From: Ischnura elegans
Taxonomy: Eukaryota > Arthropoda > Insecta > Odonata > Coenagrionidae
Assembly: GCF_921293095.1 (NCBI RefSeq)
Contig: NC_060248.1
Span: 14,588,744 to 14,652,743 of the forward strand
Reading direction: 5' to 3'
DNA length: 64,000 nucleotides
Below, one piece after another: positions 1-64,000 of this stretch (positions are counted from its first letter, which is position 1; each line of letters opens with the position of its first letter). A program made the position numbers and the translations under genes. The notes under the pieces were generated by a model, which was given only the letters and a program-made list of their open reading frames with translations, had not been told where the DNA came from and ran no database searches.

Positions 1-253
1 GAACAAGTGACTTCATATGCAGGCACGGGTGCTAAGTTATTTTTTCCAATGGTGAAATTTGCCACGAAAAAAATCATTTGGCACATCTGGGATCTCCCAA
101 TTGCCACTCAGGAATAAAAGTGGGGAGAATGATGTTTCAATCAGTAAGGTTCATGGATGATCAAGCATTAATTAGCCAGTCAGCAAGAGGGCTGCAGGCT
201 CCAGTGAATGCGTTAGGTAAGCATTGCGAGGAATATGGCATTATAATTACAAG

Positions 254-589
254 AATATACTTGCCAACCCTCCTCACTCCACCAAGTTATAGGGAGAGGC
301 GTGACACTGACATCAGAGGATCTCTCAGTCCTGTCTTTGGGTGGTAAATGAACTTTCCCCTATTGTTATCGTCTCATGATGCCCCCTAAAATGGCCGCAA
401 AAGCTTGCTTGACAAAGCATTACATTCAGCTCCTCTTGAAAGCCTCCGATACAAATGAGCCTAACCATCAATTCACATTTGGGAGAAAGTTTTCTAGCCG
501 CCCAAAGACAGGGCTGAGAGATCCTCTGACGTCAGGGTCACGCCTCCACTTACAACTCAGGTGGAGTGAGGAGGGTTGACAAGTATATT
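254..589. mobile_element. Short element with about 110-bp terminal inverted repeats
   Basis: The left end begins AATATACTTGCCAACCCTCC and the right end is its near-exact reverse complement (GGAGGGTTGACAAGTATATT). The inverted repeat continues inward on both sides through a CAGAGGATCTCTCAG motif and the CTGTCTTTGGG segment. No transposase is present and no clean target duplication is seen for this sub-element, so the superfamily is unassigned. Confidence 0.7.
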
Positions 590-710
590 AATGACATCCA
601 CCTTCCAATTTCTATTCATCAATTCCTGATGATGAATCCTGCTACGGTAGCAAAAGCTCACTTGACACAGCATAATATAGAGCTGCTCCTGAAAGCCTCC
701 GATACAAATG

Positions 711-1364
711 CAAGGTTCCCACTCAAACTAAATCACAAAATTCACGGTTTTTTTCCAGGTTTTCACGGTTTAAATGTCGTCAAATTCACGGTCTGTAGAT
801 AAGGCATTTTGGGCATCAATATTGATCACGAAACAATCATCGGCCGCGCGTTAAATAAAAATTTAACAAACGCAACAGACACCGTGAATGCAAACGGAGC
901 AATGAAATGGCTATCTCACATGACGTCACCCTTTGCTAGCAAAATTCAGGTCCGGCTAAAGGTTGTGAGCAGGAAAATGGAGGGAGCAGGGCGGCATGGA
1001 AGTGAAGAAGTGCCTGATTTTTTGCCAGGGTTAATGAAAATTTTACTGGTTATTGGTGTTCCAATCACAGCCTCAATCAACAGCCCAGGTCAATGAGTCG
1101 TCACAGCATACGGGCCAATAATTGCGCTTCGAATACACGTGTGTAGATAAATGCGTGGACAGTATCTGCACGCGACTCCGCCTTGAAACATGATCGAAAC
1201 ATCGACTTTTCTTTTGATCTGTCAATCTTAATTCTAAGGTCAAGTTTGAGGGAATTTTAAGGTTTTATGATGAAATCCACTGCTTTTTCCAGGTTTTTTC
1301 ATGGCACACGAAATTCGCTGCTTATTCACGGTTTTAAGGTCTTCACGGTTGAGTGGGAACCCTG
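711..1364. mobile_element. hAT-like non-autonomous element, nested
   Basis: The ends are CAAGGTTCCCACTCAA and, on the other strand, CAGGGTTCCCACTCAACCG, a terminus resembling hAT elements. Both ends also carry TTCACGGTTTT-like subterminal motifs. The flanks share AAATG (706-710 and 1365-1369), and removing the element restores a sequence colinear with the repeat at 366-454. A 5-bp duplication is short for hAT, so the class call is tentative. Confidence 0.5.
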
Positions 1365-2050
1365 AAATGAATCTCGCTCAGAAATTCAACGTTTTACATT
1401 ATCAGTACAAGAAGATCAAAGTTATGCAGTTTTGTACAGCATTGTGAGCAAGGGATGTGATGATCAAGATTAAAGTGGGTGAGCATAAACTTGAGCAGGT
1501 AGAGCGACTATTTTGGCAGCACTTAAGAGGAAAATGGATATAGCAGTAAGGGCATCACAAAGAGAAATGAATTAGCAAAAGAGGTCTTCATGAATAAGAA
1601 AGAGCTAATGGGAGGACCATTATTGAAGAGTTTAAAGATAAGGCAGTGAAAAGTCTGATCTACAGTGCAGTGCTTAGCGGTACAGAAATATGAACACTAC
1701 AGAATAAAAGGACAAGGAAGGACTGAAGGCCTTCGAGACATAGGTCTGGAAAAGAATGGAGAAGGTGAGGTGAACGGAGAGATGGAGGAGCGATGAAGTG
1801 CTAATGATGGTTGGTGAGGAGAGATGGCTTCTAGATGAGATACTAAGGAGACAGAAGGTATGGATGGAGTGAATACTGAGTGGAGAGGGGATGTTGAAAG
1901 CAATGTTAGAGGGTAGAATGTTGAGTGAGCAAGGGAGGGGGTGGAGGAGAATAGCAATTTTAGACAGAATGAAAGAGGGTGGGCCTTAGACAGACCAGGG
2001 TGATCAGCAAAATTCTCCATATTCACCTACCTTGATTGGTAGAATGATGC

Positions 2051-3816
2051 AATAATTGTTAAATAATTGCGCGTAAATGCTTTCAAAGGCATTGAAATAT
2101 TCATCCAGGTGTTCCATTGTATTTTTCTTCCATGTAGGTATGTCAATTTTAGGGAAGAATATTAAAAAATTATTTACTTGATTGCACCCTCTGAAAATGA
2201 GAGCAATCAAAATTTTTTGTTGATAGAAAAATTTTAGGCTGGTTCACGGGCCAAAATATTTCTGCCTCTGGAACCTGATAACAAAAAGTGCTCGATACAT
2301 CAAAAATTGAATCCTCAAAATTATCGTGTCCTGAGAAATGAAATGGGTGATCTACAAAATGGGACATGGGCACCAAGAATAAATTCAACAATCACTGGAA
2401 ATCAGCAGACACAGACGACCAAACATTCCAGCCACAGGGTCAATTCCCCTGAGACCTGTCAAAGATGGCATTGCCTTCAAAACGGCATTCCTATACAAAC
2501 GTATGGACATTAAGTGACCTGACATCACCAAATAACAAGATGAAGATTGTGATAAAAATGAAGTTCCTAACTTCAACTGCTCTTCCGAGAGGGAAGAGGT
2601 GTTAATATATGGATTCCATTAAAAAGCCTGGACAATAACCCATAAATGATGGTGATGCCTTTATCTAAACGACAGAGAACAGGTCAGACGAAAAGTAACA
2701 ATGCATAAGTACCTATTTTCCCCAATGAAGAGAATACATCTTATGACATTCATTTAAAAGATTTATATTCTTTTTCAGGTTTGGACCAAAGCTATAGAAT
2801 ACTGCAAACAATGAACATACAGAAGGCAATGGAAAATATCTTACCTAATGCAATTCCTTTTTAGATTCCAAAACACCTGCGCTCATGACGAGAGGAAAGC
2901 ACTGTACCCATGTTGCTACACAATCCTTATTTTTAAAAATCGTTTTCCTCACTTCACGAAAATTACGTTCCAATGCAACACAAAATAACAATTCTCCGCG
3001 GTGTTACAACCAATTTACCACCATTGACAGATAATAAACACCCGTAACACACTGAACTTCGTCGAAACTTAGGCGTTGCGCTTATGTTTTTTCAGGAATA
3101 CCAAAATTCCAAAAATTTGATATTCTTGAGTTGAATAAATTTTGGAATATAATCTTGAATTCAGTGGTAAAAAAACTATTTATTGCCGACGATCCATTAA
3201 TTTGTAATCGGCTACCTTGAATATGACTGAAGATATTATCCGAGTACGCTCTACCTGTTGCACTTAATTTCATATGTTGGTTAACTCGAAAGGGAAATGA
3301 ACCTAGAACATTATTCTAAATATATTGTTGCATAATTTACCATTTGAGGGGCGATTAATTTCATCATTTCAAAATTCTTGAGATTGCAACCTTTTTAAAT
3401 AACGTGTTCATTCATAGCGTTTAATTATGTATACGACATTTATGAGTTCATTGTTGATTTTGAGTTATGATAAAATAAACGCCAGCCTGAATTGCAGCTT
3501 TTATATAATAAATACAATATTTATGTGTCCTTTATTGCTTTTGGGTTATTTGGTATGAGAGTTCTGTTTAGAACCTGATTCCTGTTAATCATGAAAAGCG
3601 TATTTGAGGGAACTACTTTAGCTATATGTAGAGTAATTTTGAGTCCAATTATATGTATATGGAGTAAATAACTCTAACTTGCTTACATCACATCCTGTGA
3701 GCTTCCATCACATCCTTTTATTGTGAGCCCATTATCTCTCCTATGCTTCCTTGGATCCGAATTCAATGTTTCCACAATGCAAGCCCTTCATTGATAAGGT
3801 GGACCCTATTGAAAAT
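2051..3816. other. No recognisable gene
   Basis: AT-rich sequence with only short ORFs on both strands, none resembling a known family and none with convincing splice sites. Confidence 0.4.
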
Positions 3817-4012
3817 TTCTTATAAGTCTTACAGAAATTCTTATAAGAATTCTGTAAGACTTATAGAATCCTTATTATATCTTATAGGATTCTATAAGTC
3901 TTACAGATTTCTTATAGGATTCTATCAGTCTTATAGAAAATCTTATAGGATTCTATAAGTCTTACAAAAATTCTTATAAGAAATTTGCATTTCTTATAGA
4001 ATTCTACAATAA
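3817..4012. repeat. Degenerate array of CTTATAAG/CTTATAGGATTC palindromes
   Basis: About 200 bp of short palindromic units around CTTATAAG, AATTCTTATAAGAATT and CTTATAGGATTCTATAAG, interspersed with AAGTCTTACAGA on both strands. The same core (TTCTTATAAGAA) forms a separate array at 8114-8335. Short ORFs across it are low-complexity artefacts. Confidence 0.8.
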
Positions 4013-4393
4013 TGCTGCGCGGGTCGCATACCTTTTAGGTTTTTATCCAGCAGGCGTGTCACCTTAACTTATGTTGGCAATTGATAATTATTTAAGGAAT
4101 TCTACATAAGATAATTTTTTAAAATTATGTATAACTCTTTTTTAAGTAATGTTCTGCTAATTTCCTGGTTTTTTTCAGCATGGTATTTGACATAAATGGT
4201 TCCAAGAAGCGGAGGCTTCTTTAATGCGACTTGCTAGTATATATAGCTGAGGGCACATGAAAAATTGTAGACTTATAAGATCTCTCTGTTTCGAGTCTAC
4301 AGATTACTTGACCGATGGAAGTTCGATATGGGCCATGAATGACCACGATGTATACTACGATTGCATACGTTGCAGGATACTGTTCACATGGTT

Positions 4394-4445
4394 CCCTAGC
4401 AACCTAGTAACAACCAAAACTTGTTTGGTTGTTAGGTTGCTAGGG
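4394..4445. repeat. 52-bp hairpin
   Basis: CCCTAGCAACCTA and an AACAACCAAA segment are followed after a few bases by their reverse complement ending TAGGTTGCTAGGG. This gives a near-perfect stem of about 22 bp with a very small loop. No neighbouring copy or target duplication was seen. Confidence 0.7.
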
Positions 4446-5110
4446 ATTGCTTTTATATGTTAATCATTCACAATGTCTTTGTGATAGCAGTTTAATAAAA
4501 TAAGTCGTGTGCTTCTAACCAAAATAAGGCATTGACCTAATTTGGTAAGTATTAAAAAAACTGGCATTCCTAAAATTATGTTACCTTAACACGTTCCCTG
4601 CCACGCGCCGCCATAGGGCGTCTCACATAACTTCAAATTCGAGTTAGTGAGACGCCATATGGCGTCTCGCATTGCTGCTGGACGCAACTAGTGAGACGCC
4701 AATGGGCGTCAAAGTAGCGTTTTCGTTGAATCATCAAGCGATGTATAGAACTTGAAATTTAAGCTAAATTTCCTTATGCACTGACGAGACAATGTTATCT
4801 TCTGTGAAGGGAGAGTATTGGTAACACATTTTAGCTTGAATTTCATTTTTTTTTCGTCTTCGGTTTCTCATGTTTTTTTCGAGAGTGCCATTTTTCAATG
4901 GCTATATCATTCTATGTTTCAAGTGGAAGCTTGAGGTAATATATCTCCACACAATGTTTCAAATTACATTTGCAGAGTTTTTTTCTTTCTTTTCCTTCTC
5001 TCAGTTGTCGCTTATACCTAACCGAGTGAGGAGCGTATCATTATACCAAATTTATTCTCTGTTTAAGTAAATGAAAGGTCGTAGCACTTTTCCACAAGAA
5101 TTTTTAATGC

Positions 5111-5149
5111 GTACAACGCGTTTCGGCTCACTGAGCCATCATCAGGTAC
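5111..5149 (-). ncRNA. Hammerhead ribozyme core of a Penelope-like tail
   Basis: Read on the minus strand: GTAC, CTGATGA, a stem II hairpin (GGCTC-AGT-GAGCC), GAAA, a self-complementary ACGCGT stem III, a U at the cleavage position, then GTAC. The two GTAC segments pair as stem I. This matches the minimal type I hammerhead known from Penelope-like retroelements, where the very short stem III is thought to work as a dimer. No PLE coding sequence is recognised beside it. Activity is inferred, not shown. Confidence 0.75.
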
Positions 5150-5602
5150 AAGACGCTTGAACACATGTGAAGATCCCTTTTATACCCTTGAGAGAGGAGA
5201 GTATTGGAGAAGGAGAGGATTTGACATCTTTGAGGATGGGGGTGGGTGGGAACGGGTGTACAGAGTATAGACAATGGGGAAAGATACAACTACGGGATGT
5301 GGAGAACGCACGTTGGAATTTTGCTTTGCACCCAAGCCTGAATCTGTTGAATTTATTCTCTGTGTCTGTGCCTTCGATACGGAAGTGATAACCAGTCTAG
5401 TGAATATATCATGTGTACTCCGTCACGCATTATTGGGGGAAAGAAACGACCACCGACCTTGAAGGATTTTCTGAAGGAGACACCGCTAATTCAGGGTGTC
5501 TAAGGAGTCGTATGAATCCTCAGAGTCAGGTAATCTTTCTTCTTCTAATACAGGTATGATTCCTTATTCCATTTTTTTATTCACATTCTAATAACTCCTG
5601 CT

Positions 5603-5863
5603 CAGTGGCGCCGACTCCATGGGGCCTGAGGGGGCCCGAGCCCCCCCAAGAATTCGTTACAGATGTGAGGAGAAAATGTATCATGCTTGTCAATTTTCCC
5701 CGGAGTGTCCAGATATCGAGATTCGAGTGATCAGGGTTCTAATGTCGATCATATGACTCTTCTAAAATGCTTAAAAGACATAAAATTAACTACTTATTAA
5801 ATTTACTGAGACAGGGTCCCCGGTTTGGGCCCCCCCATTATTTTTTGTAAGTTGGCACCCCTA
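5603..5863. mobile_element. hAT MITE, family 1, nested in piggyBac
   Basis: A 261-bp repeat starting CAGTGGCGCCGACTCCATGG and ending in GTTGGCACCCCTA, flanked by an exact 8-bp duplication CTCCTGCT (5595-5602 and 5864-5871). A second copy of the family is at 33262-33483. Both contain the AATTCGTTA and GACTCTTCTAAAATGCTTAA blocks and C/G runs near the ends. An 8-bp duplication with a CAG start indicates hAT mobilisation. Confidence 0.88.
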
Positions 5864-5945
5864 CTCCTGCTGTAATGTTTAGATACTTCTAGTGATTTGA
5901 TTCATCCCACGCTTATGGAAAGAAATGTTGGGAGATAAGTCTCAT

Positions 5946-6376
5946 TTTGTGGGTACCATTAGGAAAAATAGGAAAGGGCTGTTAAGAGAAATAACGACTG
6001 CTAAATAAAAGAAAGGCATTTCAGTGCTATGAAAAACTTGTGTAGCAACGGTAAAGAAATGGAAAGATCAGCGCGACGTATTCATGATCTCCACCACCAT
6101 CAGACAGGAGATAATCCCAACGGGGAAAGAAATCGAAGAGGGGAAGTGGTTACTAAGCCAAAGATGGTGATTGAGTACAATAAAATAAAGGGAGGAATTG
6201 ACATTGCTGACACCCTTTCGTTGTATCACTGCACCCATCGAAAAATAGTAAGGTGGTACCACAAGGTGGCCGATGATGCTCTTTTTGGGACTTGCATTGT
6301 TAATGCATTTATACTGTGGAATGAAACACGGAATCCAGGTGCCCACATGATCTCTCTCCAGCAGTTAAGGCGATAA
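5946..6376 (+). pseudogene. piggyBac transposase relic (C-terminal part)
   Basis: Two frames together give a recognisable piggyBac (DDE_Tnp_1_7/PGBD-type) sequence. The first, from 5946, contains VGTIRKNRKGL and KKWKDQRDVFM, matching the family's conserved GTxRxNRxGLP and WxDxRxV blocks. It has internal stops and then shifts near 6110. The second frame, 6029-6376, carries KPKMVIEYNKIKGGIDIAD, RKIVRWYHKV and VNAFILWNE, matching the region around the last catalytic aspartate and the C-terminal helices. The N-terminal half is not recognisable, so no functional transposase is made. It lies inside the TTAA-flanked element 4590-7098. Confidence 0.85.
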
Positions 6377-7102
6377 ATTATAGAAGAATGGCTACATATT
6401 CTTCGGGATTCCGTTGATAGGGTCTAAAAAAATTGACGCACTACCTGGTAAATACAAATAACACTGAAGGAAGTCTTCGAAGTCTGGTAATTTAGAGGAT
6501 AAAATTATCATTACATAAAATCGAAAATTAGTATTTTTTGCACTATTTTTAGCGCTGTTTCTTCATTTTAGAAAAGCCCGTGTTGGCTGTCGTGGATGTT
6601 ACAAAGAATTCTTGCAGACGATGAGTCGCAAAGTTGCCCTCAGTAAAGCCAAAAGTGTTTCTACAAAATTTATGATCTGTCCGGATCAGCCGTACCTAAG
6701 TCTCCCAAATTTAAATCATTGCACTAATCATCTCCGTATACGGTAGCAAATATTATTAAAAGCAAAATGAACAATTAAAATTTATTTTAACACTATTTTC
6801 AACCATAGCTTTTGTGTGCACACTAAAAAGTTGGAACGCAGATCCAATTGCCTGAGCCGCCAAATGGCGTCTCATCAAATTTTAGGCATTGTCAAAAGTG
6901 GGGAGACGCCCTATGGCGTCGCACGTGACTAAAGTTACAATCGATAGCGCATCACATAATGAGTGTAAATATACCGAGAAATATTAGTAAAACCCGGAGA
7001 TAGGCTCAATATCATTATTGCCGTTTGGTAATAGGTTCGAAAATATTCGCCTGGCACACGCGGAATGACTGTAGAATTCGGGCCCGGCAGCGAACGTGTT
7101 AA

Positions 7103-8113
7103 ACAGATAGTTTCGTTGAATTTTAAACTTTTCATCATTAATTTCGATAGACATGTATATTTTTCAGATTGTGGCATATCTAACATAAGGGGAAGTTTGA
7201 ATGAAAACAGTGTTTTAATGGACAAAGTAAATGATTTAGTCGTCTCTGAAGAGAATGAGAATGAATTTGTATGAGTATGCCAACATCTGCACAGTTATTA
7301 TTTTATGGAAAATACATCAACTATTATTCTCAATCAGTGTTTCTGTGATTCCTATTAATTTCCCTAAATCTTGCACTTATTGTTAGCCATATTCTACGTA
7401 TCCTTTTCTCCAAAATGGCATCAAATTCCATTTTGCTTTGCTTATTTCTTTCATTATCTATCCAAATCTGTATGTAGAGGTCTCATTCTCTCTGGTATCT
7501 TAAATAAACATTGCTCATATGCATTTTATTTATCAAATTTTACTCTTCCTTCCCATATAATTTCTTGAAGTACCTATCTCCAGTGGAACTTGAATTTTAT
7601 TTCATTTGCTTCTTCAATTTTCCAGGTTAAATCATATTCCATAATGCAATTCCTGTATCTTTCATTGCGTAATGATTGCCAAAGTTGTATTCAATTATCA
7701 GTCCATCATTCTAGGGTATCGCTGGTTTAATTGATTTTAGTTTCTTTTAGCATGTGGGGACATTAACCCTATACAGAACCCATGCCCTGAAAGACCTCTA
7801 TGGTATTTCGCCTTGTCTGGCCAGCCAGGTGAACTTTACAGAGCTTCAATGTCCTTTTTGATGTACACTGATGATAGACATCTACATTTGGTTCATGGGA
7901 AATCATTAGGTTTGCTGTATAAGATATAGGCGTCTACATTTGGATTGAATTAGGTATAATGCTAACTTTGTACTCTCAGTAGGGATGTAAATCTTATGTA
8001 GCTTTTTATAGAAGTTTGCGCGAGTGTTTTAAGCATGTTGATATGATATTTATAATAAATATTTCCATCAGAAAATTTGTTATAAATAACATTTTGTAAC
8101 TGATAGTTAGAAG
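7103..8113. other. No recognisable gene
   Basis: AT-rich unique-looking sequence with short ORFs only; I recognise nothing in it. Confidence 0.4.
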
Positions 8114-8335
8114 AAATTTTCTTATAAGAAAAATTCTTATAAGAAATTTTCTTATAAGAAATATGCCCAATTTCTGATAAGAAATCTTCTTATAGAAAAA
8201 TTCTTATAAGAAATATGCCCAATTTCTGATAAGAAATTTTCTTATAGAAAAATTCTTATAAGAAATTTTCTTATAAGAAATTTTCTTATAAGAAATATGT
8301 CCAATTTCTGATAAGAAATTTTCTTATAAGAAATT
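8114..8335. repeat. Tandem TTCTTATAAGAA palindrome array
   Basis: About 220 bp made of TTCTTATAAGAAATT units, many being the exact palindrome TTCTTATAAGAA. Periodic variants CCAATTTCTGATAAGAAA and AAATATGCCCAATTTC build a higher-order repeat of roughly 60 bp. It shares its core with the array at 3817-4012. Confidence 0.85.
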
Positions 8336-8563
8336 TCCAATAGGGGAGGATCAAGGGAAACCCAAATAGTATCCAACAGTGATACAAAATTATGCAGCGT
8401 GGGCCTGATATCGTGTTTTTGAAAATTGTGGCTTTAATAATGAAAAATATGAAAATAAAGTTCTTGGGCCAATGACAGATGGATTACTCACTACTATATC
8501 AACCTTTTCATTTCCACACATATGCTTTCTCCTTTACATCCTTGATAACTTAACCTATTTTTT

Positions 8564-8640
8564 TCTGCCTCGGTGGCGGTGGGGTACAGTCCTTGCGGGT
8601 TCGAGTCCCGCCTGGTTAAGTTACCCCTACCCAGGGTATG
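8564..8640 (+). mobile_element. Truncated tRNA-derived SINE
   Basis: GCCTCGGTGGCGGTGGGGTA, an RNA polymerase III A-box-like start, is followed after a deletion by GGGTTCGAGTCCCGCCTGG, a B-box region. This is the same family as the full-length copy at 44966-45168, lacking about 20 bp between the two boxes and the 3' tail. It abuts the Penelope endonuclease coding region. Confidence 0.75.
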
Positions 8641-8641
8641 A

Positions 8642-8971
8642 TTGTATGTGTATTGTATGTGTGATACCAGTGAGATTAAATATATTGGACAAACTGGGAG
8701 AAACTTTAACGTGAGAATGAAAGAACATCGACAATGTTTTTTAAATAATGACGAATCCTCTGGAATAGCGAGACATTTGTGTGACGAGTACCATTGGTGT
8801 AATTTTGAACCCAGGATTTTACATTGTATTGACAAGGGGAGAAAAATGGACTTTTTGGAACAGTTTGAAATTGTGAATTGCCCCACTAAACTTTGTAATG
8901 ACCATATGTTCCCCTCCCAGTCACCTTTACTTAACGTCACACTACCACCCCCCTACGACCCTCAACCTTGA
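8642..8971 (+). pseudogene. GIY-YIG endonuclease domain of a Penelope-like element
   Basis: The 109-codon frame reads through KYIGQTGRNFNVRMKEH (residues 13-29), the GIY-YIG endonuclease signature of Penelope-like retroelements: Tyr-Ile-Gly, a conserved Arg and the Glu-His pair. A typical helical C-terminal part follows (SSGIARHL, MDFLEQFEI). In intact elements this nuclease is fused behind a reverse transcriptase and makes the target nick. The RT part is missing upstream, where a SINE fragment abuts, so this is a 5'-truncated fragment even though the domain frame is open. The reported ATG is internal to the original polyprotein. Confidence 0.85.
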
Positions 8972-9312
8972 TTCCCTCATGTCTTTTAAACCTTTTGAGA
9001 ACCCCTCTCCCCTTTGTCCCCCCCCCTTTTGTTCCTTGTCGTTTATCCCATGCAAGCCAGCCCAAGGCCTCCCCCACTCCTTTCTTCAAAAATCAGCTTT
9101 ACCCGCCATCAATGTTCCTTCCCCCCCCTTCCACCCACGTTTACCTATTTAAGAGCGTGCCACCCATCTACCGTATAAGCTTGTGTAAGAGGCGCACACG
9201 TGTAAGAGGCGCACCCCTATTTTGAGGAAGGAAGCTATAAAGAAAAAAATATTTTACGGTATTTTTTTATCCTATCGCGCGGTGTTGCAGACTTATGCCT
9301 GGAATTTCGACA

Positions 9313-9364
9313 GTTATCGAAATTTCCTCTTTCAGTACTATTTGAAAGAGGAAATTTTGATAAC
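9313..9364. repeat. Hairpin inside the 9171-11094 element
   Basis: GTTATCGAAATTTCCTCTTT and AAAGAGGAAATTTTGATAAC form a stem of about 22 bp around a short loop. An outer pair CTTATGCC/GGCATAAG (about 9293 and 9387) extends the symmetry. Confidence 0.7.
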
Positions 9365-9621
9365 TGCGGCGGTAATAGCGGCATAAGAGGGAGTAAAAAG
9401 AGTTCCGATCCTCTCTTCGCATACGTCATCGCTCTACGTTGCTTGTCCTACTCACTAACAATTTTGTTTAAAAGCTCTCGCAGGAGTATTGCAATAGAAT
9501 TGCAGCCGTGGAAAATTTTAAGGCAAAACACGACAGGCACATAGCATGAACCTTCCCAAGAGATTGGACAACAATCGGGGCAATTTCAGCGCCATAGGAT
9601 AATAACCACGTCGTAGATTTA

Positions 9622-9920
9622 AGGCCCCTTGCACACACACCGATTTTGGACGGCCGGTAAAATATCGGCCGTCCACATTCTAATAGTGAACATTGGGAGA
9701 GCATTGGAGCTTGCACACGTACCGAACACGCGCCGGCACCGGCTAAATGCCGGTTAGCTGCCGGCCATTGTCACTGTGGATCGCCGTCGCCGGCTCAAAA
9801 ACATAGCAACTTATCGTTTGACCGGTAAAAATCCGGCGTGTGTGCAAGCATCGCTTCGCCGGTAAAATATCGGCCGATATTTTACCGGCCGTCCAATATC
9901 GGTGTGTGTGCAAGGGGCCG
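9622..9920. mobile_element. PIF/Harbinger-like MITE with 48-bp inverted repeats
   Basis: The left end AGGCCCCTTGCACACACACC continues through GGACGGCCGGTAAAATATCG. The right end is the inverted equivalent, with one mismatch visible over about 48 bp. The left flank is TTA; the right side is G followed by TTT, so the TWA duplication expected for this superfamily is only approximate. The interior is rich in CGGC/GCCG motifs. It is nested in the element at 9171-11094. Confidence 0.7.
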
Positions 9921-11099
9921 TTTTTTTCCTTTCCGGGACTCCATAGGAAAATAGGAAATTATCAAGTTACAGGGGATCAATGGAAACGCGTTTCATCCCT
10001 ACCCCATCTCACCAACTGACCTTTTTCGGTCTACCAGGTTCAATTCTCCGAGTTTCTGGAGGTCAAATGCTAGGTGAGTTACCTTATGAGCTCGAAAATA
10101 TATCTCGATATCTTTCAGCAATTGTATGACACGCACGAGGTTATAAAAAGAATTAGACCTAACGCGACGTATATCTGACAGCATTTAAGTTTTTTGAGCT
10201 CTAATTGATTGGCACAAAGATTTAAAGCAAAAAAAAGGCTACTAATATTCAACTTAGTCCTAACAGCACAATTTCGGAAGAAACAAGCGTAGCATAAGCG
10301 CATTCAAACGAGACGAGACGGACTGGAAACTTCGGGCAACGCAAACTGCGTATATCACATTGCTGTGCCTTCGCCTCTTCACTTTAAAGGCAACAACGTC
10401 ACATGCAAGATCGGACGTATTCTTCCCTTGCTCCTTCGCTCATAGCCTCGTAGCTTGAAATATGGAGCGCGCTCCTTCCCCTCGACCTCTCCTTCAGCGC
10501 TAGTCCAACAATGAACATACTCGTTCGAATTTTTTAAACCGCAGGTTTTGACACCAATATAAATTTCAGTTGCAAAAATCCTCATATTAGCGTCTGAAGA
10601 TAATTTTTTTAAATCAGGTGCTCAGCGTAATGGAAATTGCTCGGCAAGACAGATGTTGACGAATCCGGTATGTCCTTCAAATCTACGCGTTTCTATACGT
10701 TTGATAAGCGATTACTATATGCAGTATAAATGCCGCGGGATGCCCACTCGTGGCAGTAAATTTAGCGCGCGCTCCGGAGCGAATCACCCCGCGCGATCTT
10801 TTCAATGTTCACCTCTGGGGTACCGACGTGACGGCGCGATGCTTACAAGAAATTCAAACAGGAGCATTTTAAAAATACGTCACTAAGGGAGAAACTCCCC
10901 TACCTGCCGCTTGATTTTGACCCAGGGTTTCAGATGACTGACTCACGCTGTAAACCAAGGCCCCTCAGTTCCCCTTGGACTTGCGACCCGTGAAGGGGAG
11001 GGGGGAAGATAAAAAGTTTGTGTAAGAGGCGCACCCCAATTTTCGGCTGCAATGTTTGGGAAAAAAAGTGCGCCTCTTACACGCGCTTATACGGTAATT

Positions 11100-11138
11100 G
11101 TACCTGATGATAACACTAAGTGTTGAAACCGATCATAC
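11100..11138 (+). ncRNA. Hammerhead core in the Penelope 3' tail (degenerate stem III)
   Basis: CTGATGA, a stem II hairpin AACAC-TAA-GTGTT, GAAA, then CCGATC. Other family members read CCGGTC here, so a G-to-A change has damaged the self-complementary stem III and the GUC cleavage triplet. It is followed by the AATAAAGTGTGGAATAAAAC tail typical of these elements. Confidence 0.65.
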
Positions 11139-11209
11139 GATTTAAAATAAAGTGTGGAATAAAACATAGTTATTTTATTTCATTTAACATGAAGCAATTC
11201 CACCAAGTA

Positions 11210-11480
11210 ACGCCTGAGACTGTGTCTTATACTAATATGACTTTCTCCATGTTGTTCTGAGAGATATCTATTCTAAATTGCTCAAGCCTAGCATGTAGCC
11301 TTCGAGTTTCTAGTGGCTCCCGCCCTAATTTATTTAACATCCGTGAAACACTTTCTGTAGGCCTGAAGCAGTTTTTGGCAATTCACACCATCTCTATGTA
11401 TTTCATTTAGTTAACCGATTAAGTACTTCTGCACCAAATCCCAAATGCTAATTGTATATTCAAGGTGTGGCTGGGCAAGT
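11210..11480 (-). mobile_element. Jockey/CR1-like LINE C-terminal fragment
   Basis: On the minus strand a frame reads LNKLGREPLETRRLHARLE followed by a short Asn-rich end. This is the pattern of the C-terminal part of Jockey/CR1-type reverse transcriptases (LGWxxLxxRRxxARL). A related fragment lies at 55190-55410. No longer ORF survives. Confidence 0.55.
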
Positions 11481-11989
11481 GGCTGGGATTGATGCATGGG
11501 AATCGAAGAGAGAGGCTGTGATAAATTTAATTCATTAATTAATTAAATTTTAAATACCCATAGTTCTTTTAAGTACAATGCTGATTTGGTTACATAGTAC
11601 CTAGAATACACAAAGTAAATGCAATTTTTCTAACACCAGCTTATGAAATTTAGTACTGAAACAATTGCTATCACTATATGTTACTTTTACAAAGAGAAAA
11701 AATAATGTACCAAAGAAGTGCTCATGATGAGTAGATGCATGATCATGAAACAGTGAGTAATACATAATTATGAATGAGATGATGAGGATACTAACATGCC
11801 TGGTGAATTTGAATTTATCCATTTTAATTGTTTATATTCCCACTTGCTTCCCATTGAGTAGCTTCTCATATTTCATGTAATAAATTGTTATGCGTGCAAG
11901 GCAAAGTTTAGGTATAGAAAAGAACTGAGCAGTAGACTTGAGGACCTATAATTTAAATTTGATGTTGTATTAAAAATCCTGTGTATTGA
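11481..11989. other. No recognisable gene
   Basis: AT-rich interval between LINE fragments. Only a short minus-strand ORF near 11601-11822 is present and I do not recognise it. Confidence 0.35.
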
Positions 11990-13690
11990 CAAAAAAATAG
12001 AGTGAACTGGGTAAAGTTAATGGATATTCTCAAGAAAATAGGTGTAGATTGGAGGGATTGGCGACTGATTAATAATCTGTATAAAGCCGAGACGGTGCAA
12101 GTGAGGTTAGAGGAATCTGGCTTGGTAAACATTGGCTGTTAGGCAAACAAGGAGTGAGGCAAGGCTGTTCTCTATCGCCGCTGCTTTTCATTATATGCGC
12201 TGAGGAGATGGTAAGAGAAGCATGGGATGAATTGGAAGCTGGAGTTAAACTGTTAGGAATACTGTTCAAATCAGTGAAGTTTGCAGATGATTAGGCATTG
12301 ATTAGCCAGTCAGCGAGAGGGCTGCAGGCTCAAGTGGATGTGTTAGACAAGCGGTGCGAGGAGTATGGGATGAGGATTAATCACAAGACCAAGAACATGC
12401 AATTTTGTAAGGCATCGCAAGCAAGGAATGTGAGACTCAAGGTAAAAGTAGGATGGGAAAAACTTGAGCAGGTAGATCAATTCAACTACTTAGGCAGCAC
12501 ATTAGAGGAAAATGGATACAGTAGTAAGGGCATTAGAGAGAGAATATGGTGGTTTCCAATTTTTTTTTAATTTCTTAAATAGAAAGATTATTACTCCTGG
12601 AGTACATATTTCATGCTTTTAGATTTTTAAATGACGATATCTATTTTTGCAATCAAACGAAAATTGAAAATTTTCAATTTTCAAGTGCTCAAACATGCGA
12701 CGGCTAAGTATGAATGCAGGAAAAAGCCCGTGTGATGTCATTCTGGTTCCGCTTGCCACCACACAAGGCCACCTTGGTGTGAAAATATGAGTGCCGATAC
12801 GATGCAGGCTGCTTGCAGGTAGTGATTGGCTTAAATAAGATTTATGAATACACTATCAAATGAAGGGAACTTTCTGACCACAGGCAATTTTAATAGGTGA
12901 CTATTAAGAAATGCTTTCCTGAGCTCTGTGCCACATGCATGCATTGATAATCTCAAATGTTGTAAAACTCCTGACTACTCATATAGAATCTAAGTCTCTG
13001 TGACGTCACGTGGAGTGGCATCACATCGGCACCAATCTGGCCTTTTTCAAATGAGGTTAAGATTGACCATTAAAATTCGTCTAAACGGGGATTTCTAAAT
13101 CCAAATAATTTGAATACACTAATGTAGGAAAATGAATCGCATACAATGCCCTTCGTTTTCTTTGATGAAGGAAACTACCCTATTGCATTAGCAGAGGAGG
13201 CATTCATGAACGGAAGGAGTTTATGAGAGTTATAGAAGTTAGAGTTATGTAAGAGTTTAATGAAAAGGTTAGTTTAATCTCGAGTGTAGCTCTTTACGGT
13301 GTGGAAACATGGACACTTTGAAAGGGTGACGAGAGATGACTGGAGGCATTAGAGGAGTGGGTGTGGTGAAGAATGGAGAGGGTGAAATGGACAGAGAGGA
13401 GGAGAAATGACGAAGTGCTGGACATTATGGGTGAGGAGAGGCAGCATTTAGATGAGATACGGAGGAGACAGAAGGTATGGATGGGAGGAGTACTTAGCGG
13501 GGAGGGGATGTTGAAAACAGTATTATAAGGGTAAATTTAGGGTAAACGAGGGAGATGAAGGAAAAGAATAGGATATTTAGGTGTAGGCCTTATTGTGGAT
13601 TGAAGAGGAGTGGGAAGCTCCCAGAATGCTTCTTAAGTACTCCATGAAAACCTACCTTAATCAGTAGAATACTATAATAATAATTAAAAA
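11990..13690 (+). mobile_element. LINE-B copy 2, split by a 634-bp element
   Basis: Starts in the RT domain at AATAGAGTGAACTGGGTAAAG and continues with a GVRQGCSLSPLLF-like block, KFADD followed by a stop, and QALISQSARGLQ. It breaks at 12546 and resumes at 13183 with GCATTAGCAGAGGAGGCATT, matching the uninterrupted copy at 22.4 kb. It ends near 13660-13690 with CCTACCTTAATCAGTAGAAT and AATAAT repeats. Many stops and frameshifts make it non-coding. Confidence 0.82.
12547..13180. mobile_element. 634-bp TA-flanked element (MITE-C), copy 1
   Basis: Flanked by TA on both sides (12545-12546, 13181-13182) and interrupting LINE-B. The ends are GGTGGTTTCC and, inverted, GGGTAGTTTCC, followed by a conserved interior including GATTATTACTCCTGGAGTA and TGTGACGTCACGTGGAGTGG. 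A second copy of exactly the same length is at 61693-62326 and a truncated one at 37675-37874. There is no coding potential. Confidence 0.82.
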
Positions 13691-15223
13691 TACTAAGTTA
13701 TATAATGATGCAGCTAAGATATATGATGATCCATCAAATCCATTTCTGACTGATCATAAGAGTTATATAAACCACCTCTAGCCAATTGTCCCTCATTAAT
13801 GCATTGAAATTTGCATATCTATCAAATGAATATTTGATGATTAACATTAACTAATTCCACACAACCATTACCTACACAAGTAGCACCTATGCAATCTGGC
13901 TTCTAGCCTGGATCATAAAAGCATTCATCATGCTGGTTAAGGAAGCTTCATTCCTCCAACACTTTAGCTCCAGTACTAGGCTTGAATATAGGCAATTATT
14001 GACATTAAGTTGTTCACACATTCTGACTTGCACAGCTGGGAGTTAGACTGGAATCTAGTCTGCCGTTTGAAGCTGATGTCTGACAGGAATGTTTTAATCT
14101 CCCAGCTGTGGGGAACATACGTGTACTGCATGGCTGCCATGCGGGAAAAATGAACTTACCTTTGACTCTCTCTGCACATCTGTTCTGTCAGTCACATCTT
14201 TTTATCTTTATGGTCCTCTCCTTATTCAGATGAACAAATGGCAACCCTCTCTTCTAGCCTGAACTCTCAAACCCTCCTTTGCTCAATAGGTTTTGCATTC
14301 CATCACTATGAGCTAGAAACCTTTCTTCCTGTTATTTCCATGTGCTCAAGCAGTCTCACTTAAAGTAGGTATGCAAGTGTTGATCGACTTTATTGACACC
14401 AGTGTTTAGTACTGAATAACACAGAAAATAATGAAAGAAAACATAAACTTCAAAACTTCTGTATTGATCCATATCTGTTGAAAAAAAGATCCAGTAATTT
14501 TTAAGTTCCACAAATAAGTCACCTTATTCTTAGCAATCTCCCTGCAGATCCTTGGCCAAAGGGAATTCAAAGGGTATATCCTATACCTTCACTGTCCTTC
14601 AAGATTCTCTGGAATATTTCCTCTGCACAAAAAAGACTTTTCCGGCAACACAAACTGAAGAGTTAAAGCTGGACTTGGTCTACATGCACTATAGATTTCC
14701 AAAAGTGGATGTATTCCATCCAGCTATGCAGGTTCTATCCCCTCTCTTTGGGTGAGGATTTACAGAGGGGCCTTCCTAGTGATACCAAGACACCCGTAGT
14801 CATTGTCTGGCCCTATTCCACCTATACATTGGGAATTGTAAATCTTTTTATTGGGGTTGCTTGTTCCCTACTCTCACTCCAGGGCCAGAGCCATGCATAT
14901 ATGCTTCCTGATATAGCATACATGTGATTCAGCAGAAATAAGAACAAAAGGTGCCAATTCTTAGAATGAATTTTCTTCCAAAGCATCATTCAACTTTTCG
15001 TATGGTTCAAAAAACGTGACGGACAACAATAAGGTACAGCATTCATCTGCTGAGAATGTATTTGATTTAGAATACTATGGTACTCATAGGTGCAAGATGT
15101 CACATAATGTTTGTTTTGTCTGTTTTACCTACCCATTTTATAAACCATGTCGCACTAATTCCCTCTCTTGAGTTTTATTCCTGGCAAGTATTCAATACCA
15201 TCTGGTGTCAATATTGTAGTCAT
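13691..15223. other. No recognisable gene
   Basis: About 1.5 kb of moderately AT-rich sequence. Short ORFs near 14552-14927 show no recognisable domain and I see no paired splice sites that extend them. Confidence 0.4.
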
Positions 15224-15233
15224 ATTTCCTTAT

Positions 15234-18200
15234 GTCTCGCGGCTGAGCTTAAAGCCACCGAGTGCGTCCTCTGGGTTGCGGATGGTGGGTCGACCTTTAG
15301 ATATAGAGGTTAGCTGCGAGATAAGCGAGTTCTCTCGTCGAATAAGCAGTCGTGGACATAAAGCGGCAGTATTCTGAGGGGGTATTGGGCTACCTTTGGG
15401 TAAGGTAGACCATTTAAAAGATACCAAAACCTGTTAAGATACCGCAACTTGGCGACTGGGGGCCGCCAACAATTATGCCTCTCATCACCCGGGGGAGAGG
15501 GCAGCAGCTCTTCTTCACATGTGCGTAGGTGGAGACCATACTGGTCGGTACAGCGACACACATTCCACTACGGGCATGGTAACATTTACTTTAACGGCTG
15601 TAGTACTGGGATGTGGAAGGCAAGGGGAAACCACCACATTATCATCCCGAGGAGTCGCAGCTACTCCACTCAATTTATATAAGGACATGATGGAATTCTC
15701 TAGGGTAAAATATTCTGGAGGTAAACTAGTCCCCCATTCGGATCTCCGGGCGGGGACTACTTGAGAGGGTACATCGGTCAAACGAGATAGAATGTTACGG
15801 ATAGGAACATGGAACGTCAGATCACTTCGTACCTGCGGTAAGCTAGAGAACTTGAAGGTGGAGATGCGAAGAATGAACCTCGACGTATTAGGCATCAGCG
15901 AAATGAAGTGGCCCCAGGAAGGAGACTTTTGGAGTGGAAGCTACAGAATGATACACACGGGATCGCTAAATGGTAATGCTGGAGTTGGCATAATGCTTAG
16001 AAAGAGCGCCGGGATGCGTGTTAAAAGATACCTGCAGTTTAATGAAAGGATAGTAATGGTGAAGATAGATACTAAACCCGTAGCTACTGTAGTGGTACAG
16101 GTTTACATGCCTACGTCAAATTATTAAGATAAACAAGTAGAAGATGTCTACCAAGATATAGCGGAAGTTATCAAGCAGATAAGAGGGGAAGAAAATCTTA
16201 TTATTTTAGGTGACTGGAACGCCGTCATTGGCGAAGGTAAAGACGGAATAATAACTGGGAAATATGGGTTAGGTAACTGAAATGAAAGAGGAGAAAGGCT
16301 ACTTGAATTCTCCACGGAGCACAGGCTAGTGGTTGCCAACACTTTATTCAAAAATCCCCAGCGAAGAAGATACACGTGGAAGATGGCAGGAGACCTTAGA
16401 AGATTCCAAATCGACTACATTCTAGTGAAACAAAGATTCAGGAACCAGGTGAAGGACTGCAAAAGTTATCCAGGGGCAGATATCGATAGTGACCATAACT
16501 TAGTTATGATGAAATGCCACCTTAAATTTAAAAAGTTAAAGAAAGCCGTGAAAAACATATGGAGGTTGAAAAATTGAGGGAGGTTCAGCATCAACTGGCT
16601 TTTAAAGAGGCTGTAGAAAATAAAATAGGGGAGGATACGACCAACAAACCAATGGAAGAGAGTTGGAAAACCATTAGAAGTGGTCTGCAGGCAGCAGCTG
16701 AGGAAGTTCTTGGTAAAAGAAGAGTCGTTATGAAAAAACCATGGATCACGCAGGAAGTATTAGATCTCATTGAAGAAAGAAGAAAATACAAGGTTGCGAG
16801 AACAGAGGAAGGACAGAATCGTTACAAGAGAATAAGGAATGAAATATGTCGTAAAGCACGGAAGGCTAGAGAAACGTGGATGTATTTATGAAGATGTGCA
16901 AAACAATCTTAAACATGGAAAAGTAGAGGCCGCCTATAGGATATTGAGGAGCCACTTACCACGTAAGATGTAATACCCTTACGGACAAAAACGGAGAACT
17001 AATAATTGAAAACGAAGAAAAAGGGAAGAGATGGAAGGAATATCTTGAAGATTTGTACAAAGGAAGCAGCCTCAGAACGAATGCTATCGAAAACCAGAGG
17101 GAAGTGGATGCCGATGACATGGGAGCCCCAATTTTAAGATCGGAATTTGATGTGGCTGTAAGAGACCTCAGGATAAATAAAGCGTCTGGCATTGATGACA
17201 TTCCTGCAGAACTAATTAAAAATTCAGGAGAGAAGACGTTGAACCAGCTATACAAAATCATTAGTGAAATGTATTCGACAGGTGAGATACCAAAGGACTT
17301 CGAGAGGAACATTATAATCCCTATTCCTAAGAAGAAAAGAGCGGAGAACTGCGATGACTTTAGGACCATAAGCCTTACTACACATGCGTCGAAGATACTG
17401 ACAAGGATCATCTATAAAAGAATAGAACGAAAAGCAGAAGAGTACTTGGATAAGGACCAATTTGGATTCAGAAAAAACAAAGGCACAAGGGAAGCAATAT
17501 TGGCCCTAAGACTGCTCATAGAGAAGAGAATGGAAAAGAACAAGACAACGTTCCTTACGTTTGTGGACTTAGAGAAAGCATTTGACAATGTGGATTGGAG
17601 CACAATGCTTGGAATCCTAAAGGAAATTGGGGTTCTTTATAATGACAGAAGAATCATCCACAGTTTATACAAAAACTAAGTAGCGGTGATAAAATCAGGG
17701 CCCAGCTGTGAAGAAGCAAGAATTAGGAAAGGAGTGCGACAAGGCTGTACATTGTCACCCGTAATTTTCAACGTTTACATTGAGAAAGCCATTAATGAAA
17801 TCAAAGAAAAGGCATTGGGAGTGAATATCCATGGAGAAAAAATTAGCATGCTAAGATTTGCCGATGACATAGCCGTTATAGCAGAAACAGAGACGGATTT
17901 GAAAAATATTCTGGTTAATATGGGTAGGGTAATGGGTAGATATCAACTGAAAATAAGCACGAAGAAAACCAAGATCTTAGTATGCAGCAGAAGAGAAGAA
18001 GTCAAGACTAACATTAAAATAGGGAAGCAAAAACTGATAGAGGTTGATGAATTCGGTTATTTGGGAAGCAAAATGACTAGTGACGGGAGAAGTAAGAAAG
18101 AAATTATCAGCAGAATAGTCCAGGCGAAGAGAGCATTCCACCAAAAGAGAGACCTGCTTACAGCGGGAAACTTAAATATGGAAGTAAAGAAACAATTTAT

Positions 18201-18636
18201 AAGAACCTACATCTGGAGTATGCTCCTATACGGAAGTGAGGCATGGACAATGACAACAGCGGAGAAAGCAAGGATAGAGGCCTTTGAAATGCGGTGCTAC
18301 AGAAGAATGATGAAAATCAAATGGATCGACCGAGTTAGTAACGAGGAAGTCCTAAGAAGAGTAGGAGAGAAGAGAAGCCTCATGAAAACCTTAATAAGAA
18401 GACGGAACAACCTTATAGGCCACATCTTGAGACATGATGGCCTGATGAAGACAATCGTCGAAGGACAAGTGGAAGGCAAGAATGGAAAAGGAAGACCTCG
18501 AACAAAATATATGGAACAAGTAAAGAGAGATGTGAAAGAGAAGAAATACGTAGGGGTGAAAAGATTAGCTGATAGGAGAACTGAGTGGAGAGCTGCGTCA
18601 AACCAATCCTAGGATTGTTGACCAGTGATGATGATG
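15234..18636 (+). mobile_element. LINE-A: full-length RTE-like retrotransposon with 10-bp TSD
   Basis: ATTTCCTTAT flanks the element at 15224-15233 and 18637-18646. It begins GTCTCGCGGCTGAGCTTAAA, has a 5' UTR of about 560 bp, one long decayed ORF (15792-18612) and an extremely short 3' UTR ending in GATGATGATG. That compact 3' end with trinucleotide repeats is characteristic of RTE elements, as is the 3.4-kb length with endonuclease and RT in one frame. The intact duplication shows a complete, fairly recent insertion. Confidence 0.92.
15792..18612 (+). pseudogene. RTE-like endonuclease-reverse transcriptase, disabled
   Basis: The start is the ATG at 15792 (MLRIGTWNVRSLRT), the N-terminus of the exonuclease/endonuclease/phosphatase nuclease. 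NLIILGDWNAVIGE and IDSDHNLVMMK are further catalytic blocks of that domain, seen in the same frame past two nonsense codons (16125, about 16278). Frameshifts occur near 16556, 16880 and 16970. The RT domain follows from about 17150: KASGIDDIPAELIK, DQFGFRKNKGTREAI, FVDLEKAFDNVDW, a stop at 17677 (probably CAA to TAA), GVRQGCTLSPVIFN and the catalytic LRFADDIAV at 17850-17873. The C-terminal part ends RRTEWRAASNQS. In life it would nick target DNA and copy the element RNA in place; this copy cannot encode a full protein. Confidence 0.92.
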
Positions 18637-18649
18637 ATTTCCTTATCTG

Positions 18650-19302
18650 TGACCTTTGAATCTCAAGGATCTTAATAATACTTATTTACATAATTAGGGC
18701 AATGCAGAGATATTTCAAAACAGAATAATTAAAACCCAAGCAAGAGAAAATCAAACAATCTCACAGTAAACAAAACTAGGATGGTTCTTTAATTCATAAA
18801 CAGCCTTCTGATGTAAATTATACCACATTTTTAATTAAATAAAAACTAATTAAAACGCTAGATTAAACATGGGTCTGGGTAAAACATGCATGTAAAAAAT
18901 CTGTCAAAAATCCTAAATGGACGTGTGACGCTGGAGAACGCAATATTGCTCATGAGGATGAAAGACGACATTAAGGTAGAGAAGAATTCAATGAATATCC
19001 TTGCCTAGAAATTATTATATTCGAATAGTATTTATACCAAGTCGGGCCGATACTTCAGTATTTACAATTCGTAATAAATTATTACCACACTCTTAAACAT
19101 TTACAAAATATGTACATCAAATGATCAAACTGTTTAACTAAGCGGGGATGTTAAAATTGGATCTACAATGCTAGCATCACCCAAACAGTGATAAGTCCCC
19201 ATATCCCCACTTAACTTTCAATCATTTCACAAGGTTGAGAAATGTCACAATTCAAGATTTCATATTCTTAAAGATACTGTGAAGAGATGCGAAAACTATG
19301 GG
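18650..19302. other. 3' flank of the LYRM2-like gene, nothing recognised
   Basis: AT-rich. On the minus strand it would include the 3' UTR of the LYRM2-like gene; I could not pick a decisive polyadenylation signal. Confidence 0.35.
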
Positions 19303-19798
19303 TTACCGAGTCATAGATAAGCTTCGCCTTAGTTCTTCAAGGAACGAGTTGCCGTGTTGTAACAAGGCTTTCACAGCGTTCTGGAATTGATTTTAAAAAC
19401 TGAATTAGTAATATATCACCAACAAATTAGAGGGATCAAATAAAATGCAGGAAAGTTGACGCCCAAGGGTAGGAACTTTCAACGAAGGTCCTCCAGCATT
19501 GCAAGTAACGCATTGAGTTTTGAACTCGCACTCACTTCATCATTCACGTGTATATTGCTTCTAAAATCAGCTCGAACCCAATCTTTAAGCTCCTTTTTGT
19601 TTGAATCTCCTGGTACTTCACGAATTGTGCGTAAAATATTTCGGTAAAGGTCAAGGACCTGCTTACGCATCATAAACTAAAGTTGGGTCAAGAAGAGAAA
19701 AAAATTCCATCATAAAACGTTAAGGTGAGGAAAATATTTTGACTTCCTTAAAAATATACCTGCTTCAGGGACATATTAGCAGTAACTTTCCCGGCCAT
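19303..19798 (-). CDS. LYRM2: LYR motif-containing protein 2 (LYRM2-like), three exons
   Basis: Exons on the minus strand are 19798-19760, 19676-19536 and 19380-19303 (stop TAA at 19305-19303). Donors are CAG|GTATAT and GAA|GTGAGT; acceptors are TTTAG|TTT and TTCCAG|AAC; both introns are phase 0 (83 and 155 nt). The 85-residue product starts MAGKVTANMSLKQ, has the LYR tripeptide in VLDLYRNILRTIREVP, then KDWVRADFR, and ends LLQHGNSFLEELRRSLSMTR. Order and length match vertebrate LYRM2 (88 residues as I recall). LYR proteins are small helical mitochondrial factors that bind acyl carrier protein and assist respiratory-complex assembly. Without splicing, exon 2 alone looks like a 64-residue ORF with a false C-terminus. 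The start ATG follows the short non-coding run CGTCTGAG. The frame is intact, so it is likely functional. Confidence 0.9.
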
Positions 19799-20013
19799 CT
19801 CAGACGGTGAAATTATAACCAACTAGACGTCGTTTTCAGTAGTACTCTTCCTTGCAGATTTATACCCTTTGTACACATATACATCGAAGCAACTCAGCAC
19901 ACCTTCGTACCTCTTAATTTATGCAATAATTCACGAATATTTCAATATGAAGTCTCCCGATTAATTTATAAACTCAACGGAAGTCCCATGCACTCCGCTG
20001 TGCGACCTGTGCA
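19799..20013. promoter_or_regulatory. Candidate bidirectional promoter
   Basis: About 215 bp separate the LYRM2 start codon (minus strand) from a divergent open exon on the plus strand (ATG at 20014 or 20026). No TATA box in a decisive position is seen. The claim rests on the head-to-head arrangement and is weakened by uncertainty about the plus-strand gene. Confidence 0.4.
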
Positions 20014-20149
20014 ATGTTTACAATCATGGCTATGAAGAACGCCCGCAATCTAAGATCGATAAAGGTGTGGTATAATCTACAGGATAATTTGCTTCAAAAT
20101 TTCAAGAACAATCTAAATCTATTATTTTCGGTGGCCTCGGCCAAACAAG
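20014..20149 (+). CDS. Candidate first exon of an unrecognised gene
   Basis: An ATG at 20014 (or the better-placed ATGGCT at 20026) opens a frame starting MAMKNARNLRSIKVWYNLQD. It continues as a basic, Asn/Leu-rich segment likely to be helical, up to VASAKQ, where CAAG|GTAATT is a plausible splice donor (intron from 20150). It is divergent from LYRM2. I do not recognise the protein and found no following exon in the window. The open frame runs on to 20262, but past the donor it enters AT-rich sequence and then the duplicated LYRM2 fragment. Confidence 0.4.
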
Positions 20150-20224
20150 GTAATTATTTTATCCTGCCTAATAGCTTAACAGAAGGTATATATTGTGCGA
20201 AAAATCCACAGAGAAAAAATCATT

Positions 20225-20430
20225 CGTGTTGTAACAAGGCTTTCACAGCGTTCTGGAATTGATTTTAAAAACTGAATTAGTAATATATCACCAACAAATT
20301 AGAGGGATCAAATAAAATGCAGGAAAGTTGACGCCCATGGGTAGGAACTTTCAACGAAGGTCCTCCAGCATTGCAAGTAACGCATTGAGTTTTGAACTCG
20401 CACTCACTTCATCATTCACGTGTATATTGC
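20225..20430 (-). pseudogene. Duplicated fragment of the LYRM2-like gene
   Basis: A 206-bp direct copy of 19353-19558, in the same orientation and displaced by 872 bp, with a single visible substitution (CCCAAGGG to CCCATGGG). It contains the 5' part of exon 3, all of intron 2 and the 3' end of exon 2, so it cannot encode LYRM2. Its right edge has a small tandem duplication of ACGTGTATATTGC. If the plus-strand gene at 20014 is real, this fragment lies in its first intron. Confidence 0.88.
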
Positions 20431-20710
20431 ACGTGTATATTGCTAAAAAAATTAGAAGGTATATATAAATGAGGGCTTCTGCAGCTGTAGCTGAACTTTC
20501 TTTTTGTTCTTGTGAGAAAAAAAATTGATCAATTTTCATGATCAGCATTTTTTGATCATTGATCATATATCCGAGGCATTTTCGGTTTCATTTTCAGGGC
20601 AGTATCAAAAATATTTGTATTTCAAATACATGATTTTATATATTTTCAATGCAAGAATTCAAGAGCACTGACATTGCTAATAAGGGAATTACAGCCTAAA
20701 ACATTTGTTA

Positions 20711-20915
20711 AGGCCACTATACATGGCGAATGATTTCATTCGCATGATCATTCAGCATGATCATTCACCATGTATGAAGGAGCAATTCCCTAATGAACCT
20801 TCATGCGCATGATCATTCAATGAAAATTAGTACATGTTCTATTTCGCTCGCATGATCCTGTGATCGATCATTCAGCATGATCATTTGCAAGATCATTCAC
20901 CGTGTATAGCGGCCT
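20711..20915. mobile_element. PIF/Harbinger-like MITE, 205 bp, TTA duplication
   Basis: Flanked by TTA at 20708-20710 and 20916-20918. The ends are AGGCCACTATACATGGCGAA and, inverted, AGGCCGCTATACACGGTGAA. The interior is packed with ATGATCATTC-type motifs in both orientations. The 3-bp TTA duplication and the AGGCC terminus fit PIF/Harbinger elements. Confidence 0.85.
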
Positions 20916-20918
20916 TTA

Positions 20919-21885
20919 GAGACACACCACAAGCGCCACTTTGACACAAAAATCCTCCACATAGAAGAGAAAGGAAATAAATTATGTTCTAGATCAGGCA
21001 GAAATTATTGAACACTCTAGGCGGAATACCTCATAGGAAAGGATTGCTCGATATGAGACCTGACCTAATCCTCCCACCTTCACATCCGTAAAAAAACATG
21101 ACTCGTAGACTTCCCTTTCTCTTCCCTACTTGCCAATGACCAATAAACCACTCCTTGGCTTTTTTGTAACCCTGAAATCTTTTGCAACCCTCACACAGTG
21201 TTGGATCGGGGGGGGGGGGCTACAGCAGCCTCCCCCTGGGGTATCCAATTTGCACTAGATAAAATGGTAATTTTCTTCAGCTGTTGCCAACATTTCAGCT
21301 TTGGCCCTTTTATAATAACCCTTTCCTGATGGCACCCAGGAGAGGAAAACTTTTCAGTGCTACAAAAGTAGCATGAGAATTTTGTAAACCTATCTCTGTG
21401 AAGACAAGTTGCCCTGGTATTCTTGTTCCTCTGATTTGGGACCCAACTCAGCTGGGTGCACAGGCATTGGATTTCTAGCATTGGTAATAACAAAGTTAAC
21501 ACAGGGTGCTAAGACTCTAAATACAGATGTATGTTATATGTAATGCTAAATTATTATTTATATATTGCTCACACACAGAATAAAATGATGAATGAATTTG
21601 AAAGTGTGACAAATTGGAGTATGCAAAAAAATGTTTCTTTGCAAAAACCATTGACAATATTACAACTTCACCATGTATTATTGGATTCCTGCAGTAAGGA
21701 GGCTCATAAACAAGTGGGAGGGTCCTACTAAATTGCCAAGGAATGGCCCTAAGGTCTTGCTAAGCTAGATCTTATGCAGGCGCTGAATGAATCCAACCAT
21801 TGCCACTTCAGCGGTCACTTACCTTCTCCCATGCAAGCTATAGCTGACGTCCAATCATTTGTGTTGCAAAATCCACACCGGCCGT
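20919..21885. other. No recognisable gene
   Basis: Mixed sequence with a G run near 21210 and short ORFs (for example 21191-21502, minus) that I do not recognise. Confidence 0.35.
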
Positions 21886-23365
21886 TATTATTATTACAGT
21901 ATTCTACCGATTAAGGTAGGTTTCCATGGAGTATTCAAGAAGTGATCTGGGAGCCTCCCTTTCCTTCCAGCGCTACCTTCTTCAATTCACTGTAAGGCCC
22001 ACTCCCTTTCAATCTATCTAAAAATCCTATTCTTTTCCTTCCCCTCCCTCGTTTCCCTAACATTCTACCCTCTAACACCATTTTCAACATCCCCTCCCCG
22101 CTAAGCACTAACTCCATCCATACCTTCTGTCTCCTCCGTACCTCATCTAATTAAGCTGCCTCTCCTCACCCACCATGTCCAGCACGTCGTTCCTTTTCCT
22201 CTCCATCCATTTCACCCTCTCCATTCTTCTCCATACCCACATCTAGAATGCCTCCAATCTTCTCTCGTCTCCTTTCCTCAGGGTCCACGTTTCCGCACTT
22301 CAGAGAGCTACACTCAAGATCAAACTCTTCACTAACCTTTTCTTTGAACTCTTACATAACGATCCTCTCAGAAGCTCCTTCCTGTTCATGAACGCCTCCT
22401 TTGCTAATGCAATCCTCTTCCTTATGTCCTTACTAGTGTATCCGTTTTCCTCTAACATACTGCCTAAATAGTTGTATTGCTCAACCTGCTCAAGTTTTTC
22501 ACCACCCACCTTTATCTTAAGTTTCACATTCCTCGCTCGTGATGCTTTACAAAACTGCATAACCTTAGTTTTCTTGTGATTAATCCTTATCCCATACTCA
22601 TCAAAACACTCGTACAACGCATCCACTAGAGCCTGAAGCCCCCTCGCTGACTGGCTGATCAACGCCTGATCATCCGCGAATCTCACTGATTTGAACATCA
22701 TTCCTCCCACCTTTATTCCAGCTTCTAACTCATCCCACGCTTCCCTTACCATCTCTTCAGCGTACACGTTAAAGAGCAGCGGCGATAGAGGACAGCCTTG
22801 CCTCACACCTCGGCCAATGCTTGCCCACCCAGATTCTCCGTCCGCTACCCTCACTTGCGCAGTCTGGGCCATATACAGATTACGAATCAGTCGCCTATCC
22901 CTCTAATCTACACCTATTTTCTTGAGAATATCCAATAACTTTATCCAGTTCACTCTATTAAAAGCTTTTTCAAAATCCACAAAGTAGACATACACGTCCT
23001 GCTCATATTCTAGGTTCCTCTCCACGAGGGACCTCATTATTGCTATTGCATCACGAGTTGACTTCCCTTTTCTGAAACCAAATTGATCTTCGCCCAAATA
23101 CTCGTTTGCCCTCGCCTCCATTCGTCTGTTCAATATCCTTAGTACCACTTTCGCCGTGTGCGATATTAGGCTAATAGTCCTGTAATCTCCACATTCCACA
23201 GCTTTCTTCTTTTTCGGTAGCAGAATTAAAACCGTCTTCACGAAGTCCTTCGGCCAACATCCCTCCTCATAGATCCTGCGCACTAGTTCGAAAAACCTTT
23301 TCTTACATTCCTTCCCTAGATTCTTCAGAAGCTCACACAGCATCTCCACGCCTACTGCTTTACAC
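21886..23365 (-). mobile_element. LINE-B copy 3, best preserved copy
   Basis: A 5'-truncated LINE on the minus strand running from mid reverse transcriptase to its 3' end. The tail on the minus strand reads CCTACCTTAATCGGTAGAAT then repeated AATAAT, shared with copies at 2050, 13690 and 38575. It is the reference used here to recognise the other LINE-B fragments. Confidence 0.88.
22300..23365 (-). pseudogene. LINE-B reverse transcriptase
   Basis: Two minus-strand frames form one RT domain separated by a nonsense codon near 22905 (GVD-stop-RDRRLIR, where copy 2 has Trp). The first contains GDYRTISLISHTAKVV, EDQFGFRKGKSTRDAI and YFVDFEKAFNRVNW. The second has GVRQGCPLSPLLFNVYAEEM, the catalytic VRFADDQALISQSARG and a C-terminal YNYLGSMLEENGYTSKDIR block. 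The remaining C-terminal region down to 21900 is frameshifted. The catalytic motif is FADD. Family relationship to RTE/CR1-type LINEs is clear; the exact clade is not resolved. The first about 30 codons of the open frame (beyond 23365) do not look like RT and are probably flanking DNA. Confidence 0.88.
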
Positions 23366-26300
23366 CAGCCATATGTGACATTAAGTCTTCTGCACATGAA
23401 AACACTCGTTGGCTTCACCTGACGTTCAGCATGGAAGGGATGAGGAATATAATACATTATGGGAACTTACCATGAAGTCAAATCATTGAAAATGTAAATA
23501 AATGTTTGTTTTAAAAACTAATAACTGTGAATAAAACTGTTAACTTAATAACAACCTTAAAGTTTTGCTACAACCCACAAAATTCTCAAAATTTTCAAAA
23601 ACCTCCTGGACCATACTATATGCTGGGAGCTCATCTCCCAGGCTACCCACTTAAACCCTCCCTTATTCACTATTCTGGACCCACCACTGTTAATACACTC
23701 TGCAGGCTTTTATGTTTTTGAAGGAACCCTTAGGCATAAGAAGGCATGGAAACTTCAAAACTTATTTTTCAAATTCAATTTGATGCTACTGTTTGATACG
23801 TCTGTGTACTTAGTAGTCTGACAAATGTAATACAGGAAAATAAATACGACTAGAGTCATAAAAGCCCAGGTAGTAGTAGTAGTATTTGTGTTTAGGGTGC
23901 CTCGACAACTAGGGTCATTTGCACCAATAAAAGCCCAGGGCAGAAGAAGATAATGATAGATTAAAAAAAACATTTTTTTCCCGGAGCCCCATCTTTCCAC
24001 CCTTTCCCCAACAAAGTTAAACCATAGTCTTCCCTCACCCTTCTCTGCTTGCAAATGACCAGCAAAGCACTCATTGCCTTTTTGCTCTCCTCCCCCTCCA
24101 ATATGCTACACCCTCATCCCTTCATCTAACTATATAAATAAGCAGGTGTCTGCTTGATGCACTCACCTCATGATGCTATAGCAAGTGAGACGTGGATCAG
24201 AATTAAAGTTTTTATACATATTTTGTGGAATTGGCGAAAGGTTTTGATTTTCTGGTGATGTTATGCATCGCCACAATTACACCAAAATCTTTTGAATTAT
24301 TTACATATCTTTGTCAGGTACTAAAACAAAAGCATTGATGAGTTTGAACCAGAATGTTTGGATGGCATGTCAAGTAAAATCTAGGTTGTTTTCAATAAAT
24401 TCAAGTGGAGTTACATTATTCACAATTTAAAGGGATTAATGTTGACGAAGTTTCATGTGTGACCTTGAAAAATCGGAGATTTATCCCCCAAAACCCCCCC
24501 CCTTGCTGCACCACTGATGTGGGGTATATGACTAGTTAGAGACAGTAGTTCGGTATTAAAACTGAGGTAATGATGGGGAGTGCAATGAAGAGATGAAAAT
24601 GGAATTGGGCAATACATATGGCTTAAGAGAGTCCATGAGGGAAATAAGTGGATTTTGCAAAGCAGTGAAATCCAAAGTCAGATTAAAGAGGCAAATCAAA
24701 GGGAGGGACCATGAAGACGTGAAGGGGACAAAGAGAAGGGAACGTGAGGAACTAAAGGAGAATAGTGCACAGGAGAGAAGGGAAATAGTAGGAGAGGGTT
24801 GAAATGGAAATAATTTAAGCGGAAGAGAAGTCATTTGGATATGTGACGATTGAAAGGGTTAAGAAACTGTATAGATTACAGAGGAAATTATAAGGAAAAT
24901 GGAGGAGGGAAGGAAATGGAAGAACACTGACACTAAAAAGGTAGGAGAATGTTCAGGAAAAGATACAATAGCAGGAATTGTGAGACAAAGAGAGGCTTGT
25001 CGAGGAATTGGTAAAGTTTCAGAAGGGATAGGTGCGTAGATAGACGAATGTTATAGCATCAAGTGTTCTTAAATGTGTATGTCAAGGTCTTCTAAAACAG
25101 GTATCACTTAGTGATATAACTACATAAAATGAAGATATGATTTTGTCATCAATCTTAAAATTGTGAATATTTTTAGAATATGCGGCCATTTAAAGTATGA
25201 ATCGACAGGCCAAAGTTTGGCCTGTTACTATTACACCAGCAGGTGACATTTTATTGGTATGGCCTTGTCATCATTGGTGGAGATAACAAATTTTGATTCA
25301 CAGGGTTATTCTTTTGGCATCACTTTCTCATCATTTGTGGTCTTATCAAATTTTTGCATCCAGGGAGATATTAAATAATAGTATGCTTTTTATTTCACCT
25401 AAGAGATGTAGATGAAAAAGCAATGTTGATGATGAAATATAATTGACATGTTATAGATTTAAAAAAATAATACATGATGCTGCTTCAATTAGGCATTTTT
25501 TCTACCATGCACTTATATCCATTTTGAAAGTAATTTTTGAGGAGAAGAAAAAATCACACAGAAACGGTGGGCAAAAGGTGTTTTATTCACACTTACAACA
25601 ACAAGGCAGTGTCTTTTATGAAATTAACTTGCCTTTTTACTTGTATGTACTTTAAGTACAGCAAACAGAGTTTTTGAAATAAAAATATATTACTGATCAC
25701 ATACTGTTATCCTACTCACAGAGGATATGATAGTTTAGAGTTTGGACTTTGCCCAAACCATTCCCATCCTAACTGCAGAAAGACAGTAGGCTCTGCCTGC
25801 TAAACCAGATTGTGCTTCCACTGCTGAACAACCAACAGATGTTGTATACATAGAGATACGTAATGGTGAAATGCATTTTTTGATATAAGTTTTCATGTTC
25901 CAAAACACTCTACCTCCATAGTGAGGTACCCACCTCAATCTTGAGACGTGTTAGGTTACACATCTTGATGTCAGAACTGATCCAAGTGAGTTCCTCCTCC
26001 TCATGCTTTCTGTAAATGCTAATTAAACAACAAATGCACATTGTGATAATGTCTCCTCTTTTTAAGTAACCGATACTGAGGCCCACTTTTGAGGAAGTAC
26101 TTTTAAAAGGGGCATCATCTGCTATCACACCTCTCATGATTTCAAATCGTAATCTTAATAATAACTTGTTGAGATTATGGATTATAATACAGCTCTTCCC
26201 GTAAGGTGGGAAGTTTCCCTGATTCGGCATGAAATTGAAAAAACCTATTATGCACACAAGCTGGTCAAGGTACTACGTATGTTCTATCAATGCTCTTCAT

Positions 26301-27864
26301 GAAGCCCCTGACAAAATATCTGCAGGAATATAAATGTGAGAGTACATGCATACTTTGACTCTGATACTCTGATTGATGTACTAAGCTGGTTATTCTGCTG
26401 TTCATGCTATAAATGCAACGACAATCTGGGTTAGCGTGCTCTCCATCCATCTGCTTGGATAAATTGATGAGTAAAACAACCATTTAAAAATGCCCTCCCT
26501 ACTGCCCGGCAGTAGGTGATAAGAACATTCATCAAACGAGTAGTACTTGAAAACGTACTCTGCATACACTTTCTTCTCCACGGAGATGCATACATACATA
26601 CTTTCACTGCACCATGGCACACACATCATGGTCCCTTGTCCACTTGAGATTCCCACGATAGCCAACTCCCTCAATGCATTCCACGTATCACTCGATGAGC
26701 TGTACTAGACCTCATTAGTAATTTTACATTTTGTTGTTCAAGTCTTGATGGAAATACAATAAGAACATTTTAGTTTAATGCAAGTTAGGAAGTACAGGAT
26801 CACAGATTCACACATTCATTATACAATTAGGGTGTAACGCTAAGATAACTGAGGGCATTGTGTTGGAATTAGTATATGTATGTTCAAATCAATTGATGTC
26901 ATCGTAATGGACAGTGAAATAGGTATTAGAAATATCATAATTGTAATTTTTTTTGTTAAATGTATGGTAAGTGTCCTTGCAAACTATGCTGTGCAGAATG
27001 CCATTGACTGATATTTTGTGATAAAATCCTCTGCTAAGAACGCAGTCAGATACATCAAAATTTCATCAAATGTGACTTGTATTTCATTTAAAACTAGCCA
27101 CATACCCACAGTTAATCCCAACAAATTTCACTTCTTTCAAGGCAAGCCCTGCTATGTGTATTAGCATGTGAATGAATGTGGTAATAACAACTTCTGAAAG
27201 CGCTTTTGCGCAGTTGGTGTCTTTGTGATGGAATAAAAGTACACTATTATTTAAACATTTCTTTGCTCTAAAATGAGCACTTTTTCACTTTCAGCCTCTT
27301 CCAACAGCTTAAAAGGAACTAGATATTCACGGCAGCAATACCGCAGTCGATCAGCAAACACATACTGTTAGATTTTACAGGAAATTAAATGCATCATCGT
27401 GGGTTAAGGACCTTGTGAGGTTAATCAAAGGTAATGTTGGAAAATGTGTAGGCCAGCACACATTTCACTCTTTATAAATAACTATAATCTCCATTGTCAA
27501 TGCTGGAATGTTAACATCATGAATTATTTTTTTTTTTGCATTTTTGTGAGGAATGTGGCAATAGAAGAGAACGATTGGCACTGGATATGCATGGATATTG
27601 CAAAAATTTTGCATTGGAATGAAAAGATATGAAATAATAAGAAAGCTGATCTGATGTTACCTAACGGTAGGGATGCCACTGAGGAATGCGAGAATTTGGG
27701 TGGCAGGAATATATATAAAAATGTAATATCACTATGCTGTAAGTGTATTTGGTCATGCGCATTGCTGTTTGTGGTGGGAGAGGCTGGGGGATGTGCGTAG
27801 AAAAGCGTGCCTGGAGGGACCCCCCCTCCCCCTTGCTTCATGGGATGGGGGGGAGAGGAGCCTT
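23366..27864. other. 4.5 kb without a recognised gene
   Basis: Mostly AT-rich. It holds a purine-rich tract (24560-25050) and an imperfect duplication around TGGCCTTGTCATCATTGGTGG (25250-25350). Adjacent minus-strand ORFs (25735-26674) together look mildly protein-like but match no family I know. The end nearest 27864 would be the 3' UTR of the acyltransferase gene. Confidence 0.4.
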
Positions 27865-28459
27865 TCAGTCAGCCCCGCCCACCTCGGGCACTTCGGCTTC
27901 CCCCGATGGGACCTTTGGGGCCTTGTGCTTCAAGGACCTCCCCTGTTCTGGGACCTCTGCCTCGGCCAACAGCTCCTCCTCTTCCTTGGCCACCCCTGTC
28001 ACCTCGGGCACCACCGCCTCATCACCCACTACAGCCCCATCCTCAGGCCCTCGGGGCCAGCCCTTGGGCCTCAGGATGGCCCTCACTGTCTCATAACGCC
28101 GCCGGAAGCCCAGCTTAGCGTATAGGCTCTGTGAGGCGGAGTTCTCGGGCCGGATGACAACAAAGGGGATGTATCCCCTGGCAAGGACGGCACTCGTTAG
28201 CCGCCGTGCCAACAGCAGCCCATAACCACGGCGGCGGAACGCCGGAAGCGTCTGCATAGAGAACATGGCACCATAGTAGCTCTGCACCATCCATGCAGCT
28301 AGCTCCCCATCGGAGGAGAAGACGCCAAAGGCAGGCAGGGCACGGATAAGGCGTTCAAACACCTCCACTGACTCCATGTCGTTGGCCGGATAGAGCGAGT
28401 GGATGGCGGCTGCATGCTCTGGCTCGAGTTGGCGCAACTGGGCCTCGTCCAGCAGGCCA
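27865..28459 (-). CDS. Acyltransferase gene, terminal exon (GNAT domain)
   Basis: 595 nt beginning with one base that completes a codon from the previous exon (GA + T = Asp), then GLLDEAQLRQLEPEHAAAIH. The GNAT core is followed by about 55 residues rich in Glu, Val and Ala. The apparent start at 28437 is only a TTG inside the exon, not a true initiation codon. Confidence 0.88.
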
Positions 28460-31400
28460 CTGAGGGGGAGAGAGAATTAGACTTCTTAGGTTATTTGAAA
28501 CAATTAGGGCAAAGTCAGTGAGACTAAGACATCGTCATGATTGGGGGAAGCTAAAAAGTTGTCCTGGTCATTATTTTGTTGCTGTACAACTCAGGTATTA
28601 GAAAAAGGACAGTGTGGTCATCAAAATTCCAGGGATAGGAAATATAACAAAATGAAATTTAGAAAAACAGTAAATTTTTAATGGTTTTGATCCTGGGAGC
28701 AAAATGTACAAACTAAATGAAAATGAACTAAAACTGAGGAACTAAACCCACGGTTGAAACTAAATTGGTGTCAAAATTACGGCAGGTTGACATTAAATAC
28801 TTTTTGCATTGCTAGAACCATATAGCCTTTGGAGGTCAAATGGTTGACCAAAGGAATCTGTTAACCATCCCAGTGATCTTTTCATCATCATCACTGGTCA
28901 ACAATCCTAGGATTGGTTTGACGCAGCTCTCCACTCAGTTCTCCTATCAGCTAATCTTTTCACTCCTACGTATTTCTTCTCTAAGCACTTTCTGAGCTTA
29001 AAGCCACCGAGGTGGACGCACTCGGTGGCTTTAAGCTCAGCCGCGAGCAGTGATCTTGGCACCCTTAAAATAGGTATTCTGGATGTCTGATGATTCTAGC
29101 CCATTACATACCGTATATGTCTGAATATAGTCCCCTCTTTTTTTCCAAAAATGCCTGTGGTAAAAGTAAAGGGGGGGACTATATTCAAATGCATTTTTTT
29201 AACTTTTCCCAAAACTGAAGCCTCAAAATTAGGGGGTGGGGACTATATTCGAAGGGGGACTATATTCAGAGGGGGATTATATTCGGAGAAATACGGTACC
29301 TCAAATGATCATTGGCCCTAGTGCAGCTGTTGGAGAGCACAAATGGCTGAACAAGGTATGTTTAACTTGGCATTTCACATAGAATTCATGTCGGCACAAT
29401 TGGCCCCAAGTTACTAATTGTGTTGGCATGCATCCGTGTTAAACCAAACTCTTAGGTGCATGTAAACCAAAATTATAGATAATCTCATTCATTTAAGTTC
29501 AACATCAATGAAGATAACATGCTTTCAGCAATGCTTTTCTGAAGAAGACACTAAACTTGTCAGTGCAAGGAAAAATAGGGGACTTGACTAACGTTATGCA
29601 CTCAGCTGTTCACTACTATGAAACTAGATACATAGCAACAGAATCTGCTCGACCTAATCATATGACTAGATAATCTGCATTAGGGCTGAGAAATAAGGGG
29701 CTCTAATAATAAACTCTACAAAAAACTTCCACTACTACATATAATACATTCCTTTTGGGAATTAAAGACAAAGTCAAGGTATTTTTTTTCTCAAATTATA
29801 ATACTCAGCTAATAAATTTTTGTCTGATGACAACTTTTGAACCACTAACTTGATATATCCACATTTTAAGCAGTATTCAATATTTTATTTATGTAATTTT
29901 TGATAAATTCTGGGTGTAATTAATTATTTACACCACAACAATTTTCTATTAACTTGCCATGTGTCTAAATCAATGTACACATCTTTTGGTTCTTGATCTT
30001 TTGGTTAACAAAATATTATTATTATGTATTATTATTATTCAAGTTTATTATGGTATGAGAGAGTGATTGGAATTATTCTTTATCTGCATCAAAGTGACCC
30101 CTGTCCTGTTATTAAGATCCTTCTCTGTGTGCAAGACAAGGTTCTATATGTACTTGCTACCACCCAAGCTGCCTCTACAGGTGGGAGGTGCAAGGACCCC
30201 GGCCGTAAACAAGCACGAGATTATTAAAACATATAGTAGAGCATTGCAAGAAAGAAAATTTTCTCGTTCAAGGGAAAAACAAACAACTTCTCTATTCAGC
30301 AAAATATCTTTATCAATGTATCATTTCATTTGAAATTAGAATCATAGTGCTGTTCTAGGATCACGTTCTCAATATCATTCTTAACAGTATCTGTTCTTCA
30401 TTCCTTAAGAATTTTACGCTCAAGTTCATTGAAGTATCTCACTATATTTATCTTTCCCATCAGACTTGGTAATAAAGTGTAGTTCTTGGATGATGATCTC
30501 AATGTCACTCTGAAAGATATCAGTCCTTAATTACTTGGACAATCTTTTTCCTGGCACATAACCTATGAGTCTAAAATGGCACCCATCCTAATAGGTGTGA
30601 AAGATATGTGATTTTCTCTGCTCGCTTGTAGCAATTTTTTTTAAAGAACCTACCTGTTTTCCCTTGTATTTTATTTTGTTCACAGATTAAATCTTTCCTT
30701 GCCAGCACCCATTTGCTAGCCGCACATTTGAGTTGTGGCCTGATGAGTGCGAAGTAGCACCTCTCTCACTCTTTGTCAAGGGCCCTCCCACAACATGCTT
30801 GATGAATCATAGCGTCTTCAGGGCTATGACACAGTTACTTCTCACGTGTGCTCCCCACAATGGGTTTGAGGTTAGCATAGGTTTAAGGAGGTTGCTTACT
30901 CAGCGTCCTCCTTGGTAGCGTCCAGCTCCTCCTCCTCTGTCGTCTCCCCTCCGCCCTCCTGTCCACCTCCTCCACCCCCACTCTCGTCCTTGGCACCATC
31001 GGCGCCATCGTCGGGAGCCTCAGCATTTGGTGCCGGTGGTGTCGCCTCGTCCACCCCATTCTCTCCACACTGCAAGAATGAAGAACTCTTCATGAGGGAC
31101 GTATTGTGTTCAAAGAAAATTTTACACATGTTCAGGAATTAATGATGGAAGATAACAGCTGGGATCAAGTAGAGCATAGATTCTAACGAGTATTTAGTGT
31201 GACATATATCCAGGAGGCTCCTCATTGCAGTGACAAGCAGAAACATGTTCAAGACAGTTATAATATCAGTGGTCAAGACCATAGACGCCCAGGCAAAACA
31301 GGTTGTCAGCTACCCAAAATTCCCACGATAGTATCCAGTGATACAAAGATACAAACCCATAATAAGGTTCAATCGGGTAGGGATCGGACTCTAGTACCGT

Positions 31401-33881
31401 AAGCATAGAGGCAAGGTCCATAAAGTTTAAGAGTCAAGGGTAAGGAAGGATAAAGTTGGTAATCAGCACCTAAATATCATTTCGTTCAAACCGGACAAGT
31501 GTCACCAACCATTGTGCTGAACTATGTGATACCAATTGATAAAATGGCCTCTAGTCTGGCTATTACAACTATGTTATTTATGATACAGTAATTGGCATCA
31601 CAACTGCTCAACTTTCATGCCCCTTGCCTTCACTCATCTATTTAAGTCATGAATAATATTACCTAAGTATGACTGCTTATAACTCCCTACTGTTGGACAT
31701 TTGGTTTCAAAAATGCCAACTCAATCAAAAAAAATATAGAAATGGTGGCCAAGATGGAATATAAACCAAATATAAATGGATCGTCTTACATAGAAAATAA
31801 TTCAGGATAATTAATCAGATATGCTTCTGGAATAATTTAAGTATTGAAGATATTTCAAAACCACAATACAATAGAAAGATGAAAAATTACTTCTGCTATG
31901 AGGTGAAATTTTGAGAATGGCGTAGGTATTACTGATACCCATTGCTTTACTCGGCATATACCCAGGGTACTCAAAAACCCATATCCCTTGCCCTGGCAGG
32001 GGAGTCAGAAGAGTCTATCGGCAGGCAATTTCACGGGGGAGGGTTTAGAGTGTTCTGCCCCCCCCAAATTTTGGCCCTTGTGGCAACTACCCCCAATGCA
32101 TAAAATGTACGATTTCCCAAAGCAGGGAATCGAACTGTGGTGATGGCTATAGTATTGGCTTCCCTCCCTGAGGATCCGGGTTCAAACACCAGAGTGAGCC
32201 GTGCCTCACTCTACGCTATCGGTCGAGCAGCTTGGTGGGTGGTGAAATCCTCCGCCAAAAGGAAATGGCCTCCGGTCAGTAGGGGCCCTAACATTGGTTG
32301 TGGCAAATGGGCCCAAACCTATGTAAAGGAATGCTTGTCCGTGAGCGGTGGGCATTATTTTGCAAGAGCTCTTGTCGAGTGTTTGGCCATGAGGAGAGCT
32401 GCTCCCGGGAGGAGACCAAAGGCACCTTTTTTTTGACCACCGCTACCTCTTGCTGCCAAGGTAACCAATCCCTGTTTCCTACCTCGCCTTTTCCCCCGAG
32501 TTATTAATTTGTATCGTCGCAACCACAGTTCAGTAAGGTGATTTCTTTTATTCGACCGCTTTTGTTTGTTATTAAATTTATGGTACTCTGTTTCACCGTG
32601 CCTTTTTTTTTTTAGCTTTACACTCCTACGCATCCCCCCGGGCCTCCAAGTACGTCTCAAGGGGTGGCAAAGATATTTCAGAGACTGCCCGATTCCTGTT
32701 TGAATGCTTTGTGGAGGGCACTTTAATAAGTACCACCCAAGCTCCGTACCGAAGCAAATTCCTGGTTGTGTGTCTTTAAGTGTAGTACTTCATTCAAATG
32801 GACCTCTCTGTGTTAGTTGTAGGGAGTCTCCCGGGTAATCCGCAGATTTAGCCTCAACGTGGGTTGAAAATTGGGGTGGAAATGATGGATGCGTGATTAC
32901 AGCATGACCTCTTTCTTGTGTGTAAGACATCTCTCGGTTGGCCCTGTGTCGATATTTCAATTAAATGCAGCCACATCTTCCTAAAAGAACAAAAAGGTAA
33001 ATCTTGAACACTTAGATACATTTTGGACCTCTGGAGCAGGGGTCTCCAACTGCGACCCCATATGGGAAATGAGGCTCTCGAAGAACATTTGATCCACAGA
33101 TAATATTGAATAATTTTATTAAATAAAAAAATAAAGAATTTGAAACAGCGTGCATAATGCTTTGATTTTTTTACTTGGACCTCGAGGGCATAGTCGGTCC
33201 CCATACCGCAGTTGAAATTAAACCTCGGGATGAAGCGTTTGGCGATACAGGCTCTAGAGCACAGTGGCGCCGACTCCATGGGGCCTAAGGGGGCCCGAGC
33301 CCCCTAAAAAATTCGTTATGGGTGTGAGGAAAAAATGTGTCAGGCTTGTCAGAACATATGACTCTTCTAAAATGCTTAAAAAACTTAAAACTCACTACTT
33401 ATAAAATTTCCCGGGGCACGATCCCCGGATCCCCGGGGCACGATCCCCCCCCCCCCAATATTTTTTGTGATTCGGCGTCCCTGCTAGAGCAAGATTCCTA
33501 GTGGACACGCGACCCACGCAGCATTCAGCAGACCTTCTCCAGACAATGGGCATGGCATACCTCGTCCTTGAGCCGCTGGTCAGCGCCACCGTCGCCGTCG
33601 TCTGCGCCCAGCTTCCTCCGCCGCCGCTGTCGCCGCTGTTCCCGTCGTCCGCGCGCCAAACCCCGCTCGCACACGTAAATGTCTCCGCGCACCTTGTCCA
33701 CGCATCCGAGGCGGTGTCCGCACAACTCCTCGATCGTCTCCACGATACGCGCATGCGTGAAGTTGAGGAAGAGGGGCCGACTCCAGTCGAGCAGCTGGTC
33801 CTCCTCCGCGAGCAGATGCAGGCACTCCAACCGCGACACGGGGCAGAACACGCTGAAACTGTCGTAGAGGCGACCTCCCGG
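27865..33881 (-). CDS. Glycine N-acyltransferase-like (GNAT fold) gene, 5' partial
   Basis: Three minus-strand exons join in phase: 33881-33561, 31069-30900 and 28459-27865 (stop TGA), giving 361 residues without the N-terminus. Acceptors have pyrimidine tracts (TTTTTTTCAG, TTCTTGCAG, CTCCCCCTCAG); donors are GACGAG|GTATGC and GCTGA|GTAAGC. Exon 1 resembles the N-terminal half of insect GLYAT-like proteins (DSFSVFCPVSRLECLHLLAE, then WSRPLFLNF). Exon 2 is a Gly/Glu/Asp-rich linker. Exon 3 has the GNAT acetyl-CoA site: ALPAFGVFSSDGELAAWMVQ, LPAFRRRGYGLLLARRL (the R/Q-x-x-G-x-G/A-type loop), ENSASQSLYAKLGFRRRYE, then an acidic tail. The family moves acyl groups from CoA to amines such as glycine; the substrate here is unknown. 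The start codon and first exon(s), upstream of 33881, were not found. Phase agreement across both introns makes the model strong. Confidence 0.85.
28881..29047 (-). mobile_element. 167-bp RTE-derived mini-element with internal hairpin and 10-bp TSD
   Basis: CAGTGATCTT flanks it at 28871-28880 and 29048-29057. In sense (minus) orientation it starts with the LINE-A 5' end (CTCGCGGCTGAGCTTAAAGC), then an inverted copy of those bases (arms 28992-29011 and 29021-29040, 9-base loop). It then jumps to the LINE-A 3' end from GAGAAGAAATACGTAGG through GAGAGCTGCGTCAAACCAAT to the GATGATGATGA tail. It is therefore a complete insertion of a deletion/inversion derivative, not a random fragment. It lies in intron 2 of the acyltransferase gene. 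Confidence 0.88.
29111..29296. mobile_element. 186-bp TA-flanked MITE (CCGTAT termini)
   Basis: TA at 29109-29110 and 29297-29298. The ends are CCGTATATGTCTGAATATAG and, inverted, CCGTATTTCTCCGAATATAA. The interior repeats GGGGGACTATATTC several times near the right end and TATAGTCCCC at the left. The same CCGTAT start and TA flanks occur in the 9171-11094 element. It lies in intron 2 of the acyltransferase gene. Confidence 0.82.
29299..30895. other. Remainder of acyltransferase intron 2
   Basis: AT-rich intronic DNA with simple ATT runs near 30010-30045 and no recognised insertion. Confidence 0.45.
30900..31069 (-). CDS. Acyltransferase gene, middle exon (acidic/Gly linker)
   Basis: 170 nt encoding CGENGVDEATPPAPNAEAPD, then a Gly-rich run and EEEELDATKEDA. 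It enters in phase 0 and leaves two bases (GA) for the next exon. The donor GTAAGC overlaps an in-frame TAA: if the intron were retained, translation would stop one codon later. Low complexity, so homology alone would not find it; the assignment rests on splice sites and phase. Confidence 0.75.
31073..33261. other. Acyltransferase intron 1: possible SINE-like segment
   Basis: About 2.2 kb of the 2.5-kb intron. Positions about 32130-32195 (TGGCTATAGTATTGG, then GGATCCGGGTTCAAACACC) resemble A and B boxes of a tRNA-derived SINE, but the body is not recognisable. The rest is unremarkable. Confidence 0.4.
33262..33483. mobile_element. hAT MITE, family 1, copy 2
   Basis: 222 bp from CAGTGGCGCCGACTCCATGG to a terminal GGCGTCCCTG, flanked by an exact 8-bp duplication CTAGAGCA (33254-33261 and 33484-33491). 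Homologous to 5603-5863. It sits 77 bp downstream of the exon 1 donor, inside intron 1 of the acyltransferase gene. Confidence 0.9.
33561..33881 (-). CDS. Acyltransferase gene, first visible exon
   Basis: 321 nt (107 codons), phase 0 at both ends. Starts PGGRLYDSFSVF after a strong TTTTTTTCAG acceptor and ends in a basic stretch (RGRREQRRQRRRRKLG) and QRLKDE at the GTATGC donor. High GC with many CpGs, unlike its surroundings, so overlapping ORFs on the other strand are shadows. Confidence 0.82.
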
Positions 33882-33979
33882 CTGAAAAAAAGAGATTATG
33901 ACAATTATAGCCAATGCTTCCTGTATTCACTCCTGTGATCCCATATGTAAAAAATATTAAATTACACCATATGCGACAA

Positions 33980-34075
33980 GACCAGTCTTGTACCAGATGA
34001 TGGCTCTTCCGGTCTCTCCTGGATTGCATTATGGCTCTGTGAGTCGAAACGCATCGTATACATTAAATAATTATG
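33980..34075 (+). mobile_element. Degenerate Penelope-like tail
   Basis: TACCAGATGATGGCTC, an interruption of about 35 bp, then GGCTCTGTGAGTCGAAACGC and GTATACATTAAAT. This is the same family as the hammerhead tail at 5111-5149, but CTGATGA reads CAGATGA and stem II is disrupted, so no ribozyme is claimed. Confidence 0.5.
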
Positions 34076-36865
34076 GAAAATAGCAACTACCCTCTATTCC
34101 AATACGTCGAACTTCCACTATATCAAGCCTGAATCGGTTGAACATAAATAAATTGTTTGCTGAATGTTTTCAAGTTTAATGACTCTGACTTTACTCTTAG
34201 TGAAATCTCCTAACACTATTTACTCTTAAATCAACAAAATACCAGGAGGAAACGGGATATCCATGTGTAGAGATCTCTGCTCAATGTCCACAATTAAGGA
34301 AGTAAACATACTCATTCTTACAACAAGCTCCCAAACTACATTAAATAAATTTTAATACTTGGAAAATTTAAGAAAGAATTACATAAGTATTTCCTCATTA
34401 AATATTATTATTCCATAAGGGAATACCTCAGAGAATAACTAGCGTTTTTAACTTTTAATTCTTCTGACTTAATTTGATATTCTGCTCATATATTCCTTAT
34501 AATTTTGACTTATATTGTATTTTGTTATTGTCCATGTGCACTTTGTAATATGCCTCTGTATCAAAGAATATTCTAATTACTATTGTTATTTTCGAATCGT
34601 CCCTTCTTCCTCCTCCTCTTCCTCGTTAAGTATTTAAAACATAACTCATCATCTTGGCGGGTTCAAGGTACACTTAATAGCCCATTTTCAACATTTGCCT
34701 TAACATCACTATTTCATCGTAAGTAAAACGTTCACTTTTGAAACGGGCTAATACACACACATAATACGTATTCACTGAACGTGGAATGAATAATTCAATG
34801 TGCAATGGACCCCATCGTCTAGATTTTTATACGTTTAATTATAGAATATCACATATAATAAACACGCGCATTTTGTACATGCTCTGAAATTTTCAATATG
34901 TTATTAGTTTCAAACAAGTAATACGCCGCAAAAATTGATCAAGTGCGAGGGGTGGAGCGGGAATGATGCCTTCTCTGAAATTATTGCCAGTGAGAGGTGC
35001 ACAATTCTGAATCGAACAGAAGGCGAGAATTAAGAGCGGCGCCAAACCTAATGAATTGTAGTTTTTTTTTAAGGCCCCAATGCACATGATCGTATCCATT
35101 GTATATTCAGTGAATGCATACGGATGGCATTGTTACTTTAGCATTGAGGATGCACGAACGTGAACTGACGAGCAGTAAGTAGGTAGGTACACTCTCATTA
35201 TCAGTCGATTATCTTCGCCGCCGCCGCGCTCTATGCAACCGATCCACGCAGGAGTGTGGCCGGTTGCCGTATCAACAGGATAACGACGACAACGCTGCAG
35301 CGGACGTCTTTGCGTTGCAGTCGCGATAGCAGCGCCTCCAGAAACGAGTGGACTCTAGGGAAGTGCCGTCGCCGACTTCCCAGAGAAAATACCACGAATA
35401 TTAACCCATTATTCCCCAGACTGTATGTATAAGGGCTTTTAACTTCGGTTGTTTCGCATTTTACGATTTATTTCGGCCAAATTAAGATGAATTTTTGGAA
35501 TAAAAATATTATATTAATCATATTATATGATTTTCACAATGCTGCGTATACGCAACGCTGGGAAAACTCCCGTAAACAAATTTAAAAAAGTAACTCTTTA
35601 AAACTTAGGTTACATCTTTTATTTTTTATCTTGATTTGCACATCGACATCTTCGCCGGGAGTTATCAGTATTCCTTCGGAGGAAATTCCCCATTCTGCTT
35701 TTCAACGGACATGCTGGGGTATGTCTTTTTTCCTAGGGTGTCTCGTATGTGCGCATCGATTTTTATACCAAACGCTATCAGTCATAAAATAAAATTATAT
35801 AAATGAAAATGTTGGTGGAAATGTCAAAATTAGAACTAGAGATACTTAAAAGAAGTCAGTAAATCGAAGAAAAAATTATTCTGAAGTAGAAACTTATTCT
35901 GAGAATTATGATTCAATAATGTTGCGTTTATGCAACACTGGGGATTAATGGGTTAAACAAGAGGACCTCAAGTTGTCTTCTTGATGAATTTTCACCAACA
36001 GCGCATTTAAGTGGGTTTACAAAAGTCGCTTACGGGTAAAGCGATACGATTTTCCCGTATAAGGTACATACATACATATATGATTAGGGATGATGTCCGA
36101 AATTTACATTCATTACGATGTGCGAGTTATCAATTTCATAAATTTTCAGTACAATACTTCGAAATTGAAAGTACTACACTTTAAAATATTGGAAAAAAAG
36201 GTGAACCTCAAAACACTCATCGCCGCGCTGAGGGCATTTTTGAAAACCGATTAAAATGCGACCGAAGTGGCGACAGAAATCAACCTTAAACTCAAATATT
36301 ACCATGGAAAATGGAAAAAGTAATTATAGTGAAATATTTTCTGGTCCGCTGAAATATTTAAGAATGGATTTTATAAAAATCCTTATCGTTCTTATTAGGG
36401 AATACCTCAGGGAATAACATAGCATTACTGGTTTCAGGAAAATTTTCAGACTTATTTCTATTTATCTAGCCTGTATTATTTTGACCTACATTGTATTTCT
36501 TACTTTTTTAAGAACTAGATTTAATGGAAGTCCTAATTTTATACGAAACATGAAAAAAAAACGCTATCGTCGTAAGAGGCCCATGCAATCCCTTCAGCAC
36601 CATCACGTGATATGGGATTTTACCTATTTTAATCTTGTTCGCACGCGCAGAAAGTCGCAAATTGACCGCTATTTGTTTGTTAACATTTACTTTAGGGACA
36701 CCAGCGCCACGTATTCCGGGAATATAGCCGTGTCGTGGTGTTTACCTCAATTTTTCTAATCTAAATACGAAACGAACACCGGCAGAAGGCAATATCTCTA
36801 ACAAAGAAGCTTATGCTGAGAAAAATATTTGGTGAAAGAATGCAAGTGAAAATAAAATCAAATTG
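34076..36865. other. 2.8 kb without a recognised gene; GC-rich patch at 35170-35400
   Basis: Mostly AT-rich. At 35170-35400 there is a CpG-rich patch that could be a promoter/first-exon region for the minus-strand acyltransferase gene, but I could not find a convincing ATG exon ending in phase 0. A one-sided AAGGCCCCAATGCACATG near 35070 resembles a Harbinger-like end without a partner. Confidence 0.35.
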
Positions 36866-37210
36866 GGCCTGACGTAGCTCTCCATGCAATTTTATTATGC
36901 GCCAATTTTTTAGCACTTAAATAATGATCCTATATTTACATCCTTGATCACCGGGTCCATATAGTGATCCGAGGCATTCCTTTGTCGTCCTACCCGTCCA
37001 ATTGTCCTCCAAATATTGTCTTCATCACACCATGATGTGGCCTCATAAGTTCCCTCGTCTTCTTCTCAGGGTTTAAGAAAGCTTCCATTGTCCTCCTGAA
37101 GATTTTCCTATTAATATCCTGACCGATCCATTTGATCATCTGATCATTCAATAGCACCACATTTCGAATGATGCTACCCTTGATTTTTCTGCTACTGTTA
37201 TTACCCATGC
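36866..37210 (-). mobile_element. LINE-A-related 3' fragment
   Basis: On the minus strand KWIGQDINRKIFRRT and MRPHHGVMKTIFGGQLDG parallel KWIDRVSNEEVLRR and LRHDGLMKTIVEGQVEG of the full LINE-A at 15792-18612. The end of the fragment has TGACGTAGCTCTCCATG, resembling the complement of the LINE-A C-terminal coding end. Divergent, short and non-coding. Confidence 0.6.
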
Positions 37211-37674
37211 CTAACTACCACGAATAAGCCTGAACTAGATTACGGATTAGAAAATGGATTGAAGATTTAACCTAAATCGACTTTTTGTTTAATAAATTCA
37301 ATCTTGATCGATTTTAGCCGATTGGTTTTCGACTTTTAACTTGCTACAGCATTTGAATTTTGTCGTATCGTTTTGATCCGCGCCAAGCTATTTCACCCTT
37401 AATCGCTCTTCGAATCTGCTATTTTTGAATCCTCATTAAGTTAAAGTCCGTAAAAAAGAAGAAGCATGCATGGGTATCAAATTTCATTTCGCAGTGTTCT
37501 ATTCCCCACCAACGCGTGCTATCGTGTTTCAGGGTCTGCCCTCAGAGTTATTTGATTTTTGACTTGCTCAATCTCCCCATTTACTTCTTTATTTTGCTCC
37601 TAGTTTTGTTCGTTTTATGCCACTTTTTAGATCATTGGGTAGGTGTCCCTCTTAGATTAAAACTGAAAAGAATA

Positions 37675-37874
37675 AGGTGGTTTACTATTATTTTTTTATT
37701 GCCTAAATCGAAAGATTATTACTCCTGGAGTAAGTATTTCACGCTTTTAGATTTTTTAATGACGATATCTATTTTTCGCGATTAAATGAAAAGTGAAAAT
37801 TTTCAAGCGCGCGAAAACGTGACGGCTAAGTATGAATGCCGGGAAATCTCGGTGTGACGTCTTTCTGGTTCCCG
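37675..37874. mobile_element. MITE-C, truncated copy
   Basis: The first about 200 bp of the 634-bp element (GGTGGTTTACTATT, GATTATTACTCCTGGAGTA, TTTCAAGCGCGCGAAAACG, GTGTGACGTC), ending abruptly before a LINE-B fragment. It lacks the right terminus. Confidence 0.75.
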
Positions 37875-37894
37875 ACTAGCTGATAAACAGATAA

Positions 37895-38575
37895 ACGGCG
37901 GGAGGAATGTGAGATTAAGATTAATCACTAAAAGACCAGAGTTTTTTTTTAAGAATCGCGAGCAAAGAATGAGAAGCTGAAGATACAAGTACGCGGTCAA
38001 AACTTGAGCAGTTAATATATTAGGGCAGAACATTAAAGACAGATAAAGCGAAGGAGGAGAATGACGAAGGCGTCCACGAATAGGAGAGGGCTGATGAGAG
38101 GAGCGCCATGCAAGAGTTAGGAAAAGGCTAGTGAAGAATCTGATCTGGCGTAGAGCGCTTTGCGGTGCGGAAACATGGACACTTAGGAAGGAGGATGAGA
38201 GAAGTCGGGAGAGGCTCGATACCTAGGAAAGATTGGAGAAGGTGAAATGGATGGAGAGGAGGAGGGACGCAAAGTGCTGGACATGGAGGGTGAGGAGAGG
38301 CAGCTTCTAGATGAGATAGTGAGGAGACAGAGGGTTTGGAAGTGGTTAGTAAATAGTTATCGGGGAGGGGATATTAACAGAAATGATAGGGGGATAAGTG
38401 TTAGTTATGTAAGGCAATAGTGGGGTGAGAATAGGTTTAATTGCCGGGATGAAAGGGAATACGCGTTATTGTGAAATGAAAGGAAAGTCCCATTTGGAAG
38501 GGAAGTTAGGCCACAGTGATTCAAGAACCATGCTCCATGTAAACTTACCTCAACCAGTATAATATGTAAATAACT
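37895..38575 (+). mobile_element. LINE-B copy 4, 3' fragment
   Basis: Degenerate plus-strand sequence colinear with the C-terminal part of LINE-B: the ATTAATCAC segment, GGTGCGGAAACATGGACACT, GGTGAAATGGATGGAGAGGA, GGTGAGGAGAGGCAGCTTCT, and the tail CTTACCTCAACCAGTATAAT. No open frame survives. Confidence 0.78.
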
Positions 38576-38776
38576 GTAATTCTTGACAAAGTGAAATTAA
38601 ATTCCCTTAGTTCCGGATTATTCAGACAAAACTGCTTTACCTTGTAAACGATTTCTCGGTAGAATCGCCAAATAATGATCTATTTAGCCAACAAATACTG
38701 AATATAGACGAAAGCATTACCCTGCGCAAAGAATGGAACCATTTCACAAACAGGCAATCGCCTATTGAGAAAGGTA

Positions 38777-38846
38777 ACAGGTGTTAACCCGCCAAGGGTT
38801 AAGCTAAGAGTGAATGGAAAGACGCCAAGCGGGTTAGCACCTGTTC
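38777..38846. repeat. Imperfect inverted repeat
   Basis: ACAGGTGTTAACCCGC and GCGGGTTAGCACCTGT are near-perfect inverted copies about 35 bp apart. No other copy was noticed. Confidence 0.55.
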
Positions 38847-39059
38847 CCCTCCGCATAGATGATTGCCCAAGTCAATCGAAAAACCAGTTACGGAGATATT
38901 TGTCTTCCAAATTGAATTGGAATTGGGCTTCATTCTCTTCAGGCAAAATTCACTTAAACCAATGTGTAGTTCAAGTTAATTACTCCAATTATAAAACTGT
39001 AGAATTAATAAATTTATCTGTCTCCTAAAATCACAACCGGCCTCACTCAATCACGGAAG

Positions 39060-39160
39060 TATATGAAGCCGTCGCCAGAACATCCTGATTTAACCAGCTT
39101 GGAGGACGATGGACGAGTATCTCATCGAAACTTCGGCAGATATGGAGAGCCAAACTCAAT
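39060..39160 (+). mobile_element. Degenerate Penelope-like tail
   Basis: GGACGATGGACGAGTATCTC and ATCGAAACTTCGGCAGATAT match the stem II to stem I region of the PLE tails at 40403-40649 (GACGATGGACGAC, ATCGAAACGTCGGCAGAGAT). The CTGATGA core is replaced by CTGATTT, so ribozyme function is not expected. Confidence 0.55.
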
Positions 39161-39284
39161 CGAGGGTTTCATTCTTTAATTTGAATGGAAATGTAATGTC
39201 CTTCGTTATTCGGTTGAACCTCTAGAGCCACTATTTACAAGTTCCCCTCATGTTCCTATTGTGAGACGCGCATGCGCGGAAGAT

Positions 39285-39965
39285 CAGAGTGGGAAGGAAA
39301 CACGTGAAAGCAGTATAAATATTTTCTCTCTCTTTTGAATCCTTCTGGGAAGCAATGATTGGCTGAGCTGCATCGTTACGTCACCTCCAGATGATTCGAA
39401 TGGAAAGGAAAAAGGGAATAGCCACCCTTTTATGCAGGATACTCCCAGGGTCGCGAAGGCCCTCCCCTCCTCAAACCCCTCCGTCTGAGATCCGTCTGCC
39501 CCCACGAAGAACCCCCTGCACCCCCCCCCAAGGACACCCCCTCCCGGATACCCACCCGGAATATCTGGGAAATTGGGCGATCGATGGGTGGACGGTCGGG
39601 TGGGGGCGACCACCCAGATCAGAGGTCGAGAACGTTTTGGAACGATAGAAAACGGTGTTACTAGCGAATCGGAATGTGCTAAGATGACCATTCCTATCCC
39701 GGAAAATTGTGAAAAGTCGAAAACACACACGCCCAAGTCGAATGTTACGACAGTAACCGAAAAAAATGTATGCCGCCAAGGTGATCAACATAGAACGGTC
39801 TTAGTACCGTGAAAATACGCTTCGTGGTGACAGAATTGGAGCAAAAGAATTGCCGGTGATGAAAAGAAATGTTTTATTATTCTCCTCTTTATTGTGTGAC
39901 AATATAATTAAATTTGAATTTAATACTTCCCTCTCACGAGTTATAAATTGAAACAAAGCAAACTG
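39285..39965. other. GC-rich interval, no recognised gene
   Basis: A C-rich stretch at 39450-39620 gives long ORFs on both strands by composition alone; none resembles a known protein. Confidence 0.35.
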
Positions 39966-40020
39966 TGGTTCAACTTAGGTAACGGAGCGAATCCAAGATT
40001 GAGCACGTCCTCAATAGATT
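39966..40020 (+). repeat. 55-bp direct repeat, unit 1
   Basis: TGGTTCAACTTAGGTAACGG through CTCAATAGATT. An almost identical unit (one difference: CACGTCC versus CACATCC) is at 40817-40871, 851 bp away. Confidence 0.85.
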
Positions 40021-40448
40021 CGCACTATCTTCGTGGACACTATTTGCACATGTAGTTCAAACAACGTTTCCGTAGGCGATATACTTTTCATTATCAGAGA
40101 TGGAGAGAAAACGATTAAAAGTATCTCAATTAGCGGTAACGGTTACATTTAAGATATTTTTACCCTGCAATCGTTAAATTTGAAAAAAAAACTTTAACTA
40201 TTGATTGCAATTGATTCATTGCTTTCTGAAAGTAATCGTTACTTTCCTATTATGACTGCGTCGATTGGCGTGTGTCAAGAACTTCTTGTGAACGGACGTA
40301 TTCCTACGCGTGTAACTCCGCCGAATAATGAGTTAAACTTGCCTTTTAAGGAAACATACAATAGATTCTCCTGCATGAGAAAAGCAAACTGTAGCTACCT
40401 CTGTTGAAGTTATTTCGGGTTTCCCACCGGATGAGGTTCTCCATCTCT

Positions 40449-40489
40449 GCCGACGTTTCGATGGTCGTATCGTCCATCGTCATCAGGGC
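40449..40489 (-). ncRNA. Hammerhead core, left arm
   Basis: On the minus strand: GCC, CTGATGA, stem II GATGG/CCATC with an intervening GACGATACGA-type loop, GAAA, self-complementary ACGT, C at the cleavage position, then GGC pairing with the leading GCC. All core nucleotides of a type I hammerhead are present. Confidence 0.75.
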
Positions 40490-40528
40490 TTTATCAAGCC
40501 TATTTTTCAAGGATTCCTACTTTATCAA

Positions 40529-40569
40529 GCCCTGATGACGATGGACGACACGACCATCGAAACGTCGGC
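40529..40569 (+). ncRNA. Hammerhead core, right arm
   Basis: GCC, CTGATGA (40532-40538), stem II GATGG/CCATC, GAAA (40559-40562), CGTC with cleavage expected after 40566, then GGC. Same design as the left arm in inverted orientation; the loop differs by one base (GACGACACGA versus GACGATACGA). Confidence 0.78.
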
Positions 40570-40816
40570 AGAGATGGAGAACCTCATCCGGTGGGAAACC
40601 CGAAATAACTTCAACATCATCATACGCCGGGAAAACCTCAGATCTTTCTTGTAGCTACCTCTCATTTCGAAGCCAGCTTTCAAAAGGCTTTAAGAAGATA
40701 AAATGTAACTGTACTGAGTTACTTTTATAAATTGTAACTTAGCCCAATTTCTAATTTTGGATTCTCTATCCATCTCTGTTTACGATAATCGATGCCTACT
40801 TCGTTCAACGTTGGAC

Positions 40817-40871
40817 TGGTTCAACTTAGGTAACGGAGCGAATCCAAGATTGAGCACATCCTCAATAGATT
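40817..40871 (+). repeat. 55-bp direct repeat, unit 2
   Basis: Second copy of the unit at 39966-40020, with one visible difference. The Penelope fold-back (40403-40649) lies between the two units. Confidence 0.85.
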
Positions 40872-41369
40872 TTACTGACTTTTCACCGATATATTTGTAC
40901 CATTTCTCACCAATTTTTCCATGTCAGAAAATGAGGTGGAAGCCCCCGAAGCAGTTATGATTCTGATACCGGTTAGAGATGGGGAAATCTCAACAAAAAT
41001 AAATGCAATTTTCCAAGCGTAAATGAGATACGGCAAAGAGTGCAGCTGGCTCTGTTAACATCGTCCGTGACTTGCGCAATATATATTTCACAGTAAAAGA
41101 ATAGCCATACTTGAAACGCACTTTCTCGAATGTCCCTTGTCGCGGGCGTTTTTTCCTTTACTAATAAATGCAAACGATGTGCTCTCCACAATTGTACTTA
41201 CCCCCTTGCCTCGCCTATAGTGTTCATGTATTCGGAAACATTTTCAGCAATAAAGAAAATATTTCGTCGGGCAAGTGATATCCAATTATACTACTTCTCA
41301 TCCCTGACGACGTTCTTTACAATTCATATTCCAACTCCACCTCCACGGCCGCGAATGAGTTACACAGGA

Positions 41370-41488
41370 AAGGTTATAAAGGATGCAAAAGAGAAGAAAT
41401 ACGCCACTATCTGAAGGATAGCGGAAAGGGGAGCGGAATAGAGAGCTGCGTTAAACCAATCTTAGGATTGTTGACTTATGATGATGAG
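41370..41488 (+). mobile_element. LINE-A 3'-end fragment
   Basis: GGTTATAAAGGATGCAAAAG, GAGAAGAAATACGCC and AGAGCTGCGTTAAACCAATC, followed by TTAGGATTGTTGACTTATGA and GATGATGAG, match the last about 120 bp of LINE-A including its trinucleotide tail. Confidence 0.8.
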
Positions 41489-41489
41489 T

Positions 41490-43279
41490 GTTTTATCAGA
41501 AAGGAAGATGATAAACATGGGAACAGATGTTTGGATCCAGGGACGACCAACCCAGCATTTTGCTCGTGACACGCCCAGACTGTTCAAGACCCCCGAAAAC
41601 TTTGCCAAGTGGTAATTGTAGCGGTCATGCTTCGCATTGCGCTGCGCTGTCGCGTTCAGTTTCCGGATTTTCTCACCGTTGATCAACGGGTCTCACTCTG
41701 TAGGGCCTCTCTCGACCGCCTCCCGCTTATCACCGGCTGGCGCGTGATCTCCGCTAGCGTCACAATGGGTCCAGATGGTTTCCGGCGTAGGGCATAAATT
41801 CCTTTCCCGCACTAGATTAAGTTCTGAGTATCTCACTGCTCCAAATAGATACTCGGTGCCCGCTGGTGGTGAGCAGGAAGTTCACCAGTGATGCCATGAC
41901 ATTCTGACAGAGCGTTTGTCCTCTGATGACGCATTTTTAAATGTGGCGACGTAGAATAAAATACGCGTACCTGATTCAATTGTTTCATTTCCGCCCTCAA
42001 CATCTAAAAATCAGTAAGTACGGTACCTAAAGCGCTTTCAGTGACAGCAAACCGGTGCATCTTGCGGAAAACGTGATAATACGTGGAGTGAAAAGGTAAT
42101 TTTCCGAATAGAACGACATCGGTTTCTTGTGGCCGGGAATGGGGATGATGTGAACGTTTCATCGATACATCCATGCTCGCACGATGAATCAAGGTTAAAG
42201 ACGTAGATTTCACTTCGCATGCTTGTCGAATGCCTGCGAGGACGCGTTACAATAAGCGAAATAAACGATGTCTTAGGATCTAGAGCACGAAGGCCAATCC
42301 ATAGGAAAGGGCGACGCGATCCGTTCATTAACCGCAAAGGCGCCTTCGTACTTTGATGTCTATCACTCGAAAGGCATTTGCGGAAATATACATATTAAGG
42401 AGCATTTCACTTACAGGCACTACTCAAACATCACCCATTGGAGGAGACTTTTCAATGCTCTAAAAATTCCGTATTCCGAGTTCCTTTACTAATGGACGCG
42501 TTCCTTTTTAAACGACGCTAACAAATTTTTATCAGCGTAATTAATTTTAATCATAAACTCGCCTCTTAAATGCTGATGGAAAATGCTTCAAATATTAATT
42601 TTCAGTTCGCACGATAATTAAAGGAGAGAAGACCGCGAGTCAGTTTTGAAATTATAAATTTAAGTCGGAAACACGAATTTTTCAATTATTCTAACAAGTA
42701 ACATGATATAATATATAAAAATAATGAACGCTTGCACGGGTTGTCCTCTTTCACAATAACAGATATAAATTGATTAAATAATTTAAAATGAAATTAGTAA
42801 AATACCTGAAGATTTGATAGGTTTTGATAGAAATAACTTCATAAGAGCACAGAGAAAAACTTTCACCTAACAGATAATGTCATGCTGTAATTCTGTCTTA
42901 CAAACATAAAAAATATCAGGCATGTTTCGGTCATGTAATAGACTTAGAATGTGGTCCTGGTTTGCTTTGACACTGATTTTTAACGGATAAATAATCTACT
43001 TTTCTTTTTAAAAGACTGAATTGTACAGAACAACATATCCAGCTTCGTACAGGGCTTGTTATATAGTTGCAGGGATACCAGTATCGACTTATAGTTAGAA
43101 TGATTTGTTTTACAATTTTTTACGCGGAAAAAAGTGCTCATTTATAATAGCAAGTATTTTTTCGACAAAATGTAATTGTTCCTAACGAAGCGGGCAGTTT
43201 ATTTTTCCGTTTGGAGGTTTATTATGGCACAGGAAGAAAAGATCAGTAACATTCGCCCACGAAAAGTTATCAATGTTGA
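41490..43279. other. 1.8 kb without a recognised gene
   Basis: Unique-looking sequence. ORFs near 42004-42337 (minus) show no family and no convincing splice sites. Confidence 0.4.
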
Positions 43280-43996
43280 TTATTGAGCGTTTCTCTATGC
43301 ATAAAATTGTTCTGTCTTTACGATTTTTAGGTATTTATCCTGCACATTTTCGAAAAGTGTTGGTAAAGGCTCCAAACAAAAGATTTGTATTCTAAGATTG
43401 GGCGGACAAAGGCACAATATCATACTTGCAGCAATTATATGTTTCTTGAGTTTGCCATGGACCAATAAATAATGCAAATCATCTTCAATTCTTTCCATGT
43501 GATATATTCTATAAGTTTATAAATTATTTTGTGATCATATATCACTCCTAAGTCACAAATAGTCAATACTCTTGAAATTGGGATCTGAGTGATTTGATAA
43601 TAATCAAACATGACGAATTGCTTTACACGATATAAAAACATGACGTTGCATTTCTTACACTGAGGTTCAATATATTAATGGTACTGCACTTGATTTTCTA
43701 AATGTAGAGGAATTCAAACCTCGTCAATCTTCCAAAGAACTAACAGTATTGAAGATTTTAATATCATTAGCATAAAGCAAGGAAGGCGGGGGTAAGAAAA
43801 TATTGGTGATGCCATTCATAAAAATTAAGAATAGCAGGGGACACGGGTGAGAACTATGGGAGACAAAAAAGGGAGCATGAAAGGGGTGAGAAGCTGTGCT
43901 ATTGAATTCAACCTTCTGAAAATAAATTGCTAGATATCTCTTCAGCAAAAAATGTGTATTTTCAGAACGCCAATTGCTCTTTCCCGGATAGCCCAC
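43280..43996 (-). mobile_element. Jockey/CR1-like reverse transcriptase relic
   Basis: Minus-strand frames include HPCPLLFLIFMNGITNIF and LLYANDIKIFNTVSSLED, the pattern of the catalytic region (GxLLFLxxINDI, YADDxKIF) with YADD changed to YAND. Downstream, RVLTICDLGVIYDHKI matches the following DLGVxxD block. Frameshifts and stops separate the pieces. Confidence 0.72.
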
Positions 43997-44009
43997 ACTA
44001 TCAAGTAGG

Positions 44010-44083
44010 ATCCTGGAAGGCTCAGTCGGTAGTGAATCAGTCTTTTAATCTGAGGGTCCAGGGTTCAAGTCCCTGTTTGTTCA
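44010..44083 (+). pseudogene. tRNA-Lys(UUU)-like pseudogene or SINE head
   Basis: GGCTCAGTCGGTAG, CTTTTAATCTGAGGG and CCAGGGTTCAAGTCCCTG match animal tRNA-Lys(UUU), with the anticodon at 44044-44046. The acceptor stem no longer pairs, the D stem is broken (GCTC/GTGA) and the anticodon stem has a T-T mismatch. It is decayed, or the tRNA-derived head of a SINE whose body is not recognisable. Confidence 0.7.
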
Positions 44084-44359
44084 ACGCTGATTCTGGGCTA
44101 TACTGTTGGGTCAAGTAATTCACATTTAGAAGATGAAGAATCTAATTTTTATAGCGTTGAGTTCGCATTTTTGAAGCGAGTAGCAATTATGCCAAATTTC
44201 ACAAAGGTGTTGGTGTGAAAAAAGACAAGGATGATGAAAGGGAGGAAAAAATACATACGTTTAAATTAAAATAATAAATTTCAAATAAAAAAAAATAGTT
44301 CAGTTTACTCGCAAAAGTCTGCTCGTTCCAAAATATATTCTTTCGTAACACTTGGACAA

Positions 44360-44830
44360 ACTTGATGCTTTGTTGCCGTTGTTGGCTCGAGTGTCGCGGC
44401 GTTGCGTGTGCGAGGTGGAGGCGGGAAAGCAGGAGAGTGAGTCGGTGTGGACTGGAAATGAGCGGATGGACGGAGCGAGATGGACGAGGTGAGCGTGTCA
44501 AGGCCGAGCGAAAGCTGGAGGGTGCCGCCGCCACCGCGGGGGCATTGGCCCGGAGGAATTCAGGCCAGTCTGCATGCAAGTGCAGGAAGGACGCCGCCCT
44601 CCGGTTACCTCATCTCCAAAAGGAAAAGGCCACGCGGAAGCCACGCATTCGAGTCTATCGATTGCGTCAAGCAATCCAGATTTCATCCATCACTTATGGA
44701 GCGAGGACGCGTCAGAGAGTCCACCAGATACGACGATCCTCAGTAGGAATCCTTCACTACCCGAAAACCCTCTGTAACTCATATTCCAGCAAAAGTGAAA
44801 AATATCACTACAAGCTGACTCACTGGTGAA
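44360..44830 (+). other. CpG-rich stretch, candidate promoter/5' exon
   Basis: GC-rich and CpG-rich compared with its flanks. On the plus strand ATGGACGAG|GTGAGC at 44480-44494 could be a short first coding exon ending at a good donor, but longer ORFs exist on both strands and none is recognised. The base composition is the main evidence. Confidence 0.3.
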
Positions 44831-44881
44831 TGTTCAGTATAAAATTTACCGAAAGCAACATTCATTCAGGTTAAAAGAACC

Positions 44882-44953
44882 GACTCCGTAGCGCAACGGT
44901 AGCGCGTCTGACTCCAGATCAGAAGGTTGCGTCTTCTAATCACGTCGGGGTCA
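44882..44953 (+). tRNA. tRNA-Trp (anticodon CCA), possibly inactive
   Basis: 72 nt matching eukaryotic tRNA-Trp: acceptor GACTCCG pairs with CGGGGTC (one G-U), D arm GTAGCGCAACGGTAGCGC, anticodon loop CTCCAGA, discriminator A. A TTTTTT terminator follows at 44960-44965. The T arm reads GCGTC-TTCTAAT-CACGT: the normally invariant G53-C61 pair is C-C and the purine at 57 is T. Both lie in the internal promoter B box, so transcription and folding may be impaired. The tRNA-derived SINE begins only about 15 bp downstream. Confidence 0.85.
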
Positions 44954-44965
44954 AAGGAATTTTTT

Positions 44966-45168
44966 GCCGGCCTCGGTGGCGGTGAGGTAAAGTCCTCGCC
45001 TGCCAAACCGTAGGTCGTGGGTTCGAATCCCGCCTGGGTAGGTGATCCCTATCCAGGGCATGGATGTTTGTGTTGTGCTTTGTTAATATTGGAAACCCTC
45101 GTTGTTAAAGGCCGTTATGTGCTGTTTATGGGGGATGTGATAAATAAATAAATAAATAAAATAAAGAA
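44966..45168 (+). mobile_element. tRNA-derived SINE, full length
   Basis: The tRNA-like head GCCTCGGTGGCGGTGAGGTA (A box) and GGGTTCGAATCCCGCCTGGG (B box) is followed by a body (GATCCCTATCCAGGGCATGG) and a (ATAA)n tail. The head could fold as a tRNA-like structure; the parent tRNA is not assigned. A truncated relative is at 8564-8640. Confidence 0.85.
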
Positions 45169-45169
45169 A

Positions 45170-46089
45170 AAAGTAAATTACGCAACTTTCTGGATGATCG
45201 CAAGCAAGAAGTAGTTGTAGCTCTGATGCTGGTAAGTAACACAAGGAAGTGTAATCGGCCCTCCTTTTTTCACAAAATATAACCTCTGCAGCCGAATTAG
45301 CAGCAAATCATGTTCATCTGCTGACGACGCTGTCATGCAATACGAAATTAGTGGACACTGATTTTGACATTCTCTCATTGGACCTACACAGCGTTCACGC
45401 CTGGAGGCGTAAGTGGGGACAAGAACTGAACTCACCAATCTCACGAAAGAAGAGAAGTAAATTTTTTACGTAGGACGTCTAGCTATGCGCAAGCATGTGC
45501 CGTGGGTCGAATAAACATAAAGATGTCGGATAAAGTAAAAGATAATAACTTCAAACCTATCGTGTTGAACACATAAGCAATATTTGTTGCACATCTCCGA
45601 AGACGCTAGCATTCGTCAGGTGTGCTGTGGGAACTCTACATACATGGACATGCGATTTAGCATATGATTGTTTCTACTTCAAACACATTACTCTCATTAT
45701 GCCAACAGCTTTCCTTAAAAATCCTCGCTATTATTACTTACAATTTTACTTCAAATATTCAAAATTCTTTGTGATACTACGAGTAGCCTACGACATGTAA
45801 AACCTCTGTGAAACGAAAAAAAAAATTCCCTTTTCTGCTCTCTATTACCGGCCAATTTCTTTCCTTTTTTCCGTTTCAAAATAATTGAGCGTATTTATTT
45901 CCAATATGTCAGTGATTTCCTCATAGAGAAAATTATTTAAAACCTTACTCTCGGGTCGACAAGGATACACGTACAAATTCTTACTGAAGGTAACTAGCAA
46001 TATCCGCTAGACAGAGGATAGCACAATGATAGCCATGTAAATATTGTTTGGTTTTACCGAGACATTTGGCAAACTATGCGCTCATGCTG
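45170..46089. other. No recognisable gene
   Basis: AT-rich sequence with short ORFs; nothing recognised. Confidence 0.35.
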
Positions 46090-46450
46090 AAAAAATTGCA
46101 AGACCTCAATGTCTCGAGCTCTGTATATAATTGGTTTCGGTCAAGGACGACGCCAAGCGGTTAAGGACGGAAATAATTCACAGAAGGCGGCATGGACCTC
46201 AGGTGGATCACAAGGGTCTGCTCTTGGCCTACTTTTATTAGCCTTATGCATACTTTATTCGCCGAGTCATTAACAACTGGAAATACTTGTTATACGCTGA
46301 CGACCTGCAAATATACAGTCAATGTCCTTCCAACGAAATTGAAGAGATGGTTCATAAAGTAAAAGCTGGCGTCAAAGTTATCACGTCATCTACCACTCAC
46401 ATCTCACTAGTAGAGTAAAATCCTACGGCAACTGAAGCTATTTTTATCAT
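46090..46450 (+). mobile_element. Jockey/CR1-like reverse transcriptase fragment
   Basis: Across several frames the plus strand gives KLQDLNVSSSVYNWFRSRTT, a GPQVDHKGLLL-like block, and KYLLYADDLQIYSQCPSNEI. These match the region leading to the YADD catalytic motif of Jockey/CR1-type RTs. Frameshifted and isolated. Confidence 0.75.
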
Positions 46451-47358
46451 TAGGTTTGATGTGAGAAAGATATCTTCAGTACCCGAAGATACAACGATGT
46501 GACGAACCCGAGCCATATAAATTAAAAATGGAAACATGGAAGGTAAATAGGGGGCCTTAAGAAGTTTAATCTGTTTATTTTACGGAATTTATTTCGCGTA
46601 TTTATTTATTTGCTGCAACGACGATTCGATGAAAGATGACGGGTGATCTATATCCTTTTATATGATACTAGCTGACCGGGCGAACTTCGTACCCCCTAAC
46701 AATCAATGAACTTACAGTTTAGTTACACCATTTATAAATCAAGAGCGGCTGTATCGTTTTTAATCATTTTAAATTTATTATAATAAAATAAGGATACAAA
46801 TTCAATAAAAACACGTAAATGAGTATCGAAATTGCTTGTCAGAAAGACATTTTCTTTATTGAATCTGGTGGATCGGAGCACGTTTACGCGGATTTTTTTC
46901 AATGAATTTTCTTACGTTTTAGCTTAAAGAAATTTTGGTCATTGTGGTTTTATAAACCAGTTAATGAAATAAAAATTATGCGGATCCAGTTTTTGGCTAT
47001 TTGCGTTATTTACCGTAAAAAAATGTTTTTAGGTCCGAGTCTGTTGCGTAAACTTGGCCCGTTCACGGGGAAGTTTAACACAACGCCAGACCGACGCTTG
47101 ACTGATGCTCAAAATCGTGTAAGAAAAGCCCCTATGAAGCAGCATTCGTATCAAATGACTTAAGGCGCGCCAGTTATAGTATCTGTTTGGAAAAAATGCA
47201 CTGCGTAAACGTGCTGCATGCGTAAACGCACCACGGTGTGCCCTACACATTCGGGTTTAATGTCTTGCGTCAAGCACCTTCTGATAAACAACAGTTTTTG
47301 TTTTGTTATCAGGCGCAAGATAAAGCGGATAAAGATAAATAAATATAGCGAAGCGAAG

Positions 47359-47653
47359 CAGTGACGCAGCGAGGGGTTTTTTTTGGGGGTTAAAACCCCC
47401 CCAAGATCTCAGAGAACTTTTTTATAAAAACTTTTGTTACTAATATTAGGGGGACGGATGAGTAGCAAACAAAACATATTTAACTATTCACACAGCCGCA
47501 AAACCCACTATTTTGAACCATTTATCTTATAAAATATCTGGGGGAGGGCCCCCACACCTCTCGCTTACCTTAGCGAGTTTTCTATACCCTACAGACCCGT
47601 AGCATTAGCTGCGCCTGAAACCCCCCTATCCTTAATTCCTAGCTGCGCTCTTG
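47359..47653. mobile_element. hAT MITE, family 2, copy 1
   Basis: Starts CAGTGACGCAGCGAGGGG and ends CCTAGCTGCGCTCTTG, with an exact 8-bp duplication AAGCGAAG at 47351-47358 and 47654-47661. The interior shares AAAACCCCCCCAAGATCTCA and ACCCACTATTTTGAACCATT-like blocks with the copy at 57780-58081. It interrupts the Helitron. Confidence 0.9.
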
Positions 47654-47706
47654 AAGCGAAGGAAGAAATACAGCGGATGGTTTACCGACTCGTTAACATA
47701 CCACGT

Positions 47707-48443
47707 TTAATTGACCACGAGAAAATCATGGGTTTTCATTAGCACATGAGCACAAACATCACAAAAACTGAAAGACTGACCATGCGATTCGTTAATCGTT
47801 ATAACGAATGCCACACGAATTGGAAATTGAATACGTTTAAGCTCAAAAGGGAATATAAGTTGGGATATTGGACTCTTCAAAATGAGAACTTCCTCACCTT
47901 TGAATTTTCCTATGAGTAAAGACGCGTGAATCACATTCATTATAATTTTTTTTAAATCACCAAACGCGTTCCGTTGGATAGTTATGTTTGGTTTAGGATT
48001 CGAAAGATCATGAACACAGAGCCTACATTTAGCTGTAAATCGTGCCTTGGTAAGCCAGATACGTCCAAGGACTTAAAAAATTCAGATAGATAGTTGGTGA
48101 TTTCGTCTTCGTTTGTTACACAGTTAAAAGATTTGAATTCATGCAGAGTAGCAACTATTTGATCCTGATTTACCTAGTTTGAGTAATTCACATCTTCTTT
48201 CTGGGCCGTCAAAATTGTTCGCTCAATCAACCAATTTTTATTTTTGGGGCGATCAATCATATTCTGGAACACTTCGTTGATGCGCTTACTTTCCGATGAA
48301 ACTAATTTGCAAACATTCCGAGGAAGTGTAATCAAACTGCTCGATTCCTCGACAGGTACACGGACATTACCGTGTGTCAACAATTGCTTGGAGATTTGTT
48401 TACATACACGGTAATGAAGAGTGAACTCGAGCTGGGCTTTCAA
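47707..48443 (-). pseudogene. PIF1-like Helitron helicase relic (C-terminal motifs)
   Basis: Minus-strand pieces in order: HGNVRVPVEESSSLITLPRN and PKNKNWLIERTILTAQKEDV (48174-48443), then a frameshifted stretch with VSGLPRHDLQLNVGSVFM and NGTRLVI. Next come GKFKGEEVLILKSPI, FPFELKRIQFPIRVAFVIT and INESHGQSF (47707-47940). These are the consecutive C-terminal helicase motifs of Helitron PIF1-like proteins; the usual TINKSQGQT is mutated to TINESHGQS. Stops and frameshifts disable it. Confidence 0.88.
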
Positions 48444-49429
48444 TTAGCTCAAATTAATTTTTTTAAATACAATTTCAATATTTTGAATATATTTAGTAAT
48501 TACAATGTTATATTGCTACGAAGGTCAGTTATTTCATTGATAAAAACAAAACACTTAATTTGTAGTTTTGATCGACTTATCAATTGTTGTTGCATTACTA
48601 ACTCCTAAAAACATATAACTAAGAAAGAGATGAATTTTTTGTGAAATTATACTTTTTTAATGTCCTATATGTTATCCGGGTGTAACGTTACGTCGTAAAA
48701 TCTGGTTGATTTTTCACGTAAGTCCAGACAAGGGAAATACTCCAACCGTCGGTCACATGCTGGATCAGGGTAAGACTCCACAAACAAGAAAAACAGCTCA
48801 CAAGAAAAAGGTAGCCAAAAATAATTTACGAGTTATTACCGTACGATATCTATTCAAAGTAGAGTATTCAAAAAAATCAGAAGTATTACAGAAAACAATG
48901 ATAGTAAATTCATGATCCCAAAGGAAACATTACCAGCTAAATACCAGCAGAAAATTGCTCTAAAAATCTCATGCCTCACAAGACATGTGACTCCCAGCAG
49001 GTCACGACCAGAAAGAGGGCTTGCCTATGCAAGGCGAGACAGCATTTGAGGGGAGGGCTTCTTCCAGGGAGTGGAGGGGTAGCCAGGCGAATTCAACAAC
49101 CGCCCACTGATGCGTCACTGCCCCTGCAGAAACGGCCGCTCCACAAAACACCATTCCCTGGTTTTGAGACAACAGCCAGCACCCAGAATTTTCCCCTCAA
49201 CTTCTGGGTTGGAGACATCAGAGGAATCAGAGGGATCAGTTCATTGGAACACATGGAGGGGAGGGAGATACTGGGGTGAGGTGTTGGAGGGAGAGAGAAT
49301 TGTGATAGGACAATGGTAAAACTTCTCACTCCAAGTGCAATACTAAGGCCTTAGCACCGATTTCCCCTTGCTTGCCAAGGAGAAGTATTTCTCCGCAGTA
49401 GTCCTATATAAGTCTTGCATTGCAGGTAG

Positions 49430-49620
49430 GCTGGTTCGGGGCTGGTTCGGAGGCTGTTTCGGAGGCTGTTTCAGAGGCTGTTTCCAGAGGCAGGGTTTCC
49501 AGAGGCAGGGTTTTCACTTGGCGGGAGAAGTTCTGCGGATAAGTTCGGAGGAAGTTCGAGGAAGTTCGAAGAATTTCTGGGGGGGGGGGGTACCAGAAAT
49601 TTTTTGGGGGGGGGGGGGGA
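49430..49620. repeat. Short tandem repeats and G runs
   Basis: GGCTGTTTCGGAGGCTGTTT-type repeats, duplicated TTTCCAGAGGCAGGG, GAGGAAGTTC repeats and two long G runs (about 49579 and 49605). Low complexity inside the Helitron. Confidence 0.75.
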
Positions 49621-49760
49621 CACTAAAAAATGCCACACGGGGCTGAGACGAATCCAAAGAACCTAATATCATTAAAATCGGAGCAGCCGTTCTCGAGTTA
49701 TAAGTGTTCTAACTAATACGATTTTTGACTTTCGTTTTATCTATATCTATATATAATAAA

Positions 49761-52061
49761 ATCCCCTAACGACCACTCATTCATTCACTCACCTATACAA
49801 ATGTTTGGGGTGAACGAGACGAGATACGGCAAAAAGTCTAATGAAGACCCCCTCTAAAATTGTCTGAAACCCCAGGAAAAATTATGAAAACACTAAATTT
49901 ACAATTATTTATCTGTCTATTCATCTAAAATTGAGTATGGGGATTAGTTCAAAAAATGGCCACCAAATTCCAATGGCGGCGCGGCAGTCATACAAACAAA
50001 CAATCATAGCAACATATTTGTTTATGCAAACAAGAGGAGCTAAATTTGGAAAGAAGATAAAGGAATTAAAACGAAAAACTGATAAATATAAGGAAGGAAA
50101 TTAAGAAAGTAATATTTGAAGTGTCTATTTCTTTGCGTATTCTTTCCGCAAGAACAAACATCTGTTTAAATCAAAGCACATTCAAATGAAAAGCGGAGAA
50201 ATATAAGGTAGGAAGTTAGTTGTTGTTTCTGATATACTACATCAAAAGTGTGGTGGTTATTAAAATCAAAGTTAACAAGTGCACTAAATGCCAATTTAGA
50301 AATATGATTCGTGCTGTTGACTATTGTTCGTATCTTGTTGACGATACACGATTGTAGTAGAAAGACTTTCAAACAAGTCTTACATAATATAGGTAGGTAA
50401 AAATGATTTTATTTTCATTTTTTGTGATGGTGATAACTTTTTATTTTTGTTTACGTTCTTTTTTCCGTTAATGTCCTTTTTAATGTACAATGTTATCCGT
50501 GAGCTGCAGGAGTGAATAGGCAGTGAATAATACAATATGTAAGATACGTGCAAATAAAGGTATTTCTTATTCAATTATTTGTCTTGCGAAAATCACGTTT
50601 CCTTGAGTGACTAAGTTATTCAACTGTGAAAATTATCGAAATCTTGACATTCCCAATGTCTTGTACACCAAAGGTTGGGATCCGTTACTCGCCAGATTTA
50701 TTGCGCATTGCGATATTAAAGCTGAGGAGATATTTGTGTATCCCGATTCATTAAAACATTAAATAGAGGTATTTCTGAAGTGAAATCATTCGCGATCACG
50801 ATAAATAATATTTCGATAAAATTCGTCATACTAGCCCCAATTCATGCTAAGGCGCATTAGTTCTAGATATTGATATTCTGTCCCTACGTAATTCGCTTAC
50901 GAAGGGGAACAGCTGTTACATCTTATTCGTATATCAAGAATTTGGTTGAGTTTTGTGGAAAATAATTAATAAACGTGTTTTGCATTGTAATACGTGAAGT
51001 CGTTATGTTATGATATTACGTATGCATTGGGTGTTACAGTGGAACGTGGTCTCAACGTTTTTTGTATTTGAATTGAATAAGTTAGAGAAACTCATAAAAA
51101 TTTATTTTACTTTTTTAGCCCGTCAGAAAAACGTCTCTTTATAAATATTTACATTCATATTGTAGCCTATGTACCATGCGCTCGTTTTACGTGAAAGTGG
51201 AAATATCGCTTATACCTAAGCTAGCCAGCTGAAAAGTAAACGATCCTTAAGTAACAAGTAGCAAACAAAAAGTGTAAGACCTCCCACAGTGAGCATAACA
51301 GGCCGGAGACCTTTTTCGGGGGGGCCTAGGGGGGCAGAGCCCCCCCAGCGAGCATAGCGAGTATATATATATAGATACATACAACACATTGCTACCTCCG
51401 TGCATTGTTTCTGCACCTGTCATAAATCTCAAGATTACTTGATCTTTAATTATCAGGTATAGCAGTTAAGTAGTAGGACGGTAAGTTCTACGTTATTAGT
51501 AGTTATCTCACATTCTACTGGCCACAATGCCCAAAACATTCTTCAGTTTGTATTACGAAACAGAAATGCAGTCTACAATGCCTAAACGTTAGGGATCACG
51601 TCACAGGTGTTGGTTTGCTGGAACGGGAGTCAATAGTTTCCGTTGCCTAGATCAGTCAACATTTTGTTGATTTGAAGAACTGATCCTCAACTGTGTTGAG
51701 AAGGAAATCTTTGATTTCGAAACCGCCCCACTTATCGCGTCCACGATACTCGAAGCATCAATCGAGCCAGAGCATATCCTCCCGGAGTTGAGCCCAAGGA
51801 GTGAGTGTGTGTACGTGCGTATGTGTAATTGAGTGGAATCTCAATCAAAACAACCTTACGGAGCCCCTTCAACCCTCACCAAGTTTCCTTCGAATTGAGA
51901 GAGTGCTGGTGAAGTGTTTCTGGTTGAGAGGTGCGAATTCTCCTGCTACAGCTAGTGTTACCACGAGACGGGACCACTTTTTGATGAAACGAGACGATAC
52001 CACTTCCATGAGACACAAGTAAAGTTTACGTTTTTCTTTAAGTATTAAAATCAATTGTAAC
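49761..52061. other. 2.3 kb without a recognised gene
   Basis: AT-rich. An inverted GGGGGCC/GGCCCCC patch with GGGGGGGCTCTGCCCCCC-like sequence on the minus strand near 51310-51360 looks like a transposon edge, but I cannot assign it. Confidence 0.4.
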
Positions 52062-52064
52062 TTA

Positions 52065-52525
52065 AGCCTGAATCACACGATCATTTTTTTTCGTCGCTAA
52101 AGTAATCACTATCGAGATCACTTTTCCCGTCGCGAAAAGCGATCGCTCTAGTGATTATTTTTCTGAATCACACGGTCACTCCCGCCGTCGCTCATCGCAT
52201 CATTTCCAATATCACAGCTCGTTGTCATAGGACCCTCATCACGAAATTATATAGCGTGTTTGTTTATTTATGCCGTTCCCACATTTGTCAAACGTTGCGC
52301 TGCAATCGCTCCATAGGGGAATGTGTTCCGATTGGCTGATATGGGGTTTTAGTGACGGCTTTAGCGACGGAAAAAGCGACCGGACGAGTGATGAAAAATA
52401 GCGATGGGAATCCACATCGCGATCGCCATCGCGAAAAACAATTGCCGCCGACGACCATTTTGCGCAGTGCTCGCGATAGTGATCACTTTCGCGACGAAAA
52501 AAAAAATGATCGTGTGATTCAGGCT
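52065..52525. mobile_element. PIF/Harbinger-like MITE, 461 bp, TTA duplication
   Basis: TTA at 52062-52064 and 52526-52528. The ends are AGCCTGAATCACACGATCAT and its exact inverse, followed by T/A runs and CGTCGC/GCGACG. CACACG(A/G)TCA and GTGATCACT motifs recur inside. No ORF. Confidence 0.88.
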
Positions 52526-53189
52526 TTATCGATAAATTATCTACCTGTAAAATAGAATATTTGCCGAAAGATTTCTGAGGTAGAGAAATTTTTGAAGTAA
52601 AATCTCTACTGCCGTTTTGGAGAAATATTGCTATTTAGATGCAATGCATTTGGACCTTTTTTTTTAATTTTGCTCATTATCATGAAGTTATAATTCTTTC
52701 GCCTCCATCACGGTCACGGCTGCCCGTCTGCTATCGCTGCTTGGTGCAGAGACCTTGCTGCTTGCTTTATAAGCATTCTTTATCTATCTTAATCGTCTAC
52801 GAAGTGCTTCCTGTTAATGTTGCTAATCGTAGATTCATTCGCCTCCGTATTCATTTCGTCTTAGGATTGGAAGCATGCTCATTTGAGTCGACTTCTTTTT
52901 CGAGGAGTCAGACCTCTCCAACGATATGAGAACATCTTGATGTGAACGACTATTCTTGAGAACATATTACATTGCTATCAATTTTGTTTTCAATGACACC
53001 TCATCCACATTCATCATGAGATTAGATAGCAGCTTACTTTAGAATATCAACAGTCCCTGTGCTTCGTACGCAGATAGTTTGTCTCCTATGTAACTATTTA
53101 GTTATGGTGCTGCGTGCATTCTTCAAGGTGATTCATTACTTCTCACCATGATTACCGTAGTTTTTTGAAATCATATTCATTACCTCTTA

Positions 53190-53860
53190 CATGGGCGTAC
53201 CCAGCGAGCGGCAGGGGGGGCATCTGCCCCCCTAGAAGCAAAAATCGCAAGTCTTTGAGCAAAATCAGTACTGAATTGAAACGAAAGTATTCAACAAATA
53301 TTCCTTAAACCCATAAAAATGATATGTATTAGTATAAGATAAGTAACTAAAATAAAATTATTTTTTCAAGGAAATAATCTCATCTCTATAATGTAAGGAG
53401 TTAGGGGAATGACTGAATATTATTTGTGATAGAGGATACGAATAAATTATAATCGTAATTAGATCCTGATAGAGGAGATTTCAGGGCTAAATGTATGAGG
53501 CAATGAAGGAGGGGGCGGAAGAATTCGATGGTGAAGACTAGGAGATACTGTTGAGGACGTGTGGTATCGTGCCGTGTTTCAACAAAAGGATCAGTGAATG
53601 GTGGATTGAAGTAATACATTTTCTCCAAGTCAATTATCCCAGATGAAAAATGGATGAAAGAACTTGAAGACAAGTTTTTCAGTGCTATCATCAATGGCGA
53701 GAGACTTTCTCAGTATTCCCGCTACATCTGTACCAGCGGAAAGGCTGTTCTCAAGAGCAGCCTTGACAATAAGGAAGCATAGAAACCGCTTGTGTCATTA
53801 ATCAGCAAGAAGTTTACTCTGTGTGAACTCCTGAATGGCGTGCAATTTGGTCAGTCAAAT
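53190..53860 (+). mobile_element. hAT transposon relic
   Basis: Begins near CATGGGCGTACCCAGCGAGC with mirrored G and C runs, resembling a hAT terminus, and contains the transposase dimerisation region at 53694-53801. The right end is not defined and no duplication was confirmed. Confidence 0.6.
53694..53801 (+). pseudogene. hAT transposase C-terminal dimerisation motif
   Basis: A 35-codon frame reads FLSIPATSVPAERLFSRAAL then TIRKHRNRL, the hallmark of the hAT family dimerisation domain (Pfam Dimer_Tnp_hAT). It ends at an early TAA. Upstream frames contain only fragments, so this is the last recognisable part of a dead transposase. Confidence 0.88.
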
Positions 53861-55189
53861 AAAAAACTTAAGTTAATTAAACTTGTTCATACCTGAACAT
53901 TATTTTAACTATTTTCTTAAAGCAAAAATTAGCTCTTTTACCAGTCATATTATTTAGCGATTATTTACTTAAACCTTCTGTAGATATCTCTGAAGTAAAT
54001 TTGTGTCTACATTCCCTTTATAGAAATTGTTTGTTTTATAATATGTTACTCGTTTATTCAATTAGTATCAATAAAATCAATGCTTTAACTAGCTGTTTGA
54101 TGTAATTGGTGTACAGATGAATGCATATTTAAAATTTATATTAATGTCTTCCTTATTTCGAGCGTACCGATTCAACGATTAAGTACGCAAAGAACACGGC
54201 TTTAAATGGCGCTAAATATATTTAGGAGAAACGAGACGAAACCAAAACGAAACTCGAGACGATACCGAAGTTCAGAAAACGAGACTGAGATGAGCAATCC
54301 AACACAGTAAATGTCGCGTACCTGTGATGTAAACCCTTAAGTTATGGCCATTGGAGACTACTTTTCTGCTTCACAATTGAGGCCGTAGAGTTCACCTTAC
54401 CAGTTCTCTTTGCAATCTGCATTAAAGGTTCATTTTTCGATTTAAATTTAGTTCAAGAGGGGCCCCGAGCTGACATTATGAAGGCCCCAACACCAGGACA
54501 GAGTTCGAACGGACCGGCCGAGACTTTGACGCGACTGATGAAGTTGAGGGGTGGGTGGGGGGGGGAGGGAGATGTCGGAGGCGGTGGAGAGGGAAACTGG
54601 TCCATTTCTATGATCTCTCACAAGAGCCAGTTTTCTCTGGACGTCGTCCTTAGTTGGCTTTCGCCCCGGGGGGAGGCTCAGCGAGCGATTTTCTTTCGAG
54701 ATAATTGGGCGGGAGGGGGTGGGCAGATGCCGGTCAAGGACGCAGATTGGACACAGAATGGCGCGCTGCGGGAACTCGGCCGCGGAAACAATGACGCAGC
54801 GCTGGCGCCACGCGGACCCGCCAAACATCACACACACATGGATGTCTTATACGTATTTGAATATTTATTTTATTTCTAACCTCCGTGACCACGCGCATCG
54901 ATAAGTGTAGACAGGAAGCATTGCTTCGGTTTATAAAAGCGGGAAAATGCCCATTGAAGTCTCATTACAAGGAGATACGAGATCAGACTGACAGAAAAAA
55001 TTAATACTTCTACATACTACCCCGCAAGCCGCCTCATTAGGAATGTGGCGGGGTAATGAGGTTCAGGCTACCGTTTATTTAAGCCATTAATTGCTCGAGG
55101 AAAAAACGAATTCCTTAACCTATACGTTCGTCAAAATATCTCTCTTAATTCATCGTTTTCTGTCGGATCTAGAAATATAGTGAGGTTCT
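53861..55189. other. No recognised gene; CpG-rich patch 54430-54880
   Basis: The CpG-rich patch (54430-54880) opens ORFs on both strands by composition. It could mark a promoter but nothing in it is recognised. The remainder is AT-rich. Confidence 0.35.
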
Positions 55190-55860
55190 GATATAATATT
55201 TTCCGTGTCACTGCGAAAGATATATTTTCTCAATTTCTCAAGCATTATAAGCCTAGCGCGCAGCCTACGACTCTAGCGACTCCCATACTAATTTTTTAAA
55301 CATCTGTGTAACGATTTCTATGCAACCGTAGCAGTTTTCGGTGAATTACGATCCTAAACGTTCGCTCCATATTCAAGTTGTATATTTAACATCAACATCA
55401 ATAAATATGTACAAAATTAAGCCCTGATGATGGTTTTAAATAAACGGAAACGTTGGCTATAACTTTTTTTGTGCATAACATACGTTGACCTAAACTCCAG
55501 GAAATATTTTAACATGTATTAAACGAGGTCATGATAAGAAGAAAAAAAATATTCAAGTTGTGGTAGAAGTTATCGTAACAGCCAGATACTTCAATTTATC
55601 TGTCTCCTATATGTCGATACCATCCACAAAATATGCAAGGATATCTTTGGACGCATTACGCAAGAAATGCAGCTCAGTGCATTTGGCCAGATTAAGTTCG
55701 AGTCCCCACCCTTGGCTCCATACTTGAACGTGGTTTAAATACGATGATAGATTTTCAAAGTCTTAAATTTCTCCAAGCCAAGAGTTTCATTAATTTAGCA
55801 ATAAATGACATCGTCGTCAGAAAATAAGGTTTTTATACTTTAGGGAGCAGAGGTATATTA
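55190..55860 (-). mobile_element. Jockey/CR1-like LINE relic interrupted by a Penelope tail
   Basis: The minus strand shows an RRLRARLIMLEKLRKYIFRS-like C-terminal block (55190-55410) and, above 55540, decayed RT sequence. Between them lies a PLE tail with a hammerhead core (55431-55457). Related to the fragment at 11210-11480. Confidence 0.5.
55431..55457 (+). ncRNA. Hammerhead core in a Penelope tail
   Basis: GCC, CTGATGA, a weak stem II (GTTT/AAAC with one outer mismatch), GAAA, self-complementary ACGT, U at the cleavage site, then GGC pairing with GCC. Same layout as at 40.5 kb but with a shorter, weaker stem II. Confidence 0.62.
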
Positions 55861-57779
55861 TAAATATTTTTATATAATAAAGTATAGTTCAGAGCGGCCA
55901 AAATTGTGAAGACTCGTAACGATAAACAGTACAGCATTTCCAAAATGGCAGAAGGCTAAGGATCTTAAAAGAAGCGTAGGGCAAAACATAAGCTATATTT
56001 AATTAGCAAATTAGAAGAATAGATTTTTCTGACGATGCAAAAAAATATCCTACGCTTATTAATGGGACAACCTCCTTTCTCCCGTATGTAACTGCACTCT
56101 CTCATTATGCCAAGCCCTGAGTTCACAAGGCTATTTGTAGTATTATAAGATATTAGTATGCCAAAAATAACTCTAGGTATATGCATGAATGGTCTTTACG
56201 AATCCCGCAAGTCGACTCAAAATTCAATTGTCCATAGCTGTATTTCCTAGAAATGAAAATAGCTCTAAAGCTAGTATGTCTAAATATTTGTATAAATTGG
56301 TCTTCATGATTCATCTTGATAAAATTGCATTTCAAATCAAAAATAAGAAAAATGCGAGTTGAGACTTATACCATATCCATGGTACAGAAAAAAATATATG
56401 AACTTTACAAATACGATCATAGCTTTGAGGAATATTTCCCCTAGTCACTCAACTACTCACTCAGTGATTCAATCCGAAGGTTGGTTTGGTTCAGAGAGGG
56501 TAGAGATCACCCCGGACTTGGCCAATGGCGTGTGAACTTCACACATTCAGGGTAGGGTGGGCAGCTCCTTTCACTGAGTCACCACAAAAGTCGAGGATTT
56601 TGATTTGGGGCGTCCGAAAGCTTCACATCGAGACAATCAACTGCTACAAATGAATTTTAAATGCCCAAGTTTCGACTTTTGACGTTATCAAAAGAGATGC
56701 CCCCCCCCCCCCCCAAACGCTGATTGGGGAATCAAGTGAGATAATCAACACGAAAACTCAGAATATCCGATACCGCTTAAGCGGAATAGGCAGGATGAAA
56801 AATCGGACCAATCAGAGCGCTCGGAGGGAGAAAGACCGTGAAATGACGATGAAATGGGCGCCTGAGGGCGATCCGAGTGGCTGACGTACGTCATGAATCA
56901 ACGAATCACGAACGTCACGAATCAACGACGCTGGCCGAGGACATCTCGGGTACCGTACACGCAGAATAATGACTGGTCCAGAATGGGATGTAAGACGGAT
57001 GCCGTAGGAAATGGCTTATCCCCAGTGTGAGACATATGCCGTAAGAAAAAGTTTTCAAGATAAAGGCGCAAACGGAAGCGATTGAGTTCCTGTATTATGT
57101 CTCGCATTCGAGAATAGTTTCGACGCGTTTTTTTTTTCTCGTGATGCCGAAGTTTATCGAGATATTTCTAAAAATATTTTCTTCTGTATCTTCCAATGCA
57201 CTTCTTTACACTCTTTATGACTCTGCACCACATTTTTCAATGTTTTATCCACATTGAGCAACTCGAGACAAGTATTTTCTGTGTTGCCTACTCGGAATAT
57301 TTAGATTTTTTTTCTTTTTTTCATAGGTGCCAGTTAATATCAAAATACCAAATTCGTTTACAGAATGTGAAATATTCCATTCGGTGAAGCCATAGCATAA
57401 TTTTCATTCCGGTATTTATCTATTCTATGCGCCATGAATTTCTTGTAGTTTTCATTTCTTGGACATAGAGTTATGGCCAATTGAATTTTAAGGCAGCTTG
57501 AGGGGAAGCATGTGCAAGTGGATGGTAAATTCCCACCGCGACGCGCTCGCACGTCAGGGACAGCCAAGGAGGTGAGATGCCGTTCACCTCGCCCAAGGAA
57601 AGTTGGTTTCATGAGTTCAATTGTGATGCTATAGCAGTCGACTGTTAACGAACGTAATACTCGACTCGTAAAAGTGGACATTATCGGAAGGATTATTGAA
57701 AAAAAAATCAGATCTACCCCTAGAATACGAGTGCGTTAAGTGAGTAACCACAGCAAAGTATTTAGCAGTGATGATGGAT
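55861..57779. other. 1.9 kb without a recognised gene
   Basis: AT-rich with a C14 run at about 56700 and ORFs (56153-56335, 57358-57681, minus) that I do not recognise. Confidence 0.4.
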
Positions 57780-58081
57780 CAGTGGCGCAGCTAGGGGGGG
57801 TTTCGGGGGATAAACCCCCCCCCCCCAGAGCTCAGAGAACTTTTTAAGTTTAATCCCTTTTACTTAATTGGATTGATATTACTAATAGAATAGTTTAAGG
57901 ATTAATGAAATATCCCTAAAAAAAGCCGTAAAACTCACCATTTTGAACCGTTTATCTTAAAATTCCGCAAGTTATTAATCTCGCACCAACCTCTTATCAT
58001 GGTGGGTATTCCATACCCCACACACACCGGTATTAGCAGCACCTTAACACCCCCCAACCTTAATTCTTAGCTGCGCCCCTG
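57780..58081. mobile_element. hAT MITE, family 2, copy 2
   Basis: Starts CAGTGGCGCAGCTAGGGGGG and ends TTAGCTGCGCCCCTG, with an exact 8-bp duplication TGATGGAT (57772-57779 and 58082-58089). Homologous to 47359-47653. Confidence 0.92.
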
Positions 58082-58399
58082 TGATGGATAATATGCGGAA
58101 GTAGGAAACCAAGAGATCAACAACAGAAGTACGAAGGGAAAAACTATATCCACAGCTTTAAAATTTATTTTATAGGGTTAACTTTGTGTTTTCATTGCTA
58201 ATGGGATATTCAAGAAAGACAGAAATAAGTAATTGGCGATTGATAGAGATTATATGAGAAGATGCTGCAGAAAGAGTAGGCTTGATAAAGTTAGGAATGA
58301 TACAATAATGGGATACAAAGATGATGGAATTAGAAAAGGATGAAGTCGACTATGTAGAAAGGAAAAAACCTTTCTGGCTAGGCCTTTTTAATATAGTAT

Positions 58400-58620
58400 G
58401 GATGACACAAGATGACCGAAGCAAATATTAGATTGGAGACCTCCATTAAAACTGAAAAGAAGAAGACCAATACCAGTTAATAGGAGAGATGAAACACAGA
58501 GAGCAATGGAAACAAGAGAGATGGAAGGAAAGTCATGACAGAGAGAAATGGAAGCTGAGTGCAGGAAAACGACGATAGTCGTAAATTACCTGTTTTAGTG
58601 ACTGAATGCTGACAATAAAT
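58400..58620 (+). mobile_element. Possible LINE C-terminal fragment
   Basis: A plus-strand frame reads LDWRPPLKLKRRRPIPVN and REMEAECRKTTIV, resembling the basic C-terminal tails of some LINE proteins. Weak and non-coding. Confidence 0.35.
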
Positions 58621-59889
58621 CAAAAGAAATTTGGAAAATCATCAAAGAATCCAAAGCTCACCACAATCAAAATTGCATCCTTCAATTGTAAATACTGCCC
58701 TAAGTCCTAAACCTATGGGCCTGAAGATTTTTAATGGGTGTGTCTCCAGAGGTGAAAACTGAGAGTAGGACCACGGTCTTTAAGAAGAAACTACTGAAGT
58801 TTCTGAAAAAATCTATTTTATTCGGTTAATGATCGTCTGTATTTGTAACATATAATTTTATATATTCCAATTTAATTTTTTATTGATTATGTATCTAAAT
58901 TGACGTGTCCTATATTTGTATTTTGTGAGCAACCTACAGATCTCTGGACAAATAAAAATATTATTATTATTATTTATAATATGTATGAGGAATCAGTCGT
59001 AAGCCAAAATTTAATTATATATTTTCTCACAATGAAACCGAGATGAAAATGTTTCTCATTCGCCACCGATATTTCTTTTTATTTTACACTTCCGCCATCA
59101 CGACGCTTATTGATACCCTCAAGCACTTCAGTGATGCTGTTGGTGGTGATGATGATATCGTTTTTTCAGCTACGTCCTTTTGGCACTCAAATTGGACGTG
59201 TGAACTGGCCAGGTTGAGGGGTGTGTGGACCAAACACAGGGCCATTGAGGGTAAGGGGTGATTGATGGGGGAAATGAAGGAAGGGAAGGAGGATCGATAT
59301 GTTATCGCCCATGCATTCCTCAGGCTGGGGAACGACGGAATGGGAAGCTAAGCGGGCCGGACGAACAACGCGGGAAGAACACTGCTACCAAGATACGGGA
59401 TATCAAATCACTGAAACCACTCAATTAAGAAACAAAATGAAGATGTTTTGCTGCTGGAAATACAGACATAAGCATAAGGAAAAGACTATTGAAGTCGTAT
59501 GTTTCGTGCGTGGCTTTATATGGAAGTGAAAAATGGAGAATGGGATAGGTGGAAGAGGAAAGGTTGATGGCTTTTGAGGCTTGGTGCTGGAGAAGAATGC
59601 TTAAATCAGCTGGATGGGTCATGTAACGAATTGTAGTGACGAAGATTTCCATTTCCGAAATATGTATAAATATGTTGTTGTGTGACGTCTCAGAATAGCC
59701 CGCTATGACATCCTTTGCCTTGGGATTTGCACATTTTCACTTTCTAGAACGCCTAACCTTCCTCTTCCCCTTCCTTTCCCCTTCCTCTTGGACGAAAACA
59801 TCCTGGTTCCTCTTCCCTATATAATGGCACGGTGGAGATGCTACTAGCACTGTCGCACTCAGGGACTCACGCACTCAGTAACTCTTCTC

Positions 59890-59985
59890 AGTCACTGGTC
59901 TGTCAGCAATGTAGCCGTCGGCGGGAGTCGAAGCGCTGGCCGTATGGGCCGTGCAACCTAAGCGCCTCGCTATCCACCCGTGCCA
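59890..59985 (-). mobile_element. Possible tRNA-derived SINE fragment
   Basis: On the minus strand GGATAGCGAGGCGCTTAGG and GCGCTTCGACTCCCGCCG resemble A and B boxes of a tRNA-like promoter. No second copy is present in the window. Confidence 0.4.
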
Positions 59986-60477
59986 TCACCAGCGGCTCCT
60001 CTCCTTCCCGAGACTTTTGGTAATGTTCTAAATTTTGGCTATTTTAGACGCACAAATTACTTTATGTACATTCATTGAATTGATTTGGAAACCGGGATTT
60101 CAAAGGGAAATAAACTTTGGGTTAAAACTTCAAATACTTTGTGATTGTTCGCTTCCCGACACCAAGGGCAAGAACCCGCACCCTTACAGAATGAGGAAGT
60201 CTCCAGAAGAGTTGGAGAAAGGAGAAGGTCAATGAATAGCCAAAGAAAAAGGAGAGCAAATATGTTAGGACATACTCTGAAACATAATAGCCTCCTGGCA
60301 AGAGTAATTGAGGGACGATAGAAAGAAGGAGCACAAGAGGGTTTCATGCATCAATAAGATAATGAGAAATACATATGAACACAGCATCATATAAACTCGA
60401 TTGCTTCAGGCTTTACTTTGTGAAAATCCATTGTAAACAATAAAAAGTTATGTTACTTTTTCAAACGATTTATTCAA

Positions 60478-60516
60478 GACGACCGGTTTCGTCGCAGAGG
60501 CGACATCATCAGGTAC
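60478..60516 (-). ncRNA. Hammerhead core, left arm
   Basis: On the minus strand: GTAC, CTGATGA, stem II GTCGC/GCGAC around CTCT, GAAA, self-complementary ACCGGT, C at the cleavage site (GUC), then GTC. Stem I pairs for only two bases before a mismatch, as is common in this class. Confidence 0.72.
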
Positions 60517-60630
60517 AGAATTCGTTATTTTTACAGTTATTTTGTTGTTGTTTATCTGGTTGCTATTACGCGTTGGTAGGGGAGGGTTGCGATAAACAGC
60601 AACAACATAACTGTAAAAATAACGATTTCT

Positions 60631-60669
60631 GTACCTGATGATGTCGCCTCAGCGACGAAACCGGTCGTC
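60631..60669 (+). ncRNA. Hammerhead core, right arm
   Basis: GTAC, CTGATGA (60635-60641), stem II GTCGC-CTCA-GCGAC, GAAA (60657-60660), CCGGTC with the canonical GUC cleavage triplet, then GTCT. Same as the left arm apart from one loop base. Confidence 0.75.
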
Positions 60670-60795
60670 TTGAATGAATCGTGTGAAAAAGTAGCATAAC
60701 TTTTTATTGTTTACAGCATCATATAGCTGAACCGGATGGGGGAGAATAGGGAAGAATGGCGAGCTGTTACAGACCAGCCCTATGGCCGCTAACTG

Positions 60796-61692
60796 AGGAA
60801 CGAAGTCTCCAGGCTTTCAGTCACAGCTAGGTGTACGTCACTATTAGCGTAGTCTAAGTTTCAACGTGTACGATGTCATCACCTCCGTCACCTTCTTGCC
60901 AGCGTCGAGGTCCTTCGCATCCCCGATGGTGGTCACCGATTGCTCGTCCCACGAGCCAACCTGCATAGCGCCAATGCTTCGAATTACCCGCGGCTGGATG
61001 TCTTTGCCTTGGAGACAAATTCTTGTCTTGTTTCTCTCAGTGCTGGAGTGATGTCTGGAGCATTTCTGAGCACCTCTAATCCTTCAATAAGAATTGTCCA
61101 TTCCAGATGGAGGGCTTTCCGGATGCATTTTCTGTCCGAAGTGGCAATGATAGATTTTGGCTCCTGTGTTTCAAGGAAAATGAATTCTGCTTTTGCACAT
61201 GCGAGTGAGGTCTCAGAGAAGAAAATGCCATCTGAAGCTAGCTCCTTTTCGGGGCGCGATCTTGCTTTCAGAAATTCAGGGGTATATGTTAAAATCATAA
61301 AACTTCGACGGAATAAATCACAGTATCGTCGGGCGAGAGCCTAAACACAGGCCATGAGTCTAGCATTCTCGCGCCTTGATGAGGGCTAAGGGTCGCAATC
61401 CAGCCCTGTCTCTCACAGCAAACTCATTCACAGCCCACGATTGATTGCGGTAGGTACGGAATGATTCCAAACAGCCATCACTTCATGATTGGGCGAGTAT
61501 CGGAGTGAATTCGAAATTCGAGCACATAGTCTCCGACACGAAGCCCTTGTCGCATATCCCTCGTGGCACATCCCTTGTCACCACGTTCACGTGGTCACAC
61601 CGATGAGTGGGGAGTATGAATTTCGCCACTAACTCAAGCACCTAGACCAACGGCGCGCCGGTCACGCGCCACTAGTGAAATAGTAAAAAATA
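60796..61692. other. Unrecognised ORF at 60984-61298 (minus), otherwise nothing
   Basis: The minus-strand frame 61298-60984 (104 codons, true ATG, starts MILTYTPEFLKARSRPEKEL) has balanced, protein-like composition (AEFIFLETQEPKSIIATSD, ALHLEWTILIEGLEVL) and helical character. I do not recognise it. A GTAATT after its last codons could be a donor. It could be an exon, a transposon remnant or chance. Confidence 0.3.
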
Positions 61693-62326
61693 GGGTCGTT
61701 TCCTATTATTTTTTACTGCCTAAATCGAAAGATTATTACTCCTGGAGTACGCATTTCACGCTTTTAGATTTTTAAATGACGATATCCATTTTTCGCGATC
61801 AAATGAAAAGTGAAAATTTTCAAGCGCGCGAAAACGCGACGGGGAAGTATGAATGCCGGGAAAACTCCGTGTGACGTCGTTCTGCTGTCGTCCCGCTGCC
61901 GCCCTGTGAGGTGAGCTTGAGGCGAGGCTTGAGCGCTGATACGACGCAGGCTGCTAGCAGGTAGCACTTGGCTTAAATAAGGATTATTATTACCTTATCA
62001 AACGAAGAAAACTTTCCGACCATAGGCAGTATAGGTGATTATTAAGAGGCGTTTCCCTGAGTTCTGTGCCTCATGTATGCATTGGTAATCTCAGACGATG
62101 TAAAACTCCTATCTACTCGTATAGAAACTAGGTCCCTGTGACGTCACGTGGAGTGGCATCGCATGGGCGCCAATCTGGCCTTTTTCAAATGAGGATAAAT
62201 TGACCATTGCCATTCGTCTAAACCGGTATTTCTAAAACCAAATAATTTGTATATTATGAATACAGTAATGGTGGGTAACGAATCACAATCAATGCCTTTC
62301 GTTTTCTTTGGTGAAGGATACTACCC
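61693..62326. mobile_element. 634-bp TA-flanked element (MITE-C), copy 2
   Basis: TA at 61691-61692 and 62327-62328. The left end is GGGTCGTTTCCTATT and the right end ACTACCC preceded by GGTGAAGGAT. Colinear over its whole length with 12547-13180 and exactly the same length, with scattered substitutions and compensating gaps. Confidence 0.85.
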
Positions 62327-62329
62327 TAT

Positions 62330-64000
62330 TCAAGCGCTGACAATTTACGAAAAAGTCTAACAGGCAATACTGGGATGAGCCATTTAATTTAAAACAATAA
62401 TGGTGTTAAATACATAAGACATGTTCTCTGGAAATGTAATACTGCAGGTATTCCATGAAATAACTGAATGCGTTACAATGAAACAAGCTCGACGGCCGAA
62501 AGCGACTTCCGCTCCTATGAAAAGGAAATCAACCCTTTTCGTAGGCGCCAAAGGAAAATGGGCAATCACTTGAAATGGATTCAAGTAATTTTGATTGAAC
62601 GCAATTCAGGAATAAAACAAAAAATGACATCGCTGAGAAACTGCAACACGATCCACGGAAGTAGAATATTCAATCGCTTCTTAAATTCCGCCAGATAACG
62701 ACCCGGAAAATTTCATTCACCACCCAACAATGCTGAAGTAGTACCTTGATTTCCCCTTGAAAGTTCCAGCAATTTATAAAATGATTTCGTCATAAGTCTC
62801 GCGGGGCCTACGGAAAGACTTAAATCCAGCGTTGGTTGCCTTTAAACAAAGAGTGAAGTTTCGTCTTCGTCTTGCGAAAATTCGGATGAATAGGTCAACT
62901 AGGCTGCAGTCGCAAGGCACATACACGCAGCCCCCTACACCATCACAGCGGGCTATTTCCCATCAAAGGGATGATTCTTCTGAGTAGTGGCCACGTTGGA
63001 TCAGATCAAAATCTGTAACCGATTTGAAACGGAAAGAATCATCGAAAAAAAATTACGGACTCTGAATTGGATTCTTCGATTTTTTCCGAGTCAATACGAA
63101 TTCCCACATCAGAGATAAATCTGTGAAAGCAATTCATAGAAAAGCCCTGAGAAAGAAGTTACTGCGCTCATCAGGAAGTGAGATATTTATCCAAGGAAAG
63201 AGAAAATGCGCAGCAACGACATTGGAGTTCTTTCTCGAAGGAACCATATTTCTCGTAATTATTTTCACACGACGATAAGATGCGCATAAAAATTTATGGT
63301 AAAATCTGAGTCAAATACATGGACGGCCAACACGCAAGGTTTGACAGAGTTCATAATCGATTGGGATGTCTGTGAATAGATGTAAAAATCGATTTCAAAG
63401 CAAAAATGTCAATATGAACTCAAAATCGGAGAAGGCAGACATAAAACTAGACGCCAAAGTAGACGAATGAATAAAACTCATGAAATAATAACATTAGTTC
63501 CGAAAGGGTATAAATATCGTTACTTTGGCTGACGTCAATAACTTTTTGGGGAGCAAACAATCTTAAAAATAGTTTTTTCACTACTTTTGATGAAAATTCA
63601 GGTTTTATTACGCATTTCCTCATTTTTATGCAAAGCAGCAATAAATAAAATGCTTTCAAAAATCACTAAGGAGTTGATAAGAAATCCATCCTTCTATTTA
63701 TTTTGTTTGAACCTCAGGGAAAATATAAATAGGTTGATTAAAATGATGATCGATAAAATGTTGCTGTATAAGTAGTAGGTACACTACGTCTATGGCCAAA
63801 GTCAGTAAAGGCCCATCGTATGATCTGGAATAAAATGGTAACAATCTTAGTTACATGCAAAAAAAAGCCAAAAATCTCTCTTGATTGCATTCGTTCCGAA
63901 AAACCATTCGCATCCTTCCATCTGAGGAGCAATTCTAAACATGAATCATGTCCGATGCATTTATCATTAATTTTATTCAAAAAATAATGTCAGCATAAAA
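62330..64000. other. No recognisable gene
   Basis: AT-rich sequence with several short ORFs on both strands; none recognised. Confidence 0.4.

Follow-up and report, generated by a model that had tools for sequence, protein, structure and literature searches.

One tailed and one tail-less end in short fold-back insertions of a Penelope-like element family

The window analyzed here, a stretch of 64,000 nucleotides from Ischnura elegans, contains a short fold-back whose two arms both carry a hammerhead-like core, and the question raised by this locus is whether such a structure is a mobile unit in its own right or a product left by the activity of a Penelope-like element (PLE). As the initial annotation had claimed, the fold-back (40403–40649) is 247 bp long and lies between perfect target-site duplications (TSDs) of 13 bp (100% identity). 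Its inverted arms (40402–40498 and 40520–40616, 97 nt each, 21 nt apart) are 97% complementary. The presence of its own TSD also bears out the view that the fold-back itself was inserted in one event. The description of the unit as being made only of two inverted PLE tails needs to be amended: the arms are indeed PLE-type end pieces, but the right arm has 33 extra nucleotides, and the centre is junction filler. A 12-nt direct repeat, CTTTATCAAGCC, is present at 40489 and 40520. The coordinates of all the features are given in Table 1.

The fold-back is bracketed by a 55-nt direct repeat (39966–40020 and 40817–40871, 98% identical, 851-bp spacing), whose two copies are perhaps the ends of an older element that received it. 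A relic that is 76% identical to the fold-back arm, with a decayed core, lies at 39089–39151. Two tRNA matches above the Rfam gathering score were also found in the window, one at 44882–44953 (+) and the other, weak and with an incomplete acceptor stem, at 44016–44083 (+).

Table 1. Features of the 247-bp fold-back and of a second fold-back in the same window
Feature	Position	Strand	Basis or remark
Left target-site duplication, 13 bp, TGTAGCTACCTCT	40390..40402	.	Direct repeat
Left arm, PLE 5′ mRNA segment copied in antisense; ends on the outside at site B, without tail	40403..40491	-	
Hammerhead-like core, left arm (CTGATGA, C, GATGG/CCATC, GAA, ACGT, C)	40452..40486	-	Motif search requiring pairing
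Junction filler, including part of the 12-nt direct repeat	40492..40525	.	
Right arm, segment matching the left arm, sense; starts at the probable transcription start (CAAGCC)	40526..40616	+	
Hammerhead-like core, right arm; predicted cleavage after 40566	40532..40566	+	Motif search requiring pairing
Presumed PLE ORF, first 38 codons; site B at +82, site A at +115	40535..40649	+	
33-nt tail, right arm only; outer end is site A	40617..40649	+	
Right target-site duplication, 13 bp, TGTAGCTACCTCT	40650..40662	.	Direct repeat
Second fold-back, fourth PLE-like family	60394..60715	.	Arms 60432–60556/60591–60715

The two cores, CTGATGA...GAAACGTC, at 40532 (+) and 40486 (−), face outward. In each, CTGATGA is followed by one extra base and then by stem II (5 bp), GAA, stem III (ACGT, without a loop), and C; stem I has 3 bp. 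The ATG of the ORF is located inside the CTGATGA of the motif, at the promoter/ORF junction. The claim that each arm has a full hammerhead core stands only in part: the conserved letters CUGANGA, GAAA, and NUH are present on both arms, but an extra C separates CTGATGA from stem II. A base at this place is present in 32 of the 32 distinct cores found. When no extra base was allowed, the core search gave zero matches anywhere, and it was redone with 0 or 1 extra base allowed; with pairing demanded, the mean was 0.0 per block-shuffled window (40 shuffles). The initial annotation had named rejection of both cores by a covariance model as a result that would refute it, and the Rfam hammerhead covariance models indeed matched neither core, at the gathering threshold or at E ≤ 10. 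Matches to Rfam microRNA families, which fall on the palindrome and below the gathering score, were rejected. The core letters are kept in 91 of the 116 arms that span the core, and stems II and III vary in sequence among the PLE-like cores and families of the genome yet remain paired, as the filter itself demands. Folded alone, the right arm has a lowest-energy structure that retains stem II and a GCC/GGC pairing but also pairs core bases, which is not the hammerhead fold, and the energy of this structure is equalled by 28 of 200 shuffles. The fold-back folded whole as RNA forms one long hairpin (−185 kcal/mol), and a transcript of the unit would therefore bury the hammerhead-like core. At 5115–5145 (−) lies a hammerhead-like core from a different family (CTGATGA T GGCTC(AGT)GAGCC GAA ACGCGT T, stem I of 5 bp), with no inverted partner within 4800–5500.

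The fold-back belongs to an abundant PLE family, known here from its end pieces and a 37-residue ORF start, on which Pfam gave no match. Its PLE traits are an ATG within the hammerhead-like motif, the 33-nt tail at one end, and a short, variable TSD. In the genome carrying the window (1.72 Gb), arm positions 48–80 have 1,566 matches and positions 14–46 still have 1,198 (both at ≤3 mismatches of 33), so that most arms pass through the predicted hammerhead cleavage site, and most templates were probably uncut there. The shortfall between the two counts may reflect cleavage, truncation, or loop variants. The sample of inner ends described below was selected on arm positions 36–71 and is, for that reason, a poor test of template cleavage by the hammerhead. 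One in vitro study likewise reports that insertion was unaffected in PLE ribozyme mutants (PMC11167929).

A 273-bp query returned 1,524 first-look candidates; the 40 loci among them that were scored cover the unit completely or almost completely. In the 39 loci besides the window's, the outer ends are fixed, the flanks are different, and most have their own TSD; because this set was picked by whole-unit similarity, it is no guide to how typical the fold-back form is. By contrast, a 36-nt arm pattern (arm 36–71; 1,242 matches at ≤2 mismatches of 36, reversed control 0) is blind to arm ends and partner arms, and the sample was drawn with it irrespective of fold-back structure. This pattern sample consists of 54 distinct insertions, the window's own (L099) included, taken from the first 30 exact matches listed (24 distinct insertions) and from another 30 places on the list; about 20 more were left out, and about 9 that were already in the similarity-chosen set were not recounted. 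Being made of exact matches, it leans to less decayed copies. Eleven of the 54 insertions (L082, L094, L114, L118, L119, L121, L124, L125, L129, L133, and L137) are outside the count of paired ends because the second arm is absent or beyond the fetched stretch. Among these, L114, L121, L133, and L137 look single-armed, with matching flanks (6 nt) in L121 only.

All 43 two-armed insertions of the pattern sample with readable outer ends combine one end with a tail of ~33 nt (end A, arm ~123–130) and one end without a tail (end B, arm ~89–104); A/A or B/B fold-backs numbered 0 of 43. The outer ends were set by hand, and for L091 (B end at 89), L101, L111, L115, L131, and L135 this involved either joining BLAST pieces or a judgement. 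Inverted PLE ends, the tail, and extension of both strands are already known, while the strict one-A-one-B rule was not encountered in the literature searched (listings and parts of PMC11167929, PMC3846280, PMC7229834, PMC12910113, and PMC5718144).

Other copies with TSDs of their own, a point on which the initial annotation depended, were found: a TSD score of ≥7 was reached by 33 of the 43 insertions and by none in 200 flank reshuffles, and a score of ≥6 by 35 of the 43, as against 0.08% of reshuffled flanks. The 10 insertions without a TSD at score ≥7 count against the explanation that we prefer. The median TSD was 12 bp in the 31 insertions with a score of ≥8. In the 69 insertions that reach a score of ≥6 in a target set of 82, the TSDs are 9–18 bp long, most commonly 12 bp, and the target motif is symmetric (AAAN-TSD-NTTT). 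With end B placed left, A accounts for 55–61% at the three positions just 5′ of the TSD, and T for 52–62% at the three positions just 3′ of it. Such symmetric A-rich and T-rich flanks fit equal nicking of both strands.

The centres are non-homologous between aligned copies. The sole matching pair, L040 and L044, represents a single locus that has been duplicated (97% over 858 bp), which both the target set above and the 51-copy arm comparison below can contain. Fillers of 15–80 nt show a match of at least 9 nt to the arm or the promoter in 13 of 27 cases, versus 2% of shuffles. The inner ends also vary. In the pattern sample, which here comprises 51 arm pairs, including the window's unit and a few pairs that are old relics or fragments, 40 of 102 inner ends fall at arm 7–10, as do 61 of the 80 in the similarity-chosen set, which includes the window's unit as well, and 99 of 180 overall. 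The 62 of 102 that fall elsewhere weigh against the preferred explanation, and 8 of the 102 reach the end of the promoter reference stretch or go beyond it. Two junction types recur among 90 arm pairs, (7,14) 12 times and (20,35) five times, both at short palindromes; that of (20,35) is hammerhead stem II.

The common arm stop, at CAAGCC, is a probable transcription start, as suggested by its TATA spacing: at five junctions, which belong to 4 of 9 longer loci, TATATAAG begins 29 nt upstream of the arm 7–10 stop. The exact TATATAAG box had no match in the other five loci. The upstream GAAGA-CAAGCC junction has 164 matches only (≤3 mismatches). Between the arms of L109 and L115, promoter-type sequence is found upstream of one arm, and a different sequence of ~315 bp, common to both loci at 91%, upstream of the other.

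The two arms of a copy differ by 4.2%, versus 6.7% between copies (51 copies), and the lowest mean in 2000 arm-pair permutations was 5.8%. At arm position 87, the same non-majority letter is present in both arms of 25 of the 51 copies, and 6 copies depart from the majority in a single arm. The sister arm is the nearest, or co-nearest, in just 16 of the 51 copies, and this result too counts against the preferred explanation; each arm has few differences. Together, the source variants shared within a copy, the non-homologous centres, and the variable inner ends make each fold-back look formed anew, with both arms possibly copied from a single RNA template.

The pairing of ends was also seen in other PLE families. 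A search of the genome for GIY-YIG domains gave at least 149 matches (150 scored of 2,199 candidates), and 30 loci, chosen by domain score, were read. A GIY-YIG-bearing sister family, with RVT_1 and GIY-YIG in L068, has an end structure like that of the fold-back family, with one tail in 12 of 12 resolvable fold-backs and a TSD score of ≥6 in 10 of the 12. In this family the two-armed L064 has unresolved ends, and the pairs L065/L066 and L070/L071 each represent a single insertion. A third PLE family showed A/B pairing in six of six cases, four of them with a TSD score of ≥6; further loci of these two families showed one end only. L070 contains a 2.1-kb palindrome (1059–3184, 99.9%) of the GIY-YIG family, with the tail on a single side. 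The second fold-back of the window has a 38-nt tail on the left only (A/B pairing 1/1) and a 10-bp TSD, GCATCATATA, at 60384–60393 and 60716–60725.

We consider it likely that each insertion is made de novo, with both nicked target strands priming reverse transcription (RT) of a short 5′ segment of the PLE mRNA and the cDNA ends being joined. The PLE would nick the two target strands at positions ~12 bp from each other, and RT of the 5′ end of its mRNA would be primed from either 3′ end, one strand starting at an internal site A (~+115 of the ORF), giving rise to the tail, and the other at site B (~+82 of the ORF). Because these start sites would be close to the mRNA 5′ end, just ~90–125 nt would be copied per arm. 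Many cDNAs would reach the mRNA 5′ end, just upstream of the hammerhead-like motif, and the 3′ ends of the two cDNAs, which have almost the same sequence and contain many short palindromes, would be joined by microhomology and templated filler, leaving a fold-back between TSDs. The mini fold-backs are thus best read as short products that PLE activity leaves behind rather than as units that replicate.

The initial annotation proposed that the tail-to-tail unit may be a recurrent mobile form, and recurrent it is, as the 40 scored loci span the unit wholly or nearly so, with fixed outer ends, different flanks, and, mostly, their own TSD. Nevertheless, it is very improbable that the fold-back propagates itself as a non-autonomous unit, each copy being made whole from an earlier fold-back: the centres are not common to the copies, the inner ends vary, with two junction types that recur, and the 40 supporting loci had been picked by whole-unit similarity. 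A random rearrangement, in which an old single PLE end was duplicated in inverted orientation, would account for the inverted structure and nothing more, whereas the TSDs lie outside both arms and the A/B structure recurs in independent loci and families; we regard its probability as negligible and take it as refuted by the TSD sample.

The main rival of two-strand priming is that a single strand primes at A, and that the 3′ end of the resulting cDNA folds on a palindrome, such as stem II, copies itself, and halts at B. The recurrence of junctions at the stem II and TCATCA/TGATGA palindromes is in line with such folding, and self-priming has been proposed for PLE inverted repeats (PMC3846280). 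A fixed block at B, provided by bound protein or a hybrid 33 nt short of the start, would be required, however. Moreover, B-ended single-arm insertions seem to exist, L121 having matching 6-nt flanks, and in vitro the Poseidon protein PAc has two start sites for RT and extends both strands (PMC11167929). For these reasons, we find self-copying of one cDNA unlikely and favor priming by both strands. Independent starts on the two strands would give A/A and B/B fold-backs as well, and the strict pairing would point to one RNA and a two-subunit complex.

In LINE-1 twin priming, both target strands prime on the element RNA and an inversion results, with the inverted and direct parts adjacent and non-overlapping. 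The process proposed here would be alike in the priming by both strands and in the resulting inversion, but unlike it in that both arms copy one and the same segment.

The closest biochemical system is described in PMC11167929, which reports that the purified PLE protein PAc (Poseidon, Anolis) cleaves and extends both strands from two internal RNA start sites. The most common RT start is 111–118 nt into the ORF, and the tail spans the interval that separates the sites. By analogy, ends A and B would be RT start sites. The family studied here resembles PAc/Poseidon in an ORF that begins at the hammerhead, in its two apparent RT start sites, in a 30–40-bp tail, and in what seems to be cutting and extension of both strands. 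In vitro, however, the start sites of the PAc top and bottom strands are alike, whereas each two-armed insertion here has one A and one B, and that study does not itself predict strict A/B pairing.

Similarities were also found to the Penelope elements of Adineta vaga, such as Pen2a_Av, which have an inverted pseudo-LTR, a short TSD (8–10 bp in the cases described), palindromes at junctions, and an optional 31-bp tail at one inverted pseudo-LTR (PMC3846280). Few elements are described there, and self-priming on an antisense template is proposed; here, in contrast, the arm matches exceed 1,500, most of the loci read hold short pieces, and every two-armed case scored has one tail. Animal retrozymes, according to PMC7229834, likewise carry type I hammerhead motifs in non-autonomous retroelements, with TSDs when present, but the fold-backs studied here have inverted arms from a PLE-like end instead of tandem direct hammerhead repeats.

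More tentatively, PLE integration in this genome might be an obligate two-subunit, one-RNA reaction in which, at every insertion, one target strand is primed at A and the other at B of the same RNA. The single-tail fold-back would then be its normal product, and the palindromes at the cDNA 3′ ends, including stem II, would serve to join the cDNAs; we see this as a plausible extension, somewhat short of an even prospect. How PLEs make inverted ends and tails is poorly understood, and a large natural set of minimal products, which keeps both ends, the junction, and the target, is like a record of the reaction in vivo. What this set suggests is priming of both strands, each from its own one of the two RNA start sites, on templates that were mostly uncut within the hammerhead.
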